A stretch of DNA of 64,000 nt from Sulfurovum sp. TSL6 (GTDB lineage Bacteria > Campylobacterota > Campylobacteria > Campylobacterales > Sulfurovaceae), in the NCBI RefSeq assembly GCF_019972115.1, contig NZ_BPFJ01000001.1, forward strand, positions 434,001-498,000, given 5' to 3'. Positions 1-64,000 of the stretch are shown in pieces. Position numbers and translations under genes: made by a program. Position 1 is the first letter of the stretch. Each line of letters starts with the position of its first letter. Below the pieces are notes generated by a model. It did no database searches. It was not told the origin of the DNA and saw only the letters and a list, made by a program, of their open reading frames with translations.

Positions 1-63
1 GTTGTCAAGGAAGCTATAGGTCCTGGCTTTCCTGCAGTGATAGAAGTCGTAGAGGTCCAATAG
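1..63 (+). CDS. C-terminal end of an unidentified protein (partial)
   Basis: The window opens inside an open frame that runs from base 1 to a TAG at 61-63. Only 20 residues are visible, ending in VIEVVEVQ, which is too little to identify the protein. The pattern of a short helix followed by a hydrophobic beta strand with Val/Glu alternation would fit the end of a NifU-like (Nfu) domain, but many small alpha/beta folds end this way, so I leave the function open. The gene converges on murA with only 4 bp between the stop codons. Confidence 0.55.
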   Translation, partial: VVKEAIGPGFPAVIEVVEVQ

Positions 64-67
64 ACTT

Positions 68-1336
68 CTATTTACTCTCTTTCTTTCTTACGATATTTGC
101 TCCCAGTGCAGCAAGTTTGCCTTCCAAATTATCATATCCCCGGTCTAAGTGATAGATACGTCTTACATTTGTTGTACCTTCTGCCACCAGTGCTGCTAGA
201 ACAAGTGCTGAAGAGGCTCTGAGGTCTGTTGCCATCACATCTGCTCCATAAAGCTTTTCAACACCTTTTACAGCTGCTGTACTCCCTTTGAGCCAGATAT
301 CTGCACCTAGACGGTTTAGTTCACTAACATGCATAAAACGGTTTTCAAAGAGACGCTCCTCTATAAGACTTTCACCTTCAGCTATGACCGCAAGCGCCAT
401 GAATTGTGCTTGCATGTCTGTAGGAAAGCCCGGATACTCTATGGTAATGAGATTTACAGGTTTGAGATTCTTAGCCGGATGAATGGTAATACTCTCATCA
501 CCCAGATCAAAGGTACAACCCATATGTTCCAGTTTGTCGATAGATGCTCTTATATGATGATGGTTTACTTTATTGAGTGTGATCGTAGAGTGAGTGATAG
601 CTCCGGCACACAAATAGGTTCCCGCTTCGATACGATCAGGTATGATCTCGACCGTTTTAAAGGTAAGTGGTTTTCTGTCCGTACCTTCTATAGTAAGTTC
701 ATTAGTACCAATACCTTCTATTTTAACACCTGCATCACGTATCATTTCACAAAGTTGTACGATTTCAGGTTCTTGAGCTGCATTAATAATGGTTGTAGTA
801 CCTTTTGCCAATGCTGCTGCCATGACGATGTTTTCCGTACCGCCTACAGTGATCTTGTCGAAAATGATCTTTGCACCTTGAAGCCCATTGGGTGCTTCAG
901 CACGGACATAACCGCCTTTGATCTCTATATGTGCACCCATCTCTTCAAGTGCTTGGAGGTGAAGGTCAATAGGACGTTGACCAATGGCACAACCACCAGG
1001 AAGACTCACTTCACATTCTCCAAATCTTGCAAGCAGGGGACCTAAAACCAAAATGGATGCTCTCATCTGAGAAACGATCTCATAGACCGCTTTGGTGGAA
1101 GTGATAGAACCATTGTTGATCTTTGCTACGGTTTTATCATGCTCTACTGTGCCGCCAAGCATCGTCAGTAATCTAAGGAGAGTGCGGATATCTACCACAT
1201 TGGGTAAGTTTGTTAATGTGACTTCTTTGTCACTAAGTATGGTTGCTGCAATGACGGGGAGGGCTGCATTTTTGGCACCACTTATGGTGACATTTCCACT
1301 TAACTCTTTTCCACCAACGATCTCTAAATAATCCAT
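68..1336 (-). CDS. murA: UDP-N-acetylglucosamine 1-carboxyvinyltransferase MurA
   Basis: This cytoplasmic enzyme transfers enolpyruvate from PEP to UDP-GlcNAc, the first committed step of peptidoglycan synthesis. The 422-residue length is normal for the family. The substrate-binding pair K22-N23 sits in GAKNAALP, and the catalytic cysteine is C116 in [11 protein letters not shown], so the enzyme is of the fosfomycin-sensitive Cys type. I chose the ATG at 1336; a TTG directly upstream (1339) would add one residue. An AGAGGA lies at usable distance from either start. It is transcribed alone on the minus strand, and the 240 bp upstream are very AT-rich with several TATAAT-like stretches around 1420-1440 but no gene. 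Confidence 0.97.
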
Positions 1337-1579
1337 CAATTCTATCCTCTAATATCTTTATAGGATTCTACCTAAAAATCTATTAGAAGCTACCAATTCA
1401 TGATAAGAAATCCATTATTTATACTATATAATATTATAATTATTTCCTCTTTTTAGATTAAAAAATAAAAAAATTGATATTATTCACTATTATTTAACCA
1501 AGCTATAACATGATGTCTTGTATTATATTTAATAATATGTACTCAAGAACGGCCACAGGCCACATTTTAAGGGAAAAGA

Positions 1580-2137
1580 ATGTCGAGTAATTTAGATAAA
1601 TTAAAAGCACTTACGAGTCGCTTGGAAGATAAGATCGAAGAAAAAGAAAAAAAGTCTTCGGTTGTATCTACTGAGCACAAAGAAGTGCCAAAAACTAAAA
1701 AACAACCACCGGTAAAAGCTGTTAGTAAAGTAGCTGAAAACTATGACAATGTTCGTGAACAGAATATTGTACGTGTGAAAGAGCTTTATGAAAAACTCAA
1801 AATATTTGAGAAGTCACCAGACTTTGATAAGATCTTTATGTATAAAGCGATGAACCTGTCTGGTATTGGTTTAAAAGAAGATGACTTTGGTGAAGTACGT
1901 GAAGGTAAATATATCCAAGTTATAGCTATCACTTATGAACCAGATAAGCATGGTAAAAAGAAAGCTAAGAATATCTCTTTAGGATATTTTGGTAAAGCTG
2001 AGACTTTAGAGAATAAACTCAAAAATGAGATCATTGAGTTTGTTTTACGATGGCGTTATGAAAAAGCGTTCCAAAATGTAGAGCATTATAAAGATCTTAT
2101 AGCACGTGTTGAAGTACCATCTGATACTCTGTTTTAA
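1580..2137 (+). CDS. conserved hypothetical protein, charged N-terminus
   Basis: This is a 185-residue soluble protein that I cannot assign to a named family. Residues 1-50 are rich in Lys, Glu and Ser and look disordered or coiled (EDKIEEKEKK). From about residue 55 onward it looks folded, with alternating amphipathic segments and aromatic residues up to the C-terminus DTLF. There is no signal peptide and no membrane segment. AAGGGA precedes the ATG at good spacing. The gene stands alone, followed by a hairpin at 2142-2162, so it is probably its own transcription unit. Confidence 0.8.
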   Translation: MSSNLDKLKALTSRLEDKIEEKEKKSSVVSTEHKEVPKTKKQPPVKAVSKVAENYDNVREQNIVRVKELYEKLKIFEKSPDFDKIFMYKAMNLSGIGLKEDDFGEVREGKYIQVIAITYEPDKHGKKKAKNISLGYFGKAETLENKLKNEIIEFVLRWRYEKAFQNVEHYKDLIARVEVPSDTLF

Positions 2138-2141
2138 AATT

Positions 2142-2162
2142 TAGGGAATTTTCATTTCCCTA
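2142..2162 (+). terminator. hairpin after the 185-aa gene
   Basis: Perfect 7-bp arms TAGGGAA / TTCCCTA with a 7-nt loop start 4 bp after the stop codon. The stem is short and no T tract follows, so it may be a weak terminator or an mRNA end structure. Confidence 0.4.
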
Positions 2163-2222
2163 TCGCTTCACTAATCAAAAATTTGCTACAATAAAATTCT
2201 AACTTTATTACTTAGGATAGTT

Positions 2223-2561
2223 ATGCATCTCGATCTTACACCAGAAGCACTTTTAGCACAACTTGGCTATACCAAAAGTGAACAAACACTCAAACAAATC
2301 AATGATATTATCGGCAATACAAAGAACTTTAACAAGTTTTCACAGCATATCCCTTCATTTAATGATGCTTTGGCTGTTGAAAAGGGTTTTATCGCTATGT
2401 CCAACTCTGAAGATCATTTAAAGATCAAATGTGATGAAGACACAGGGGCAGATAACCTTTCTGCGTTCACAGAATTGGTAAAACATTGGGCAGATAAATA
2501 CAAATTAGAACTCAAGCAGGTAGATAATAAAAACACTTACTACATCATTGGTCAGAAATAA
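2223..2561 (+). CDS. small conserved hypothetical protein upstream of the helicase
   Basis: This is a 112-residue soluble protein with no recognisable motif. Its start is supported by AGGA at 2214-2217 before the ATG. The following helicase start codon (TTG) touches this gene's TAA directly, so the two are almost certainly co-translated. The composition is mixed, with a helical N-terminal half and a strand-rich end (TYYIIGQK). It might be an accessory of the helicase, but nothing in its sequence shows this. Confidence 0.8.
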   Translation: MHLDLTPEALLAQLGYTKSEQTLKQINDIIGNTKNFNKFSQHIPSFNDALAVEKGFIAMSNSEDHLKIKCDEDTGADNLSAFTELVKHWADKYKLELKQVDNKNTYYIIGQK

Positions 2562-4640
2562 TTGCCTTTAACCTCTCTTAATGACGAGCAGCTTAGCGCT
2601 GCTACGGCACCGTTAGGACACAATCTTATTATTGCGAGTGCAGGTACAGGGAAAACTTCTACTATCGTAGGACGTATTGCACATCTTTTACATTCAGGTA
2701 CTGAACCTTCCAAGATATTGCTTTTAACCTTTACAAATAAGGCTGCAGGAGAGATGATCGCACGTCTTGAACGCTATTTTCCTAAAAAAATAGTCTCTAA
2801 GATAGAATCTGGAACTTTCCATGCAGTCTCTTACCGTTGGCTCAAAGAGATATATCCGAATTTGGCACTGAAACAACCATCCGAGCTTAAAACACTTTTT
2901 AGAAGTATCTATGAAAAACGTAATTTTGAGCGTATGAACCTGAGCATGCAGCCTTTTTCAGCTACCTACCTCTATGAGATGTACTCTTTGTACCAAAATG
3001 CCTCTCTAGAAAGTTTTGATGTATGGTTTTTAGAAAAATACCCTGATCATGAACTTGTCATGGATGTCTATATGGATATCACTCAAGAGTTTGAAAAAGA
3101 GAAGATAGACTATGGTTTTGCTTCTTTTAATGATTTACTCTTGCGTATGAAAAGCCATTTGGAAGAGAACACTATACCTTTTGAAGAGGTGCTGGTGGAT
3201 GAGTATCAGGATACTAATACCCTTCAAAGTGCTTTGATAGATGTACTCAAACCAAAATCACTATTTTGTGTAGGAGATTATGATCAGAGTATTTATGCCT
3301 TTAACGGGGCAAATATTGAGAACATCGCAACGTATTCAAATCGCTATCCTAATGCAAATGTGTTTACACTGAAAACAAACTATCGTTCTACTGCACCCAT
3401 ACTCTCTTTGGCAAACCGTGTGATAGAGAGAAATGAACGTATCTACCCTAAGAAACTGGAAGTTGGACGTGACGTGAAGAGTTATCCACCTAAACTCTTG
3501 ATGTACAATGATCTTTTTGAACAGTACCAGTCTATTGCCGAAGGTATCAAACGTACCCATGTGCCTAATGACCAGATAGCTGTTATTTTTCGAAACAACT
3601 CTTCAGCTGATGGCGTGGAAGCAAGTCTGCGTGAATATGGTATCCCTTGTAAGCGTAAAGGCGGGACAAGTTTTTTTGATACAAAAGAGATAAAGTTTTT
3701 GCTGGATCTTTTGGCTTTACTGGTAAATCCAAAAGATATGATGGCCTTTATTCATGTGTTTGAATACGCAAGAGGGGTAGGGTCTGCACTTTCCAAAGAG
3801 TTTTTTCAGTGTTTCTTGCACTTTGGACAGGGAAATTTTATGCAAGGGGTACTCTACCCAAAGGTGTATGATCTACCAAAGTTAAATCCAAATAAAAATG
3901 TGCAGTTGGGACTTTTTGATGATGACCAGGAGATAGGATCTGCAGCGAGATTTAAACATATGAACCTCGATAGTTCCCTCTACAACCATCCATTGCTTAA
4001 ACATGCAAAACTGAGTAACGACGGTATGAACTTTTTTAAAGAGTTTTATATGCTTATGAAGTCTATACATAGTTTGGAAAAACCCTCAGATATCTTAAAA
4101 AATATCATCTCTTCCAAACTCTATGTTGGGATCATAGAACTCTTGGCCACGCAAAGAGGACGACTTAAGTCCGGAGAAGTAGATGAAGAGAAGAAGAAAC
4201 AGGCCAAAGAACGTATACAGAGAAAAGCACATCTTTTACTGGACCTTTCACGGCAGTATGCAGAGTTGCGACGTTTTGTGAATGCCATGGTACTGGGGGG
4301 AAATGAACTCAGCGAAGGCGAGGGTATTAATCTGCTTACCGTCCATGCAAGCAAAGGACTTGAATTTCCTGAAGTCTATGTGATCGATCTGGTAGACGGA
4401 AGATTTCCGAATAGAAAGATGATGTCCAGCATCGAAGAGGAACGCCGGTTGTTTTATGTTGCCGTGACACGCGCCAAAGACAGACTGTATCTCTCTTTGG
4501 CAAAATTTGACAGAGTGAAAAAGATAGACTATAAACCTTCACAGTTTTTACATGAAGCAGGGCTTATTAAAGGGGAATTTGTAGAACCTGAGCCTAAAGA
4601 GAAAAAAGGGAAGAAAGAGAAAAAAGAACCTACGGGTTAG
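2562..4640 (+). CDS. UvrD/Rep-family ATP-dependent DNA helicase
   Basis: This superfamily 1A 3'-5' helicase of 692 residues should unwind DNA during repair or replication restart. Visible motifs are the Walker A ASAGTGKT (K31), motif II DEYQDTN near residue 211, motif III-like GDYDQSIYAF, NYRST near 274, motif V LTVHASKGLEFPEV near 591 and motif VI VAVTRAKDRL near 632. A Lys/Glu-rich tail ends the protein. No ATG occurs near the conserved N-terminus, so the TTG at 2562, which abuts the upstream stop, is the only reasonable start and implies translational coupling. Which branch (UvrD, Rep or PcrA) it belongs to cannot be settled by eye. Its stop overlaps the convergent NYN gene. Confidence 0.93.
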   Translation: MPLTSLNDEQLSAATAPLGHNLIIASAGTGKTSTIVGRIAHLLHSGTEPSKILLLTFTNKAAGEMIARLERYFPKKIVSKIESGTFHAVSYRWLKEIYPNLALKQPSELKTLFRSIYEKRNFERMNLSMQPFSATYLYEMYSLYQNASLESFDVWFLEKYPDHELVMDVYMDITQEFEKEKIDYGFASFNDLLLRMKSHLEENTIPFEEVLVDEYQDTNTLQSALIDVLKPKSLFCVGDYDQSIYAFNGANIENIATYSNRYPNANVFTLKTNYRSTAPILSLANRVIERNERIYPKKLEVGRDVKSYPPKLLMYNDLFEQYQSIAEGIKRTHVPNDQIAVIFRNNSSADGVEASLREYGIPCKRKGGTSFFDTKEIKFLLDLLALLVNPKDMMAFIHVFEYARGVGSALSKEFFQCFLHFGQGNFMQGVLYPKVYDLPKLNPNKNVQLGLFDDDQEIGSAARFKHMNLDSSLYNHPLLKHAKLSNDGMNFFKEFYMLMKSIHSLEKPSDILKNIISSKLYVGIIELLATQRGRLKSGEVDEEKKKQAKERIQRKAHLLLDLSRQYAELRRFVNAMVLGGNELSEGEGINLLTVHASKGLEFPEVYVIDLVDGRFPNRKMMSSIEEERRLFYVAVTRAKDRLYLSLAKFDRVKKIDYKPSQFLHEAGLIKGEFVEPEPKEKKGKKEKKEPTG

Positions 4641-5386
4641 TGGTGCCTTTTATCTCTAATGCTCATCTGTTTCGTTCCCTCATCGACATAAATATCAAAC
4701 AAGTCGATCTCATCTATAAGGTTGCTCAGTTTTTTGTATCCGAAGTTAATAGGGGAAAAAGAGGTTGAGTTATTAATATATTGGCCTATATCAGCAAGAT
4801 TTGCCCACCCATCCTCATCCATGGTCTGTTCAACCGCTGTTCTTAGTACATTGACCAGCCAGGTATCTGAGCGCATCTCTTTACCAGACTGACGTACAGG
4901 TGCCTGCATAACATCAACGCTCTCGGGACTATGGGTCATGTTCGTCATAAGCTTTTCGGTAAAGATGAACTGTGAACATGCCGCCATGAACGGTTTGGGA
5001 GTTTTCTTTTCACCAAATCCATACACTCTGATACCTTCAGTTTGTACTCGCATGACTACAGGCGTAAAGTCAGAGTCACTTGTGGCAAATGCAAAAGCAT
5101 CGATATCTTTGGTATGAAGTAGGTCTATAGCATCTATCGTCATAAGGATATCTGTAGCATTTTTATTTTTAGAGTAATCGAACTGTTGTATGGGTTTAAT
5201 GGCAAATTCCAAAAGTTTATCTTCCCAGTTCTTGAGGTTGTCTTTTGTCCAGTTTCCATAAGCTTGACGTATGTTCACGATTCCATATTTACTTAGTTCA
5301 TTGATAATACCTTCTATGGAACGGTGTGATATATTATCACAGTCTATAAACAGTGCAATGTGGTCTTCTTTTTTACTTTTTGCCAT
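4637..5386 (-). CDS. NYN-domain protein with C-terminal LOTUS/OST-HTH-like domain
   Basis: This 249-residue protein has an N-terminal PIN-like NYN nuclease domain. The acidic residues expected for metal binding are present: D15 and D17 in FIDCDN, D79 in NATDILM, and D104/D106 in ATSDSDF. Residues from about 165 resemble a winged-helix LOTUS (OST-HTH) domain, a combination known from limkain-type proteins and thought to act on RNA. The RBS AAAGGA lies inside the end of rsmD, with 1 bp between the genes, so both belong to one minus-strand operon. The stop codon overlaps that of the convergent helicase gene. The substrate is unknown. Confidence 0.88.
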   Translation of the reverse strand: MAKSKKEDHIALFIDCDNISHRSIEGIINELSKYGIVNIRQAYGNWTKDNLKNWEDKLLEFAIKPIQQFDYSKNKNATDILMTIDAIDLLHTKDIDAFAFATSDSDFTPVVMRVQTEGIRVYGFGEKKTPKPFMAACSQFIFTEKLMTNMTHSPESVDVMQAPVRQSGKEMRSDTWLVNVLRTAVEQTMDEDGWANLADIGQYINNSTSFSPINFGYKKLSNLIDEIDLFDIYVDEGTKQMSIRDKRHH

Positions 5387-5387
5387 A

Positions 5388-5993
5388 TCAGTCCTTTGGT
5401 TTATAATAGGTCATCGTGCTGCGACCAAATTTTTTACGTTTCATCAACTTTAATGCACCTATCTCTTCTGGCATATCCAGATTGGTCATATGCTCTACAA
5501 TGACCATTTCCGCAACTTCAGGCTCAATACTTTCTATGAGTGCGATCGTTTTATCATAGACATCATCCATGCCATCACGGGTAGAAAAGGGAGGATCAAA
5601 GTAGAAGTAGGTCTTTTCATTGCTCTTTTTGACTATATCATAGACAGTGGAGAACTTTTCAAAACTGTCACCATAGAAAAGATGACACTTAGAGGGATCG
5701 ACACGTTTTACATTGCCCTCCAGACAACGATAAGCTGTTCTGTTGTACTCCATAAAATAACATTGTCCTGCACCACGGCTTAAAGCTTCCAGTCCTATCG
5801 AGCCTGAACCCGCAAATACTTCAACAAAATTCTTATCGATAATATCAAATTGTAACGTATTAAAAAGGGATTCTTTTAAGATCCCTTTTGAGCTGCGTGT
5901 TGTAAAGATATCTGGTATATCTATCTTTTTGCCTTTATAGTTACCGGCAGTGATGGTCGTTGTAAATATTTTTATTTTTTCTTTTGGTCTCAT
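5388..5993 (-). CDS. rsmD: 16S rRNA (guanine966-N2)-methyltransferase RsmD
   Basis: This SAM-dependent methyltransferase modifies G966 of 16S rRNA during 30S assembly. The 201-residue protein shows the RsmD signature: SSKGILKESLFN near 34-45, the SAM-binding segment VEVFAGSGSIGLEAL at 57-71, and the catalytic DPPF at 133-136. Length is typical. It lies between the NlpC/P60-type gene (24 bp upstream) and the NYN gene (1 bp downstream). No good Shine-Dalgarno precedes the ATG, which fits coupling to the upstream gene. Confidence 0.95.
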   Translation of the reverse strand: MRPKEKIKIFTTTITAGNYKGKKIDIPDIFTTRSSKGILKESLFNTLQFDIIDKNFVEVFAGSGSIGLEALSRGAGQCYFMEYNRTAYRCLEGNVKRVDPSKCHLFYGDSFEKFSTVYDIVKKSNEKTYFYFDPPFSTRDGMDDVYDKTIALIESIEPEVAEMVIVEHMTNLDMPEEIGALKLMKRKKFGRSTMTYYKPKD

Positions 5994-6017
5994 GGTATGA
6001 GTGTATCTAAATATGCG

Positions 6018-7349
6018 TTAAAAATTGACTATGCTCTGAAGTGTATTGATCAACTTACTCTGTTCACTGATATCTGCACGTTCTTTCCCTGGTTCGGTAC
6101 TGCTAATGATAGTACGCGCAGTGATGAGTTTGGTACGGTCTTTTTTACGTATGCCCCAGTAGGTATGCATGATGACAGGCTCACCTTTATACTCACCCAG
6201 ATAGAGGACGACATGTCCCGGAACATAGAGTAGAGATCTAAAAGGCTCAGCATCTTTGATGATCTTCTTTTTTTTTGTCGCTTTTGTAAGACCTTCTATG
6301 GAAACAGGATCTCCATCTTCAGCTTGTTTACTGGAGTTTCTGCGTAAGAATATACCAAATGCCCCTAAAAAGTCTCTGGTCGTTGCAGAACAGTCACGAC
6401 ACTCATAACTTCCACCCCAGCCATAAGGTTCGCCATAAAACTCTTTTGCCAGCATTCCAACGTTTTTAGCAGTGAAAGGCAGCGGCTTTTTCGCAATGAC
6501 AGTTGGATTATGTACATTGACTTTTTCAATATGGGCCCTGCCTTTAGCATCGCGTGAAGCGACTAGATACTTTTGGTCTTTAGAGATGGGGAAGAGGGCA
6601 CCCAGTTTAACGATGGAGATATCTTTATCATCATGATATAGACGAAGATTATCTTTGATCACCATGGCATAATTATTATTTTTAAACGTTTTAATGAAAT
6701 CAGAACTTACGAGTGCCAGATCCGAAGTTTTTATCCAGCCAAAGGAGTATGACGCTCTTACAAAAGCCCATCGTTTATCCTTGGAAAAATGAGAGATGTA
6801 AAGGGGCACATTAATGTGGAGCGCAGAATTTTGGTTATAGTCGAAAGGAAATCCTTCTCCGGTTTTTTTGGGGTCCCTAAAGAAGGAAGATGAAGTAGGA
6901 AGCGCTTTGACATTGGTATGACGTACAGTGATGGCTTTATATTTTTTACTATCAATATGGTCATAGTCAGCATTATCTATCCATTTGTTATACACTTTAG
7001 CAGGTATGATGGCCCCTTTAGCTCTATAAATGGGTTTTTTTGTGATAAACCTGATCTCCCAGCCAAAGTCTTTTTCAGGGATATCCAATGCACGTAAACT
7101 CCATGGTTCGAAGTATTTTTTGTTAAATCTTTCATCGAATTTTTTTTGTTTACTTTTGGAAAAAGGTTTGATCTGACTGGCATAATATGCAGGATCCTGA
7201 GGGATCTGCTTCATATCGGCCACTCTGTTTTTAGGCAGACGGTCTATTTTACTTTTTATCCGTTTACTTTCTTTCAGCAGATATTCCGCATGTAAGCTGG
7301 AAAAGGAGCCAAGAAGAAGGAGGAGAAGGGTTAATTTTCGATACATCAT
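6018..7349 (-). CDS. exported SH3/NlpC-P60 family peptidoglycan hydrolase
   Basis: This 443-residue protein carries a signal peptide (MYRKLTLLLLLLGSFSSLHA) and is probably periplasmic. The middle region (about 140-290) matches the bacterial SH3 pair seen in this family, and the C-terminus is an NlpC/P60 (C40) cysteine peptidase. C320 in ECRDCSATTRDF is the likely nucleophile and H379 in PGHVVLYLG the partner, with H395 a possible third residue. Such enzymes cut peptide stems of peptidoglycan. Two adjacent ATGs (7349, 7346) are possible starts, neither with a strong RBS. It heads an operon with rsmD and the NYN gene. Confidence 0.9.
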   Translation of the reverse strand: MMYRKLTLLLLLLGSFSSLHAEYLLKESKRIKSKIDRLPKNRVADMKQIPQDPAYYASQIKPFSKSKQKKFDERFNKKYFEPWSLRALDIPEKDFGWEIRFITKKPIYRAKGAIIPAKVYNKWIDNADYDHIDSKKYKAITVRHTNVKALPTSSSFFRDPKKTGEGFPFDYNQNSALHINVPLYISHFSKDKRWAFVRASYSFGWIKTSDLALVSSDFIKTFKNNNYAMVIKDNLRLYHDDKDISIVKLGALFPISKDQKYLVASRDAKGRAHIEKVNVHNPTVIAKKPLPFTAKNVGMLAKEFYGEPYGWGGSYECRDCSATTRDFLGAFGIFLRRNSSKQAEDGDPVSIEGLTKATKKKKIIKDAEPFRSLLYVPGHVVLYLGEYKGEPVIMHTYWGIRKKDRTKLITARTIISSTEPGKERADISEQSKLINTLQSIVNF

Positions 7350-7461
7350 TTTATTCTTTTTTGTTTTATCATATGATAGTTTGGTTAATGGTTGGTTTAT
7401 ATGCTGTGCTTAAAAGTCTATGATATGAAGTGAGTGTTACACTTTTGGAGGATTGGATTTC

Positions 7462-7971
7462 TTACTGTTTTTTTTTACGTCTTTTCTTTCTTCGTTCTTT
7501 ATTTTCACTATGTACAGACTTCACCCACAGTCTGTTAAGGATGATGTAGATAATAGCGGTTACAACGATGGAGTAAAAAGAAGTACCCACATAGAGAGGA
7601 ACAAGTATATCATCAAAATGTTCAGTGAACCATGACATGGTCAACTCTATATCTTCGATACCTTCACGTCCCAGGATAAAGTTGCCTGTAAGGTATTCCA
7701 TATAATACATAGGAGGCATGGTAAAAGGATTGCTTAGCCAAACCATAGAGATCGCTATGGGTACATTAAAGCGGATAAACGGTGTGGTAGCCATGACGGC
7801 CAGCATTTGCATAGGCATAGGGATAAACCCCCAAAAAAGGCCTACAGCCACACCTCTGGTGACCATTCGTCTGTTTATAGCAAAATAAGCTTTGGGTAAA
7901 TTGTATTTTTCTAGAAATGCATCTAGCTTATTGCCGCCGGCTGGTTTTTTTTTAAAAACTTTTCGTATCAT
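7462..7971 (-). CDS. DUF2062 family membrane protein
   Basis: The 170-residue protein contains the DUF2062 core: a glycine-rich helix GVAVGLFWGFIPMPMQM, a second segment with WLSNPFTMPPMYY, and a C-terminal transmembrane helix before a basic tail (KERRKKRRKKKQ). Such proteins are inner membrane proteins of unknown role. A TTG at 7989 extends the frame, but the ATG at 7971, preceded by GGA, gives the usual MIRKVFKKK start. It lies upstream of the hydrolase gene on the minus strand, separated by 112 bp with no other gene. Confidence 0.85.
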   Translation of the reverse strand: MIRKVFKKKPAGGNKLDAFLEKYNLPKAYFAINRRMVTRGVAVGLFWGFIPMPMQMLAVMATTPFIRFNVPIAISMVWLSNPFTMPPMYYMEYLTGNFILGREGIEDIELTMSWFTEHFDDILVPLYVGTSFYSIVVTAIIYIILNRLWVKSVHSENKERRKKRRKKKQ

Positions 7972-8088
7972 TACTATCCATAGTTCCAATTAGTATCTGG
8001 CTTAGTGTAATACCGGGGAGCTTTAAATCACCTTTTTATCAACTTTTGTGTAGAATACGCGTAATAAAATAGACACAAAGGTACAATT

Positions 8089-9024
8089 ATGAGTGGATAT
8101 ATGATTTTTTCCGGAACATCAAACCCTGAACTCTCTGAAGAGATAGCAACTTATTTGGAAATGCCTCTTTCCAAAGCTAAGATAAACCGCTTTTCTGATG
8201 GTGAGATTTCTATACAGATTGCAGAAAGTGTACGTGGTAAAGATGTATTTATCATTCAGCCTACGTCTGCACCTGCTAACGGTAACCTTATGGAACTTCT
8301 TATCATGACAGATGCCTTGAAACGTTCTTCTGCAAAGTCTATTACCGCTGTTGTACCTTATTACGGATATGCAAGACAAGACAGAAAAGCTGCGCCAAGA
8401 GTACCTATTTCAGCAAAGCTTGTAGCAAACCTTATGGAGACTTCGGGTATCACGCGTATGGTCACTGTGGATCTTCATGCTTCTCAGATACAAGGATTTT
8501 TTGATATCCCTGTTGATAACTTGTATGGGGCTATTTTATTTATGGATTACATTAGAGCAAAAAACTTTAAGAACCCTGTGATCGCTTCTCCAGATATTGG
8601 TGGTGTGGCAAGAGCAAGATACTTTGCCAATAAACTGGGTCTGGACATGGTTATTGTTGATAAGAGACGTGAAAAAGCCAATGAGAGTGAAGTGATGAAT
8701 ATCATTGGTAATGTTGAAGGTAAAGATGTGATCCTCATCGATGATATGGTCGATACTGCAGGAACGATGGTTAAAGCTGCAGCTGCACTTAAAAAACTTG
8801 GTGCTACTTCGGTCATGGCATGTTGTACACACCCCGTACTTTCAGGTCCAGCCTATGAACGTATTGAAGAGGGCGAGCTTGATGAACTTGTTGTTGCAAA
8901 CACGATCCCTATGGTAAAACCGTCTAAAAAGATCAAAATGCTTTCAACGGCATCTATGTTGGGTGAAGTCATCCGCAGAGTACATAACAATGAGAGTGTA
9001 AACTCTTTATTTGAAACGAACTAG
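8089..9024 (+). CDS. prs: ribose-phosphate pyrophosphokinase
   Basis: This cytoplasmic enzyme makes PRPP from ribose 5-phosphate and ATP for nucleotide, His and Trp synthesis. The 311-residue length is standard. It has the N-terminal [20 protein letters not shown] region, the ATP flexible loop YGYARQDRK, the catalytic [12 protein letters not shown] segment and the PRPP loop [12 protein letters not shown] near residue 214. A TAGAAT near 8053 is a plausible -10 box, and AAAGG precedes the ATG. lepA follows 23 bp downstream. Confidence 0.97.
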
Positions 9025-9047
9025 TAAGTAAGAATACAAGGAATTTA

Positions 9048-10859
9048 ATGGCTAAGGCAGTACCACAGGAAAATATACGTAATTTTTCTATTATCGCACA
9101 TATTGACCATGGAAAGTCAACACTTGCAGACCGAATCATCCAAGAGTGTGGAGCGGTTTCGGACAGAAAGATGTCTGCACAAGTGATGGATACGATGGAC
9201 ATAGAAAAAGAACGTGGTATTACCATCAAAGCGCAGTCTGTACGTCTTGACTATGTCAAAGATGGTGAACATTATATTCTTAACCTCATAGACACTCCGG
9301 GCCATGTGGACTTCTCTTATGAAGTCAGCCGCTCTTTGGCATCCTGTGAAGGTGCCTTACTGATCGTTGATGCGGCTCAGGGAGTGGAAGCACAAACGAT
9401 TGCCAATGTTTATATCGCTATAGAGAATGATCTTGAACTTTTACCGGTAGTAAACAAGATCGATCTTCCTGCAGCAGATCCTGACAGGGTATTAACTGAA
9501 CTGGAAGAGGCTATAGGTATCGATGCGACCGAGCATAATCTTGTTTCTGCCAAGACCGGTGTGGGTGTGAAAGACCTTATAGACGCTATCGTAGATCGTG
9601 TGCCGGCACCAAAAGGTAAGGAAGATGCGCCGGCCAAAGCGCTGATTTATGATAGTTGGTTTGACAATTATTTAGGTGCATTGGCATTGGTACGTGTCTT
9701 TGAAGGAAGTATTAAAAAAAGACAGAATATTAAGATCATGGGAACGAAAGAGGAGCATCAGGTACTTGATATGATGTATCCTAACCCTATCGCACCGATA
9801 AAAACGGATGAGATCCGTACGGGTGAGGTAGGTATTGTGGTAACCGGACTTAAAACAGTTGAAGGACTGCAGGTAGGTGATACCATTACCGATGCTAAAA
9901 ATCCTACAGCTGAAGCCATTGGAGGTTTTGAACCGGCCAAACCTTTTGTATTTGCAGGTATCTACCCTATAGAGACCGATAAATTTGAAGACTTGCGTGA
10001 TGCACTGAATAAACTCAAACTCAACGACTCCTCTTTGAGCTTTGAACCGGAAAGCTCTATGGCACTTGGATCTGGTTTTAGAACAGGTTTCTTGGGTATG
10101 TTGCATATGGAAGTGGTGAAAGAACGTTTGGAGCGTGAATTTAATTTGGAACTCATCGCTACAGCACCTACAGTTGTCTATAAAGTCAAACAGACAAACG
10201 GTGAAGAAATTGAGATTCAAAATCCAAGTGAACTTCCTGAACCGCAGAAGATAGATAAGATCTACGAACCCTACGTTAAAGCAACGATACTTACACCTCA
10301 AGAGTATGTGGGGAATCTCATTAAGCTACTCAATGACCGTCGTGGTATCCAGGTGAAGATGGATTACTTGAATGAAACACGTGTATTGATGGAGTATGAT
10401 ATCCCTATGAATGAGATCGTGATGGACTTTTATGATAAATTAAAGTCTATGACAAAAGGGTACGCGAGTTTTGATTATGAACCTATAGGGTTTAGAGAAG
10501 GGAACCTGGTAAAACTGGACATCCGGGTAGCGGGTGATATAGTAGATTCACTTTCCATCATCGTTCCTGAAGATAAGGCACGTACAAGAGGACTTGCCTT
10601 TGTTGCTCAACTTAAAGAGCTTATACCTAGACAACTTTTTGAAGTAGCTATCCAGGCGAGTATCGGAAACAATGTCATCGCTCGTTCTAATGTAAAATCC
10701 ATGGGTAAAAACGTGACCGCAAAATGTTATGGTGGAGATATTACACGTAAAAGAAAGCTTTTAGAGAAACAGAAAGCAGGGAAAAAACGTATGAAGTCCA
10801 TCGGTTCTGTGGAAGTACCGCAAGAGGCATTTATGGCTGTATTAAAGTTAGAGAGTTAA
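9048..10859 (+). CDS. lepA: translation elongation factor 4 (LepA)
   Basis: This ribosome-associated GTPase can back-translocate stalled ribosomes and helps initiation and assembly under stress. All G motifs are visible: G1 [10 protein letters not shown]2 ERGITIK, G3 DTPGHVDF, G4 NKID, G5 SAKTG. They are followed by EF-G-like domains and the LepA-specific lysine-rich C-terminus ([16 protein letters not shown]). Length is 603 residues, normal for the family. AAGGA precedes the ATG. The stop overlaps the next start in a TAATGA arrangement. Confidence 0.97.
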
Positions 10860-11215
10860 TGACGCTCATTCCTGTAGAAGAAGATAAAAAGACCATCTCC
10901 GGACGTTTTAGAAAAGCACACTCCTTTGCTTTTCTTGATGAAGGACAGATCATTGTACAGGAAAACCTCCATAAAAGATCCAAATCACCAGAATTTTTTG
11001 AGTACTTTAAGACATTGAACATAGATAGTATCTACATAAAAGAGTTAGGGTATAAAACGTTCTTAAAACTTCTAGAACTAGGTGTTGAGGTTTATTTAGT
11101 CCAAGAGGCCGACAGATGGAACCGTATCAAGCCTAACTCATTACTTTCAATAACTATAGATAATGCAAAAGAATATTGTTCATTAGGACATCATAGCAAA
11201 GAGGAAGGAAAGTAG
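10859..11215 (+). CDS. NifX/NifB C-terminal-like (dinitrogenase FeMo-cofactor binding family) small protein
   Basis: The 118-residue protein resembles the single-domain Nitro_FeMo-Co family (RNase H-like fold). It begins IPVEEDKKTISGRFRKAHSFAFLDE, in the style of NifX and NifB tails, and contains the strand-helix pattern LGYKTFLKLLELGVEVYLVQEA. Proteins of this family bind metal clusters or their precursors, but there are no other nif genes here, so a nitrogen-fixation role is not implied. It overlaps the lepA stop by 1 bp and the next gene by 1 bp, so the three form one translational unit. Confidence 0.75.
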   Translation: MTLIPVEEDKKTISGRFRKAHSFAFLDEGQIIVQENLHKRSKSPEFFEYFKTLNIDSIYIKELGYKTFLKLLELGVEVYLVQEADRWNRIKPNSLLSITIDNAKEYCSLGHHSKEEGK

Positions 11216-11661
11216 TGGGCTGGGCATTACATTTACACCTTGTCGCCGCTATCGCATGGATCGGTGGTGCATTTTTCATGTTTATGCTGGGTGTGAGCCT
11301 TAGAAAAAAAGAAGATCAGGATGCCGTTTATCCACGTATTGGTCCTATTTATGGGTATTTTGAAGTTGCAGCATTGGTCATCCTGCTTACTACAGGGTCA
11401 CTCATGATAGCCAGCAATGGTTTGTTAGATATACTTTTTTCAAACCTCACAAATGAAGTCATTGATGCATTACGCAAGAAGCTCTATATAGTAGCCGTCA
11501 TTGTAGTACTTACAGTGATACATATGACTATTTCTTTGAAGACCCTCCATACTGTAAAAACACCTTTACAGCGTCTTTTATCAAAAGGCTCATCGATGGG
11601 AATCTTTCTTTTAAACCTTATTGTACTGCACTATGCCATGGTATTAAGAGACATACTTTAA
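11215..11661 (+). CDS. four-helix membrane protein, CopD-like
   Basis: The 148-residue protein has about four transmembrane helices with histidines near their ends: LHLHLVAAIAWIGGAFF, VIHMTISLKTLH and LIVLHYAMVL. This is typical of CopD-like and DUF2269-type heme- or copper-associated membrane proteins, but I cannot separate these families by eye. The start is a GTG that overlaps the TAG of the preceding gene, as expected for coupled translation. Nothing else nearby points to copper handling. Confidence 0.72.
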   Translation: MGWALHLHLVAAIAWIGGAFFMFMLGVSLRKKEDQDAVYPRIGPIYGYFEVAALVILLTTGSLMIASNGLLDILFSNLTNEVIDALRKKLYIVAVIVVLTVIHMTISLKTLHTVKTPLQRLLSKGSSMGIFLLNLIVLHYAMVLRDIL

Positions 11662-11695
11662 TTTCCACACGCATCTATATTTTTATTTTTTCATT

Positions 11696-11742
11696 GAACT
11701 GACATTTTTACACTACTAAAAGTATCCTAAGTTTTATATACT
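11696..11742 (+). promoter_or_regulatory. regulon-type promoter of the thiD-pdxH operon
   Basis: GAACTGACA (11696-11704), 8 bp, CTACTAA (11713-11719), 17 bp, then TATACT (11737-11742). The layout is the same as at seven other promoters in this window. The 7-mer lies where a -35 box would be, suggesting activator dependence. The -10 box ends 25 bp before the thiD ATG. Confidence 0.75.
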
Positions 11743-11767
11743 CCTTAAATATAAAAAAGGAGTGATC

Positions 11768-12556
11768 ATGAAAGTAGTATTGAGTATTGCTGGCTCTGAC
11801 AGTAGTGGTGGTGCAGGTATTCAAGCTGACCTAAAGACATTTGAAGCATTTGATGTTTTTGGTACTACAGCCATTACAGCCATTACAGCACAAAATACCA
11901 CAGGTGTGGAACAGATAGTGGGCATGGATGCATCATTTGTCAAAAAACAAATTGAAATGGTATTGAAAGATTTTGATGTTGCAGCGATAAAAATTGGTAT
12001 GCTTTTTAACAAAGAGATCATAGATGCTGTGTGTGAGATGATAAAGGACCTTAGTATTCCTATTGTCCTTGATCCTGTGTCTATATCTAAAGCAGGTTCT
12101 CCGTTGCTTGAGGATGATGCCTTAAGTGCAATGAAATCTCTTTTTAATCATGTGACACTCATTACACCTAATCATCATGAGGCCTATGAATTCTTTGGAT
12201 ACATACAGGGAGATAATAAATCTCTTGAAATGATCCAAAGTCTCAATACACCTGTACTTGTCAAACATCATGTTGTTGAATTTGCCGAAGGTAGCTTCAG
12301 TGTTGATCAGCTTTATTTTTACCGTCAAAAGCGTGTATTTCAGTCACCGCTTATAGAAACCTCTAATTTGCATGGTACAGGGTGCTCTTTTTCAAGTGCG
12401 ATCACAGCAAATCTTGCATTAGGTCATCCTCTCGAAAAATCGATCTCAATTGCAAAAAAGTTTATTACGTATGGACTTAGAGAGGCTCCAGGCATTGGAA
12501 ATGGACCAGGTCCTATACATCATAAAAAAGGAGGAGAACATGTCGCAATCGCTTAA
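11768..12556 (+). CDS. thiD: hydroxymethylpyrimidine/phosphomethylpyrimidine kinase
   Basis: ThiD phosphorylates HMP and HMP-P to HMP-PP, the pyrimidine half of thiamine. The ribokinase-type fold is clear: SIAGSDSSGGAGIQADLKTF at the N-terminus and the anion hole NLHGTGCSFSSAITA near the C-terminus, whose Cys and Gly form the phosphate site. The start is the ATG at 11768 behind a strong AAGGAG; an upstream GTG is unnecessary. The gene's end overlaps thiE by 17 bp. It leads an operon that also holds photolyase and pdxH. No TPP riboswitch core is seen in the 106-bp leader. Confidence 0.96.
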   Translation: MKVVLSIAGSDSSGGAGIQADLKTFEAFDVFGTTAITAITAQNTTGVEQIVGMDASFVKKQIEMVLKDFDVAAIKIGMLFNKEIIDAVCEMIKDLSIPIVLDPVSISKAGSPLLEDDALSAMKSLFNHVTLITPNHHEAYEFFGYIQGDNKSLEMIQSLNTPVLVKHHVVEFAEGSFSVDQLYFYRQKRVFQSPLIETSNLHGTGCSFSSAITANLALGHPLEKSISIAKKFITYGLREAPGIGNGPGPIHHKKGGEHVAIA

Positions 12557-13160
12557 GGGTCTGTATGTGATCACAGATGAATATCTTACACCTGATGAAA
12601 CGGTACATAGTTATGTTGAGGATGCCCTCATGGCAGGTGCTTCCATCGTACAATATAGAAACAAAACAAAATCAGATGAAGAGGTAGAAACAATATGTCG
12701 AATACTTCAAGCACTTTGTAGTCGCCACAATGTACCCTTCATTATAGATGATCGTCCGTATTTAGCAGCTAAAATAAATGCTGATGGTCTGCATATCGGT
12801 AAAGATGATATACCTATTGAAGAGGCGAGGAAAATTTTCCCAAAAGGTATCATAGGGGTATCATGTTATGGAAGTATCCGTAAGGCAAAAGAGGCTCAGG
12901 AGGAAGGAGCGGATTATGTAGCCTTTGGATCATTTTTCGCTTCACCCACAAAACCTCACTCGGGTATGATCTCTTTAAATGTCCTGCATAAAGCAAAAGA
13001 AGCAGTTGATATACCTATTTGTGCGATTGGAGGTATTTCTGAGACAAACATAGGGCAAATTGCAGCGACACAAATAGATATGATCTCTGTAGTGAGTGCA
13101 GCATTTAAAGGTAACACAAAAGGAAATGTATCAAATTTAATAAAAGGAATGAAAATATGA
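12540..13160 (+). CDS. thiE: thiamine-phosphate synthase
   Basis: ThiE joins HMP-PP and hydroxyethylthiazole phosphate to give thiamine phosphate. The 206-residue TIM barrel contains the usual substrate motifs VQYRNKTKSDEE, FIIDDRPYLA, DGLHIGKDD, GVSCYGSIRKAKEA, FGSFFASPTKP and CAIGGISETNI. The true start is the ATG at 12540, preceded by AAGGAGGAG, inside the end of thiD; the longer open frame upstream is not needed. The stop overlaps the next gene as ATGA. Confidence 0.96.
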   Translation: MSQSLKGLYVITDEYLTPDETVHSYVEDALMAGASIVQYRNKTKSDEEVETICRILQALCSRHNVPFIIDDRPYLAAKINADGLHIGKDDIPIEEARKIFPKGIIGVSCYGSIRKAKEAQEEGADYVAFGSFFASPTKPHSGMISLNVLHKAKEAVDIPICAIGGISETNIGQIAATQIDMISVVSAAFKGNTKGNVSNLIKGMKI

Positions 13161-14035
13161 AACTTAAACTCGCTTTTGAATGGTTCTTAAACCCAGACCA
13201 TTTACCCTTTTTGATAGGGTTGCACAAAGGTTACTTTGAAAACTACGGTTTGGATCTTGAACTGATCGTACCTGATGAGCATTATGACGGATTAGATGAG
13301 TTAATTGCAGGGAATATACAATTTGCAACCAACGAACCCCTTCATCTCATAGAGCAGTTTCATGAGAAGTTTCTCTCACTAGGTACCTATTTTGAAACTA
13401 AAGGTGGTGTTTTACTTAAAAAAGAGACGTATGAAAAAGTAAAAAATGGTGAAATGATTACTATAACTACTCCGGTATCGAATGAAGTGACCAATACTAT
13501 AGGGTATGAGATTATTCGTCGTTACTTTGAAAAAGACGGTATTGATGTCTCCAAAGGACAGGTACACTTTGAGCCTAATGGTTTTGAGCATATTAAGTAT
13601 ATGAAAGAAGGTGCAGATGGGGGATGGCTATATTTCTATAATTTTGAAGGTATAGAGGCACAAAAGGAAGGAATGGATCTACTTTATCTTGATGCACAAA
13701 CTTCAGGTTTTGCAAACTTCAGTGCACTGGATCTGTTTGTCAATAAAGATTTTTATCATGATAATGAAGAAGTATGTAAAAACTTTGACAAAGCAGTGAA
13801 ACAATCCATTACATTCATGAATCAAAATCCAGAAGAGGCGATGGATATTTACTATGATCACACCAAAGAAGCTAAATCTGCACTGATGGATGATATACTA
13901 AGAGCAACACTAGAATGTTTTGATGAAAATTATAGTTCAAACTATGCACAATCTTTGCCTATTTTAGAATTTTTTAGAGAGATAGGCATAACATCATTGG
14001 ATGATGAGAGATTTAAAACAGCATTTTTACAGTAA
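13157..14035 (+). CDS. NMT1/THI5-like protein without signal peptide
   Basis: The 292-residue protein has the periplasmic-binding-protein fold of the NMT1/THI5 family (AFEWFLNPDHLPFLIGLHKGYF, then a GNIQFATNEPLHL segment). ThiY members of the family feed an HMP-precursor ABC transporter, and fungal THI5 makes HMP-P. This copy starts directly at the mature fold with no signal peptide or lipobox, and no permease or ATPase is adjacent. A histidine (H63) falls where I would align the suicidal His of THI5, but the PLP lysine position holds Asn (N59) and the Cys-rich THI5 motif is absent. It overlaps thiE by 4 bp. Function in thiamine synthesis is inferred only from family and operon. Confidence 0.8.
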   Translation: MKLKLAFEWFLNPDHLPFLIGLHKGYFENYGLDLELIVPDEHYDGLDELIAGNIQFATNEPLHLIEQFHEKFLSLGTYFETKGGVLLKKETYEKVKNGEMITITTPVSNEVTNTIGYEIIRRYFEKDGIDVSKGQVHFEPNGFEHIKYMKEGADGGWLYFYNFEGIEAQKEGMDLLYLDAQTSGFANFSALDLFVNKDFYHDNEEVCKNFDKAVKQSITFMNQNPEEAMDIYYDHTKEAKSALMDDILRATLECFDENYSSNYAQSLPILEFFREIGITSLDDERFKTAFLQ

Positions 14036-14045
14036 AGGATCAATG

Positions 14046-14996
14046 ATGAAAATAGCCGTTTCTGGATGTCTGCTAGGGGAAGAAATACGTTATAGCGGCG
14101 GACACAGTCATGATCGATTTGTGACTCAGAGTTTAGGAAAGTATGCTCAGTTCGTTTCATTTTGTCCCGAACATTTAGCATTCGGTACTCCTAGATCAAC
14201 GGTAAGACTTGTAGAAGATGAGAATGACGGCTATTATGTTCAAAGCAGTGATGGAGAGGTAGATGTTACTGAGAAACTTTTACACACAAATAACAAAGAA
14301 CTCCAAAAAATTCAAAATGAACCTATACGAGGTATCATATTCAAGTCAAAATCCCCTAGTTGTGGACTTGGAAGTGCCTTGATCTATAGAACAAACGGTT
14401 ACTCTAAAGAGAAAGATGATGGTCTCTTTGTAAAGATGTGCAAAGAACGTTTTCCTTTATTGCCCATGGAAGAGGAAGGAAGACTGAATGATCCATGGTT
14501 GCGAGAGAACTTCATCATGCAACTTTTTGCCTACGATGATTTTGAAAACTTTAAAGCAAGTCATCCACGTCTTAAAGACTTAGTAGAGTTTCATCAAAGT
14601 TATAAGTTTATGCTCCAGGCAAAACATGACATGATGTACAGAGAGTTAGGACAAATCGTAGGTAACCATGAAGAATTGGAATTTAGTGAAATACTCAGAC
14701 AATATGAAATTCTCTTTAAAACAGCCATTGGGCAAAAGAGTTCTATAGGTAAAAATAGAAATGTTCTTGAACATATGGCAGGCTTCGTGAAAGATAGAAT
14801 AAATGAAGTAGAAAAAGAGATGCTTCATGAACAGATACTGGATTATGCAAATAAAATAGTACCTCTTATTGCACCATTAAGTAGGCTTCATATGTTTGCT
14901 AAAGCCTATAATGTTGAGTATCTTTTGAATCAAAAGTTTTTAGATCCTTATCCTAAGGAGTTGGCTTTACGTTCAGATATAAAGAGTGGGAAATGA
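14046..14996 (+). CDS. DUF523-DUF1722 protein (TudS-like domain plus YbgA domain)
   Basis: The N-terminal half is DUF523, the family of the 2-thiouracil desulfurase TudS, which uses a [4Fe-4S] cluster. The three cysteines expected to hold the cluster are C8 (SGCLLGEEIRYSGG), C40 (FCPEHLAFGTPR) and C106 (SKSPSCGLGS). Residues from about 190 to 310 are the helical DUF1722 (YbgA) domain. Fused forms are common beside photolyase genes in light-induced loci of other proteobacteria, and photolyase lies two genes downstream here. I took the second of two adjacent ATGs, which suits the AAAGGA spacing; 14043 is the alternative. Confidence 0.9.
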   Translation: MKIAVSGCLLGEEIRYSGGHSHDRFVTQSLGKYAQFVSFCPEHLAFGTPRSTVRLVEDENDGYYVQSSDGEVDVTEKLLHTNNKELQKIQNEPIRGIIFKSKSPSCGLGSALIYRTNGYSKEKDDGLFVKMCKERFPLLPMEEEGRLNDPWLRENFIMQLFAYDDFENFKASHPRLKDLVEFHQSYKFMLQAKHDMMYRELGQIVGNHEELEFSEILRQYEILFKTAIGQKSSIGKNRNVLEHMAGFVKDRINEVEKEMLHEQILDYANKIVPLIAPLSRLHMFAKAYNVEYLLNQKFLDPYPKELALRSDIKSGK

Positions 14997-15862
14997 AAAA
15001 AATCACACTATTTTTATTCATGTCTGGATTTACTCTCTTTGCAGAAGAGCAAAAACTTTCAATTCTTGAGCAAATTACACAACCCAAGGTGAGTTTTCAA
15101 AGTGATTTTTTGTCTGATGCAAAATTTGAGGGCTATGAAGGCAGTGTAAAAACCTATAAGCAGAAGATTCAGATCAATAACGACATTATGGGTTTTAGCT
15201 ACAGTCGTTGGGATTTTGACTGGGACAGGGAGAATGATCTTCCTTTTTATCAAGATAAAACACCTATAGATTCAATGAACCGTATCAAACTTTATGCGAA
15301 TTGGCCTTTACGTATCAATGAGAAATGGTTTATGCTTAACTCTGTGAATGTGAATACAACCTATGAAAAAGAGATGAGTCACTCCTTTGGTGCAGGTATC
15401 ACAAGTTTTTTTTCTTATAAGATTGATGATGACCATGCGGTTCAGCTTGGTGCTTTTGCAAATTATCATTCTGTAAAGACACTTGCTTTACCTGTCATTG
15501 GTTATTCTTATCGCGCACGTGAGACAGATGGATTGAAAATGGTACTTGGATTTCCAAGAGCCTATATCGGCTATCAAATAAGTCCAGAAGTTTTGCTCAA
15601 TGCAGGTATGATCTATTCTCAGGCAGTGATACGTCTTGCAGATGACAGCGGTATTGAGCCAGGTGGCTATAGCGAAGCTAAAGATTTTCAGGCAAACCTG
15701 GGATTTAGGTATGAGATCAATCAACACTTTGAACTCAGTGCTGATCTTCTCTATGCATTGAAACGTGATTTTACTATTTACAACCACAATGCTGATGAAG
15801 TAGATAGCCACAGCATTGAACCTTCTATGGGTGGTATACTAAAATTAAAATATCTTTTTTAA
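14993..15862 (+). CDS. outer membrane beta-barrel protein
   Basis: The 289-residue protein has a short signal peptide (MKKITLFLFMSGFTLFA) and a series of amphipathic strands with alternating aromatic residues, ending in KLKYLF with the terminal Phe typical of BAM-inserted barrels. It may be of the DUF6268 type, but I am not certain. The start overlaps the previous stop as ATGA, so it is co-translated with the DUF523-DUF1722 gene. Why an outer membrane barrel lies between this gene and photolyase is not clear from the sequence. Confidence 0.8.
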   Translation: MKKITLFLFMSGFTLFAEEQKLSILEQITQPKVSFQSDFLSDAKFEGYEGSVKTYKQKIQINNDIMGFSYSRWDFDWDRENDLPFYQDKTPIDSMNRIKLYANWPLRINEKWFMLNSVNVNTTYEKEMSHSFGAGITSFFSYKIDDDHAVQLGAFANYHSVKTLALPVIGYSYRARETDGLKMVLGFPRAYIGYQISPEVLLNAGMIYSQAVIRLADDSGIEPGGYSEAKDFQANLGFRYEINQHFELSADLLYALKRDFTIYNHNADEVDSHSIEPSMGGILKLKYLF

Positions 15863-15889
15863 AGAATTTATGATGAGAGTAGGTAATAG

Positions 15890-17248
15890 ATGAAAAGGAT
15901 TCTTTGGTTCAGGCGTGATTTGAGAGTGGAAGACAATCCCTTACTCTCATTGGGTGGTGAGGTACTGCCTGTCTTTATTTTCGATACGCAAATACTCTAC
16001 GCACTTCCTGAAAATGATAAGAGAGTCAGCTTTATTTTTGACAGGGTTATCAAACTCAAACACTCACTTCAAGCCAAAGGGTTGGAGCTGAAAATATTCT
16101 GGGGAGATCCTGTAGAGATATTTAAAGTACTTGAGGCACAAGGTTTTAATGAAGTTGTTGCCAGTGGAGATTATGATGCCTATGCAAAAGAAAGGGATAT
16201 TAGAGTTTCTCATATCCTTCACTTCCGTTACATGCATGATACCTATATTTTTAAACCTGAAGAGGTATTGAAAGATGACGGTACACCTTATCTGGTCTTT
16301 ACCCCTTTTTATAACAAGGCCAAAGCACTTTTTTCTAAAGAACATCTTCAAGAGTATACTCTTGAAGAACATACACTATATGGTACTTCGTATGAAGGAA
16401 TTACCAAAATTGATGATGATAAAGAGGAGATCCTCCCTTTACGTATTGATTCGATCGGGTTTAGAGAAAATCTTCCTGAAATTAAAGACCCACAAACAAA
16501 GATTAAGGCCTTTCAGAAGAGGCTTGAAGGGTATGTAAAAGATAGAGACTATCTTGACAAAGAGGCCACATCACATCTCAGTATCGATCTTCGTTTTGGT
16601 ACGATCTCTATCCGAAGCCTTTTACGCTTTATAGTTGAGCAGAAAAAAAGTGGTGTTGATACTGAGCCTTTTTTCAGGCAACTTATTTTTCGTGACTTTT
16701 ATGCTTATTTGCTCTTTCACTTTCCTGATCTAGCGTGGAAAAACCATAAATATCAATTTAACGGCATAGAGGATAAAGAGAAGTTCGCAGCTTTTTGTCA
16801 AGCCAAGACAGGTGTACCCATTGTCGATGCAGGAGTAAGAGAACTTCTAAAGAGTGGTGGTATGCACAACCGTGTACGGATGATCTGTGCTTCATTTTTT
16901 ACCAAAGATCTGCTCTTACCATGGCAGTGGGGAGAAAGTTTTTTTGCAAAGTATCTGTTGGATTATGACGCGGCATCGAACATCCTCTCTTGGCAGTGGA
17001 GCGCAGGTACAGGCATAGACCCTCAGCCTTATTTTCGTATATTTAATCCCTATCTACAGAGTAAAAAGTTTGATAAAGAGGCAGTTTATATCAAAAAGTG
17101 GATACCGGAACTTAGATCAGTGGATGCGAAGAAGCTTCATGATGAGAATTATTTGCTACACTATACTGTTGAAGGCTATCCAAAACCGATGGTAGTACAT
17201 AAAGAAGCTTCACAAAATGCCTTGGCATATTTTAAGCAGAGACTTTAG
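15890..17248 (+). CDS. phr: deoxyribodipyrimidine photolyase
   Basis: This FAD enzyme uses blue light to split cyclobutane pyrimidine dimers. The 452-residue protein begins with ILWFRRDLRVEDNPLL of the antenna-binding domain and ends with the FAD/DNA-binding region, including RQLIFRDFYAYLL, GVREL, HNRVRMICASFFTKDLLLPWQWGE, the DYDAASNILSWQW stretch with the conserved Trp residues, and GIDPQPYFRIFNP. These fit a class I CPD photolyase better than a cryptochrome. It sits in the thiD operon, which has the regulon-type promoter, so light or oxidative control is likely. Confidence 0.95.
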   Translation: MKRILWFRRDLRVEDNPLLSLGGEVLPVFIFDTQILYALPENDKRVSFIFDRVIKLKHSLQAKGLELKIFWGDPVEIFKVLEAQGFNEVVASGDYDAYAKERDIRVSHILHFRYMHDTYIFKPEEVLKDDGTPYLVFTPFYNKAKALFSKEHLQEYTLEEHTLYGTSYEGITKIDDDKEEILPLRIDSIGFRENLPEIKDPQTKIKAFQKRLEGYVKDRDYLDKEATSHLSIDLRFGTISIRSLLRFIVEQKKSGVDTEPFFRQLIFRDFYAYLLFHFPDLAWKNHKYQFNGIEDKEKFAAFCQAKTGVPIVDAGVRELLKSGGMHNRVRMICASFFTKDLLLPWQWGESFFAKYLLDYDAASNILSWQWSAGTGIDPQPYFRIFNPYLQSKKFDKEAVYIKKWIPELRSVDAKKLHDENYLLHYTVEGYPKPMVVHKEASQNALAYFKQRL

Positions 17249-17256
17249 GAGGTGGC

Positions 17257-17895
17257 ATGTTAGATTTGCAAGAGATGCGTACAGAATATATACAAGCGAC
17301 ACTCGATGAAAGTACGGTACCTACAGATCCTTTCATACTCTTTGAAATGTGGTTCTCTCAGGCCGTTCAGACAGAGGTTAAAGACCCAAACAGTATGATC
17401 TTAGCCACAAGTTCAAAAGAAAATATTCCAAATATACGTACCGTACTTTTAAAGATATTTGATGAAAAGGGATTTGTTTTTTTTACGAACTATAATAGTG
17501 TGAAGGCCAAGGAAATAGAGGAAAATCCTCATGTGGCTCTGGAATTCCTATGGTTGGATCTCGAACGTCAGGTTCGTGTGATAGGCACATGTGAGAAGAT
17601 CAGTACATCAGAGTCTATGTCTTACTTTATGAAACGTTCACGCGGTAGTCAGATAGGTGCATGGGTGAGTGAACAAAGTTCCGTGATCTCTTCACGGAAG
17701 ATGCTTCAGATGCAAATAGAAAAAATGAAAAAAAAGTTTGCCAATGGTTCCATCCCTTTGCCCGATTTTTGGGGAGGTTACAGGGTCATACCCTCACAAA
17801 TAGAATTTTGGCAGGGTAGAGCGAACAGACTGCATGACCGTATTCTCTATACCAAGGAACAAGATAGTTGGAAGATAGAACGGCTTGCACCATAA
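17257..17895 (+). CDS. pdxH: pyridoxamine 5'-phosphate oxidase
   Basis: This FMN-dependent enzyme oxidises PNP and PMP to pyridoxal 5'-phosphate. The 212-residue length is typical. Motifs include NIRTVLLKIFDEKGFVFFTNYNS, the flavin-binding W/R region RQVRVIGTCEKI, RSRGSQIGAWVSEQSS and the C-terminal FWQGRANRLHDRILY with the substrate-binding Arg/His. GGAGG precedes the ATG, which is 8 bp after phr. It ends the thiD operon and converges on the phosphatase gene. PLP is itself a photosensitiser, so a link with light stress is plausible but unproven. Confidence 0.95.
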   Translation: MLDLQEMRTEYIQATLDESTVPTDPFILFEMWFSQAVQTEVKDPNSMILATSSKENIPNIRTVLLKIFDEKGFVFFTNYNSVKAKEIEENPHVALEFLWLDLERQVRVIGTCEKISTSESMSYFMKRSRGSQIGAWVSEQSSVISSRKMLQMQIEKMKKKFANGSIPLPDFWGGYRVIPSQIEFWQGRANRLHDRILYTKEQDSWKIERLAP

Positions 17896-17925
17896 TATTT
17901 TTAAATCATTTTTTAGAGGTAGAGA

Positions 17926-18822
17926 TTAGTTCTTTTGGAGAATTTTTTTAGCCTGTTTTATAAAGAGCTGCTTGTTTTCCAGCATATTTTCTATCTCTTG
18001 TTTGCCGAGATCGCCAAATCTTTTTACGATATACTCTGCAACCTCCGTAGAAACAAGATCGAAGTCTGTAAAAAGTGTGTCTATGTGCATACGCAGATGA
18101 CTGATGGTATGCTCATCCTTCGGAAGATCTATATGGGAAAGCTTCAACTCTTTGATACTGTAGTTAGAATCTCTGGGATCCATTGTCTCCTGATAGCATT
18201 GCATGCTTCCAAGCTGTATAGCGGTGAGTTTTTTCCCATAAGAACACCCCGTATCGATCCCGTAAAAGTTTTCTCCTGTTTTGACCTCTTCAAAGACGCA
18301 GTGCCCGAAAATATTTATGACTTCATCGTTTGGAATTTCCATACCTTCTTCATAGCGGTTGAGTAGATAATCTTTGTAGTAGACAGGATCGTTTCGATGC
18401 TCATAAAAAGGCAGGGCAAAGCCATGGGTAATGAAATAGTTGTCTACCTGTAGGTAGATAGGAAGCGTTTTTATCCACTCAAGATGTGCGAGCATTTTGC
18501 CATGATCATCTTGGTAGCTTTGAAGTGTAAGCATTCCTCCGTAGCGTTTGTCTGAACTCCACGGGCTGTGTTTGTCATGAAAAATGGCATCTTCAAGGTA
18601 GACTTCCATGAGGTGTTCATGATTCCCCTTGACGCAATCATAACCATTTTGGATAACAAAATCGATGACATCTCTAGAGAAGTTCCCTTTATCACAGAGG
18701 TCCCCTACAAATATGAGTTCCGCATCTTTTGGAAGACGTCCAATAAGGTTTTGCAAAGTATGAAAGCATCCGTGTACATCGCCTACCACATAAATGTTTT
18801 CAATATCTCTATCCTTACGCAT
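17926..18822 (-). CDS. PrpA/ApaH-type metallophosphoesterase
   Basis: The 298-residue protein has the calcineurin-like metal sites GDVHG (D15, H17), GDLCDKG (D41) and GNHEH (66-70). These resemble bacterial PPP-type Ser/Thr phosphatases and diadenosine tetraphosphatases. Family members dephosphorylate proteins or cut Ap4A; the true substrate is not evident. A helical C-terminal region of about 60 residues follows the catalytic domain. AGGAGG precedes the ATG. Its promoter is one of the eight regulon-type copies (18844-18890). Confidence 0.9.
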   Translation of the reverse strand: MRKDRDIENIYVVGDVHGCFHTLQNLIGRLPKDAELIFVGDLCDKGNFSRDVIDFVIQNGYDCVKGNHEHLMEVYLEDAIFHDKHSPWSSDKRYGGMLTLQSYQDDHGKMLAHLEWIKTLPIYLQVDNYFITHGFALPFYEHRNDPVYYKDYLLNRYEEGMEIPNDEVINIFGHCVFEEVKTGENFYGIDTGCSYGKKLTAIQLGSMQCYQETMDPRDSNYSIKELKLSHIDLPKDEHTISHLRMHIDTLFTDFDLVSTEVAEYIVKRFGDLGKQEIENMLENKQLFIKQAKKILQKN

Positions 18823-18843
18823 GCACTGCCTCCTATTTTTTTG

Positions 18844-18890
18844 ATTATAATAAAATTAAATGAAGATTCGTAGTAAAAAGATGTCAATTC
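18844..18890 (-). promoter_or_regulatory. regulon-type promoter of the phosphatase gene
   Basis: Read on the minus strand: GAATTGACA (18890-18882), 8 bp, CTACGAA (18873-18867), 17 bp, TATAAT (18849-18844). It is one of two copies that match what I take as the consensus in both boxes. It faces the plus-strand copy at 18908. Confidence 0.8.
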
Positions 18891-18907
18891 ATCTCAATAT
18901 CTATCAT

Positions 18908-18953
18908 GGACAGTCAAAAAAACGCTATGAAAATGGTCTGAATAGACTATACT
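18908..18953 (+). promoter_or_regulatory. weaker regulon-type promoter of the SDR-DUF2867 gene
   Basis: GGACAGTCA (18908-18916), 8 bp, CTATGAA (18925-18931), 16 bp, TATACT (18948-18953). The first box is the poorest match, but the GTCA ending is shared with the trpB copy and the spacing is right. Confidence 0.5.
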
Positions 18954-18996
18954 TATTATTTAGAGAGTGTGTTATACTTTAAAAGCAGGAGTGACT

Positions 18997-20439
18997 ATGA
19001 AAGTATTACTTACCGGTGCAAACGGCTACATAGGAAGACGTCTTAAACAAACCCTTTTAGATGAGGATCTCCATTTACGCCTGCTTGTACGCAATCCAAA
19101 AAGTCTGGATTCTGATCTAAACGCTGAAATAGTACAAGGAAATACCTTTGATATGGACTCTTTGGAGCGTGCACTTGATGGCATTGATGTTGCCTACTAT
19201 CTCATACACTCTTTGCAACACAAAAACTATAAAGAGCTTGACAAACAAAGTGCGCAAAATTTTCTGGATGCAGCCATCAAAAAAGGGGTTAAACGTATCA
19301 TATACCTGGGTGGACTTGGTGTGAAAGAACATGCAAGTGAACATCTTTTAAGCCGTATAGAAACAGGAGAAATACTTTCAAGCAGACCTGACAAGATAGA
19401 GACGATCTGGATACGTGCAGGGGTTATCATAGGTTCTGGAAGTGCCAGCTTTGAGATCATCAGGCATCTTACAGAAAAACTGCCTATCATGGTCACACCT
19501 AAATGGGTTAATACCTTAGCGCAGCCCATTGGTGTAGATGATGTCATTGCCTACTTGAATGCCTCAAAGGACCTTAGTATCGATAGTAATCTTGTAGTGG
19601 ATATTGGCAGTGAGAAGATGACTTATAAAGAGATGATGCTGGCTTGTGCCAATGCACTTGGTCTCCGACGCTGGATCTTTCCGCTTCCCGTACTGACTAT
19701 CAATCTCTCTTCATATTGGCTGAATCTATTTACCCCTGTACCTTATACGATTGCACGTTCACTGATAGAAGGACTTTCCTCAGAAGTGGTCATACAAAAT
19801 GACAATGCTAAGCGATATTTTAGTCATATCCAGCCTATGGAATTTAAAGAAGCCGTTGAAAAAGCGATCAAAGAGATGGAAGAGAATCAAGTTTTTAGTC
19901 GCTGGAGTGATGCAGGAGGCGGACAGGACCTATGGGAGAAACAGCATAAAGGTGATCCTTCATCAGCAGTTTTGATGGATCGCCAGTCTATGAAGCTGGG
20001 TGATATTCCAAAAGAGACGGTCTATCGTACTTTTTGTGCTATAGGTGGTAAAGAGGGATGGTTCGGATATGATTGGCTTTGGGAGATCAGAGGCTGGATG
20101 GATAAAATGATCGGTGGTGCTGGACTTAACAGGGGACGAAGACATAGTCAGCATCTTAGAATAGGAGAGAGTGTTGACTTTTGGAGAGTTGAAGATCTGA
20201 GTGTCAATGAAAGGCTGCTACTCTATGCACAAATGAAAGTACCAGGTAAAGCTTGGCTGGAGTTCAAGATAAAAGGGGATGAATTGGTGCAGACTGCGTA
20301 TTTTTATCCTCGTGGATTGTGGGGAAGACTCTACTGGTATATACTTACCCCCGTACACTATTTGGTTTTTAGCAATATGATAAGATCTATATTAAAAAAA
20401 GCACGAAACAATAAACAGACAAAAAACAACTATGAATAG
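18997..20439 (+). CDS. NAD(P)-binding SDR protein with DUF2867 domain
   Basis: Residues 1-290 form an atypical short-chain dehydrogenase/epimerase domain with the nucleotide loop LLTGANGYIGRRL and a YYLIHSL segment. Residues from about 310 resemble DUF2867, ending near a hydrophobic segment (LYWYILTPVHYLVF). Proteins of this two-domain build are widespread, and their substrates are unknown. I placed the start at the ATG at 18997 behind CAGGA; upstream in-frame sequence lacks a suitable start. It is divergent from the phosphatase gene and followed by the lipocalin gene 39 bp later. Confidence 0.88.
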   Translation: MKVLLTGANGYIGRRLKQTLLDEDLHLRLLVRNPKSLDSDLNAEIVQGNTFDMDSLERALDGIDVAYYLIHSLQHKNYKELDKQSAQNFLDAAIKKGVKRIIYLGGLGVKEHASEHLLSRIETGEILSSRPDKIETIWIRAGVIIGSGSASFEIIRHLTEKLPIMVTPKWVNTLAQPIGVDDVIAYLNASKDLSIDSNLVVDIGSEKMTYKEMMLACANALGLRRWIFPLPVLTINLSSYWLNLFTPVPYTIARSLIEGLSSEVVIQNDNAKRYFSHIQPMEFKEAVEKAIKEMEENQVFSRWSDAGGGQDLWEKQHKGDPSSAVLMDRQSMKLGDIPKETVYRTFCAIGGKEGWFGYDWLWEIRGWMDKMIGGAGLNRGRRHSQHLRIGESVDFWRVEDLSVNERLLLYAQMKVPGKAWLEFKIKGDELVQTAYFYPRGLWGRLYWYILTPVHYLVFSNMIRSILKKARNNKQTKNNYE

Positions 20440-20478
20440 ATCATCAGAAAGAGTAAAATAAATAAAAAGGAGTCCACT

Positions 20479-21015
20479 ATGAAAAAATTACTATTACCTC
20501 TTTTACTTGCATTGGTTTTTCTTGTGACAGGGTGTGAAGACAAAAAACCGCAAAAAGTCACTCCTGTTGAGGGCTTTAAACTCTCAGAGTATCTAGGCAC
20601 ATGGTATGAGATAGTAAGACTTGAACATAGATTTGAAAAAGGTATGGAAGCGATATCGGCAACTTACAGTATGAGAGAAGATGGTGGTGTAAAGGTACTC
20701 AATAAAGGATACAAAACCAAAGAGAAAGAGTGGAGTGAGGCAGAAGGTAAAGCCTATTTTGTAGAAAGTCCTGACAAAGGCTTTTTAAAAGTATCATTTT
20801 TTGGACCTTTTTACGGTTCATATATAGTCATGGACACAGATTATGAAACCTACACGATGATCAGTGGACCTGATCTGAGTTATTTCTGGATACTCTCTAG
20901 AAAACCGACACTCGATGATAAGATACTGAACAGACTTTTAGCGCAAGCAAAAGAAGCAGGGTTTGACACTAGTAAACTTATTTATCCAGATCAAAGTATG
21001 AATGATGGCAGATAG
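20479..21015 (+). CDS. lipocalin (Blc-like) lipoprotein
   Basis: The 178-residue protein has a lipoprotein signal with lipobox LVTGC (C19) and the lipocalin signature YLGTWYEIVRLEHRFEKGM. A later segment FWILSRKPTLDD is typical of bacterial Blc lipocalins, which bind fatty acids or lysophospholipids at the outer membrane. A second lipocalin, without a clear lipobox, lies at 36046. The stop codon overlaps the next gene. AAAAGGAG precedes the ATG. Confidence 0.92.
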   Translation: MKKLLLPLLLALVFLVTGCEDKKPQKVTPVEGFKLSEYLGTWYEIVRLEHRFEKGMEAISATYSMREDGGVKVLNKGYKTKEKEWSEAEGKAYFVESPDKGFLKVSFFGPFYGSYIVMDTDYETYTMISGPDLSYFWILSRKPTLDDKILNRLLAQAKEAGFDTSKLIYPDQSMNDGR

Positions 21016-21397
21016 AGCACTCATCATCGTAGCGCATGGCAGCCGAAAAAACTCTTCCAATGAAGAGGTCAAGGCACTAGGAGAAAAAGTAAAATCCATA
21101 CAGGATAAACACTACACATTAGTGATGACATCATTTTTAGAATTTGTAACTCCTTCTTTGGAAGAGAGTATTCTCTCCTGTATCGATAAGGGTGTCAGTG
21201 AGATAGTCATCTTACCTTACTTTCTGGCTTCTGGTAACCATGTCACCCGAGACATCCCTGAAGTGGTTCAAAAGATACAGGCATCACACCCGCAAGTAAA
21301 AATAACACTCAAAGAACATTTAGGCAGTGCATCAGGTATGGTGAAACTTCTAAGTGATATGGCTGCAGTTCAAACAAAAAACTCTAAAACTCAATAA
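21002..21397 (+). CDS. CbiX/SirB-like chelatase domain protein
   Basis: The 131-residue protein matches the short, single-domain CbiX family: ALIIVAHGSRKNSSNEEV with the metal-binding H12, and VILPYFLASGNHVTRDIPEVV. Such proteins insert cobalt, iron or nickel into sirohydrochlorin-type tetrapyrroles. It overlaps the lipocalin gene by 14 bp. The second ATG (21005) is an equally possible start. The C-terminal 20 residues are variable and end before an AT-rich palindrome. Confidence 0.88.
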   Translation: MMADRALIIVAHGSRKNSSNEEVKALGEKVKSIQDKHYTLVMTSFLEFVTPSLEESILSCIDKGVSEIVILPYFLASGNHVTRDIPEVVQKIQASHPQVKITLKEHLGSASGMVKLLSDMAAVQTKNSKTQ

Positions 21398-21436
21398 ATA
21401 CACTACAAGTTTTAGAGGCAATAAATAATAGGATAG

Positions 21437-21471
21437 AAAACCTTATAAAATTATATATTTTATAAGGTTTT
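21437..21471. repeat. CCTTATAA/TTATAAGG palindrome, copy P1
   Basis: Perfect 14-bp arms AAAACCTTATAAAA and TTTTATAAGGTTTT around a 7-nt loop. It sits 40 bp after the CbiX gene and could act as a bidirectional terminator. It belongs to a family of related palindromes in this window. Confidence 0.85.
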
Positions 21472-21487
21472 GGAAACAAAACATTTC

Positions 21488-21551
21488 TGATATACTCTTA
21501 AGACTGAAATATCGCAATAAAAGGACATTATGTTCCTTGGATAAATAGTTA
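21488..21551 (+). repeat. 64-bp leader repeat, copy 1
   Basis: This differs from the copy at 54375-54438 at only 4 of 64 positions. It contains AAGGACATT, then a four-codon reading frame starting ATGTTC and ending TAA, and finishes with AATAGTTA. Identity to the other copy stops at GTTA, just before the unrelated downstream genes. Confidence 0.9.
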
Positions 21552-21572
21552 TGAGTATCAAGGAATGAAACA

Positions 21573-21953
21573 TTGAAAAGCAAGATTACAATAATCTCTC
21601 TTAGTTTAATTATAGTTATGTATTTAGCTTTTAAGGGTTTTATACATATACTGAGTAGTTCAAACTATAAACTGAACTCAATCAAGTCAGCATCAAATAC
21701 AAAATTTATAGTTAGTGAATTTGAATCACTTAGTGAAGCAGGTCATGCGCCCTATGGAAAACACTTAACCTTATCTAAAAAACCTATAGATACTCCAAGT
21801 GAAGGACATATTATATATGCTGGCTATTGCCTCAACCTTGAATATTCATGGCTATCTAATAATAGAATTCAAGTTAACTGCAGAACTGACAAGCCTGAAA
21901 ACCCTGTTTCATTATCAAAAACTGCATATGGTATTGTTGTTGAATACAATTAA
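21573..21953 (+). CDS. small orphan protein with N-terminal membrane anchor, cassette-like
   Basis: The 126-residue protein begins with a hydrophobic helix (TIISLSLIIVMYLAFKGFIHIL) and continues with a likely periplasmic strand-rich domain containing two cysteines (GYCLNLEYSWLSNN, QVNCRTD), possibly a disulfide. I do not recognise the family. The start is TTG behind CAAGGA, since the nearby ATG is followed by a stop. The gene is preceded by the repeated 64-bp leader, and its ends carry matching GTTATGA cores, as in an integron cassette. Base composition is more AT-rich than the housekeeping genes. Confidence 0.7.
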   Translation: MKSKITIISLSLIIVMYLAFKGFIHILSSSNYKLNSIKSASNTKFIVSEFESLSEAGHAPYGKHLTLSKKPIDTPSEGHIIYAGYCLNLEYSWLSNNRIQVNCRTDKPENPVSLSKTAYGIVVEYN

Positions 21954-21954
21954 A

Positions 21955-22004
21955 CTCATAACAAGATGTTCATACAGGATGCAAAATTTAACTAAGCGTT
22001 ATGA
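21955..22004 (+). other. possible minimal attC-like site
   Basis: CTCATAAC (21955-21962) is the exact reverse complement of GTTATGAG at the upstream end of the gene (21548-21555). GTTATGA recurs at 21998-22004. This is the arrangement of R'' and R' cores in an inserted cassette. The interior shows no convincing L-box pairing and the site is shorter than usual, so this is tentative. Confidence 0.4.
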
Positions 22005-22037
22005 ATCACTTACAAATAAATTTTATTAAGGAGTGTC

Positions 22038-22874
22038 ATGAAACTAACCTCATTTATTAATACTCTCTTTTTCCCTGTTTTATTATTGGCAACACCAAAT
22101 GAGACAAACTATCTAAAACTAAAAACAACTTGGGACAACAATATCACATATCTCAAGTTTATGTTGAAATCTCCAATGATTGGAGAAGAACGATATAATT
22201 ATCAAAAAGGTATGGAGGAAAATTATATTAGCCATATTTCAGTAATAGATATAAAAAAAGATAAAAAAATATTAGATGTTTCTACAAGTTCTTATATGCG
22301 TGAAAATCTAATTATTAAATTTAAATATATTGATATTGAGAGATCTGAAAATATAAAATTTATTATTACTGACAACAAAGGTTCTCAAAATAATTATAAT
22401 GCAAATACCAACAAAGGCAAGAGCCAATATTTGACTCCATCTAAAGCCACAGCATTATATGACAAAGTAGAAACAATTAATTACAGAAAACAAAATCCTC
22501 AAATTTTTAAATCTAAAAATATTGATGAAGCGATAAAAGCACTTTATGGTACCGTAAAGGAACCTATTGAAAACAAAATAAAGCTTTCTTTAAAAGAACA
22601 TAATTATTGTCATGAACTAATTCCTATTCATATTTCGTCCGATGTTGACTTGGAATCTTTTGCAATTTTTAATAATCAAAACAAATATCCTACAATAGCG
22701 GTATTTTCTCTTGATAAAGTGAAAATGATAGATCTTAAATTTAATGTGCGTATGTTTAAAACATGTACGGACTATTCTATTATTATCGTAGGAAAAGACA
22801 GTATGGGAAATATTTATATAACAAGTGAGAAAGCTCGTGTGGCATGTGCAGATGGTTGTGGTGGAGGCGGATAA
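22038..22874 (+). CDS. exported SoxZ-SoxY-like fusion protein
   Basis: The 278-residue protein has a signal peptide (about 1-19). Residues 25-110 follow the SoxZ pattern: a KSPMIGEERYNYQKG segment in place of the usual HPMETGLR, then ISHISV, a YMRENLIIKFKY strand and FIITDNKG. Residues 165-278 follow SoxY: NIDEAIKALYG, RMFKTCTDYSIIIVG, and a C-terminal ADGCGGGG with C274 where SoxY has its substrate-carrying Cys in GGCGG. SoxYZ carries sulfur intermediates in the periplasm during thiosulfate oxidation. Here both parts lie in one chain in the order Z-Y, with divergent sequence and no other sox genes nearby. AAGGAG precedes the ATG. The function as a sulfur carrier is inferred. Confidence 0.78.
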   Translation: MKLTSFINTLFFPVLLLATPNETNYLKLKTTWDNNITYLKFMLKSPMIGEERYNYQKGMEENYISHISVIDIKKDKKILDVSTSSYMRENLIIKFKYIDIERSENIKFIITDNKGSQNNYNANTNKGKSQYLTPSKATALYDKVETINYRKQNPQIFKSKNIDEAIKALYGTVKEPIENKIKLSLKEHNYCHELIPIHISSDVDLESFAIFNNQNKYPTIAVFSLDKVKMIDLKFNVRMFKTCTDYSIIIVGKDSMGNIYITSEKARVACADGCGGGG

Positions 22875-22955
22875 ATGAAAGACTTTACCTAATTAATAAA
22901 TAAGATATTATCGCAAATATGAGGATCAATACAGACTTTGTATTTCCTAAAAACT

Positions 22956-23027
22956 AAAACCTTATAATCTAACATAGAATATGACGGGTAAGTAAACCTC
23001 ATAAAGTTATATATTTTATAAGGTTTT
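22956..23027. repeat. compound palindrome, copy P2
   Basis: A left half AAAACCTTATAATCTAAC (22956-22973) is followed after 20 bp by AAACCTCATAAAG...TTTTATAAGGTTTT (22994-23027). The outer arms pair as well as the inner ones. The left half with its TTCCTAAAAAC lead-in recurs at 29620 and 54908. Confidence 0.75.
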
Positions 23028-23136
23028 CTCTTCACACTAGTTTCACACTTCTATTTTATACTTCATCTGAATTTGGATAAAGCGTTTCTGATTTGAATAT
23101 CAGATAAGCATTACAAAAAAATTAAAAGGATTTATA

Positions 23137-23280
23137 ATGAAAAAATTAACAGCAATCTTACTTCTAACAATCGGTTTAGCTTCAAGCGCTATGGCACATC
23201 ACCCTGCACCAGTAGATCAAGCTGGCTCAGGAATACCAGATAATTCTGGACACTGGGATGCATTTCTTGGTGGTCTCTAG
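23137..23280 (+). CDS. 47-residue exported peptide
   Basis: This short gene has an AAAAGGA Shine-Dalgarno and encodes a classic signal peptide (MKKLTAILLLTIGLASSAMA), with cleavage expected before H21. The 27-residue mature part starts HHPAPVD, is rich in Gly, Pro and Asp, and ends WDAFLGGL. It has no cysteine. A strong terminator follows 35 bp after the stop, so it forms a complete monocistronic unit. I do not recognise it. It could be a secreted or periplasmic peptide, possibly metal-binding through the paired histidines, but this is a guess. Confidence 0.7.
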   Translation: MKKLTAILLLTIGLASSAMAHHPAPVDQAGSGIPDNSGHWDAFLGGL

Positions 23281-23315
23281 TTCATTATATTAATATATTT
23301 TGGATAAAAAAAAGC

Positions 23316-23350
23316 AAGGCGTATCCTAAATTTGGGATATGCCTTTTTTT
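23316..23350 (+). terminator. Rho-independent terminator
   Basis: A stem AAGGCGTATCC / GGGATATGCCTT (one wobble or mismatch) with a short loop is followed by a run of seven T. The A tract upstream would let it work in both directions. It ends the 47-residue peptide unit. Confidence 0.85.
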
Positions 23351-23400
23351 ATTTCTTCGATCAAAACACCAATTTTTAAACTAATTTTATTTGTTGCACC

Positions 23401-23435
23401 AAAACCTCATAAAGTTATATATTTTATAAGGTTTT
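23401..23435. repeat. CCTCATAA/TTATAAGG palindrome, copy P3
   Basis: AAAACCTCATAAAG then TTATATA then TTTTATAAGGTTTT. It is identical to the right part of P2 over 34 bp. It lies between the peptide gene's terminator and the end of the patatin gene. Confidence 0.85.
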
Positions 23436-23517
23436 ATATAAGGAAAAGTAGAAGATGTTTTTTATTTGCCTTTTAATATCTGTAAATAACCTTTTCATCT
23501 CAAAATCAATACTTTAA

Positions 23518-24687
23518 TTAATATTTGAGTGTTGTATTCCAAGCCGATTTTGAACGTCCCTTTTCATATCCTACTTGATAAAGTGCATTCATATATTTTT
23601 TGTCAATAACATATTCCAAAGGCACATCAAAACTCTTTGGTACATTGGTTATATATACATTAAATCCATCACGTTTAGCTAATGAGGTGATATTGACTAA
23701 GTCACCCACCCCATGGTATTTTGTTAAGGTATAAAATGATCGCTTTGCAATATCACTTAGGGAAAGAGAAACAGGTTTATACACAGGGTCTATCTTTGTA
23801 TTTCGTATCAGCCACATATTTTTTTGAGGATGTATATTTAACAAACGCTGCAGCTTCTGAATATCCATATCACGAGGATATACAAATATCTGTCTGGTAA
23901 CGCCACCGTCTACATGTACTTCCTCGTGTCTCTTTCCATTAATCACCACATCTATGAGTACCGGTGGGAAGGCTCCAGGGATGGAAGATGAGGCTAATAT
24001 GATATCTCTGATAAGTTTTGGGGCATCTGAACGACCACTTAAAGCAATTTTAGTAATATCCCAGACGACGGGGCGCTGTGCATCAAGATTGGTAGTACCG
24101 ATCTGTAGTATACGCCCCTTTCTTGCCTCCTTTGCCAACTCCGCTATGAAAGCATCATTTATCTCTTCAGTAAGGATCTTTTTAAGTGGTGCCGTATCCC
24201 CTAGTGAGGCACCAAAAAGTGCCTCCATCGGTGAGAATAGGACGATGTTCTTTTGAGAGGACTCTGTATAGAGCCTTTCTATCACTCTATCATACTTTGG
24301 CCCCAAGAATGCAAAAGGAGCCATCAGCGCACCGGTCGAAATACCTGTCACCACAGTGAACTGAGGTCTGTCTCCACGTTCACTCCAACCCTTCAAGAAA
24401 CCCGCACCATATGCTCCATCCTCAGCACCGCCTGAAAGGGCAAGTATATCTATTCTTTTACGAAAACTTTTATTGGCTTCAAGTCTTTTTATATTCGATC
24501 TTGTATAGGTATACTTTGCTGTTTCATCACCCCAGTAACGAATGTTTGTATACCCCATAATCGTAGCTTTAGTATAATTTTCTGCAGCAGGTGGAGGGAA
24601 TGAGCGTTGCTTAGTAGAGCAGGCAGAGAAAAACAACATGAATGGTAAAATATTTACCAGTATCAATGAAATCTTTTTCTTATGCAT
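23518..24687 (-). CDS. patatin-like phospholipase lipoprotein
   Basis: The 389-residue protein has a lipoprotein signal peptide with lipobox FSAC (C23). The patatin catalytic dyad is visible: nucleophile S117 in GISTG and D260 in HVDGGVTRQ. The oxyanion loop is the slightly unusual SGGAEDGAYGAGFL. Patatins hydrolyse acyl lipids. I moved the start from an upstream in-frame Met to the ATG at 24687, which has GGAAGGAG and gives a proper lipoprotein signal. It follows the RbbA-type export operon with a 32-bp gap and is probably co-transcribed. Confidence 0.92.
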   Translation of the reverse strand: MHKKKISLILVNILPFMLFFSACSTKQRSFPPPAAENYTKATIMGYTNIRYWGDETAKYTYTRSNIKRLEANKSFRKRIDILALSGGAEDGAYGAGFLKGWSERGDRPQFTVVTGISTGALMAPFAFLGPKYDRVIERLYTESSQKNIVLFSPMEALFGASLGDTAPLKKILTEEINDAFIAELAKEARKGRILQIGTTNLDAQRPVVWDITKIALSGRSDAPKLIRDIILASSSIPGAFPPVLIDVVINGKRHEEVHVDGGVTRQIFVYPRDMDIQKLQRLLNIHPQKNMWLIRNTKIDPVYKPVSLSLSDIAKRSFYTLTKYHGVGDLVNITSLAKRDGFNVYITNVPKSFDVPLEYVIDKKYMNALYQVGYEKGRSKSAWNTTLKY

Positions 24688-24719
24688 GTACACTCCTTCC
24701 ATAGTATCACTTAATCCCC

Positions 24720-25838
24720 TTAATTTAAACTCTTCTTGAAGATTGAAAGAGAAAATACAAAGAAAAACATCCCTATGACAAAAATCCAAAACATATCAAC
24801 CCATACAACATCCAGCCCAGCTCCTCGATAGAGAATTGCCTGAGACATACTCACAAAGTGGCTTGTAGGCATCAGCAACATAAAATTTTGAAGCAGTTGC
24901 GGCATACTCTCAAAAGGAGTGATAGCTCCAGAGAGTATATGAAGCGGCAAAATGGTGATAATGATAATAAGCCCCAGCTGCGGCATAGATTTAGCGACAG
25001 TCCCCATGAATATCCCCATTGATGTTGTTGAAAAAAGCATTAAAAATGCCCCGAATAAAAAAAGCCCTTCAGATCCTGCTATTGGAACATCCAGCACGCC
25101 TTTGATCACAAACTGCAAAGATAGTGCTGCGGCCAATAAGACAATAACTCCCATGGACCAAACTTTAGAGAGCATGATCTCAGCAGCATTCAATGGCATG
25201 ACCATCAGGTGCTCAAGTGTTCCATGTTCTCGCTCACGAATAAGTGCGGCACCTGAGAGAATGATCGAAAGAAGGGTTATCTGCTCAATAAACTCCATCA
25301 CACTTCCAAACCATGTGCTTTCAAGCGCCGGATTAAACTTCATACGGGCAACAAGTTCTACCGGAACCGAAATGTCTGCTGAAGTACCTTGTAAAAAAGT
25401 GCGGACTTCATCGTTGATCATCTGCTGTATGTACCCCGCACCGATACCTGCCTGTGACATACGCGTAGCATCGATATTGAGTTGGATGGTAGGTTGTCTT
25501 CCTTGCAGTACTTCCTTCTCAAATGAAGGTGGAATGGTAAGGACAAACGTGTATACCCCCTTATCCATTCCATAGTCAATCTTATCTGCCTCTATCAGAT
25601 CAGGAGGAAGGAAACGTGGTTTGTAAAATGCTCCAATAATCCGTGCTGAGAGTACCGATTGATCTTCATCATTGAAAGCAACAGGAACTTTGTTAAATTC
25701 CGAAGAGGTTGCGGTTGCACCAAGGTAGATAGCAAAAGAGAATGTATAGACTATCAGAATGGTCAACATTTTATCATGCCATACACTTTGAAGTTCTTTG
25801 ATTCCAAGACGATAGATGTTCAGAAGACTTCTTTTCAT
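24720..25838 (-). CDS. ABC-2 type permease, YhhJ-like
   Basis: The 372-residue inner membrane protein has one N-terminal helix, a periplasmic domain of about 150 residues and a C-terminal ABC-2 core of five or six helices (IREREHGTLEHLMVMPL, then a segment with LSGAITPFESMP). This is the build of YhhJ, YbhR and YbhS in multidrug and hydrophobic-compound export. It follows the RbbA-like gene directly, with AGGAGG before its ATG, giving the gene order known for yhiI-rbbA-yhhJ in E. coli. Confidence 0.9.
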   Translation of the reverse strand: MKRSLLNIYRLGIKELQSVWHDKMLTILIVYTFSFAIYLGATATSSEFNKVPVAFNDEDQSVLSARIIGAFYKPRFLPPDLIEADKIDYGMDKGVYTFVLTIPPSFEKEVLQGRQPTIQLNIDATRMSQAGIGAGYIQQMINDEVRTFLQGTSADISVPVELVARMKFNPALESTWFGSVMEFIEQITLLSIILSGAALIREREHGTLEHLMVMPLNAAEIMLSKVWSMGVIVLLAAALSLQFVIKGVLDVPIAGSEGLFLFGAFLMLFSTTSMGIFMGTVAKSMPQLGLIIIITILPLHILSGAITPFESMPQLLQNFMLLMPTSHFVSMSQAILYRGAGLDVVWVDMFWIFVIGMFFFVFSLSIFKKSLN

Positions 25839-28565
25839 TCAAGCCTCCTGTTTTTTCAGTGCTGTAATACTGAGTAGTGTAATGACAACAACAATAGCTG
25901 CAAGCGCAGAAAAATCATAACTAAGATCTCTAAACTCAAGCGCTTTGCTGAAAACACCTCGGCTTATATTGATAAAATAGGTTGCCGGGAAGATATTGCC
26001 CATCACTGCTCCAGCACCTTCCAAGGAGCTGACCGGTTCATTAAGCCCTGAAAAACTGACTGTCGGCAATAAAGTCAAGATAGCCGTTGCAGTCAAAGCT
26101 GCAATCTGTGTTTTCGCAAATGAGGACATCAGAAGTCCCAACCCTGTAGTTGCTGTAACAAAAAGCACTGCACCAAGACTCAATGTCCATAAACTTCCCT
26201 TGAGCGGTACCCCGAAAAGAGTAGTAGCAAAAACAACCAACCCCACATATCCGATCATACTGATAACGATATAGGGCAACTGTTTCCCCAGTAAAAACTC
26301 TAGCCGTGTTACTGGTGTAGCATAGAAGTTTGTAATAGACCCAAGCTCTTTTTCCCTCACGACACTCAATGCCATCAATATAGAAGGAATAAACACTAAG
26401 AGCAGAGGGATGACTGCCGGTACCATCGCATAGATACTTTTAAAATCCTGATTATAGCGATAGCGCATCTCGATAATGACTGCTGAGAGTACTGGAGTAG
26501 CCACTGACTGCTCTTTTGTCTGCTGGATCAGGTAATCATAGTGCATACCTCTGACATACCCTCGAATCGTCTCGGCCCGAAACGGCATAGTTCCGTCAAT
26601 CCATACCCCGATCTCAACAGATTTGCCTCGTTTTAGCTCCCGTCCGAATCCAGGCGGGATTTCAAGTGCCAGAGAGATTTCTCCTTGACGCATTCTTTGA
26701 TCAAGCTCATAGGATGATCTGATCTCAGTTTGTTCTTCAAAGTAACGTGATCCTGAAAGATTCTGAATATAAGAGCGACTCTGGGGTGTTTGGTCCCTGT
26801 CCAGTACAGCAAAATGCAGGTCCTCTACATCCATATTGATCCCATATCCAAGAGTGAACATTAACAAAATGGTTCCAAACAGAGCAAAAACAAGTCTGAC
26901 CGGATCCCGGATCAGCTCCAAAGATTCACGGTAAGTGTAGCCCAAAAGGCGCAACCAACTAAAAAAACGGTTCTGAGGTTTTGACTGAGGGAATGATGCT
27001 TGCAAGTGGGTACTTTTTTGTAATGCCTTGCTCTCTTCCGCCTCTTCAAGGTAGTCAATAAAAGCATCTTCAAGATTTTCCTTATTCCTTGCACGAATTA
27101 ACGCTTCAGGGGTATCACTGGCCAGTACGCGCCCTTGATGCATCAATGATATCCGGTCACATCGTTCCCCTTCATTCATAAAGTGTGTTGAGACAAAGAT
27201 CGTTACGCCTTGATTGCGTGAAAGTCCAATGAGCAATTCCCAAAAACGGTCACGCGAGACCGGATCTACACCGGAAGTGGGCTCATCAAGAATCAGTATT
27301 TGAGGGTTATGGACAACAGCTACTGCCAAAGAGAGACGTTGTCTTATACCAAGAGGAAGGTCCATAGTATGAGTATCAGCATAGTGTTCCAAATCAAAAT
27401 GATCTATCATCTCTTCTATACGAGGTTCAACTTCAGTTTGCGGAAGGTGAAAAAGCTGTGCATGCAGTTTCAGATTCTGTCTGACCGTCAGTTCTGAGTA
27501 AAGTGAAAATCCTTGGGTCATGTACCCAACCCGATGACGTGTAGAGAGATCTTGAACATCAATGGGCTGACCAAAAAGCCATGCTTTACCTTCTGATGGA
27601 TTGAGCAGTCCAGTAAGCATCTTCATGGTTGTCGTTTTACCACAGCCGTTCGAGCCGAGAAATCCAAAGATCTCTCCACGCTCTATACTAAAGCTCACAT
27701 CATCTACAGCAGTAAAATCACCAAAGCGGATCGTAAGTCCCTTTGCGATGATAGCTTCTTCTCCATGCTCATTTATGATATCGGTCCGTGGCGGGACGAC
27801 AAGAGTTTTATATCCACGGCGCTTTGACTCAGGCAATAAAGCAATAAAGGCATCATCGAGATTATCGGTACTGGTCTTTTTATACAACTCATCCGGCGTA
27901 CCTGTAGCCAGAAGTTTTGCATCATCCATCGCAACTATCCAATCGAAGCGCTCCGCCTCTTCCATATATGCTGAGGCAATAATAACACTCATTCCTTCCC
28001 TACGCTTTCTCATACGCTCCACCAGTTCCCAAAATTGGCGGCGTGAAAGCGGATCTACACCTGTTGTCGGTTCATCCAGAATCAGTAGATCCGGGTCATG
28101 AATAAGCGCACAGCAAAGTCCGAGTTTCTGCTTCATACCGCCTGATAACTTACCTGCCGGACGATCACGAAAAGGTGCAAGCCCTGTACTTTCAAGTAAC
28201 TCATTTATTCTAGCTTGACGCTCACCCCTTCCTTGTCCAAAAAGACGACCGAAAAAATCGACATTTTCTTCCACTGAAAGAGACATATAAAGGTTTTTGC
28301 CAAGCCCCTGAGGCATATAAGCAATTCGAGGGCCTATTTTGCTCCGATGTTTTTTAAATCTCATATCTCCATCAAGAACTTTGACTGATCCCTCTTGTAT
28401 TTTTCTCACACCTGAAATGAGTGCCAATATGGTCGATTTTCCCACCCCATCAGGCCCAATAAGCCCAACCATACAACCATTGGGAATATCTAAACTCACA
28501 TTATCCACCGCCACTGTATTCCCATAACGATGACTTAAATTAAGCAGAGATGCTATCGGAGTCAT
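25839..28565 (-). CDS. RbbA-like fused ABC transporter (two ATPase domains plus permease)
   Basis: The 908-residue protein has two nucleotide-binding domains followed by an ABC-2 permease, the same architecture and length as E. coli RbbA (YhiH). Walker A motifs are GPDGVGKST (K43) and GSNGCGKTT near residue 305. Signature motifs are LSGGMKQK and the weaker LPLGIRQRL, and Walker B segments are [13 protein letters not shown] and [13 protein letters not shown]. The permease part starts near 540. It probably exports a hydrophobic compound with the neighbouring HlyD-like and YhhJ-like proteins. RbbA itself also binds ribosomes, which cannot be judged here. It overlaps the HlyD-like gene by 4 bp. 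Confidence 0.92.
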
Positions 28566-29563
28566 GGTCTTGAACCGTTTCTATCTCTCATACGTAGTGA
28601 ATCTGGCCAAGGCATCGTTTCGTTCAATCGTACATAAGCAACGCCCGGTAATCCGGATTTAATCTTATGTAAATGTCCCAGCAAGAGTTCAGGAGCTATT
28701 TTCACCTTGACACGGAACATCAATTTTTCTCTTTCGGTAGCTGTTTCGATCTCTTTAGGTGTAAACTGTGCTTCAGGTGAAATGAAACTTACTTTTGACG
28801 GTATAGGAGTATTCGGTAGCGCATCCAAAACAATACGTGCATCCGAACCGATATCGATAAGGCCAACCTGAGAGGTAGGCAGGAAAATAGTTATATATGT
28901 ATCGATAAGATCAAGCACCACTAAAGCATTGCCTCCGCTTCCTATCATTTCCCCTTCTTCTACCAGACGGTAAAGCACTCTTCCCTTTACAGGAGAATAG
29001 AGTTTACTCTCCTGTAGTTGCACTTCTATACTCTCAGCCTGTGCTTTTGCTGCACTTATCGCTGCTTCATAGCTTGTCACTTGTGCTTTGGCTGCCATTA
29101 GCGCTGCTTCTGCCCTTTGGTATTCTGTTTCATCATCTTCAAACATAACCAAAGCGATACTCTTACTTTCAAATAGTGCTTTACTTCTTAAAAAATCATT
29201 CTCTTGATGTTTGAGATCTATCTCTTTTTGAGAGACTACAGCTTGAGCATACTTTTTATTTTGTCTGGCCTGTTCAACCCCTGCAAGTGCGACCTTATAT
29301 CGTGCTTCAAGCTCTCTGGTATCAAGCTTGGCCAACAACTGACCCTTTTCAACCATATCTCCTTCTTTGACATAAATGTCTGTCAATCTCCCTCCATGCT
29401 TAGCAGTTATATTAACTTGTGTAGTTTCCAGTCTACCATTACCAGAGGCAATACCGTCATATTGGTCAGACTTATCCCAATATTTTGTCAACATAAGAAC
29501 AGAAATGATCATACCTATAGTCACTACAACAAATAAAATTTTTTTCAACAGATTTATTTTCAC
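28562..29563 (-). CDS. HlyD/YhiI-type membrane fusion protein
   Basis: The 333-residue protein has an N-terminal membrane anchor ([17 protein letters not shown]), a biotinyl-lipoyl-like segment ([27 protein letters not shown]), a long alpha-hairpin rich in Ala, Glu and Gln (about 75-200) and a beta-barrel domain. It would bridge the ABC transporter to an outer membrane channel, which is not encoded nearby. The start is a GTG behind GAGGAGAAGAA. It is the first gene of the operon. The 358 bp upstream (29564-29921) hold two palindromes and the promoter of the divergent flavin reductase gene, but no gene. Confidence 0.92.
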
Positions 29564-29633
29564 TTCTTCTCCTCTGGCATCTTTTTAAATAGAATACACT
29601 TAATTATATACTATCTTAATTCCCTAAAAAATG

Positions 29634-29667
29634 AAAACCTTATAATCTAACATATTTTATAACGTTT
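29634..29667. repeat. CCTTATAA-type palindrome, copy P4
   Basis: AAAACCTTATAATCTAAC with a degenerate right arm TTTTATAACGTTT. The lead-in TTCCCTAAAAA and left arm match those at 22946 and 54909. A GC-richer stretch with CGTTTCTCG follows, unlike the surroundings. Confidence 0.65.
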
Positions 29668-29714
29668 CTCGCCGTAGCGACGTTTTCGAGGCATAAATTC
29701 TTCATCTTAAATAG

Positions 29715-29759
29715 AAAACCTTATAAAATGTTCCAATATGGATGGTATTATAAGGTTTT
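29715..29759. repeat. CCTTATAA/TTATAAGG palindrome, copy P5
   Basis: Perfect 12-bp arms AAAACCTTATAA / TTATAAGGTTTT with a 21-nt loop, followed by more T. It could serve as a terminator. The left arm plus AATGTTC also occurs at 54921. Confidence 0.75.
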
Positions 29760-29853
29760 TTATTATGTCTTTAGTCTCTAAAATATGTAACGTATTTTAT
29801 TGGATTTTAGAGTTTTTATTGGAGTAGACAATAGTAGAGTAGATATCTAGCAT

Positions 29854-29900
29854 GAATCAACAAAAATACCCTACGAAATAATTTTATATCCGTATAAAAT
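29854..29900 (+). promoter_or_regulatory. regulon-type promoter of the flavin reductase-like gene
   Basis: GAATCAACA (29854-29862), 8 bp, CTACGAA (29871-29877), 17 bp, TAAAAT (29895-29900). The predicted transcript start near 29907 lies after the ATG at 29901, which supports the ATG at 29922 as the true start. Confidence 0.75.
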
Positions 29901-29921
29901 ATGAGAAAAAATGAGGAAACC

Positions 29922-30437
29922 ATGTTTAATATCTATGATAATTTAGAAAATGCAACACATTCACAACCTAGAGTGACCACTTTACTTGCTTGCCAAGATA
30001 ATCTTATGCCTGCTTCATGGCATATGCCTATATCGAAGTCACCTTTTCGCTATGCTATAGCTGTACGTGAAGAGAACTACACCCATAATCTTTTAGAAAA
30101 ACACCAAAGTTTCACACTCAACTTTTTAACATTCGAGTATTATGAGCTCGTCAATATGATGGGAAAGTTACATGGTGATAGCGAAAATAAATTGGCTAAA
30201 AGCGGGTTAGAAATAGAAGGTAAAGATATAAATAATAATGTATTACTCAGTGCTTCAGACTTCATCTATGAATGTGAGGTATGCGATACCTACAAAAACG
30301 GTGACCATACTATTTTTATAGCTGATGTCTTCAAAATACATGTCAATGAAAAGCAGAGTCAAAAGCCTATGCTATTTTCTGGTCGAGGAAGGTATGCAAC
30401 ATTAGGAAATACAGTTACAGCAAATAAAAGGGTATAG
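29922..30437 (+). CDS. flavin reductase-like (FMN-binding split barrel) protein
   Basis: The 171-residue protein resembles the DIM6/NTAB flavin reductase-like domain: RVTTLLACQDNLMPASWHMPISKSPF at the N-terminus (the TLLA..NLMPASW core), a middle LLEKHQSFTLNFL segment, and a C-terminal PMLFSGRGRYATLG. Such proteins bind FMN and can reduce flavins or act as small oxidoreductases. The ATG at 29922 has AGGA upstream and fits the promoter position; an in-frame ATG at 29901 does not. It is followed after 1 bp by the first of two small paralogs. Confidence 0.85.
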   Translation: MFNIYDNLENATHSQPRVTTLLACQDNLMPASWHMPISKSPFRYAIAVREENYTHNLLEKHQSFTLNFLTFEYYELVNMMGKLHGDSENKLAKSGLEIEGKDINNNVLLSASDFIYECEVCDTYKNGDHTIFIADVFKIHVNEKQSQKPMLFSGRGRYATLGNTVTANKRV

Positions 30438-30438
30438 T

Positions 30439-30639
30439 ATGACTATAGAAGAAATTGCATTTGAGTTAGAATTGGCAGGATTGAGGATTGAGGAACAAAG
30501 AATGCTACTCTCATCTATTAGAAGAAGTGGTTTTGATGCAAAGATGCTTGATAGAAAACTCATAGGTATGGGGTATGCGCCAGTATTTACCATATATGAT
30601 GACGAAAATGATGCATATATAAGTAATGTAAAGAAATAA
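30439..30639 (+). CDS. small acidic protein, paralog A
   Basis: The 66-residue soluble protein starts MTIEEIAFELELAGL and shares a pattern with the next gene: EEI-FELE-AGL, a middle LLSS, G-F/Y-DAK, LD-KL, MG and PVFTIYD. It looks like a compact helical domain with a C-terminal strand. No family is recognised. It lies 1 bp after the flavin reductase-like gene with AAAGGG before the start, so it is in that operon. Confidence 0.75.
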   Translation: MTIEEIAFELELAGLRIEEQRMLLSSIRRSGFDAKMLDRKLIGMGYAPVFTIYDDENDAYISNVKK

Positions 30640-30667
30640 AAGTAAAATATATTAAAAGGAGTACAGT

Positions 30668-30862
30668 ATGACGTTAGAAGAAATAGAATTTGAACTGGAG
30701 ATGGCAGGATTGAGTAGAGAACAACAGGTGAAATTATTATCATCTGTTAAAATAGGTGGCTATGATGCAAAGGTACTCGATCAAAAACTAAGACTTATGG
30801 GATTTCCACCGATCTTCAGTATTTATGATGAGGATGAAGAAGAGAGTGACAACAAGTCTTAA
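30668..30862 (+). CDS. small acidic protein, paralog B
   Basis: The 64-residue protein is clearly homologous to the gene 28 bp upstream (MTLEEIEFELEMAGL, LLSSVKIGGYDAKVLDQKL, PPIFSIYDED), and this looks like a tandem duplication. The C-terminal tail is acidic. AAAAGGAG precedes the ATG. The next gene, trpB, has its own regulon-type promoter beginning 15 bp after this stop. Confidence 0.75.
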   Translation: MTLEEIEFELEMAGLSREQQVKLLSSVKIGGYDAKVLDQKLRLMGFPPIFSIYDEDEEESDNKS

Positions 30863-30877
30863 TCAGTTATTTATTGT

Positions 30878-30923
30878 TAACCGTCATAAAAAGACTACGA
30901 ATATACTCCTAAAGCATTATAAT
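30878..30923 (+). promoter_or_regulatory. regulon-type promoter of trpB
   Basis: TAACCGTCA (30878-30886), 8 bp, CTACGAA (30895-30901), 16 bp, TATAAT (30918-30923). The 7-mer is identical to the strongest copies while the 9-mer is more divergent. It lies 22 bp before the trpB ATG. Confidence 0.7.
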
Positions 30924-30945
30924 ATGCATATCGAAGGAGATATCT

Positions 30946-32154
30946 ATGAAAGCGTACATACCAAAAGAATTTAGTTTTGACCCGGATGAGAGAGGTCACT
31001 TTGGAAAATTTGGTGGGCGTTATGTGTCTGAGACACTTATGCCCATACTCATTGAACTTGATGAAGTCTATAAAAAATACCGTTTTGATACAACATTTTG
31101 GGATGAAGTGAATGCACTCTACAAAGATTATGTAGGACGTCCATCACCTCTGTATAAAGCACAGAATATCAGTGATGAGATAGGTGCAGAAGTCTATCTC
31201 AAACGTGAAGACCTCAATCATACAGGTGCACACAAGGTGAACAATACGATTGCCCAAGGTCTTTTGGCTAAACGTATGGGAAAAACGAAGATCATTGCTG
31301 AGACTGGTGCAGGACAGCATGGAGTGGCAACAGCAACTATAGCTGCACTCATGGGTTTAGAGTGTGAGGTTTTTATGGGTGCAAAAGACGTAGAACGTCA
31401 ACAACTCAATGTCTTTCGCATGAAATTACTGGGGGCGAAAGTCCATGCTGTAGAGTCTGGTAGTAGAACACTTAAAGATGCCATGAATGATGCTATAAGA
31501 CACTGGGTCACCCATGCCAGAGATACTTTCTATGTCATAGGTACTGCGGCAGGGCCGCACCCTTATCCTTTGATGGTACGTGATTTTCAGGCTATCATCA
31601 GTTATGAAGCCAAAATACAACTCTTAGAACAGGCGAATACGCTACCTGATTATGTGTTTGCTTGTATAGGCGGAGGGTCAAATGCTTTAGGTATGTTTGC
31701 CCACTTTATAGAGGAAGAAAAAACAGAGTGTATTGGCATAGAAGCAGGAGGTAAAGGATTGCAAAGTGGAGAGCATGGTGCATCTTTGGCTTTGGGAAGA
31801 CCAGGTGTACTTCATGGACAATTGAGTTATCTGTTACAAACAGATGAGGGTCAGATAGAAGAAGCTTACTCTATTTCAGCTGGACTTGATTACCCAGGTA
31901 TAGGTCCTGAACACTCTTACCTTATGGAACAAGGTAAAGTGATCTATGACTCTGTCACTGATGACGAAGCGATGGATGCCTTTGTATGGCTTAGCCGTGC
32001 TGAAGGGATAGTCCCTGCATTTGAAAGTGCCCATGCTATCGCTTATCTCAAAAAGATGCCCAAAGAGACCATCAAAGATAAAACCATCATCATAAGTCTT
32101 TCCGGACGCGGAGATAAAGATATGATTCAGGCTATGGAACTTTTGAAACTGTAA
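30946..32154 (+). CDS. trpB: tryptophan synthase beta chain
   Basis: TrpB condenses indole and serine to tryptophan with PLP. The 402-residue protein shows the PLP lysine in [24 protein letters not shown], the glycine loop [12 protein letters not shown] and the C-terminal SLSGRGDKD. It stands apart from other trp genes, next to stress genes and behind a regulon-type promoter, which is unusual for a biosynthetic gene. It could be a stand-alone or second TrpB. Its 3' end overlaps the convergent SRPBCC gene by 23 bp. Confidence 0.95.
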
Positions 32155-32614
32155 GTGGATTTGTATTATTTGACAGATATGCCTTTGTCTGTGCATGTCT
32201 ATAGGCAAACATTTGATTCATGTCACGTTTTACAAATGGTACTGCTAGTACACTTAGTGGCCAGAATGGAAGTGAAAAGGTAATTTTATCTTGTAAGATC
32301 GAATGTTTCTCATCAATAGCAATAAAATGATGTTCATGTCTAAACATTTTAAATGGAGAACGTGTAGCCACATCTATGATGAGATGAGGGTAGAGAACCT
32401 CTTCAAATGTTAATTCCCATACAAAAGACAGAAAACCTTTTTTAATTTTCAAAATGGCTTGGTTTCCTTTTTTGAGAGGTGTTTCGATTTTCACTATATC
32501 TACCTCTGTATCTTTAGGAGTGATCAGGGTAAGATTGTGCGTATCGGCATGAAAGTTAAATAGGGTTTCAACATTACATGGTAGAGATGTTTCATAGATT
32601 AATGTGTATTTCAT
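32132..32614 (-). CDS. SRPBCC (START-like) family protein
   Basis: The 160-residue protein has the helix-grip pattern of SRPBCC/polyketide-cyclase-like proteins: an initial strand ([18 protein letters not shown]), an internal [19 protein letters not shown] segment and a C-terminal helix ([20 protein letters not shown]). Such proteins bind lipids or other hydrophobic ligands. Similar small SRPBCC genes sit in light or singlet-oxygen gene sets of other bacteria. It converges with trpB and overlaps its end. Confidence 0.8.
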
Positions 32615-32654
32615 AGCTATAAGTATGCCATCTTTTTATCTCTTAAACTATTAT

Positions 32655-32701
32655 GAATTGACAATTTAAGACTACAAAGTTAGACATAAAAATCATAAAC
32701 T
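32655..32701 (+). promoter_or_regulatory. regulon-type promoter of the SDR-NTF2-MFS operon
   Basis: GAATTGACA (32655-32663), 8 bp, CTACAAA (32672-32678), 17 bp, TAAACT (32696-32701). The leader downstream contains AAACCTCATAAAG (32735-32747), the left arm of the palindrome family, just before the RBS. Confidence 0.75.
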
Positions 32702-32757
32702 TATAAAAAGTTCATAATTTTGATGTTACTAAATAAACCTCATAAAGGAGGGATAAA

Positions 32758-33525
32758 ATGAAAAAGCGCATATGGATAGTTGGTGGAAGTAGTGGCATTG
32801 GCCTTGAACTGGTTAAAATCTGGTTGCAAGAAGGAAACTGTGTAATCTCTAGTGCTAGAAATGCCACTAATTCAAAAGAGCTTTTAGCACTCAAACAAAT
32901 TTATGAAGAACAGTTGCAGATCATAGATGTAGATGTTACCTCCATTAACTCAGTCAAAAAAGCTGTAACACAGGCTTGGAAACGATTTGATGGTATTGAT
33001 GTGTGGTTTTACAATGCAGCAGTTTATGAAGTGATGTCTACCAAAGAGTGGAATATCGAATATTTTGAAGCGATGATGCAAATCAACTATATGGGTGCAG
33101 TGCGTGTAATGAGTGAAATTTTGCCATATTTTGAGAAAAAGGGAGAAGGAAGGTGGATCTGGAATGCCAGTCTTTCAAGCTACTTTGGTCTACCTCTTGG
33201 GGGTGGGTACAGTGCACCTAAAGCGGCATTGCTAAACCTCGCTGAGTCTCTACAGCCTGAGTTGAATGTGAAGGGTATTGAACTGCAGGTGGTCAACCAT
33301 GGTTTTGTGAAAACAAGACTCACACAAAAAAATAGCTTTGATATGCCAGAGTTGATGACACCAGAAGTAGCAGCACAAAATATTATCAAAGTAATAAAAA
33401 AACCATATCGTTTTGAGATACATTTTCCGTTTAAACTCTCTACCTTTTTACAAACATTGCGTTTACTTCCCTATAGGATCTCATTGGTATTGACTAAAAA
33501 AATGCTCCCTAAAGAGATTTCGTAA
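32758..33525 (+). CDS. short-chain dehydrogenase/reductase
   Basis: The 255-residue classical SDR has the nucleotide loop IVGGSSGIGLEL, the NAA-type motif (FYNAAVYE), and the catalytic YSAPKAAL (Tyr-x3-Lys) with an upstream Ser in NASLSSYFG. The substrate is unknown. It starts an operon with an NTF2-like, an HNH-like, an MFS and an ICMT-like gene. An SDR followed by an NTF2-like gene is a known neighbour pair of the amine oxidase/DUF1365/CFA cluster in other proteobacteria. AAAGGAGGG precedes the ATG. Confidence 0.93.
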   Translation: MKKRIWIVGGSSGIGLELVKIWLQEGNCVISSARNATNSKELLALKQIYEEQLQIIDVDVTSINSVKKAVTQAWKRFDGIDVWFYNAAVYEVMSTKEWNIEYFEAMMQINYMGAVRVMSEILPYFEKKGEGRWIWNASLSSYFGLPLGGGYSAPKAALLNLAESLQPELNVKGIELQVVNHGFVKTRLTQKNSFDMPELMTPEVAAQNIIKVIKKPYRFEIHFPFKLSTFLQTLRLLPYRISLVLTKKMLPKEIS

Positions 33526-33532
33526 GGAGACT

Positions 33533-33958
33533 ATGATGAACCAAGAGAAGTTGAGCCATTTTTTTGAAACGCTGAATGAAGGCGTTGACATTGAATCCTT
33601 TGGGATTATCTATGATGTTGATGTTGTCTTCAAAGATCCCTTCAATAAAGTAAAGGGTATCAGGGCAGTATATGAAATATTTGAACATATGTATCAGGCT
33701 CTGGATAAACCAAGGTTTATCATTAAAGAATATATAGACAGAGGAAATGTGGTCTATGTCAAATGGGATTTTATCTTTACATTCAAAGGTGAAAAAAATG
33801 AAAACAGGTTTGAAGGTGTAAGTCGCTTGCAAATAAATAACCAAGGAAAGGTTATATCGCATGTTGACTTTTGGGATGCGGCTGAGCATATGTATGAAAA
33901 GATGCCTGTAATAGGGACAATTCTTCGATTGATCAAGCGTAAGATTTCGAGAAGTTGA
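33533..33958 (+). CDS. NTF2/SnoaL-like protein
   Basis: The 141-residue protein matches the nuclear transport factor 2-like fold: LSHFFETLNEGVDIESFGIIYDVDVVFKDPFNKVKG, then a curved sheet (VVYVKWDFIFTFKG, FEGVSRLQINNQGKVISHVDFWD). Members act as small cyclases, isomerases or binding proteins. It follows the SDR gene by 7 bp with AAGGAG; either of two adjacent ATGs (33533, 33536) may be used. The basic C-terminus (LIKRKISRS) is specific to this protein. Confidence 0.88.
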   Translation: MMNQEKLSHFFETLNEGVDIESFGIIYDVDVVFKDPFNKVKGIRAVYEIFEHMYQALDKPRFIIKEYIDRGNVVYVKWDFIFTFKGEKNENRFEGVSRLQINNQGKVISHVDFWDAAEHMYEKMPVIGTILRLIKRKISRS

Positions 33959-33962
33959 CATT

Positions 33963-34253
33963 ATGCAAAACTCAAAAACCTTTGGAACATGTGCCACCTG
34001 TTCTCGTCATACGGCATTGACAAAACACCACCTTATCCCTAAAAAGAGACATAAAAAAATCAAAAACAATTCTAGCGATGTATCGCTTGATGCTGTTATT
34101 TATGTGTGTCGTACCTGCCATGACGGTGTACATGATCTTTATGATGAACGTACGCTTTCTAAAGAGTATAATACCCTTGAGAAAATTTGTGCGGATGAGA
34201 GATTGCGTAAACATTTTATGTGGGTATCAAAATGTAAAAAGGGTGTACAGTGA
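33963..34253 (+). CDS. small HNH-like zinc/nuclease domain protein
   Basis: The 96-residue protein contains CATCSRHTALTKHHLIPKK followed by YVCRTCHDGVHDLYDER. The arrangement of two CxxC pairs, the paired His and the CHxxxH fits a compact HNH endonuclease-like fold with a structural zinc. The catalytic state cannot be judged by eye. It lies 4 bp after the NTF2-like gene and overlaps the MFS gene (GTGA), so it is part of this operon. A nuclease-like gene inside a lipid and stress operon is unexpected. Confidence 0.8.
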   Translation: MQNSKTFGTCATCSRHTALTKHHLIPKKRHKKIKNNSSDVSLDAVIYVCRTCHDGVHDLYDERTLSKEYNTLEKICADERLRKHFMWVSKCKKGVQ

Positions 34254-35518
34254 AACAAGAAAAACTCACATATTTTACCTTGGTCTCCTACGCTTCAACA
34301 GCTATACCCCTTGCTATGTTAGGACTTCCACTGTATATCTATCTGCCTACCTTTTATTCACAGAGTGTAGGATTGAGTGTGACCATTGTAGGAGTTATAC
34401 TTTTTATTGCACGACTCACGGATGTTATCACTGATCCGCTTGTAGGACTCTACAGTGATAGACTTCAAGGTAGATATGGAAAAAGAAAACCTTTCATACT
34501 TATAGGTTCATTGATCTTAACCATAAGTTTTTATGCACTGATACATCCACCTAAAGATCAGAATGAACTATGGCTTTTTAGTTTTTCAATATTGGTTTAT
34601 TTAGGATGGAGCATTGTATCCATACCTTACCTTGCATGGAGTGCTGAGATCACTTCTGACTATCATGAAAAGACCCGTCTGAGTGGAGCAAGAGAGCTTT
34701 TTACTATACTCGGTGCATTGGTAGCACTTCTCGTACCTTACCTTTATAGTGTTTCAGAGTCTGCTGATAAAAGTTTGAGTATCTTATATACTGCATTTCT
34801 GGTAGCTCTGATTTTGATGCTTCCTCTTACCCTTACGGGTATTAAAGAAAGTAGAGTAAAACCTACCAAGCACATTAGATTTAGAGAGATTAAAACACTC
34901 TGGCAGAAAATACCTGCACTTAGCCGGCTTCAATCAGCTTTTACCCTTAACTCTCTGGCGAATGCTCTTCCTGCAACACTCTTTTTGTTTTTTGTTCAGC
35001 TTGTCTTGGAAGAAGAATCAAAAACAGGTCCACTGCTTTTACTCTATTTTGCTTCAGGTATAGCAGGGCTACCTTTTTGGACTATGTTAGCCAGAAAGAT
35101 AGGCAAAAGAAAAAGCTGGCTGGCTTCTATGGTACTTGCTTCCACTGCCTTTGTTTTTGTTCCATTTCTCGGTAGTGGTGATCTTGTATGGTTTGCCTTT
35201 ATTACTTTTGTTTCAGGCCTCTCTTTAGGTGCAGATATGGCATTGCCATCTTCCATTCAGGCAGATGTGGTACAAAAGTTAGAAAAACAAAAAGCCTCCT
35301 ATGCAGGCATACTGTTTGGCATCTGGGCAATGTTGACCAAGTTTGCACTTGCACTTGCTGTGGGTATAGGGTTTATCATATTAGGGGCAGTGGGGTTTGA
35401 TCCCAATGCACCTACACCTATAGCCTTGAGTACACTTGCATTACTGTATGGTGGTGCACCCGTTTTTTTCAAAATGATCGCATTTTGGATCATGAAAGGT
35501 TACCGTGAAATATCCTAA
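34250..35518 (+). CDS. MFS transporter, GPH (glycoside-pentoside-hexuronide) type
   Basis: The 422-residue protein has 12 predicted membrane helices. It carries the GPH-type loop DVITDPLVGLYSDRLQGRYGKRKPFILIG between helices 2 and 3, the SIPYLAWSAEI segment and SGARE. Members are cation symporters for sugars or related compounds. A GPH transporter also occurs in the sigmaE/ChrR-controlled operon of Rhodobacter (my recollection), where the substrate is unknown. The GTG start overlaps the stop of the HNH-like gene. Confidence 0.9.
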   Translation: MKQEKLTYFTLVSYASTAIPLAMLGLPLYIYLPTFYSQSVGLSVTIVGVILFIARLTDVITDPLVGLYSDRLQGRYGKRKPFILIGSLILTISFYALIHPPKDQNELWLFSFSILVYLGWSIVSIPYLAWSAEITSDYHEKTRLSGARELFTILGALVALLVPYLYSVSESADKSLSILYTAFLVALILMLPLTLTGIKESRVKPTKHIRFREIKTLWQKIPALSRLQSAFTLNSLANALPATLFLFFVQLVLEEESKTGPLLLLYFASGIAGLPFWTMLARKIGKRKSWLASMVLASTAFVFVPFLGSGDLVWFAFITFVSGLSLGADMALPSSIQADVVQKLEKQKASYAGILFGIWAMLTKFALALAVGIGFIILGAVGFDPNAPTPIALSTLALLYGGAPVFFKMIAFWIMKGYREIS

Positions 35519-35963
35519 CCTTAGTCCATCAATTTTATTTGTAATGACATTTATTTCAGGTATGTTTCTTTCATGGATACAACCTTGGAGTCTGACGCTC
35601 TATCTAGATGATGAGGTGATACGATTTATAGGGCTGGTTTTACTTTTTGTTAGCCTCATACTCAATATCCTGGCCTACAGAATGTTTAAAAATCATCTCA
35701 CACCTCATGCTCCCTTTTGCACACCTACAATACTTATCGACAGCGGTGTTTTTACTTTGAGTAGAAACCCTATCTACTTGGCATTGGTATTGTCTCAATG
35801 CGGTTTGGCTTTTATTTTCGATATGGTGTGGCCTTTGCCTTCTGCTATGATTTTATGGATTACCCTTCATTATCTGATTGTACCAGATGAGGAAAAGATT
35901 TTAGAAAGCCTATTCAAAGAGAGATATACACACTATAAACAGCAGACATGTCGTTGGTTTTAA
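35505..35963 (+). CDS. isoprenylcysteine carboxyl methyltransferase-like membrane protein
   Basis: The 152-residue protein has four or five membrane helices and the ICMT/phospholipid methyltransferase-type C-terminus: GVFTLSRNPIYLALVL, then PDEEKILESLFKERYTHYKQQTCRW. Such enzymes use SAM to methylate lipids or prenylated groups in the membrane. Bacterial substrates are mostly unknown, but membrane lipid modification would fit the nearby CFA synthase. The start is a GTG with AAAGG, overlapping the MFS gene by 14 bp. Confidence 0.87.
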   Translation: MKYPNLSPSILFVMTFISGMFLSWIQPWSLTLYLDDEVIRFIGLVLLFVSLILNILAYRMFKNHLTPHAPFCTPTILIDSGVFTLSRNPIYLALVLSQCGLAFIFDMVWPLPSAMILWITLHYLIVPDEEKILESLFKERYTHYKQQTCRWF

Positions 35964-35964
35964 T

Positions 35965-36011
35965 CAATTGACAAAATAACAATACAAAAAGATTTAAAAA
36001 CAGCATAAACT
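35965..36011 (+). promoter_or_regulatory. regulon-type promoter of the lipocalin-CFA-GPx operon
   Basis: CAATTGACA (35965-35973), 8 bp, ATACAAA (35982-35988), 17 bp, TAAACT (36006-36011). It begins 1 bp after the ICMT-like stop codon, so this operon can be driven independently of the one upstream. Confidence 0.7.
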
Positions 36012-36045
36012 ACAGTTAGAGTAAAAAACTGTAAAGGAGCTAGAG

Positions 36046-36561
36046 ATGAAACAATGGTTATTTATTTTATTTTCAACATTTTTGTTCTCTACCGCCCCTT
36101 TGCCTGTACCTCATGTAGACGTTGAAGAGTTTAGCGGTCTATGGTATGAAGTGGCCAGAACCTATAACAGTTATCAAAAAGATTGTGTTGCATCGTCGGT
36201 TGAATATGAATTGCAAAAAGACAGTACTTACAAAGTGTTCAACCGATGTTTTGAAAATATTATAGGTGGAGATATTATCGAGTACAAAGGTACTGCAGAA
36301 CCTACAAATGGAAACTCTATGTCAAAGATAGACATGACCTATTTTTTTATTTTTACACGTGAATACCGTGTCATTTACTTAGAAAAAGATTACTCTGCGG
36401 CAGTGGTAGCAGATGAAGACATGGATCAAGTTTGGGTGATGAGCAGGAAGCCTCAGTTGCCAAAAAGGAAACTTAAGAAGATTCTTTCGAAACTTGAAAA
36501 AAACATGGATGTCAAGAGACTGATCTTCACAGCACAAGACAAAAAAGGACGTTACAAATGA
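36046..36561 (+). CDS. exported lipocalin
   Basis: The 171-residue protein has a signal peptide (MKQWLFILFSTFLFSTAPLP) without a clear lipobox, then the lipocalin signature FSGLWYEVARTYNSYQKDC and a later QVWVMSRKPQLPKRKL. It probably binds fatty acids or other lipids in the periplasm. It differs from the lipoprotein lipocalin at 20479. It starts an operon and overlaps the FAD protein gene by 4 bp. Lipocalins recur in light and singlet-oxygen gene sets. Confidence 0.9.
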   Translation: MKQWLFILFSTFLFSTAPLPVPHVDVEEFSGLWYEVARTYNSYQKDCVASSVEYELQKDSTYKVFNRCFENIIGGDIIEYKGTAEPTNGNSMSKIDMTYFFIFTREYRVIYLEKDYSAAVVADEDMDQVWVMSRKPQLPKRKLKKILSKLEKNMDVKRLIFTAQDKKGRYK

Positions 36562-37793
36562 AAATTGCAGTACTAGGAGCAGGAATAAGCGGTTTGGGTT
36601 CTGCCTATCTGTTAAGCCAAAAACATGAAGTAGATCTGTATGAAAAAGAAGGACGTCTTGGAGGTCATGCACGTACAACCATAGTAGAAGAAGATGGTAA
36701 ACATTTTGGCATTGATACAGGTTTTTTAGTATTTAACCATGAAACCTATCCGCTTTTGACCAAACTCTTTTCAAAACTAGATGTTAAGATAGAAAACAGT
36801 GATATGAGTTTCGGTTTTTGGGATGAAGCATCTAACAATGCGTACAATGGACAGTCACTCAGTGGTCTTTTTTTTCAGAAAAAAAATCTTTTTTCACCTT
36901 CTCACTACAGAATGATAGCTGACATTATGCGATTTAATAAAACCGCTAATAGAGATATCGATGAAAACAGTTCAGCACTTGATAGTACCCTTGGAGAATA
37001 TCTTGAGTCTTACTCTAAAGTGTTTAAAGAACGTTATATCATACCTATGGGCGCAGCTATCTGGTCAACTCCTAGCGAAAAGATGCATGATTTTCCTACG
37101 AAAACATTTATACAGTTCTTTAAAAATCATGGACTGCTTGGTGTCACGACACAGCATCAGTGGCTGACAGTAAGCGGTGGATCAAAAAACTACGTAGAGA
37201 AGATCAAGGCACATATATCGGGCAATATCATTTTAAATAGTGATGTCATTAAAATAAGACGTGATGTATATGGTGTAACACTGATCCACCGTGATGGTAA
37301 AGAGAGTAAATATGGCAAAGTGGTTATGGCAATGCATGCACCTCAAGCTTTGGAAATGCTTGAAGATGCTACGTTAGAAGAAAAGCAGATACTCTCTGCA
37401 TTTCCTTATAAACAGAATGACGCACTTTTACATAATAACAGCAAGGCACTCTACCCAGATAAAAAGATCTATGCAGCATGGAACTATAAAACAGGTGGAA
37501 AAGAAAATGCCGTGACACTTTCTTACTGGATAAATAGGTTGCAGAACCTTGATAGTCAGAAGGAGTACTTTGTCTCTCTGAATGAAACTTCAGAGTTGGA
37601 AGATGTGATAGAACAGATCTCCTATGAACATCCCCAGTTTGACAGCAGAGCGATTATGATGCAGTCCAGACGTGAAGAAATCAACGGACAGAACCATACC
37701 TACTATGCCGGCGCGTACTGGCGTTATGGTTTTCATGAAGATGGCCTCTGGAGTGCCAATACGATAGCTCGTGAATTTGGATGTGCATTATGA
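36558..37793 (+). CDS. FAD-dependent amine oxidase/NAD(P)-binding protein
   Basis: The 411-residue flavoprotein has the N-terminal dinucleotide fold IAVLGAGISGLGSAYLL, followed by DLYEKEGRLGGHARTT and GIDTGFLVFNHETYP, and the C-terminal YYAGAYWRYGFHEDGLWSA. This is the amine-oxidase-type protein regularly encoded before DUF1365 and CFA synthase in proteobacteria. A role in forming modified fatty acids is suspected for that trio, but I do not assign a reaction. It overlaps neighbours on both sides by 4 bp. Confidence 0.92.
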   Translation: MKIAVLGAGISGLGSAYLLSQKHEVDLYEKEGRLGGHARTTIVEEDGKHFGIDTGFLVFNHETYPLLTKLFSKLDVKIENSDMSFGFWDEASNNAYNGQSLSGLFFQKKNLFSPSHYRMIADIMRFNKTANRDIDENSSALDSTLGEYLESYSKVFKERYIIPMGAAIWSTPSEKMHDFPTKTFIQFFKNHGLLGVTTQHQWLTVSGGSKNYVEKIKAHISGNIILNSDVIKIRRDVYGVTLIHRDGKESKYGKVVMAMHAPQALEMLEDATLEEKQILSAFPYKQNDALLHNNSKALYPDKKIYAAWNYKTGGKENAVTLSYWINRLQNLDSQKEYFVSLNETSELEDVIEQISYEHPQFDSRAIMMQSRREEINGQNHTYYAGAYWRYGFHEDGLWSANTIAREFGCAL

Positions 37794-38530
37794 GCCATAG
37801 TTTTTTTGAAGGAACGGTCTATCATAAACGTTATACACCAAAGGTACATGAATTTACCTACCCTTTCTACCTGTTAGATATAGATCTGTCACTTTTGGAC
37901 AGGCTTAAGAACAGACTGTTTTCGTTTGAAGGTGTAAATCTTTTTTCTTTTAGAAGCAAAGACCATTTTGGACAAAGTGAAGATTTTATGGAAAACGTAG
38001 AAACTTTGCTTCAAAAGTTTGGTCTAAATTCAAGTGAGAATATGCATTTTGTCACACTGCCTAGAGTTGCTAACTTTGTCTTTAACCCTATCAGTGTATT
38101 GATACTTTTCGATAAGAACGTACCGACACATCTTTTTGCAGAAGTGCATAATTACAATGGGGGTAGGGTTGTTTACCCTGTCAAACTAACAGAAAAAGAC
38201 AATAGAAGCTATCAAGGTGAAGTGATGAAGGAGATGTATGTTTCTCCTTTTCTTGAAACCAGCGGAGAGTATCGTTTTTTCCTTCGATACGATGAAGGAA
38301 AGATGTCTCTAAAAGTCGATCTGTATGAAGCAGGAGAAAAAAAATTGACTGCTTCTTTTAATGGTAGCGAAAGGCCTTTTAAGAGTATGACAATAGCAAA
38401 ATTATTTGTAAGGCACTCTTTTTTAACATTTTGGGTTGTGACAAGAACTTTGTGGCAGTCATTTAGATTATGGCGAAAAGGTTTAACCTTGTATGCGCCT
38501 ACAAAATTAGATCAAATGAGGAGGTATTAA
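37790..38530 (+). CDS. DUF1365 family protein
   Basis: The 246-residue protein matches DUF1365: an initial FFEGTVYHKRYTPKVHEFTYPFYLLDIDL, a middle LPRVANFVFNPISVLILFD, AEVHNYNGGRVVY, and KEMYVSPF. No reaction is established to my knowledge, though it nearly always lies between an FAD amine-oxidase and a CFA synthase gene, as here. I took the ATG at 37790, which overlaps the upstream stop as ATGA; an ATG at 37781 would add three residues. Confidence 0.92.
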   Translation: MSHSFFEGTVYHKRYTPKVHEFTYPFYLLDIDLSLLDRLKNRLFSFEGVNLFSFRSKDHFGQSEDFMENVETLLQKFGLNSSENMHFVTLPRVANFVFNPISVLILFDKNVPTHLFAEVHNYNGGRVVYPVKLTEKDNRSYQGEVMKEMYVSPFLETSGEYRFFLRYDEGKMSLKVDLYEAGEKKLTASFNGSERPFKSMTIAKLFVRHSFLTFWVVTRTLWQSFRLWRKGLTLYAPTKLDQMRRY

Positions 38531-38531
38531 A

Positions 38532-39758
38532 ATGAAAGGATTCTGGAATAAATTCGGTGATAGGTTTTTAAGTCGTATTGAGCATGGAACATTAAAGGTT
38601 GTCTATAGTGATGGAACCCAAAAAATCTATGGGAACGGTGAAGTACCAAAAACAAGTTTGGTCATACACAACAGCCGTTTTTTTAGACGTCTTGCACTTT
38701 ATGGTGATATAGGGTTTGCAGAAAGTTATATGGATGGTGATTTTGAAAGTACTGATCTAACCAACCTAATCAGTATTGCACTGATTAATTCAAAAGCGCT
38801 CTCAGCAAAAAGTGAGGATAGCAGCAGCAACCGTTTAATTAACCTATTGCCTCAAATGAATAAGGTAAAACACTGGATGCGAAAAAACTCCAAAACCCAG
38901 TCACAAAAAAATATATCACAGCACTATGATCTCTCTAATGATTTTTTTGAATTAATGCTGGATGATACAATGATGTATTCAAGTGCAGTATTTGAAAGTT
39001 CTGAACAATCATTATATGAAGCACAAAAAAGTAAAATTAAGTTACTTGCAGACAAACTTCACCTTAAACCTGGAGCCAAAGTACTTGAAATAGGTTCAGG
39101 CTGGGGAGCTATGGCTATACATCTCGCCAAAGAGAGACAGTGTGAGGTCACTACGGTGACACTTAGTAAAGAGCAAAAAGCACTCTGTGAGCAGCGTTTT
39201 AAAAAAGAAGATGTAGAGGACCAAATAGAGATTTTACTTAAGGATTATAGAGATCTTGATGGTACCTTTGATGCTATCATTGCAGTAGAAATGTTTGAGG
39301 CAGTAGGGAAAGAGTACTTTGATGTTTTCTTCAAAAAATGTGAGTCACTCCTGAAGCCTTCAGGTGTTATGGTTATGCAGATCATCACTATGCCAGATCA
39401 GCGCTATGATGCATATAGTAAAGGAACCGACTTTATCCAAAAATACATTTTCCCAGGAGGGCATCTGCCAAGTGTTAGTAAAATACTACAAACAACGACG
39501 AAGCATACACGTCTAAATCTTTTACATATGGAAGAGTTTACAGAAGATTATGCCAAAACACTTAGATTATGGCATGATGCATTTAAAGCTAAACTTCATA
39601 AGGTCAAAGAACTGGGATTCGATGAATACTTTATACGCATGTGGAAAATGTATCTTTGTTACTGTGAAGCGGCATTTATTACCCGAAATATAAATTTAGT
39701 CCAAGTCGCTTTCACACGTGACCAGAACACATATTTAAATAAAGGATTGGTAGCATGA
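38532..39758 (+). CDS. cfa: cyclopropane-fatty-acyl-phospholipid synthase family protein
   Basis: The 408-residue SAM enzyme modifies unsaturated acyl chains of membrane phospholipids. It has the N-terminal lipid-binding domain with GDIGFAESYMDGDFES, then SQHYDLSNDFFELMLDDTMMYSSAVF, the SAM site VLEIGSGWGAMAIHLA and EMFEAVG. The FAD-oxidase/DUF1365/CFA setting suggests it may belong to the branch that makes special methylated or furan fatty acids rather than housekeeping cyclopropanes. AGGAGG precedes the ATG, 1 bp after DUF1365. Confidence 0.94.
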   Translation: MKGFWNKFGDRFLSRIEHGTLKVVYSDGTQKIYGNGEVPKTSLVIHNSRFFRRLALYGDIGFAESYMDGDFESTDLTNLISIALINSKALSAKSEDSSSNRLINLLPQMNKVKHWMRKNSKTQSQKNISQHYDLSNDFFELMLDDTMMYSSAVFESSEQSLYEAQKSKIKLLADKLHLKPGAKVLEIGSGWGAMAIHLAKERQCEVTTVTLSKEQKALCEQRFKKEDVEDQIEILLKDYRDLDGTFDAIIAVEMFEAVGKEYFDVFFKKCESLLKPSGVMVMQIITMPDQRYDAYSKGTDFIQKYIFPGGHLPSVSKILQTTTKHTRLNLLHMEEFTEDYAKTLRLWHDAFKAKLHKVKELGFDEYFIRMWKMYLCYCEAAFITRNINLVQVAFTRDQNTYLNKGLVA

Positions 39759-40306
39759 AACTCAAATCATTTTTAACACTAGGGATGTGCGGATTTTTAA
39801 CAGGCTGTGGTGGGATGCAGATAGATGACTTTGCAAACAGTTCACCGGAATTCATTCCTCAAAAATATTTTAATGGTCCTATGACGGCTTATGGTATGGT
39901 TAAGGATAGAGATGGAAAGATCATTAGACGCTTCAAAGGAAAACTCGTCGGAAGCTGGGATAAAAATGGCGTAGGAACACTCGATGAGCAATTTGTCTAT
40001 GATGATGGAGAAAAACAGACACGTGTCTGGACACTTACTCCTACAGGAAAGAAAACATTTAGAGGTACAGCAGGAGATATTGTCGGGGAAGCACAGATGA
40101 TTGCAAAAGGCAATACAGTTATGATAGACTATACGATGCGTGTTCCATATAACGATTCGACGATTGATATTAATGTACGTGACTGGTTACATCTTCAAGA
40201 AGACGGCGTTATTTTGAATCATTCAAAAATGAAAAAATTCGGTTTTGAAGTGGGAGAACTTGTGATCACTATCATCAAAGATTTCCCTCCACATAAAACA
40301 AATTAA
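39755..40306 (+). CDS. DUF3833 lipoprotein
   Basis: The 183-residue protein has a lipoprotein signal with lipobox LTGC, then a beta-rich domain typical of DUF3833: SPEFIPQKYFNGPMTAYGMVKDR, LDEQFVYDDGEKQTRVWTL and DIVGEAQ. It is the usual partner downstream of CFA in this gene cluster. Its role is unknown; an outer membrane lipid-related function is likely from context. It overlaps cfa by 4 bp. Confidence 0.92.
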   Translation: MKLKSFLTLGMCGFLTGCGGMQIDDFANSSPEFIPQKYFNGPMTAYGMVKDRDGKIIRRFKGKLVGSWDKNGVGTLDEQFVYDDGEKQTRVWTLTPTGKKTFRGTAGDIVGEAQMIAKGNTVMIDYTMRVPYNDSTIDINVRDWLHLQEDGVILNHSKMKKFGFEVGELVITIIKDFPPHKTN

Positions 40307-40317
40307 AAGGATAGGGT

Positions 40318-40866
40318 ATGTTAAAAGCTATTTTTTCTTTATTACTTATTTTAACTCTCAATACTTTTGCAAAGGATGTACAGATGAAATCGATCTATGA
40401 TATTAAAGTCAAAACCATTAATGGCGAAGAGACAACACTGGAACCATACAAAGGCAAGGTATTGCTTATCGTTAATGTTGCCAGTAAGTGCGGGTATACC
40501 CCTCAGTATGATGGGCTTGAAACACTCTACAAAAAATATAAGGATGAAGGGTTAGTCGTACTCGGATTCCCCTGTAATCAGTTTGGCTCTCAGGAACCAG
40601 GTTCTGAAGCAGAGATACAAAATTTTTGCCGTGTAAACTTTGGTGTAACTTTCCCTATGTTCTCCAAGATCAATGTCAATGGTGAAGAAACACATCCACT
40701 GTACCAGTATCTGAAGTCTGAACAACCAGGTATTTTAGGTACGGAAGCGATCAAATGGAACTTTACTAAATTCCTTATTGATAAAGAGGGTAAGGTTGTG
40801 GAGCGTTTTGGTTCATCTACCAAACCTAAAGAACTCGAAGAAAAAATAGAACCGCTATTAAAATAG
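40318..40866 (+). CDS. exported glutathione peroxidase-family protein
   Basis: The 182-residue protein is a thioredoxin-fold peroxidase with the peroxidatic cysteine C58 in [26 protein letters not shown] (Q88 and the candidate resolving C85) and the Trp/Asn of [11 protein letters not shown] signal peptide (about 1-18) places it in the periplasm. Such enzymes reduce lipid and other hydroperoxides with thioredoxin-like donors, which fits protection of the modified lipids made by the operon. AAAAGGA precedes the ATG. Confidence 0.93.
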
Positions 40867-40945
40867 ACCTGATCTGTATGATCTATGTATTATTGCACAC
40901 GGAGTACATAAGAGATACTCTACAATAATAAAAAGGAGGCAAGTG

Positions 40946-41764
40946 ATGAAAGTAGCACTAACTGGAGCTAGTGGCTTCGTTGGGACAGCTTTGCAGAGTC
41001 ATTTTAAAGAGTCTGTTGTCATAGACAGGAAAGATGATGCCTCTATGATAGTGAAAAAATTAGAAGACGTTCATGTTGTGATTAATCTTGCCGGTGCTCC
41101 TATTATCAAACGCTGGAGTGATCCTTATAAACAAATTCTTCTTCAAAGCCGTATAGACAGTACAGAACGATTGGTAAAAGCTATCAATCAAAGTCATGTG
41201 AAATATTTTATTTCTACTTCAGCCATTGGTATCTATCCTGATGATCAAAAGTGTGATGAAAGCTGTACCCAGATCGCAGATGATTTTTTGGGTGAACTTG
41301 CCCATCAGTGGGAAAAAGAAGCTATGTTGTGTGAGAAACCAACCACTATATTACGTTTTGGTGTGATACTTGGCAAAGAGGGTGGTGCATTGGCACAGAT
41401 GCTTACCCCGTTTAAATGGGGTGTTGGAGGCATTATCGGTAATGGAAAGATGATGACCAGTTGGATAGCGATAGAAGATCTTGTACGTATCTATCAGTTC
41501 CTCATAGATAAACAGCTGACCGGTGTTTTCAATGCTGTTTCGCCCAATCCTGTGACAAATTATGTTTTTACCAAAGCATTAGGAAAGGTTTTACATCGTC
41601 CTACTATCCTTCCTATTCCTGAATTTGCCTTGCGTATCATGTATGGTGAAGCCAGTTCTGTCCTTACAGGTTCAAAAGAAGTCTATCCCACTGCACTTCA
41701 GGAACAAGGTTTTGTCTTTGAATATACAGATATAGAAAAAGCGCTAAAACACCAGTTAACCTAG
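40946..41764 (+). CDS. TIGR01777-type epimerase-like protein
   Basis: The 272-residue protein is an atypical SDR of the TIGR01777 family: KVALTGASGFVGTALQ, VINLAGAPIIKRW, STSAIGIYP and ILRFGVILGKEGGALAQML. The substrate is unknown. The ATG at 40946 has an ideal AAGGAGG, and the in-frame GTG at 40943 is not needed. A 79-bp gap separates it from the peroxidase gene, and I do not see the regulon-type motif there, so it may be read from the upstream promoter. Confidence 0.9.
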   Translation: MKVALTGASGFVGTALQSHFKESVVIDRKDDASMIVKKLEDVHVVINLAGAPIIKRWSDPYKQILLQSRIDSTERLVKAINQSHVKYFISTSAIGIYPDDQKCDESCTQIADDFLGELAHQWEKEAMLCEKPTTILRFGVILGKEGGALAQMLTPFKWGVGGIIGNGKMMTSWIAIEDLVRIYQFLIDKQLTGVFNAVSPNPVTNYVFTKALGKVLHRPTILPIPEFALRIMYGEASSVLTGSKEVYPTALQEQGFVFEYTDIEKALKHQLT

Positions 41765-41774
41765 TTTTTACAAC

Positions 41775-41821
41775 GAATTGACATTATGAGGCTACGAACA
41801 GAAATCCTTTCTTTGTAAAAT
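41775..41821 (+). promoter_or_regulatory. regulon-type promoter of hemH and downstream genes
   Basis: GAATTGACA (41775-41783), 8 bp, CTACGAA (41792-41798), 17 bp, TAAAAT (41816-41821). Both boxes match what I take as the consensus. It starts 10 bp after the preceding stop codon. Confidence 0.8.
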
Positions 41822-41842
41822 AAACAAAAAAGTGAGGTTCTT

Positions 41843-42781
41843 ATGAAACGAGCTGTTGTATTATTGAATATGGGTGGTCCGAATAATTTGGATGAAGTTG
41901 AAGTTTTTTTGAACAATATGTTCAATGATAAACGTATTATCTCTGCGCCTAAACCGATTCGAATGATGATTGCCAAACTCATTACATGGCAACGAAAAAA
42001 AGAAGCTAAAAGCAACTATGAAGCTTTAGGTGGCAAATCTCCTTTGGTAGGGTATACAAAAAAACTTATGTCGAAACTTGAAACAGGGATTGATGCGACT
42101 GTACATATGGCTATGCGTTACACTCCTCCTTATTCACGTGATACACTTCAAGGACTTAAAAATGTAGATGAGATCTATGCGATTCCTCTCTATCCCCATT
42201 ACTCAAGTACAACGACACTTTCAAGTATAGAAGATTTCGAAGAGAGTATCAAAAAACAGGGTATTCATGCTAAAGTAAAAACACTTCATAGTTATTACCG
42301 TCATCCAGACTATATCGCTGCAAGTATAGAACGGATCAAGGAGACACTTGGAAATGATGATCCTGGTGGTTTTGAATTGGTTTTTTCCGCACATGGATTA
42401 CCTCAAAAGATCATAGATAATGGAGATCACTATCAGCGTCATATCAAATACAATGTATATCATGCACGAAAAGCATTGCTGGAAGCAGGTATCAAATTTC
42501 ATAAGACACATCTTGCCTATCAGTCACGTCTTGGACCACTGAAGTGGATACGTCCTTATCTTGAGGACAAACTCAAAAGTCTGAAGAAGAAAAAGGTTAT
42601 TATTTACCCTATAGCTTTTACAATCGATAATTCTGAGACAGAATTTGAATTGGATGTAGAATATAGAGAGATCGCTGATGAGGTCGGTTTTGAGGAGTAT
42701 CGTGTGGCAAAAGCACCAAATGACCATCCATCATTTGTAAAATGTATCACAGATATCTATGAGAGTATGAAAGCTTTCTGA
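41843..42781 (+). CDS. hemH: ferrochelatase
   Basis: HemH inserts ferrous iron into protoporphyrin IX (or coproporphyrin) at the end of heme synthesis. The 312-residue protein shows VVLLNMGGPNNLDEVEVFL, IPLYPHYSSTTTLS, the catalytic His in LVFSAHGLPQKII, and the C-terminal FTIDNSETEFELD with the catalytic Glu. Control by the regulon-type promoter makes sense, since unmetallated porphyrins are strong photosensitisers. The stop shares 1 bp with the next start. Confidence 0.95.
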   Translation: MKRAVVLLNMGGPNNLDEVEVFLNNMFNDKRIISAPKPIRMMIAKLITWQRKKEAKSNYEALGGKSPLVGYTKKLMSKLETGIDATVHMAMRYTPPYSRDTLQGLKNVDEIYAIPLYPHYSSTTTLSSIEDFEESIKKQGIHAKVKTLHSYYRHPDYIAASIERIKETLGNDDPGGFELVFSAHGLPQKIIDNGDHYQRHIKYNVYHARKALLEAGIKFHKTHLAYQSRLGPLKWIRPYLEDKLKSLKKKKVIIYPIAFTIDNSETEFELDVEYREIADEVGFEEYRVAKAPNDHPSFVKCITDIYESMKAF

Positions 42782-44202
42782 TGATAGAGTATGCAGTAGT
42801 GGGTTCGGGTATCGGTGGCAGTAGCATAGCTGCATATCTTGATGCCAAAGGGTATGAGACTATTTTGTTTGAAAAAGAACCCTATCTTGGTGGATGCAGT
42901 TCAACATTTCAGCACAGAGGTTATTTATATAATACCGGTGCCACAACACTTGCAGGTTATGAAGAAGGGCATATTGTAAAATCAATGTTTGACAAAATAG
43001 GTTTTACTCCTGAGCTGATGGTCACTGATCCTACAATTGTCATTATACAAAATGGAAAAATTACACCTCGTTTTTCAGACTTGGAAGATTTTTTGGAGGT
43101 GCTTGAACAAAACTATCCTCATCCTAAAAACCGTGAATTTTGGACACTGGTTCATAGACTTGGAAAAGAGTTTTATGTTTTGCATGGGCACTACTACTCT
43201 AATCGTTCACTATGGCATAAACTTATTTCACTGACAAGTTTTTTGCCTTTATTAGTCAAATTTCAACGTTTCTTACGGACCAATGCCTATGATTTTATCA
43301 ACGATTTTTATGGAGATATTTCGGAAGAGTATCAAAAATTTCTGGAAGCACAGATCCTCATTGTCGCACAGGCTCATTCAAAAGAGATCAACTTTTTTAC
43401 TGCAGCACTCTCTTTGGGATATTCTTTTAATGAAACACATTATGTACCTGGTGGATTCGGAAGATTGTTTGATCAGATGACAGCAAAGATGAAGCATGTC
43501 AAACGTAATACACAAATAGAAAAGATTGAACGACACAGTGACCACTTCATACTTCATACCAAAAATGAGTCTCTAAAAGCTAAAAAAGTGATACTGAACA
43601 GTACTATTTATGACAGCGAAAAACTTTTTAATGATGAAAAAATAAAGAACTATTATCAAAAGTATGAAACACTCAACAATCACCAAAGTTCCTTTATGCT
43701 CTATATGACCATAAAAAGTACGAAGAAGTATGAACATCATTATCAACTAATACAGGATGAACAATATACACACAGTATATCTAATGCTGTTTTTGTCTCT
43801 TTTTCAGATATAACAGATAACATGCTTACACCTGAAGGGCACTATAGTGTGACCGCATCTATACATACAGACATTAGGTTTTGGGAAGACAAGAAAACCT
43901 ACAAGGACAAAAAAGAAGAACTTCAACGCCAAATGCTAAAGAGTATCTGTGATATACTTGATATCAACGAAAGCGAAATAGTACATCAGTTTGCAGCAAC
44001 ACCTAATAGCTTTAAACATTATATCAACCGTGCACAACTTGGAGGAAATGCTATCACTATGAAAAATTTCCTGCCAAAATTACCTTCAAATGATACTTCT
44101 ATAGAGGGTTTATACCATGTAGGTGATACTGTTTATGCAGCACAGGGGTGGCCTGGAGTCATGTTGGGTGTCGAAAATCTCAGAGGATTATTGGATGTAT
44201 AA
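42781..44202 (+). CDS. CrtI/CrtISO-like FAD-dependent oxidoreductase
   Basis: The 473-residue flavoprotein resembles phytoene desaturases, carotene isomerases and retinol saturases: YAVVGSGIGGSSIAAYL, FEKEPYLGGCSSTFQHRGYLYNTGATTLAGY, and the C-terminal GLYHVGDTVYAAQGWPGVMLGVENL. No phytoene synthase or other carotenoid gene is nearby, so it may act on another polyene or lipid. It is coupled to hemH (1-bp overlap) and to the following kinase gene (8-bp overlap). Confidence 0.88.
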   Translation: MIEYAVVGSGIGGSSIAAYLDAKGYETILFEKEPYLGGCSSTFQHRGYLYNTGATTLAGYEEGHIVKSMFDKIGFTPELMVTDPTIVIIQNGKITPRFSDLEDFLEVLEQNYPHPKNREFWTLVHRLGKEFYVLHGHYYSNRSLWHKLISLTSFLPLLVKFQRFLRTNAYDFINDFYGDISEEYQKFLEAQILIVAQAHSKEINFFTAALSLGYSFNETHYVPGGFGRLFDQMTAKMKHVKRNTQIEKIERHSDHFILHTKNESLKAKKVILNSTIYDSEKLFNDEKIKNYYQKYETLNNHQSSFMLYMTIKSTKKYEHHYQLIQDEQYTHSISNAVFVSFSDITDNMLTPEGHYSVTASIHTDIRFWEDKKTYKDKKEELQRQMLKSICDILDINESEIVHQFAATPNSFKHYINRAQLGGNAITMKNFLPKLPSNDTSIEGLYHVGDTVYAAQGWPGVMLGVENLRGLLDV

Positions 44203-45202
44203 TATCGCTTTACGTATCAAGGTCCTTGACTGGCTTTACATTTTACTCATCGGCGTTCTTTTTGCGATGTTGCTCTCTTCTCTGGGATACGTGCTTTTAG
44301 GTCTTGAATGGATCCAAGGTGCGTATTTTGGAGCGATGCTTGGTTTTTCTATTACACTTTTCTCGCTTTTGTTCATTACATTTATGAATCAAACCATTTT
44401 ACCAAAGATCTCAAAAATATTTTGGCTTCCATTAGCGATATTTTTCTCATTTCTTTCTGGTTTTCTAGGTACTTTGTTAAGTATCAACATTGCAGAACTA
44501 TGGGATATAACTCTCATACCTCTGTTTCATACACACCATGTCCAGATAGCAGTTGCCATAGGTGTCTTAACGTATATTGTAGGTGCTTTGCTTTATCGTT
44601 TTGTAAAGATGCGTAATGAAAAAGAAGAGGTTGACCATCATTATGTGCAAAGCCGACTTCGCTCACTCGAAACTCAGCTCAATCCTCACTTTTTGTTCAA
44701 TGCTTTGAATTCAATAGCTGAGCTCATTCACCAAGACCCTAACAAGGCTGAAACAGCGATCTTAAAAGTGTCTACCTTTCTACGTAATACGATGGATGAA
44801 AAAGCACTTATACCATTGAATGATGAACTCAGAAATGTCCGTGATTATGTGGAACTTGAGAATATTCGTTTTTCAGGTAAGATCCATATGCATATTGATC
44901 ATCCTATGCCTAAAATAAAAGTACCGAAATTTTCTGTTCAATTACTTGTGGAGAATGCTATAAAACATGGTTTTATAGACAAAAAAATGTTGGAAATATT
45001 TCTATCCTATGATCAAAGTCAAAATAGACTTATATTGAAAAACAATGGTAAAGCAATGAAGAATACAGAATTCGGAACTGGCTTAACGAATTTAGCTCAG
45101 CGTCTCAAGCTTCTCTGTAAAGGAAAGATAGAAATAACAGAGAAAGAAAACCCCACTTTTACTATCTATTTAGGAGATTGTCATGAAAATACTTATCGTT
45201 GA
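44195..45202 (+). CDS. LytS/YehU-type membrane histidine kinase
   Basis: The 335-residue protein has four predicted N-terminal membrane helices (to about residue 140) and then the His_kinase/HATPase module of the LytS family. The phosphoacceptor His lies in LNPHFLFNALNSIAEL (near residue 164), the N box is LLVENAIKHGF and the G box is FGTGLTNLAQRL. There is no recognisable sensor domain, so the stimulus may be sensed in the membrane. The start is the ATG at 44195 with AGAGGA, overlapping the CrtI-like gene. It pairs with the LytTR regulator that follows. Confidence 0.92.
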   Translation: MYNIALRIKVLDWLYILLIGVLFAMLLSSLGYVLLGLEWIQGAYFGAMLGFSITLFSLLFITFMNQTILPKISKIFWLPLAIFFSFLSGFLGTLLSINIAELWDITLIPLFHTHHVQIAVAIGVLTYIVGALLYRFVKMRNEKEEVDHHYVQSRLRSLETQLNPHFLFNALNSIAELIHQDPNKAETAILKVSTFLRNTMDEKALIPLNDELRNVRDYVELENIRFSGKIHMHIDHPMPKIKVPKFSVQLLVENAIKHGFIDKKMLEIFLSYDQSQNRLILKNNGKAMKNTEFGTGLTNLAQRLKLLCKGKIEITEKENPTFTIYLGDCHENTYR

Positions 45203-45878
45203 TGATGAGGCTTTAGCACTTAGCAGACTGAAAAGAATGCTTAACACACTTGGATATGAGGATATCATCGAAGTAGACAGTGCAACAGGTGCACTTGAGG
45301 CGATCAAAGAGAATCATTTTGATCTGGCACTATTAGATATTAACATGCCTGGAAGTAGTGGACTTGAACTAGGGTATGAACTACGTTATCATCAGGAAGA
45401 CATAGCGATCATCTTTCAGACAGCGTATGATGAACACGCGCTTAAAGCTTTTGATATCGGTGCTATAGGGTATTTGGTCAAACCTTTTAGTATAGAACAG
45501 TTAGAACAGAGTATAGAACGTGTCAAATTAGAAAGTAAAAGCAGTAATGATCTTCGTTTGATGAGTAAGACGGGTGAGAGCTATTATCTACTTAAACCAG
45601 AGGAGATCTACTATGTCAAAGCTGACCTAAGCGAAGTGATGTTGCGCTCTTCGAAGGGGTTCTCATACTATGCACAGAAGATCTCTGATCTTGAAAAAAG
45701 ATTACTGGCTTATGATTTTGTACGTATCCACAGATCTTATTTGATCAATATTAACAAGATCAAAGAGATAGAGACCATTGAACAAAGCAAACTTCGATTT
45801 TCATTCCAGGATATCTCTGATCAGATAGAATCTAGTAAAGATGGAGCAAAAGCATTTAGAAAACAATTTTCTGTCTGA
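45183..45878 (+). CDS. LytTR-family response regulator
   Basis: The 231-residue protein has a receiver domain with D8/D9, phosphoacceptor D52 in LLDINMPG and K100 in YLVKPF, followed by a LytTR DNA-binding domain (YVKADLSEVMLRSSKGFSYYA, then FVRIHRSYLININKIKEIE). It overlaps the kinase gene by 20 bp. It is the only DNA-binding regulator encoded in the island, and so a natural candidate for the activator of the eight regulon-type promoters, though the motif does not look like known LytTR sites. Confidence 0.94.
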   Translation: MKILIVDDEALALSRLKRMLNTLGYEDIIEVDSATGALEAIKENHFDLALLDINMPGSSGLELGYELRYHQEDIAIIFQTAYDEHALKAFDIGAIGYLVKPFSIEQLEQSIERVKLESKSSNDLRLMSKTGESYYLLKPEEIYYVKADLSEVMLRSSKGFSYYAQKISDLEKRLLAYDFVRIHRSYLININKIKEIETIEQSKLRFSFQDISDQIESSKDGAKAFRKQFSV

Positions 45879-46024
45879 CACTCTTTCCTTCACAGATAGT
45901 GAAAATCTTGTATAATCTATACAATGTATAGCACAGTGCTTGATGTAGTCTATATCAGACTAATTTACTCTTAAAGTTATTTTGTTATTATCCAATACTA
46001 CATCCTAAATACATTAAGGTTACT

Positions 46025-46798
46025 ATGAATCCATATACCAGAATCGTTATAAAAGTGGGAAGTTCTGTGTTAACAGAGAAGGGTGAGATCGCAAAAGAGC
46101 GTATGGTTAACCTTGTTTCTTTTATCGTAGAAGTTCGCAAAAAATATGAGGTTATATTTGTAAGTTCTGGTGCAGCAGCAGCGGGGTATACAGCTTTAAA
46201 GCTAGACAAAAGAGAACATATCAGTAAAAAAGTTCTAGCTGCTGTTGGACAGCCTATACTCATGAGCTCTTACAAAAGAAAGTTTGATATATATGATACG
46301 GATATTGCTCAAATTCTTTTAACCGAAGATGATTTTGACTCTAGAAAATCTACAGAGATCTTTAATCAGATCATTCATACATCATTGAAAGAAGATATTG
46401 TCCCCATCGTCAATGAGAATGATATTTCAAGTACACCTGATCAGATCTTTGGTGATAATGATCAGCTTGCTGCAAGAGTAGCACATCATACAGACTCAGA
46501 TCTTTTGGTTATTTTGAGTGATATAGACGGTTACTATGACAGTAATCCAGATGAAAATCCTCATGCACAAATGCTAAAAGAAGTGAATAGCATTTCAGAG
46601 GATGAACTAACTGCAGTCTATAGACCTAATAATGAATTTACATCAGGCGGTTTATATACTAAGTTGGTTACCGCAAATTTCCTGATCGATAAAAAACGTG
46701 ACATGTTCCTATGTAGCGGATTTGACCTTACTGCTGCCTATGATTATCTCATGGATGGTAACCATACGAAAGGAACTCTTTTTAGAGCAAAGAACTAG
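46025..46798 (+). CDS. proB: glutamate 5-kinase (short form)
   Basis: ProB phosphorylates glutamate in proline synthesis. The 257-residue protein has the amino acid kinase fold: RIVIKVGSSVLT, VSSGAAAAGYTAL, IVPIVNENDISS, FGDNDQLAARVA and LLVILSDIDGYYDSNP. It lacks the C-terminal PUA domain of the E. coli enzyme, as in other Campylobacterota. An imperfect AAGG lies before the ATG. After the gene, a CAGGAT/ATCCTG hairpin at 46814-46832 has no T tract. The 220-bp gap to the next gene shows only AT-rich promoter-like sequence (TATAAT at 46973). Confidence 0.94.
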   Translation: MNPYTRIVIKVGSSVLTEKGEIAKERMVNLVSFIVEVRKKYEVIFVSSGAAAAGYTALKLDKREHISKKVLAAVGQPILMSSYKRKFDIYDTDIAQILLTEDDFDSRKSTEIFNQIIHTSLKEDIVPIVNENDISSTPDQIFGDNDQLAARVAHHTDSDLLVILSDIDGYYDSNPDENPHAQMLKEVNSISEDELTAVYRPNNEFTSGGLYTKLVTANFLIDKKRDMFLCSGFDLTAAYDYLMDGNHTKGTLFRAKN

Positions 46799-47019
46799 CA
46801 TATTCTGATCATACAGGATTGTCAAGATCCTGCCTATCCTCTAGAACCCAACTTTTTCGTACTTTAATCCAACAACGTATAATAGTGACGCTTATAAACT
46901 ATTTCTGAAGCTTAAATCCTGGGCTATAACTAAATAATCTATAGTCTCAATATAATTATTGAATTATCTATGTATAATAGACATAATATATAGAGTTTGA
47001 ATCATAAAAAGGGTTATGA

Positions 47020-47601
47020 ATGAATGATAAGATCAGAGAGATTATAGAAGAGATAGACACCATGAAGTTAAAGCTGGCCGAAGAGATCGACAAGCAAGAG
47101 AGTCATATCTCTTATGAGATCAAAAATGGTTATGTAACATTTGAAAAAGAGGTGTTAGTCAAACAAAGAGAGAATATGAAAAATCTTTTGACCTGGTTCA
47201 GGGAAGTGCCTCTTTTACATCTGCTTACGGCACCCCTTATCTATGCGATGGTCATACCTGCCATCATCTTTGACGTGTTACTCTTTGCCTATCAACAGAT
47301 AGCATTTAGAGTTTTTAAGTTTGAGTTTATCAAGCGAAGCGACTACATGCACTTTGATCATCATTATCTTGGTTATTTAAATCTCGTTGAGAAGCTTAAC
47401 TGTCTTTATTGCTCCTATTTCAATGGTCTTATGCTGTATGCCTCAGCTATTGCGGGCAGAACAGAACTTTATTTCTGTCCTATAAAGCATGCAAAGAAGG
47501 TCGTGTCTCAACATAAGTTTTATGAAGAGTTCTTATCTTATGGGGATGAGGAAGAGTATCAAAAAAAGTTAAAAGAGCTTCGTAAATATTCTCAAAAGTA
47601 G
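47020..47601 (+). CDS. conserved membrane-associated protein with Cys motif
   Basis: The 193-residue protein has an N-terminal coiled segment, a hydrophobic stretch (LLTAPLIYAMVIPAIIFDVLLFAYQQIAFRVF, about 65-100) and a Cys-containing region LNCLYCSYFNGLMLYASAIAGRTELYFCPIKHAKK that looks like a metal- or heme-binding site. Similar proteins occur in many proteobacteria without a known role. The start at 47020 follows a short overlapping ATG frame that stops at once. Expression is probably from the TATAAT at 46973-46978. Confidence 0.8.
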   Translation: MNDKIREIIEEIDTMKLKLAEEIDKQESHISYEIKNGYVTFEKEVLVKQRENMKNLLTWFREVPLLHLLTAPLIYAMVIPAIIFDVLLFAYQQIAFRVFKFEFIKRSDYMHFDHHYLGYLNLVEKLNCLYCSYFNGLMLYASAIAGRTELYFCPIKHAKKVVSQHKFYEEFLSYGDEEEYQKKLKELRKYSQK

Positions 47602-47642
47602 TAAAAGGACGTTCTCTCAAAAGAAAATAGAGAATCATACAA

Positions 47643-48050
47643 CTATACCACTAAGGGACGTTGTTTTACTTTTGAGCGTAATTTATTGATAGCTTTTAGA
47701 ATAAAGGGATGTTTGATAATCCAGATCTCGACTTTATATTTGTAGGGGAAATCCATGATAATAAGTCCTATGAGGATGGTAAGTATTCCCTGACCGGGTA
47801 AAAGTAGTAGAGCGATACCGCCTAGTACAAGAATAACACCCAATATATTTTTAAGGAATATAAATAGTAAGCGTATAATTTTTGGTTTTTGACAGCATAG
47901 ATATCTTTGACGTTTAGGGTGTGTAAAATAATCTGAGGGTATTTGAGTCACTATCCAGGGGATCAATAGTATCGAGGCAATAAATCCAATAAACGAACCT
48001 ATGGCTAACCATAGTAATACATTTTCATGGTCATTAATAAAGTCCATCAT
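47643..48050 (-). CDS. PGPGW-type small membrane protein
   Basis: The 135-residue protein has three membrane helices, and its centre ILGVILVLGGIALLLLPGQGILTILIGLIIMDFP matches the PGPGW family (LLPGPG motif, here LLPGQG). The function is unknown. A cytoplasmic Cys pair (RYLCCQKPK) is notable. It sits 29 bp downstream of the DHOD-like gene on the same strand and may be its operon partner. Two adjacent ATGs (48050, 48047) could be the start. Confidence 0.78.
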   Translation of the reverse strand: MMDFINDHENVLLWLAIGSFIGFIASILLIPWIVTQIPSDYFTHPKRQRYLCCQKPKIIRLLFIFLKNILGVILVLGGIALLLLPGQGILTILIGLIIMDFPYKYKVEIWIIKHPFILKAINKLRSKVKQRPLVV

Positions 48051-48079
48051 TGGAAGCTTTCTATTCCTTCATTTTCTTT

Positions 48080-49075
48080 TTAACGGCGATACTGCTGTAA
48101 CGCATACATATACGAGTTACGCTCATAAGCAGAAGGGTTGTCGGTGTGTGTGAGAGAGATACTCCCCTTCATCTGAGAAATAGAGTCATATTCGTACTCT
48201 TGCATCCATTGTGTGATCTCATTGAGTATCACTGCTGCTTCAGATTCCCCTTTATTCAGTAGTACGGAAGCAAGTGCCACTGCATCCGCTCCGCTCATGA
48301 TAGCTTTGAGCACATCTTCCGCACTGTGGATCCCCGTACCCGCACATATAGAGCAGGAGAGCTTTTGATAGAGGATCGCGCACCATCGTAAGGTTTCACT
48401 TACATTGGCTGAATTGGTGATATTGGCACGCTGCAAAGGGGTGAGGAGTTCAAGATCCACATCGACACGGGTAGGGTTGTCAAAAATGGTGAGACCATTG
48501 GCACCGACTTCGACAAAACGTTTGGCCATATTGGCAGGACTGGAAAAATAGGCATTCATTTTGACATTGAGGGGGATGGAAATATGCTCTTTCACTTGTG
48601 TAACCGTATCGATATACATTTGTTCTACGACATGCCCCTCCATATCAATGGAGGTGGGGATATAGGTGATGTTAAGCTCCAAAGCATCTGCACCGGATTC
48701 CTGAAGTTTTTTGGCGTATTTCACCCATCCTCCTGCAGAGACGCCGTTGAGACTTGCAATGATCGGGATCTCGACAGATTCTTTGATATTTCTGATCTCT
48801 TCAAGATACTGTTCAGAATGGAGATTGTCAAAATCCACCTCACTTGGCAGATACGTGGTCGCTTCAGCATTAGCGTTGCTGTGTATATGTAAAAAGTGGT
48901 CGATCTGACGAATTTCATGGTTGATCTCTTCTTCGAACAGTGAATGCATTATGACTGCAGCAATGCCATTATCTTCGAGTTTTTTGATGCTATCGAGTGA
49001 TCCAGTTAAGGGTGAAGCACTGGCAATAAGGGGATTTTTTAATGCCAGTCCTAAATGTGTAGTCGTTAGTTCCAT
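48080..49075 (-). CDS. dihydroorotate dehydrogenase-like protein
   Basis: The 331-residue protein has a DHOD-like TIM barrel with FMN motifs: TTHLGLALKNPLIASASPLTGS, IIASLNGVSAGGWVKYAKKL, ALELNITYIP, LNVKMNAYFS and GTGIHSAEDVLKAIMSGADAVALASVLL. It is the subtype usually encoded right after PFOR genes and is probably not the pyrimidine enzyme. It may form a flavin-dependent electron-transfer partner. It follows nifJ by 2 bp, with GGAGG before the ATG. Confidence 0.9.
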   Translation of the reverse strand: MELTTTHLGLALKNPLIASASPLTGSLDSIKKLEDNGIAAVIMHSLFEEEINHEIRQIDHFLHIHSNANAEATTYLPSEVDFDNLHSEQYLEEIRNIKESVEIPIIASLNGVSAGGWVKYAKKLQESGADALELNITYIPTSIDMEGHVVEQMYIDTVTQVKEHISIPLNVKMNAYFSSPANMAKRFVEVGANGLTIFDNPTRVDVDLELLTPLQRANITNSANVSETLRWCAILYQKLSCSICAGTGIHSAEDVLKAIMSGADAVALASVLLNKGESEAAVILNEITQWMQEYEYDSISQMKGSISLTHTDNPSAYERNSYMYALQQYRR

Positions 49076-49077
49076 GG

Positions 49078-52000
49078 TCAGACCTCCTTCTGAGTCGGTT
49101 GATAATATTCATACAGGTTTTGGTACCTTTTGTAGAGAGATTGTGCAGTGTGAGCCGCTGTTTTGAGGTAAGATCCTGCAGAGTCAGCATTCATTTTCTC
49201 TACCATTTTAAAACGGGTCTCACGGTACATAAAGTCCTTGACATCTATTTTAGGGCCTTTATAATCAAGTTTCATCGGATTTTCTCCCTCTTTGATCTTA
49301 TCGGGGTTAAAGCGGAATATCGGCCATAAACCACTATCAACAGCACGTTTTTGCTGATCAAAACCATATTTGAGATCATAGCCGTGTGCGACACACTGTG
49401 AGTAGGCGATAATGATGGAGGGACCGTCATAACGTTCCGCTTCAACAAAGGCTTTGACCGTGGCTTTGTCGTTTGCACCCAATGCGACTTTTGCCACATA
49501 GACATTTTCATAATTGATGGCCATTGCAGCGAGATCCTTTGGCACTCCTTCTTTCCCGTCTGCAGCGAACTTGGCCACAGCACCGGTTAGGGTGGCTTTG
49601 GACTGCTGGCCACCGGTATTGGAGTAGACTTGGGTATCGAGCACTAAAATATTGACATTTTTTCCGCTTGCAAGCACATGATCCAGACCACCATAACCGA
49701 TGTCATAAGCCCATCCATCACCACCAATGATCCAAACGGATTTCTTGACAAGATAATCTGCTATTTTCAAGAGATCTTTTGCTTCGCTGCCTTCAAGTTT
49801 TGCAAGAGCAGATTTCAGTGACTCAACCCGTTCTCTTTGTTCGTTTATTTCTATTTCATTATCCTGAGAAGCACCCAGTATCGTATCGACTAGAGTTTTG
49901 TCTAGTTTATTTGTAAGACCTCCGAGCAAGTTTCTAGCATGGTCAATGTGGTTATCTATCGCAAGGCGGAAGCCAAGTCCAAATTCCGCATTGTCCTCAA
50001 AGAGAGAATTTGACCACGCTGGTCCGCGTCCTTGATCATTTTTCTTCCATGGTGTCGTTGGAAGATTCCCTCCATAGATCGAACTACACCCAGTGGCATT
50101 GGCAACGATCATTCTGTCTCCAAAAAGCTGTGAAACAAGTTTGATATAAGGGGTTTCTCCACACCCTGCACATGCACCGCTGAACTCAAAGAGGGGTTCC
50201 AGGAACTGGGATTCTTTAATGTCATCATGGTCGAGTTTTGAACGCTCGATCTTCGGTAGGGAAAGAAAGTAGTCCCACTGTGCAATCTTTTGCTCTTTAA
50301 TGGCGTCAAGCGGTGTCATATTGATCGCTTTGAGGTTGGTCTGTGATTTATTTTTAGCCGGGCACACTTCCACACAGAGTGAACAGCCGGTACAGTCTTC
50401 TACCGCTACTGAGATATTGAAAAGATCGTTTTCACCGAATTTTTTCCCTTTGGCCAATTTAGAGACAAATCCTTCAGGTGCTTCATGCATAAAGGAGATG
50501 TCAAAGACATTGGATCGTATGACCGAGTGCGGACAGGCTGAAACACATTTGTTGCACTGGATACAGGTATCAGGATCCCAGACAGGCACTTCATGGGCAA
50601 TGTTTCGCTTCTCGTACTGTGTAGTACCTGTCGGCCAGGTTCCGTCATCAGGGATCTGAGAGACTGAAAGTTCATCTCCTTTGTATACGGTCATTTTACC
50701 TATCACTTGCGAAATGAAAGGTGTCAGTACCCCTTTGAGTGCAGGCTTAAGCTCTTGGGTACTTTCAGTTTTGGCAGGAACATTGACTTCATAGAGATTT
50801 TCAAGTGTATTGTCCACGGCGGCAAAGTTCATCTCTACGATCACATCTCCTTTCTTTCCATAGGTTTTTTGAATGGAATCTTTTATCTTATTGATCGCTT
50901 CTTCTCTCGGAAGAACACCGCTGATGGCAAAGAAACAGGTTTGCATAATAGTATTGATCCGGGATCCCATTTTACTTTCCCGTGCCACAGAATAAGCATC
51001 AATGATATAAAACTTCAAACCTTTGTTAATGATATGCTCTTGCGTTATACGAGGAAGGTGTTGCCATACTTCCTCTTTTATGTATGGTGTATTAAGTAAA
51101 AAAACGGCACCTGGCTTAGCTTTCTCAAGCAAGTCGAGTTTTTCTAAAAATACAGATTGGTGTACACCTATAAAATCGGCTTCTTGTATCAAGTAACTTG
51201 AGTGGATCGGGTCAGAACCGAAACGAAGATGAGATGTTGTCATGGAACCGGATTTTTTTGAATCATAGACAAAATACCCTTGTGCGTAATGATCTGTTTC
51301 TTCACCGATGATCTTGATCGTATTTTTATTTGCGCCTACCGTTCCATCTGAGCCTAATCCATAAAAAAGAGCCTGAAATTGGTCAGGATTTTGTAAAATG
51401 AAATCATGATCATAGACCAGTGATGTATGGGTGACATCATCGTCTATACCGATGGTAAAGTGATTTTTTGGTGATTCTTTGGAAAGTTCCTCGTAGATCG
51501 AAAGGATCATAGCAGGAGTGAACTCTTTGGAGGAGAGACCGTAGCGTCCACCGATGATATTTGGCATTTCAAAAGGCAGTTTTGAACGTTGTTCAAACAG
51601 TACACTCACCACATCATGGTATAGCGGTTCACCAAGGCTTCCTGACTCTTTGGTTCGATCCAGCACGGCAATGGACTGTACTGATCTTGGAAGTGCATCA
51701 ATAAATGCTTCGATGGAAAAGGGCAGCGCCAAACGTACCTTTATCATGCCTACCTTTTCACCTTGAACGTTCAGGTAGTGTACGCTCTCTTCTACGGCTT
51801 GGGTACCTGAACCCATCAATACGATCACTCTCTCAGCATCCTCGACACCGACATAATCAAAAAGCCGGTAGAACCTTCCAGTTAATTTGGCAAAAGCATC
51901 CATCTGCTCCTGTAAGACCTTTGGCAGTGCCTGATAATACTTATTGACACTTTCACGCCCTTGAAAATAGACATCGGGGTTTTGTGATGTACCTCTAAGC

Positions 52001-52647
52001 ACAGGGCTATCAGGTGTCAGACCTCTTTTATAATGTGCTTCGACCAGATCAGTATTGATCATGGACTTGAGTACATCATCAGGAAGTTTTTCGATCCGAC
52101 TCACTTCATGTGAGGTTCGAAACCCATCAAAAAAATGTAAGAAAGGTATACGTGCATGTAGGGTCGCTGCTTGTGAAATAAGAGCAAAATCATGTGCTTC
52201 CTGTACTGAACCGGAGGCCAGAAGAGCAAATCCGGTTTGTCTTACCCCCATAACATCCTGATGATCTCCAAAGATGGAAAGCCCTTGAGCAGAAAGGGAT
52301 CTGGCGGCAACATGAAAGACCGTTGAAGTAAGCTCTCCGGCGATCTTATACATATTGGGTATCATCAGCAGCAGTCCCTGAGAAGCGGTAAAGGTTGTGG
52401 TCAGTGCACCTGCCTGCAATGCTCCATGAACAGCGCCGCTTGCGCCTCCTTCACTTTGCATTTCATACACTTCAGGAACCGTACCGAAAATATTTTTCTG
52501 CTTTTTAGCACTGTAGAGGTCACTGAATTCACCCATAGGTGAGGAGGGTGTGATAGGATATATGGCGATGACCTCGTTGAGCTTGTGGGCTACAAGGGCA
52601 ACGGCTTCATTTCCATCCACAGTTATAGTTGAACGTTCTTTCATCAT
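49078..52647 (-). CDS. nifJ: pyruvate:ferredoxin (flavodoxin) oxidoreductase, single chain
   Basis: This 1189-residue cytoplasmic enzyme interconverts pyruvate plus CoA with acetyl-CoA, CO2 and reduced ferredoxin, and in reductive-TCA autotrophs can run in the carboxylating direction. The domain order is normal: N-terminal ITVDGNEAVALVAHKL and YPITPSSPMGE, a CoA domain, two [4Fe-4S] sets CIQCNKCVSACPHS and CTGCSLCVEVCPAK (about 680-750), then the TPP region with CAGCGETPY, GGDGWAYDIGYGGLDH and SNTGGQ. AAAGGA precedes the first of two ATGs. It leads an operon with the DHOD-like gene. Confidence 0.96.
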   Translation of the reverse strand: MMKERSTITVDGNEAVALVAHKLNEVIAIYPITPSSPMGEFSDLYSAKKQKNIFGTVPEVYEMQSEGGASGAVHGALQAGALTTTFTASQGLLLMIPNMYKIAGELTSTVFHVAARSLSAQGLSIFGDHQDVMGVRQTGFALLASGSVQEAHDFALISQAATLHARIPFLHFFDGFRTSHEVSRIEKLPDDVLKSMINTDLVEAHYKRGLTPDSPVLRGTSQNPDVYFQGRESVNKYYQALPKVLQEQMDAFAKLTGRFYRLFDYVGVEDAERVIVLMGSGTQAVEESVHYLNVQGEKVGMIKVRLALPFSIEAFIDALPRSVQSIAVLDRTKESGSLGEPLYHDVVSVLFEQRSKLPFEMPNIIGGRYGLSSKEFTPAMILSIYEELSKESPKNHFTIGIDDDVTHTSLVYDHDFILQNPDQFQALFYGLGSDGTVGANKNTIKIIGEETDHYAQGYFVYDSKKSGSMTTSHLRFGSDPIHSSYLIQEADFIGVHQSVFLEKLDLLEKAKPGAVFLLNTPYIKEEVWQHLPRITQEHIINKGLKFYIIDAYSVARESKMGSRINTIMQTCFFAISGVLPREEAINKIKDSIQKTYGKKGDVIVEMNFAAVDNTLENLYEVNVPAKTESTQELKPALKGVLTPFISQVIGKMTVYKGDELSVSQIPDDGTWPTGTTQYEKRNIAHEVPVWDPDTCIQCNKCVSACPHSVIRSNVFDISFMHEAPEGFVSKLAKGKKFGENDLFNISVAVEDCTGCSLCVEVCPAKNKSQTNLKAINMTPLDAIKEQKIAQWDYFLSLPKIERSKLDHDDIKESQFLEPLFEFSGACAGCGETPYIKLVSQLFGDRMIVANATGCSSIYGGNLPTTPWKKNDQGRGPAWSNSLFEDNAEFGLGFRLAIDNHIDHARNLLGGLTNKLDKTLVDTILGASQDNEIEINEQRERVESLKSALAKLEGSEAKDLLKIADYLVKKSVWIIGGDGWAYDIGYGGLDHVLASGKNVNILVLDTQVYSNTGGQQSKATLTGAVAKFAADGKEGVPKDLAAMAINYENVYVAKVALGANDKATVKAFVEAERYDGPSIIIAYSQCVAHGYDLKYGFDQQKRAVDSGLWPIFRFNPDKIKEGENPMKLDYKGPKIDVKDFMYRETRFKMVEKMNADSAGSYLKTAAHTAQSLYKRYQNLYEYYQPTQKEV

Positions 52648-52841
52648 TATATTCCTTTATTTATCGTTAAAAAAATTCATATAATATATTGTAGATTCAA
52701 GGGTACAATATAAACGCATTAAAGACTGTTTTAAAGATGACTCTTTAGGTCATTTTAATATTGTAGCGTTTATCAGATGTAGAGTTGGTTAGTAGAATAA
52801 TCTTAAATGCTATATAGGTTCTATTTTTGAATAGATCAATT

Positions 52842-53098
52842 TTATAACACTTTTCTTCTAAACATCCACGAAGCAAACAAGAGTGCTATGATTCCCAAAG
52901 TGAACATTGGGACAATCAGTTCTATGGCTATATCAAAAGAGATATCTTTTAAAAATACGCCTTTTAAAAGCAGTAAGAAATATTTTAAAGATATAAAATC
53001 TGTTACAGGTATGAGCCATGATGGCATATTTTCCACAGGGGTTGCAAGACCTGACATCAAGATATAGGGTACCACTAAAACAAATGCACCTAGTATAT
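52842..53098 (-). pseudogene. C-terminal remnant of an ABC-2 type permease
   Basis: The open frame from an ATG at 53075 encodes 77 residues with two membrane helices. The match to ABC-2 permeases continues upstream without a start (ILGAFVLVVPYILMSGLATPVENMP) until an in-frame TAA near 53101. The pattern SG-ATPVENMP, YFLLLLKGVFLK and a final FRRKVL resembles the ends of YhhJ/YbhR-type proteins such as that at 24720. The N-terminal two-thirds and any ATPase are missing. The flanks 52648-52841 and 53099-53295 hold no gene; the first must contain the nifJ promoter. Confidence 0.75.
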
Positions 53099-53295
53099 CT
53101 TACTGTTGTGTAGAGGATATGGATGATATAAATAAACCAAGATCTATGATCGATAATGGTCTCTTCTTGATTTTTTCTGTAATTTGTTTACTTGAGTACT
53201 ATTTTAATCAACAATATCCTTTATATTCCCAACTTTACTACTTAATTAAAACTTATATTGTTACAATGTAATATATTGTTTGTGGGAGGCAGTAA

Positions 53296-54159
53296 ATGGA
53301 TATAGGCGAAGAGACTATAGAAGATACCTTTAATATCAACAAAGTGCTAAAAACTTTGTTTTCTTCTGTAAAAGAAATTGCAAATGAAAAGCGTATCGAA
53401 CTTATTTATGAAATGGATTCGACAATACCAAGAAAATTACGGGGTGATTCTGAATCCCTGTTATTATTGCTTAGTAAAATACTCACTTTTGTTTTTCAAA
53501 ATAGTGATAGAAAGGAAATTGTATTATCTCTTTCTTCTGTTGAAGATTTTTTGTATGAAGAGTTTATATCTTTTAGGATTCAAGAGACCAATATTGAAAA
53601 AGAAAAACTTCTGGCATTTTTACAAATACACGCAAGTAAAGACATTGAAATGCTTGGCGGTAAGATCGTTGATGATCATGAAAATATTTCAGACATACAC
53701 TTAAGTATACCTTTTAAGAATTTTGAATTGGGCTTTAGACGTCATTATAGACTCCCAGATAAAAATGTAGTTGGGAAAAAGGTCTTACTGCTCTGTTCAA
53801 ATGATAAAACTGGACAAAGCCTTAAAAAGATGTTTAAATATTTTCATTATGAAGTTGATGTAGGAATGGAGGAATTAAAGAAAAACGGTAATGATCTGGG
53901 GTTATATGATATCTTGATCGTAAGTGAAACAATTTTTACTGAAAAAATCAAAGAGACGATTTCTAAAGTCCAAGAACGAGCACCACTCAAATATGCATTA
54001 CTTAGAGATCACGATGATCTAGATGATGATATAAAAACAGACTCTGAGCATTTTATCAAACCTATTACACAAGAAAAGATATTTGATCTGATCATGTCCC
54101 TTTATGATGATAAACCTAGTACAGACAAGAGTGATACAGCTAAGATAGAAAATGCATGA
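53296..54159 (+). CDS. degenerate histidine-kinase ATPase plus pseudo-receiver protein
   Basis: The 287-residue protein aligns by pattern with the second half of hybrid kinases. Residues 10-145 follow a HATPase domain (FNINKVLKTLFSSVKEIANEKRIEL, RGDSESLLLLLSKIL, then MLGGKIVDDHENISDIHLSIPF), but the N-box Asn is lost and the DxGxG box reads ETNIEKEK. Residues 155-270 follow a receiver (VGKKVLLLCSND, YDILIVSETIF, HFIKPIT) with Ser where the phospho-Asp should be. There is no His domain. The ATG has GGGAGG upstream and is preceded by an in-frame stop, so it is not a broken longer gene. A non-catalytic binding role is inferred. Confidence 0.75.
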   Translation: MDIGEETIEDTFNINKVLKTLFSSVKEIANEKRIELIYEMDSTIPRKLRGDSESLLLLLSKILTFVFQNSDRKEIVLSLSSVEDFLYEEFISFRIQETNIEKEKLLAFLQIHASKDIEMLGGKIVDDHENISDIHLSIPFKNFELGFRRHYRLPDKNVVGKKVLLLCSNDKTGQSLKKMFKYFHYEVDVGMEELKKNGNDLGLYDILIVSETIFTEKIKETISKVQERAPLKYALLRDHDDLDDDIKTDSEHFIKPITQEKIFDLIMSLYDDKPSTDKSDTAKIENA

Positions 54160-54170
54160 TCTTAAAATAG

Positions 54171-54204
54171 AAACCTTATAAAATTATATAATTTTATAAG
54201 GTTT
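54171..54204. repeat. perfect 34-bp palindrome, copy P6
   Basis: AAACCTTATAAAATTAT is followed at once by its exact reverse complement, 17 bp each side with no loop. It starts 11 bp after the pseudo-kinase stop. The flank TTTTGCAAACAGGACATTT resembles that of P1 (TTTTGGAAACAAAACATTT). Confidence 0.88.
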
Positions 54205-54374
54205 TGCAAACAGGACATTTTGTCCGATATTGCCAGGTATCAACAAATAACAGAATACTTTGTCCAAATAATTGCTATTTACAGCCTAAAAAAACATAAG
54301 TAATTATTATAATCTTATGAATAACTAGAAAAATATACAAATTCTACCTATTTTCATTAATATCAAGACATATT

Positions 54375-54438
54375 TGATATACTCTTAATACTGAAATATC
54401 GTAATAAAAGGACATTATGTTCTTTGAATAAATAGTTA
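54375..54438 (+). repeat. 64-bp leader repeat, copy 2
   Basis: This matches the copy at 21488-21551 at 60 of 64 positions, including AAGGACATT, the four-codon frame starting ATGTTC, and the final AATAGTTA. After GTTA the two loci are unrelated. It possibly carries a promoter (TTGATA, 17 bp, TATCGT). Confidence 0.9.
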
Positions 54439-54451
54439 GCCAAGGAATTAT

Positions 54452-54829
54452 ATGAACGAAGAACCCGATACTATTAGAGCATTAATCCAACACGAAAACG
54501 AGATGACAAATCATCGCATGAACTGGTTCCTGATTTTGCAGGGGTTCATGTTTGCTGGTATTGCCTTCGCATGGGATAAGAGCACGGCGCTTTGTGTTGT
54601 CTTCTCTATTGTAGGCATTCTCAGTTCGATTTCAGTTGGAATTCTCTTACGATATGGAATTCAGGCGATTAGAGACCTAGATCGGAAGTCTCGAGACACA
54701 ACAATCGGGAAAGGTAGCGAGGAAATAGCCCCGTTTATGCATTTCTTGCTTCCTTGGCACTTCTTGCCATTTACGATGATTGTGGCATGGACGGCGATGA
54801 TTATCATTAAGTTGGCGAAGATTGTCTAA
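54452..54829 (+). CDS. integron-cassette-like two-helix membrane protein
   Basis: The 125-residue protein has a charged start (MNEEPDTIRALIQHENEMTNHRMNWFLILQGFMF), two or three membrane helices and a C-terminal helix near IVAWTAMIIIKLAKIV. Very similar small membrane proteins are common in integron gene cassettes, from memory of that literature. Codon use (cgg, gcg, ggc) is clearly GC-richer than in neighbours, pointing to recent transfer. The TAA stop lies inside the R'' box of an attC-like site, a hallmark of cassettes. AAGGA precedes the ATG. Function is unknown. Confidence 0.82.
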   Translation: MNEEPDTIRALIQHENEMTNHRMNWFLILQGFMFAGIAFAWDKSTALCVVFSIVGILSSISVGILLRYGIQAIRDLDRKSRDTTIGKGSEEIAPFMHFLLPWHFLPFTMIVAWTAMIIIKLAKIV

Positions 54830-54894
54830 CAAACGGGTCGAGTTCGACGCATAAAACCTAGCGGTTTTAGCGCGTCTCACCCAAAACGTTACAC
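54824..54894 (+). other. attC-like recombination site
   Basis: A 71-bp imperfect hairpin is bounded by GTCTAAC (54824-54830, fits the R'' consensus RYYYAAC) and GTTACAC (54888-54894, near GTTRRRY). Inside, ACGGGT pairs with ACCC, GAG...GACGC with GCGCGTCTC, and TAAAACC with GGTTTTA, leaving bulges as in attC sites. No integrase gene is in the window. Confidence 0.75.
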
Positions 54895-54907
54895 ACTTTT
54901 CATTTCA

Positions 54908-54958
54908 TTCCCTAAAAACGAAAACCTTATAAAATGTTCTATATAGGAGGTTTTATAA
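54908..54958. repeat. CCTTATAA-type palindrome remnant, copy P7
   Basis: TTCCCTAAAAACGAAAACCTTATAAAATGTTC recalls the P4 lead-in and the P5 left arm, but the right arm is degenerate (GGAGGTTTTATAA). It directly follows the attC-like site. An AGGAGG and a 15-codon frame (54958-55005) lie at its end; the frame is probably not a real gene. Confidence 0.6.
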
Positions 54959-55016
54959 TGAAAACTATAAAAGAAAACATACACTCTAAAGAGTTTAAGA
55001 AGTGAATGGAAAGAGA

Positions 55017-56159
55017 TCAGTATGTAGCTTTTAAACGTAGATAATAGCTGTTCTCTACACTCCCAAATTCACTCTCATTATTTCCGGTATACAGCATAGC
55101 ACCTACGGCTATGGATGCATCATCACTGATACTGTATTCTATTAGGGGGGAGATAAAACTACTTTGGTCTTCTGGATTATGTATTACACTTACAGCACCG
55201 CTATAGAGCAGGTTGAAGTCATAATAGGCTGATGCTCCTACATAATCAGAAGAGAAGTGACGGTTATAGCCTAGACTGCTTTCTTGGAAGTTGAGTATCT
55301 CATCAGCCGTGTAGGTTTTTGAAGAGTGGAGCCATTCAGTCATGACTGTAAGTCCATTGACAAAGCCATAGTCAGCCCCCACTATGGTCTGGTAGAACTC
55401 CTTATCTAAAAGTTTATCTTTGTAGAAACCTCCTTCGCTTCGCCACTCTATACCGGTATCAAAAAGATTCCCCTCTATCTCATAAGCTATCATTTGGGCA
55501 TCATTGCTTGAGTAGACATCCAGTGCTACATCACCAATAGCAACATTGCCTTTGACCCTTCCTGCATACTTGTAACTGTTATCTTCTCGTTTTGCAACCA
55601 CTCCCATTGCTTGACTCAGCTCTCCCAGTGCATAGGTATACGAAAGGGCAACATTACCGTAGATCTGATCGGGTTCAAGTGCAAGGGGGTTTCTGGGATT
55701 GAAGAGATCAGTAGGTGTCCATATCCTTCCCACACCCATCGTGATCTTTTGCAAACCAAAGAGCAGGTTATGCTTTGCATCGCCATAACCGACATAAAAA
55801 CGGTGAAGTCTTCCGAACACTTCGCCTTTTTCATAATCTTTGGCATTGGTTTCTATGTTAAAGGGCGTATCCGCATTGATAGAGCGTAAGAACTGGTATT
55901 CAAAACTCTCTATATACGTTTCACCGTAATAGTTGTCTATATCTGCGATGATAGTGGCAAACCAGTTTCCCTCTTTGATCTTATCCGTTATTCGAAGTCT
56001 GTTGTAGTTATAGAGGGTTCGATCATCTTCAGCATAGGGTATCTTGGAGATTGTATAATTTGTGTTCTCTATGGTAAGGTCATGATCTACGGCCATGAGT
56101 GGTACCGTTAGACAGAGTAGTGTGAGATAGTTAACGATCTTCAACGACAACTCCATCAT
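55017..56159 (-). CDS. outer membrane beta-barrel protein of the export operon
   Basis: The 380-residue protein has a signal peptide (ending near PLMA) and a long series of amphipathic strands, with RLHRFYVGYGDAKHNLLFGLQKITMGVGRIWTPTDLFNPRNP near the middle and a C-terminal SYYLRLKATY. The RIWTPTDLFNPRNP segment is seen in DUF1302-like barrels associated with LolCDE/MMPL-type exporters. It overlaps the ABC ATPase gene by 29 bp and ends the operon. Two adjacent ATGs (56159, 56156) may start it. It may be the outer membrane receiver or channel for the exported lipid or lipoprotein. Confidence 0.85.
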   Translation of the reverse strand: MMELSLKIVNYLTLLCLTVPLMAVDHDLTIENTNYTISKIPYAEDDRTLYNYNRLRITDKIKEGNWFATIIADIDNYYGETYIESFEYQFLRSINADTPFNIETNAKDYEKGEVFGRLHRFYVGYGDAKHNLLFGLQKITMGVGRIWTPTDLFNPRNPLALEPDQIYGNVALSYTYALGELSQAMGVVAKREDNSYKYAGRVKGNVAIGDVALDVYSSNDAQMIAYEIEGNLFDTGIEWRSEGGFYKDKLLDKEFYQTIVGADYGFVNGLTVMTEWLHSSKTYTADEILNFQESSLGYNRHFSSDYVGASAYYDFNLLYSGAVSVIHNPEDQSSFISPLIEYSISDDASIAVGAMLYTGNNESEFGSVENSYYLRLKATY

Positions 56160-56802
56160 CTAGTACTATGATACGTTTTGACTGTTCCAGCACATATTTG
56201 TCATGAGAAGCGAAAATGACGGTAACTTGCTCTTTTTCATTGAGTGTGCGTAGCATATTCATAAGGCGCGCACTGTTTTTGGAATCCAGGTTTGCTGTGG
56301 GCTCATCTGCAAGTATCAGTTTGGGACGTGAAGCGACGGCACGGGCTACTGCTACACGCTGCTGCTGACCACCGCTGATCTCACCGGGAAGTTTGTCTAG
56401 TAGATCCTCTATCTGTAAGATCTCTGCCAATTCCACAGTACGTGCATCGATCTCTTTTGTATCAAACTTGAGCAGTTTCATGATGAAGCCTATGTTTTCT
56501 CGAACCGTGAGTACATGTATGAGATTGTAGGCTTGGAAGATAAAACCGATATCATGCAGTCTCAGCTTTGCCATTTTTTCTTCACTGTAAGCCGATATCT
56601 CTTCCCCCTCAAAAAATATCTCGCCGCTTGTAGCAGAATCAAGCCCGCCTATAATATTCAGAAGGGTTGTTTTACCAGAGCCTGACTCACCGCTGAGTGT
56701 GGTGAACTCTCCTTTTTCAAAGGTAAGATTGATATCGCTCAGGGCTTTGACCTCTTTTGGAGTATCAGGGTAGAATGTTTTATAGACATGGTTGAGTTTC
56801 AT
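56131..56802 (-). CDS. ABC transporter ATPase, LolD/MacB-like
   Basis: The 223-residue ATPase has the LolD/MacB layout: KEVKALSDINLTFEKGEF, Walker A SGESGSGKTT, Q loop FIFQAYNLIHVLTV, signature ISGGQQQRVAVARA, Walker B LILADEPTANLD and the switch His in FASHDKY. Such ATPases drive mechanotransmission-type exporters through two FtsX-fold permeases, which are encoded just upstream. It overlaps both neighbours (4 bp and 29 bp). Confidence 0.94.
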   Translation of the reverse strand: MKLNHVYKTFYPDTPKEVKALSDINLTFEKGEFTTLSGESGSGKTTLLNIIGGLDSATSGEIFFEGEEISAYSEEKMAKLRLHDIGFIFQAYNLIHVLTVRENIGFIMKLLKFDTKEIDARTVELAEILQIEDLLDKLPGEISGGQQQRVAVARAVASRPKLILADEPTANLDSKNSARLMNMLRTLNEKEQVTVIFASHDKYVLEQSKRIIVLDDGVVVEDR

Positions 56803-58028
56803 AACATTTTTCCTTGTATGACCTGTATAGGTTTGATCTTTTTAAGCTTTCTTAGAGGCCATATCACTGAAAGCAGGGTAGCAAAAAATACAGCAAAAAA
56901 AGCTTGAAAGAAATAGTAGAGATGCATATTGGCATACATGACAGCACTATATCCATAGAGTTCTAATCCTGCTTCAAAAGAGCGCATATCTACACCTTCA
57001 GTTGACATATACAAAAGGAAGATCCATCCCCCAAAAGCGCCTGCAAGATAACCAATCAGACCTAGAAAGGAGGCTTCCATAATGATCTGGTTTCTTACAG
57101 TTGTGTAGGGAGTTCCGATAGCTAGCATGATACTGAACTCACGTATCCGCTCTAAAACAGAGACAAGCATCACACCGAAGATACCCAGAGCAGCGACAAT
57201 AAAGACGATCGCATATGAGGCTAGATTGAAGATATTCATATACTCTTGCATCTGTATCAGTAAAGGATAGAGTTCATCCCAGCGAAGCACATCGATATCA
57301 GGAAAGTGTTTTTTCAGTTCCTGTTGCACTATAGGGATATGCTCGGCATCTTTCACACGCAAAGCTATCTGGGTGGCACTTTGATGTACATGTAGAAATT
57401 TTGACATCTTTTCCATGGAGATAAAAACAGTATGGTCATCAATAGAAGGGTTGCCTGTTTTGAGAATACCGCTGATTCGAAAAGAGATAGCGTTGATCTC
57501 ACCTGTCGCGTCTTGTGCCGTAAAGATCACACGGCTTCCTATGTTCAGGTTGAATTTTTTAGCTAATGCCGAACCGATCAGTGCGTTTTGATTCTTTTCC
57601 CCAAAGCTATACTCTCCTTGGGTGATGAAGGAATCAATCCCACCGAAATTCTGTTCATTTTCCAAAGAGATGCCTTTGAGGACGGCTCCAAGTGATTTGT
57701 GCGCGGTGGCAATGAGACCCTCTTTTTCCAAACGTACCGAGTAAGCTTCAATGGCATCGATCTTGGAGAAAGCCTCTACATAGTTTGAAACAGGAGTGAG
57801 TCTGTATTCCAGACTTTTGTTCAATCTATACTTTTTATTGTAGAGAGATATCTCTCCTGAGTCACTGCGGATGGTTGTATTGATCAAATGGAGGATCATA
57901 CCATCATAGAGTCCCTGCAGTCCAAGCAGACCGCTAAGACTTAAACCGATCATCATGATCACCATCAAAGAGCGGGTCTTACGCCTCCAGATACTCAGCC
58001 AGGCAAGGTGTTTTGCTATTTTAAACAT
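56799..58028 (-). CDS. FtsX/LolC-like ABC permease 2
   Basis: The 409-residue inner membrane protein has one N-terminal helix (SLMVIMMIGLSLSGLLGLQGL), a large periplasmic domain of the MacB_PCD type, and three C-terminal helices with the FtsX-type coupling segment VSVLERIREFSIMLAIGTPYTTVRNQIIMEA. It forms the transporter with the permease encoded upstream (overlap 8 bp). The substrate is probably a lipid, lipoprotein or hydrophobic peptide, judged from the LolA-like partner. Confidence 0.92.
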   Translation of the reverse strand: MFKIAKHLAWLSIWRRKTRSLMVIMMIGLSLSGLLGLQGLYDGMILHLINTTIRSDSGEISLYNKKYRLNKSLEYRLTPVSNYVEAFSKIDAIEAYSVRLEKEGLIATAHKSLGAVLKGISLENEQNFGGIDSFITQGEYSFGEKNQNALIGSALAKKFNLNIGSRVIFTAQDATGEINAISFRISGILKTGNPSIDDHTVFISMEKMSKFLHVHQSATQIALRVKDAEHIPIVQQELKKHFPDIDVLRWDELYPLLIQMQEYMNIFNLASYAIVFIVAALGIFGVMLVSVLERIREFSIMLAIGTPYTTVRNQIIMEASFLGLIGYLAGAFGGWIFLLYMSTEGVDMRSFEAGLELYGYSAVMYANMHLYYFFQAFFAVFFATLLSVIWPLRKLKKIKPIQVIQGKML

Positions 58029-59241
58029 ATCGCATCGCCTCCATTGCAGTAAGTTTATTGACCTTGAAGATCGGATAGAGTATGGCTGCCAGATTGAGTA
58101 TAAAGATCGTCAGCGCATTCCATGTTATGGTAAAGAGATCAAAGTTCATAGGTATTTCATCACTGACCACACCATACTCTTTATAAGTCTCAGCGATACC
58201 CGATATCACGATAGGATTGAGTTCAAAGTAGTAGGCGATGGAAGCACCGATGAGGGTACCCAGGATGATGCTGATCGCAGCAAGGATCAGGATTTCAATA
58301 AAAAGCATTCTAAAAATATCTTTAGATGTCAGCCCCAAAGCACGCAATAGGCCTATTTCACGTGCCCGCGTATAGATACTGACATAGGAGAATATCATGA
58401 TCACAAAAAAGATCACTATAAAAAAGATGGAGATGGAGATATATCCGAAAATGGAATCCACCAACATCGCTTGTACCAGTGCTGTGAGAAGTGTTTTCCA
58501 GTTGACTGCTTCATACCCTGAAGGGAGTGATTTTTGTAGATCTGTGGTCATTTTATCTATCTTATCATTGTTATGGAAGTCAAGGGTAAAATAACTGGCT
58601 ATATTTTCACTCATCATCACGGTGTCAAGATAGGATTTGTTGACAAAGGCCGATTGGGAATCAAATTCGAAAAGACCCGTTTTGAAGATTCCTTTCACGG
58701 TAAAAAGATCCGCAGCGATGGAGTAATCGACGGAAGAACCAACCAGTGCTATCTCGCTGCCTACATTCACTTTAAGACGTTCGGATAGTTCAGACCCAAT
58801 GTAGATGGCATTGGTGTCCGTATCTTTAAGGTATGCACCTTTGACAAGTGAATCGTGCAGTTTACTCAGCATTTTTTCGCGGGAAGGAATGATTCCTCCA
58901 ATGAGACTTCCTATAGCTTTTTCCTCTCCAGAGAGCAGCGCATAGGTTTCAAACCTGGGACTATAGACTTTGATAGAAGAGTCTTTTGCAAGTATTGCAT
59001 CAATACTATCAGCATCTTCGATGAGATGATCATAGCCACTTTCATCTCTATATCCATCAAGGTTCACATGTGCATACCCCGTATAGATCTCCACAGAGCT
59101 TTTGATGATCTGATGATGCGAACCATCCATCAGTGCAACATAGCTGATGAAGAGAATGGTGCTGAAGGTACTCAGAAGCAGTGTGGTAATACTTCTGCCC
59201 TTGGATTTCACAATATTTCTAAATGCAAGCGAATAAAGCAT
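58021..59241 (-). CDS. FtsX/LolE-like ABC permease 1
   Basis: The 406-residue protein has the same build as the next gene: an N-terminal helix after NIVKSKGRSITTLLLSTFSTILFISYVALMDG, a periplasmic domain, and C-terminal helices with IYTRAREIGLLRALGLTSKDIFRMLFIEI, the FtsX signature. The two permeases are distant paralogs and likely form a heterodimer as LolC/LolE do. GAGG precedes the ATG, 6 bp after the LolA-like gene. Confidence 0.92.
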   Translation of the reverse strand: MLYSLAFRNIVKSKGRSITTLLLSTFSTILFISYVALMDGSHHQIIKSSVEIYTGYAHVNLDGYRDESGYDHLIEDADSIDAILAKDSSIKVYSPRFETYALLSGEEKAIGSLIGGIIPSREKMLSKLHDSLVKGAYLKDTDTNAIYIGSELSERLKVNVGSEIALVGSSVDYSIAADLFTVKGIFKTGLFEFDSQSAFVNKSYLDTVMMSENIASYFTLDFHNNDKIDKMTTDLQKSLPSGYEAVNWKTLLTALVQAMLVDSIFGYISISIFFIVIFFVIMIFSYVSIYTRAREIGLLRALGLTSKDIFRMLFIEILILAAISIILGTLIGASIAYYFELNPIVISGIAETYKEYGVVSDEIPMNFDLFTITWNALTIFILNLAAILYPIFKVNKLTAMEAMRYV

Positions 59242-59247
59242 ATATCA

Positions 59248-59979
59248 CTACCTCGAATAGCGCTTTAACGCCTGTTTCGTAAAATAAGAAGGATCTATTT
59301 TGGTGTCAAAATTGACCTTCTCAAAGATCACTTTTGTACGATTCTTCTTTTTATTTGGATCCAGAGGTTTTAGTTCCATGACCATAGGGATCCTGTGTGA
59401 ACCATGCTGTTCTATTTTAGAGAATGTCATGATCCTTACTTTTTCCATCAAGTCATCATAAAAAACCTCTTTGATCGGTACAGCATTTTTGAGGTCGACA
59501 TCGATGATGATCTTTCCCCAAACCACAGCAGCGTTGGGTTTCGGGATCAGCTCTAATGTAGCGTCATTTCCCTGTTTTGAGAGAATTTTCGCATTGTAGT
59601 CTTCTTCCAAAGAACTCTCTTTGACCATATCGTCATTGGTAAAATCACTGCCCATCCAGCTTTGCAGCATCATAGATGGCGGTATTTTGATGGTACGCTC
59701 TATCTTGGGAATATACTGCCACATTTGATTGTCGATCTTTAAAAAGGTAATGCCCTTGTCTTTTTTGGGGTAGAGTATTTTGATAAAACTCTTGTCGTTC
59801 CCTTCGGACCAGCTTTCTATCTTGACTGTGCGTTTGCCACGCTTCGAGGTAACGATCATACTCATAGTGGAGTACATGTAGTCACCACGGAGATTTTTTT
59901 CAAGTTTTTTGATGATGGCCTGAGCTTCGTTGGCATTCAGAAAGAGGGTAATAAAAAGTAAAGAGACCAAAGATTTCAT
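59248..59979 (-). CDS. LolA-like outer membrane lipoprotein-sorting protein
   Basis: The 243-residue protein has a signal peptide (MKSLVSLLFITLFLNA) and the LolA-like fold of the family often encoded with LolCDE-like or MMPL exporters: MSMIVTSKRGKRTVKIESWSEGNDKSFIKILYPKKDKGITFLKIDNQMWQYIPKIERTIKIP, then SWMGSDFTNDDMVKESS. It probably carries a hydrophobic cargo across the periplasm from the ABC exporter to the outer membrane. It is the first gene of the operon, with AAGGGG before the ATG. Confidence 0.92.
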   Translation of the reverse strand: MKSLVSLLFITLFLNANEAQAIIKKLEKNLRGDYMYSTMSMIVTSKRGKRTVKIESWSEGNDKSFIKILYPKKDKGITFLKIDNQMWQYIPKIERTIKIPPSMMLQSWMGSDFTNDDMVKESSLEEDYNAKILSKQGNDATLELIPKPNAAVVWGKIIIDVDLKNAVPIKEVFYDDLMEKVRIMTFSKIEQHGSHRIPMVMELKPLDPNKKKNRTKVIFEKVNFDTKIDPSYFTKQALKRYSR

Positions 59980-60021
59980 ATAAACCCCTTTCTTTTTATT
60001 ATAGCAAAATAGTAAACAGGT

Positions 60022-61197
60022 TTATTTTAGTTTTTCAATTCTCTTGGCATACAGTAAAAACACTATGCCAACAAACACGATACATGCTGTCACATAGAGT
60101 GTGGAGTGATAGTTTCCAAAATAATCGATCAGAGCGATACTGTATAGTGGTGCACCCACCTGACCTATGCCATAAGCAGCAGTCATGGATCCCATAAGTA
60201 CTACCGGATTTTTACCGGCCAGGTGACCTCCAAGATTTAAAAAGAGTGCCACAAGACCTATGAAAGTACTGCCATAAAGTGCACCGCTGAGCAGGTTCAG
60301 TAGGATGTTGCTACTCATTGCGGGTATCAGAATACCTATGATCTGTAGAGCCATTGCGATGATAATGACATTGACACTGCCATAGGTATGAGCGAGTCTC
60401 ATCCAGAGTATGGAAGAGGGGATACCTGCGATACCTACTATAAGCCAACCAAGGTTTCCATACCCTTCCAATCCTTCAAGAGAATTAATAATGTCTGGTA
60501 AAAAAGTACCTTGTACGACAAAGCCGACACCCTCGGTGAAATAGGCCAATATCAGAAGTATCACATAGGGAGAGAATATTGACTTTGAGAGCGGGTGTTT
60601 GACCACTTCTTGTTTGACCACTGTATCAAAAGATAAAATATAAAGCGTATAAAAAGTAAGGATAAAAGCAAACAGGGATAAAGCAAGCCAAGCATCAGCC
60701 CATGTGCCTTTTTTCAGCACATACTGGCTGAGTAGTTCTGAAATGACTATAGCAAAACCAATACCGCTGAAGTGTATGCCCATAGCTTTTGTTTTACTCT
60801 CAAAGTTCAGTTTGACCATGACGATGGCACCACCTACGATAAGGACCATGGCAGAGCCGAAACCAGCGATAATTCTTGAGATCAGCCACAATGTTTCATT
60901 GGTAGTAGTTGCCAGCACAAGTGTTGTAAGGATACTTAAGATCATACCTATCCTAAAGTACTTTACTTTTGTGTTGATGTCTTTGATAAATATAGAAAAA
61001 ACAGCACCAGCCAGATAGCCTGCAAAATTACATGATGCCAATAGACCGGCATAGGTGAGGGACAAGAAGTCTTCAAGCATAGATGGAAGAAGTGAAGTAA
61101 AGGCAAACCTTGCTACACCTACACCTACGACGATAGCGAGTATACCAGCCAGGAGTATAGCAGTGTTATTGTTCTTATCGAAAAGCGTCTTTATCAT
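60022..61197 (-). CDS. YbfB/YjiJ-type MFS transporter
   Basis: The 391-residue protein has 12 membrane helices and the YbfB/YjiJ signature near the N-terminus (GVGVARFAFTSLLPSMLED). Internal segments with GSAMVLIVGG and GSMTAAYGIGQVGAPLY also fit. Members are presumed exporters with unknown substrates. It is divergent from the GGDEF-EAL gene and lies 42 bp before the LolA-like gene, so it could be the first gene of the export operon. Confidence 0.9.
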   Translation of the reverse strand: MIKTLFDKNNNTAILLAGILAIVVGVGVARFAFTSLLPSMLEDFLSLTYAGLLASCNFAGYLAGAVFSIFIKDINTKVKYFRIGMILSILTTLVLATTTNETLWLISRIIAGFGSAMVLIVGGAIVMVKLNFESKTKAMGIHFSGIGFAIVISELLSQYVLKKGTWADAWLALSLFAFILTFYTLYILSFDTVVKQEVVKHPLSKSIFSPYVILLILAYFTEGVGFVVQGTFLPDIINSLEGLEGYGNLGWLIVGIAGIPSSILWMRLAHTYGSVNVIIIAMALQIIGILIPAMSSNILLNLLSGALYGSTFIGLVALFLNLGGHLAGKNPVVLMGSMTAAYGIGQVGAPLYSIALIDYFGNYHSTLYVTACIVFVGIVFLLYAKRIEKLK

Positions 61198-61252
61198 AGT
61201 TGTCTTTTTTTTCGCATTATAGTAACAGTAGACTTAATAAGGAGTCGTAAAA

Positions 61253-61315
61253 ATGTCATACATGAGAAGAAATTGTTTCATGGTTTTGTCTCCTCATAGT
61301 CTATGGTATAGATGA
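61253..61315 (+). CDS. possible 20-residue peptide (doubtful)
   Basis: A short frame MSYMRRNCFMVLSPHSLWYR has AAGGAG 8 bp before its ATG and sits alone between the divergent MFS and GGDEF-EAL genes. No other support exists. It might be a leader peptide or chance. Confidence 0.2.
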   Translation: MSYMRRNCFMVLSPHSLWYR

Positions 61316-61366
61316 ATATGTATATTTTAATCTCATGTTATAAAAAATCATTATAGAATAATCATT

Positions 61367-63238
61367 ATGAAGAAACAAAAATTCTATGGTTTTTTACGAA
61401 AACAGATTTTACTGGTGATAGGATTTTCTTTTATACCTGGTTTAGCATACCTTGGACTAGGTTGGATGAATGATACTATGATGCCGGCTTTGATCTTGAA
61501 TAGCTTAGTCATAGTGGTATCATTATGGGGGTGGAAACTTTATAGAGACTTTGAATTTGAAGAGATGGATAAAGAAGAGTTAAAACATTGGTATCGAAAA
61601 CTCACATTCTTTTTTTATATCATCTTTGGCTTATGGACCCTTGCCTTTCTTGTATATTCCCAAGAAGTAGAGAATAAACTTCATTATATTGCCATTTGTA
61701 CGCAAATCAGTATTTCAATCGTAGCATCTATCTTGCTCTTTTCAGATAGAAAACTTTTTTTCCCCGTTTTATTGATCCTGATTTCACCATTGATAGTATA
61801 TTCTCTCATGATAGGGGAACTCTATGGTGATGGTCTGGCTATATTTTCTCTCATTTTCCTGGGAGTACTGATCTACGCATCAGATAACAGTTATAATCTG
61901 ATCCAAAAAACATATTATCAGGCACAACATGATGCATTGACAGGTTTATATAACAGTCGTTATTTGATCAATTATATGGATTATATGATCAAGAGAACAC
62001 GTTCTTCTGAAAAATGTGCCTATTTATTGCTTATTGATCTTGATCATTTTAAAACGATCAATGACTCGCTTGGTCATGAGCTAGGAGATAAAGTGCTTCA
62101 AGAAGTTGCAAAACGTATTAGAGACTACTGTGAAGATACACATACCATTGCCCGTCTTGGAGGAGATGAATTTGCCATCATCAGTGATCAATTTTATGAG
62201 GATGGAAATTGTCAAGAAAGCGCCTACACTTTTTCTGTGGAATTGTTACGGATACTGAAGGAAACGTATGTGGTTGATCGTCATCATCTCTATATCAGTG
62301 CAAGTATCGGTGTGAATAGTATAGGCAATGCATTCACAGAAGCCGGACAATTCATTAAAGAAGCAGATATTGCAATGTATCAGGCAAAAGCACAGGGCCG
62401 TGATGGGATTATTCTATTCAATGATGAATTGGCAAAAGAGGTTGAGTATAGGCTGGAAATAGAACGCAAACTCTATTTTGCTTTGGAAAATAATGAAATT
62501 GAATTGTGCTACCAGCCACAGTTTAACAGGGCGCAGAAGATCATTGGCTGTGAAGTGCTTGTTCGGTGGAACAGTCCGGAGCTTGGACTTGTATCACCGT
62601 TTGAATTTGTTTCGATCTCGGAAAAAACAGGGTTGATCATTGAATTGGGAAATTATATTATTGAAGAGGCTTTTAAAACACTTCAGGCATGGGAGATAAA
62701 GGGCTTAGATTTAAAACAGTTTTCGATCAATATCAGTGTAAGACAATTTTTTCATAGTACTTTTTTAGATGAAGTGAAACGATTAGCTGAAAAGTATCTC
62801 TATGAAGAGACAAGAAAAAAAATAATTTTTGAAGTGACAGAAACGATTCTGATTGAAGATATATATAGAATTACTTTAATCATCAATAAGCTTAAGTGTT
62901 TGGATTTCTCATTTTCCATGGATGACTTCGGAACAGGATACTCATCACTCAGTGCGCTACGTGAAATGCCTATAGAAGAGTTAAAAATAGACCGTTCGTT
63001 TGTGATTCATTTAGGTGAGCGTAAATCTGATGAATTGATGATCACCACGATTCTTTCTCTGGCAAAAATATATAATCTGAAAACTGTAGCGGAAGGTATA
63101 GAGACTAAAGAACAATTTATTTTTTTATTGGAAAATGGCTGTGATATGTTTCAAGGATATTATTTCTCAAAACCATTATCAAAAGATGATTTTGAACTTT
63201 TTTATAAAGAAAGCTTCACTAAACAATTAAGTATATAA
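61367..63238 (+). CDS. membrane GGDEF-EAL protein
   Basis: The 623-residue protein starts with six hydrophobic helices (about 1-180), then a GGDEF domain with RLGGDEFAI and the upstream DLDHFKTINDSLGHELGDKVL, then an EAL domain. In the EAL domain the usual EALLRW reads EVLVRW; the metal-binding Glu is kept, as are FSINISVRQF and DDFGTGYSSL and ELKIDRSFV. Both c-di-GMP synthesis and breakdown are therefore possible. It is monocistronic and divergent from the MFS gene. A 7TM-like N-terminus suggests sensing at the membrane. Confidence 0.93.
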   Translation: MKKQKFYGFLRKQILLVIGFSFIPGLAYLGLGWMNDTMMPALILNSLVIVVSLWGWKLYRDFEFEEMDKEELKHWYRKLTFFFYIIFGLWTLAFLVYSQEVENKLHYIAICTQISISIVASILLFSDRKLFFPVLLILISPLIVYSLMIGELYGDGLAIFSLIFLGVLIYASDNSYNLIQKTYYQAQHDALTGLYNSRYLINYMDYMIKRTRSSEKCAYLLLIDLDHFKTINDSLGHELGDKVLQEVAKRIRDYCEDTHTIARLGGDEFAIISDQFYEDGNCQESAYTFSVELLRILKETYVVDRHHLYISASIGVNSIGNAFTEAGQFIKEADIAMYQAKAQGRDGIILFNDELAKEVEYRLEIERKLYFALENNEIELCYQPQFNRAQKIIGCEVLVRWNSPELGLVSPFEFVSISEKTGLIIELGNYIIEEAFKTLQAWEIKGLDLKQFSINISVRQFFHSTFLDEVKRLAEKYLYEETRKKIIFEVTETILIEDIYRITLIINKLKCLDFSFSMDDFGTGYSSLSALREMPIEELKIDRSFVIHLGERKSDELMITTILSLAKIYNLKTVAEGIETKEQFIFLLENGCDMFQGYYFSKPLSKDDFELFYKESFTKQLSI

Positions 63239-63246
63239 AAAATTTA

Positions 63247-63275
63247 TTGACATTTATAATATCCTGTGATATGAT
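63247..63275 (+). promoter_or_regulatory. sigma70-type promoter of the radical SAM gene
   Basis: TTGACA (63247-63252), a 17-bp spacer and TATGAT (63270-63275). Downstream, arms TGAGTCA (63286-63292) and TGACTCA (63306-63312) form a hairpin just ahead of AAAGGAG (63315-63321), and could modulate translation. Confidence 0.75.
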
Positions 63276-63326
63276 TGAGTATAGTTGAGTCAACTGTGAT
63301 GAGGCTGACTCATTAAAGGAGTCAAC

Positions 63327-64000
63327 ATGACATCTAACAAAGATATGAAATATTATACAAGAGAAGAGGGTAAAGACAGGATCATATGTCTGCTCTGTCG
63401 CCACTCCTGCAAACTCAAAGAGGGGCAGGTAGGTTTCTGCGGTATCAACAAAAATGTAGAAGGAGAGCTTAAAACACTTGTCTATGGCCATCCTGTCGCA
63501 GTACATGTGGATCCTGTAGAGAAAAAACCGCTGAATCATGTAATGCCTGGAACTACAGCACTTTCCTTTGGGACAGTAGGATGTAATTTTAAATGTCCAT
63601 TTTGTCAAAATTGGGATATATCTCAAGAGAAAGAAGTGAATGAAGATATAAATGTCAGCCCTGAAGAGATGGTGGAACTGGCACTTTCACATGGTGCTGA
63701 ATCCATCGCCTATACCTATAATGAACCCACTATCTTCTACCCCTATGCCAAAGACATTGGGGTTATTGCTAAAGAAAAAGGGCTCAAAAACCTTTTTGTC
63801 AGCAATGGATTTGAAACACCAGAGGTCATTGAGGATATGGCAAGTTGGGTCGATGCAGCAAATATCGATCTAAAAAGCTGGGATGCTGCCTATTATAAAA
63901 AGGTACTCAAAGGTGGACTTGATGAGGTAAAGGACACTCTTAAAAGAATGATAGCTGCAGGTATTTGGGTTGAAGTGACAACACTGATTATCCATGGCGA
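63327..64000 (+). CDS. AmmeMemoRadiSam-type radical SAM enzyme (5' part)
   Basis: The gene runs off the window after about 224 codons. It starts at an ATG behind AAAGGAG. The N-terminus has a Cys cluster CLLCRHSC (21-28) and C38, followed by the radical SAM motif CNFKCPFC (C86, C90, C93), then YTYNEPTIFYPYAKDI and NIDLKSWD. This matches the radical SAM member of the AmmeMemoRadiSam system (pyruvate formate-lyase-activase-like), whose substrate is not established. Partner Memo or AMMECR1 genes would be expected just beyond the window. Confidence 0.9.
   Translation, partial: MTSNKDMKYYTREEGKDRIICLLCRHSCKLKEGQVGFCGINKNVEGELKTLVYGHPVAVHVDPVEKKPLNHVMPGTTALSFGTVGCNFKCPFCQNWDISQEKEVNEDINVSPEEMVELALSHGAESIAYTYNEPTIFYPYAKDIGVIAKEKGLKNLFVSNGFETPEVIEDMASWVDAANIDLKSWDAAYYKKVLKGGLDEVKDTLKRMIAAGIWVEVTTLIIHG

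What the first reader, a model, noticed from the sequence alone, without database searches (positions are those of the whole stretch)
22038..22874. Possible SoxZ-SoxY fusion in one exported chain, outside any sox operon
SoxZ-like strands (SPMIGEERY, YMRENLIIKFKY, ITDNKG) are followed by a SoxY-like part (IDEAIKALYG ... RMFKTCTDYSIIIVG) and a C-terminal GCGGGG. The order Z-Y, the altered HPMETGLR segment and an extra nearby Cys (C270) make it unlike standard SoxYZ. From memory, the known quinoprotein-associated SoxYZ fusions have the opposite order and no terminal Cys. It lies in an AT-rich accessory patch, so it may be a mobile sulfur carrier with a special partner.
Basis: partly seen in the sequence, partly recalled or inferred. 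Interest (0 to 1): 0.72.

Follow-up and report, generated by a model that had tools for sequence, protein, structure and literature searches.

The report
Mobile single-chain SoxZ-SoxY sulfur carrier
A Sulfurovum bacterium carries an exported-looking protein in which the two halves of the Sox sulfur carrier are joined in the opposite order to known fusions, and the gene belongs to a genus-specific family that moves around as swappable cargo and as a domain of larger proteins.

Summary
The 278-aa ORF at 22038-22874 has a SoxZ half (residues 33-120) followed by a SoxY half (167-274) and ends in DGCGGGG. Family profiles, PDB-wide profile hits and an AlphaFold model support two Sox-type beta domains. 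The genome (genus Sulfurovum) has complete sox operons on another contig; no sox gene adjoins this one. All 46 separate soxY/soxZ pairs I scored, and the known quinoprotein-type fusions, have Y before Z. Z-Y fusions were found only in this genus, as several diverged stand-alone types and as a C-terminal module on a propeller-ankyrin protein whose homologues in other genera lack it. Nine of ten fusion types keep a Cys near the C-terminus, but only two keep a Gly-rich arm. The extra Cys is real; the altered HPMETGLR segment is already present in the resident SoxZ2. Nine of 11 stand-alone copies lie close to 35-bp palindromes on both sides, and in two near-identical genomes different fusions occupy one palindrome-bounded slot. 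Most likely it is a mobile, single-chain SoxYZ-type carrier using the host's Sox enzymes. Sulfur carriage is inferred, not shown; repurposing of the module is the main rival.

The parts
22038..22874 (+). SoxZ-SoxY fusion gene, 278 aa, stop included
22028..22033 (+). AAGGAG ribosome-binding site
   Evidence: sequence
22038..22100 (+). hydrophobic N-terminus (Sec-type signal or anchor; no twin-arginine, no lipobox)
   Evidence: sequence; inference
22134..22397 (+). SoxZ-like domain, residues 33-120
22536..22859 (+). SoxY-like domain, residues 167-274
22845..22871 (+). C-terminal arm CADGCGGGG, Cys270 and Cys274
21437..21471 (.). 35-bp palindrome A (14-bp arms, 7-bp spacer)
21491..21519 (+). conserved promoter-like block TATACTCTTAAGACTGAAATATCGCAATA
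21548..21554 (+). core GTTATGA, 5' border of the 450-bp cassette
21549..21998 (+). 450-bp cassette with orphan 126-aa ORF (21573-21953), absent in G077 at a clean G^TT junction
21998..22004 (+). second core GTTATGA; homology to G077 starts here
22956..22976 (+). half of palindrome type B
22993..23027 (.). palindrome A
23137..23280 (+). 47-aa exported-looking ORF in unit 22997-23435, 98.4% identical to a unit in G026
23401..23435 (.). palindrome A
29634..29668 (.). palindrome B at the far end of the patatin-ABC-HlyD block
21364..29830 (.). 8.47-kb stretch missing in G026 and G077, where its flanks are contiguous

Best explanation
A mobile, single-chain SoxYZ-type carrier. The exported chain folds as a SoxZ domain joined to a SoxY domain, so the heterodimer is made as one molecule. 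SoxY comes last, so the arm with Cys274 stays free at the chain end, as in ordinary SoxY. The host's own Sox enzymes (SoxXA, SoxB, SoxCD, encoded elsewhere in the same genome) would load Cys274 with a sulfur group and release it. Cys270, and perhaps Cys191 or Cys243, could pair with it and tune this. The module descends from the Campylobacterota SoxY2Z2 lineage; as all separate pairs are Y-Z, a rearrangement such as a tandem duplication is needed. It spreads as cargo of palindrome-bounded units. Shown: domains, order, homology, genus restriction, synteny breaks at palindromes. Inferred: export, sulfur loading, use of host enzymes, role of the extra Cys, mechanism of movement.
For: Both domains by profile and model. 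Terminal DGCGGGG close to the GGC[GE]G end seen in nearly all separate SoxY listed. A Cys within 16 residues of the end in 9 of 10 fusion types, though chains hold only 0-4 Cys. Two-domain architecture kept in all types, dN/dS 0.16-0.37. Complete sox operons in the same genome. SoxZ tree puts the Z-Y fusions with the SoxZ2 side, away from SoxZ1 and the Y-Z fusion (97/96 support). Mobility: clean 450-bp presence/absence at G^TT; 8.47-kb stretch absent in two relatives; G077 and G026 flanks 99.8-99.9% identical up to the palindromes while the slot holds a 255-aa fusion in one and a 317-aa fusion in the other; 9 of 11 stand-alone copies within about 1.8 kb of a palindrome on both sides, 10 of 11 within about 125 bp on one side.
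Against: Far below the NCBIfam equivalog cut-offs. Most relatives have lost the Gly-rich arm, and one lineage has no Cys in the module at all, so the module can be kept without carrying sulfur. Three Cys beyond the single arm Cys. No sox neighbour. The window/G077 pair differs by only 20 nucleotides, so its own dN/dS is weak evidence.
Confidence: 0.52

Rival explanations
1. Repurposed SoxZY module. The fused pair has left the Sox cycle and works as an exported binding, thiol-sensing or scaffold domain; the C-terminal Cys anchors it or forms a disulfide.
For: Gly-rich arm kept in only 2 of 10 types, one lineage without Cys; module also appended to an LVIVD-propeller/ankyrin protein whose homologues in Sulfurospirillum and Sulfurimonadaceae stop at 716-718 aa without it; no sox neighbours; extra Cys; strong divergence (21-32% identity to the window protein).
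Against: The window member itself keeps DGCGGGG and both domains; terminal Cys retained in 9 of 10 types.
Confidence: 0.36
2. Neutral cargo: a decaying soxYZ relic hitch-hiking in a mobile patch.
For: AT-rich, divergent, accessory, sub-threshold for equivalog models.
Against: Intact frames in the copies read, dN/dS 0.16-0.37 across the family, architecture and ribosome-binding site kept.
Confidence: 0.08
3. A Y-Z quinoprotein-associated SoxYZ fusion (TIGR04557) reached by circular permutation.
For: Same two domains in one chain.
Against: The fusion's own protein gave no TIGR04557 match at E up to 10; the SoxZ tree places the Y-Z example with SoxZ1; no quinoprotein neighbour.
Confidence: 0.03

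Closest known systems
SoxYZ carrier of the Sox pathway (PF13501 + PF08770; solved as 2ox5, 2oxg, 2oxh, 4uwq)
   Same: Both beta domains; C-terminal Gly-Cys-Gly arm
   Different: One chain instead of two, Z before Y, no twin-arginine leader, four Cys, not in a sox operon, below equivalog cut-offs
Campylobacterota SoxY2/SoxZ2 of the soxCD cluster (L009)
   Same: Closest by sequence: DFRxxxPxxW...SIKALYG and YDVSTS motifs; SoxZ2 lacks HPMETG too
   Different: Separate genes in order Y-Z; ends GGCEG
Quinoprotein-associated SoxYZ fusion (TIGR04557); SoxYZ-S2 and SoxYZ-S4 clades of PMC11237559
   Same: SoxY and SoxZ fused, outside the main sox operon
   Different: Order Y-Z, arm Cys internal in L150; linked to PQQ alcohol, formate or methanol dehydrogenases (PMC11237559)
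Integron gene cassettes / CALIN arrays (reported for Sulfurovum NBC37-1, PMC10295459)
   Same: 450-bp unit gained or lost at G^TT with 7-bp core repeat; promoter-like block in front
   Different: No integron integrase over cut-off in this genome or in G077/G026/G072/G074; 35-bp palindromes instead of recognisable attC at most borders

Membership tests
SoxZ (PF08770 / TIGR04490) | Profile match over curated cut-off | tested here: inconclusive
   Pfam 25.2 bits vs 25 for the N half alone, 23 in the full chain; TIGR04490 29.6 vs 76
SoxZ (PF08770 / TIGR04490) | SoxZ beta-sandwich fold | tested here: inconclusive
   N half aligns to SoxZ 1v8h at Z 5.5, but unrelated C2 domains score alike
SoxY (PF13501 / TIGR04488) | Pfam SoxY match over cut-off | tested here: met
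   29.5 bits vs 28.4, residues 167-274
SoxY (PF13501 / TIGR04488) | Equivalog 'true SoxY' cut-off | tested here: not met
   40.7 bits vs 125
SoxY (PF13501 / TIGR04488) | SoxY fold | tested here: met
   Z 9.7, 2.8 A over 109 residues to 2nnc_A, well above unrelated rows
SoxY (PF13501 / TIGR04488) | C-terminal Gly-rich arm with a Cys | tested here: met
   ends CADGCGGGG; a variant of GGCGG
SoxYZ carrier, functional | Cys bears sulfur conjugates made by SoxXA and cleaved by SoxB | not testable with these tools
   needs protein chemistry
SoxYZ carrier, functional | Encoded in a sox operon | tested here: not met
   no sox gene beside it; sox operons on another contig
TIGR04557 fused SoxYZ | Y-Z order and model match | tested here: not met
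   order Z-Y; no match at E up to 10
Integron gene cassette | Integron integrase in the genome | tested here: not met
   no TIGR02249 hit over cut-off in G000; it may act from elsewhere or have been lost
Integron gene cassette | Recombination border at G^TT with R''/R' arms | tested here: inconclusive
   one clean border for the neighbouring 450-bp unit; short arms alone are not rarer than chance; the fusion has no recognisable attC at its 3' end

The most novel reading that the evidence does not exclude
Sulfurovum carries a fast-diversifying family of single-chain sulfur carriers spread as interchangeable cargo of a new palindrome-bounded cassette system, each type with a different C-terminal thiol arm suited to a different sulfur compound or partner.
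Probability: 0.2. Interest if true: 0.78.

Novelty: new variant of a known kind. Interest (0 to 1): 0.55.

Why it matters
The Sox carrier is usually described as a two-chain protein tied to its operon. A reversed single-chain form keeps the reactive arm at the free end, which Y-Z fusions cannot do, and offers a natural one-gene test of how SoxZ helps SoxY. Finding it as exchangeable cargo, and as a bolt-on domain of a propeller-ankyrin protein, suggests that sulfur-carrier modules are traded and re-tooled in these sulfur oxidizers. The palindrome-bounded slot shared by two near-identical genomes is a testable mobile system in its own right.

Tried and rejected
Single-protein scans of genome contigs and viral contigs for the window fusion and of viral contigs for P0004, and tblastn in plasmids and phages: no relatives. 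Alignment A1 was too diverse for the search for related loci. PHROGs: no match for the fusion. Rfam in the locus: only chance-level hits. Palindromes as mere terminators: they fold well as RNA (-9 to -13 kcal/mol) and may terminate transcription too, but near-identical genomes break synteny exactly at them, so termination alone does not explain them. The small tyrosine recombinase as their enzyme: possible, but close copies occur only in G026 and G077 among the genomes rich in sites, not in G000. A scan for 8-nt attC-like arms near the integrases and in the window found only chance numbers. Permutation from TIGR04557: no support. The SoxY tree could not resolve one or several origins (12 fusions, 4 changes, long branches).

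Full report
What is there. The ORF at 22038-22874 on the + strand codes 278 aa with a ribosome-binding site and a hydrophobic N-terminus. Pfam finds SoxZ at residues 33-120 and SoxY at 167-274; NCBIfam's SoxZ_true and SoxY_true_GGCGG match significantly but well under their equivalog cut-offs. A profile of the family hits solved SoxZ and SoxY chains in its two halves. The AlphaFold model, made from the window protein and four relatives found by the search for related loci, has pLDDT 69.8 and pTM 0.72; the C half is clearly SoxY (Z 9.7) and the N half is compatible with SoxZ (Z 5.5, not better than unrelated folds).

Host and setting. The window is G000:C1:434001-498000 of a 2.25-Mb genome whose genus matches named Sulfurovum contigs: G061:C12, G067:C28 and G008:C69 have the contig lengths of JALWTA010000012.1, WTAE01000059.1 and JALTVI010000090.1. 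Contig C3 carries two sox loci: one with soxX, soxY1, soxZ1, soxA and soxB genes (L011) and one with soxC- and soxD-like genes plus soxY2, soxZ2 and a further soxY (L009) (SoxY and SoxZ by profile, the other names from sequence and knowledge of the families). So enzymes that could act on a carrier are present, but no sox gene adjoins the fusion.

Reverse order. In the loci fetched here all 46 adjacent separate pairs read soxY then soxZ. The model of the known fusions, TIGR04557, also reads Y then Z, and a real example from the same order (L150) has Y at residues 18-159, Z at 171-259 and its only Cys internal. The published SoxYZ-S2 and SoxYZ-S4 fusions sit with PQQ alcohol, formate and methanol dehydrogenases (PMC11237559). 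The window protein did not match TIGR04557. The Z-Y order leaves the arm at the free C-terminus. Since separate pairs are Y-Z, a Z-Y fusion cannot arise by loss of one stop codon; a rearrangement such as a tandem duplication is needed (inference).

A genus-specific family. Searches of 150 relatives and of 399 genomes of the order gave full-length Z-Y fusions only in this genus; other genera gave separate SoxY and SoxZ. Stand-alone types of 255, 257, 274, 278, 283, 288 and 317 aa share 21-32% identity with the window protein; the 317-aa type is a weak member with no Pfam hit. A further type is the C-terminal part of 1005-1020-aa proteins with LVIVD-propeller and ankyrin repeats. Homologues of that protein in Sulfurospirillum and a Sulfurimonadaceae MAG stop at 716-718 aa without SoxZY, so the module was added in Sulfurovum or lost elsewhere. 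In the SoxZ tree the fusions lie with SoxZ2, apart from SoxZ1 and the Y-Z fusion (97/96); whether they have one origin is not resolved.

The arm. Nearly all separate SoxY listed end in GGCG, GGCGG or GGCEG. Among ten fusion types, nine keep a Cys within the last 16 residues, two keep a Gly-rich arm (window/G077, and GCGRDGE in G067), and one lineage has no Cys in the module. Four types have a second Cys 87-94 residues before the end. The window protein has Cys191, 243, 270 and 274. dN/dS is 0.30 for window vs G077 (only 20 changes), 0.25-0.37 for the 257- and 317-aa types and 0.16-0.19 for the propeller proteins: purifying selection. HPMETGLR is altered already in SoxZ2 (KHDMLTYDQ), so that point is not specific.

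Mobility. A 35-bp palindrome recurs in 27 of the 100 genomes searched, all of this genus, and its reversed control never does. In the window it stands at 21437, 22993 and 23401, with a type B copy at 29634. Ten of 11 stand-alone fusion copies have such a site within about 125 bp on at least one side, nine within about 1.8 kb on both; the one without any lies on a 5.9-kb contig; the propeller versions have none nearby. Four comparisons show movement. First, G077 and G026 are 99.84% and 99.90% identical on the two sides of a slot, up to the palindromes, yet the slot holds a 255-aa fusion in one and a 317-aa fusion in the other, with a small tyrosine recombinase in both. Second, the window fusion (W 21998-22960) is 95.9% identical to G077:C5 in other surroundings; the homology begins exactly at G^TTATGA, where the window has an extra 450-bp unit with an orphan 126-aa ORF. 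Third, the unit with the 47-aa ORF, 22997-23435, is 98.4% identical to one in G026, with borders at palindromes. Fourth, W 21364-29830 (8.47 kb) is missing in G026 and G077, where its flanks are contiguous; it also holds a patatin-ABC-HlyD operon that in G028 lies elsewhere, with homology running from W 23373 to 29657, close to the palindromes. Insertion here or loss there cannot be told apart for this stretch.

Is it an integron? The G^TT border, the core repeat and a conserved promoter-like block ahead of it recall integron cassettes, and Sulfurovum NBC37-1 has reported CALINs (PMC10295459). But G000, G077, G026, G072 and G074 have no integron integrase over the curated cut-off, though 20 of 78 genus members do, and the fusion itself has no clear attC. 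I leave the mechanism open.

Mechanism proposed. A single-chain SoxYZ-type carrier that uses the host's Sox enzymes, with Cys274 as the acceptor, spread as cargo. Steps shown: domains, order, family, selection, cargo exchange. Steps inferred: export, sulfur loading, partners, role of Cys270. The strongest rival is a repurposed module, because most relatives have lost the Gly-rich arm. I give 0.52 to the carrier and 0.36 to repurposing.

Limits. Searches covered Campylobacterota and the named collections only; metagenomes could not be scanned. No experiment bears on function.

Noticed in passing
21437-21471, 22993-23027, 23401-23435, 29634-29668, 54171-54204: Genus-restricted 35-bp palindromes (two types) that bound exchangeable gene units; synteny between 99.8% identical genomes breaks exactly at them (L047/L049).
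   Followed up: partly
54171-54440, ORF 54452-54829: A second copy of the palindrome plus promoter-like block ahead of a 125-aa membrane-protein-like ORF.
   Followed up: no
L047:10498-11088(-), L049:4507-5097(-): Short tyrosine recombinase (about 190 aa, Phage_integrase) inside the exchange slot; its start overlaps a site-like sequence. Close copies only in G077 and G026.
   Followed up: partly
L010:1790-4807; L140-L143; L145, L146: LVIVD-propeller/ankyrin protein that has gained (or elsewhere lost) a SoxZY C-terminal module.
   Followed up: partly
21573-21953: Orphan 126-aa ORF in a 450-bp unit, found in 1 of 78 genus genomes.
   Followed up: yes
L009:4506-4973: Lone third SoxY with a changed end (SCMGSGE), upstream of a soxC-like gene and without its own soxZ.
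   Followed up: no
23518-29563: Patatin-ABC-ABC-HlyD operon carried in the same variable stretch; homologous operon in G028 at another locus.
   Followed up: partly
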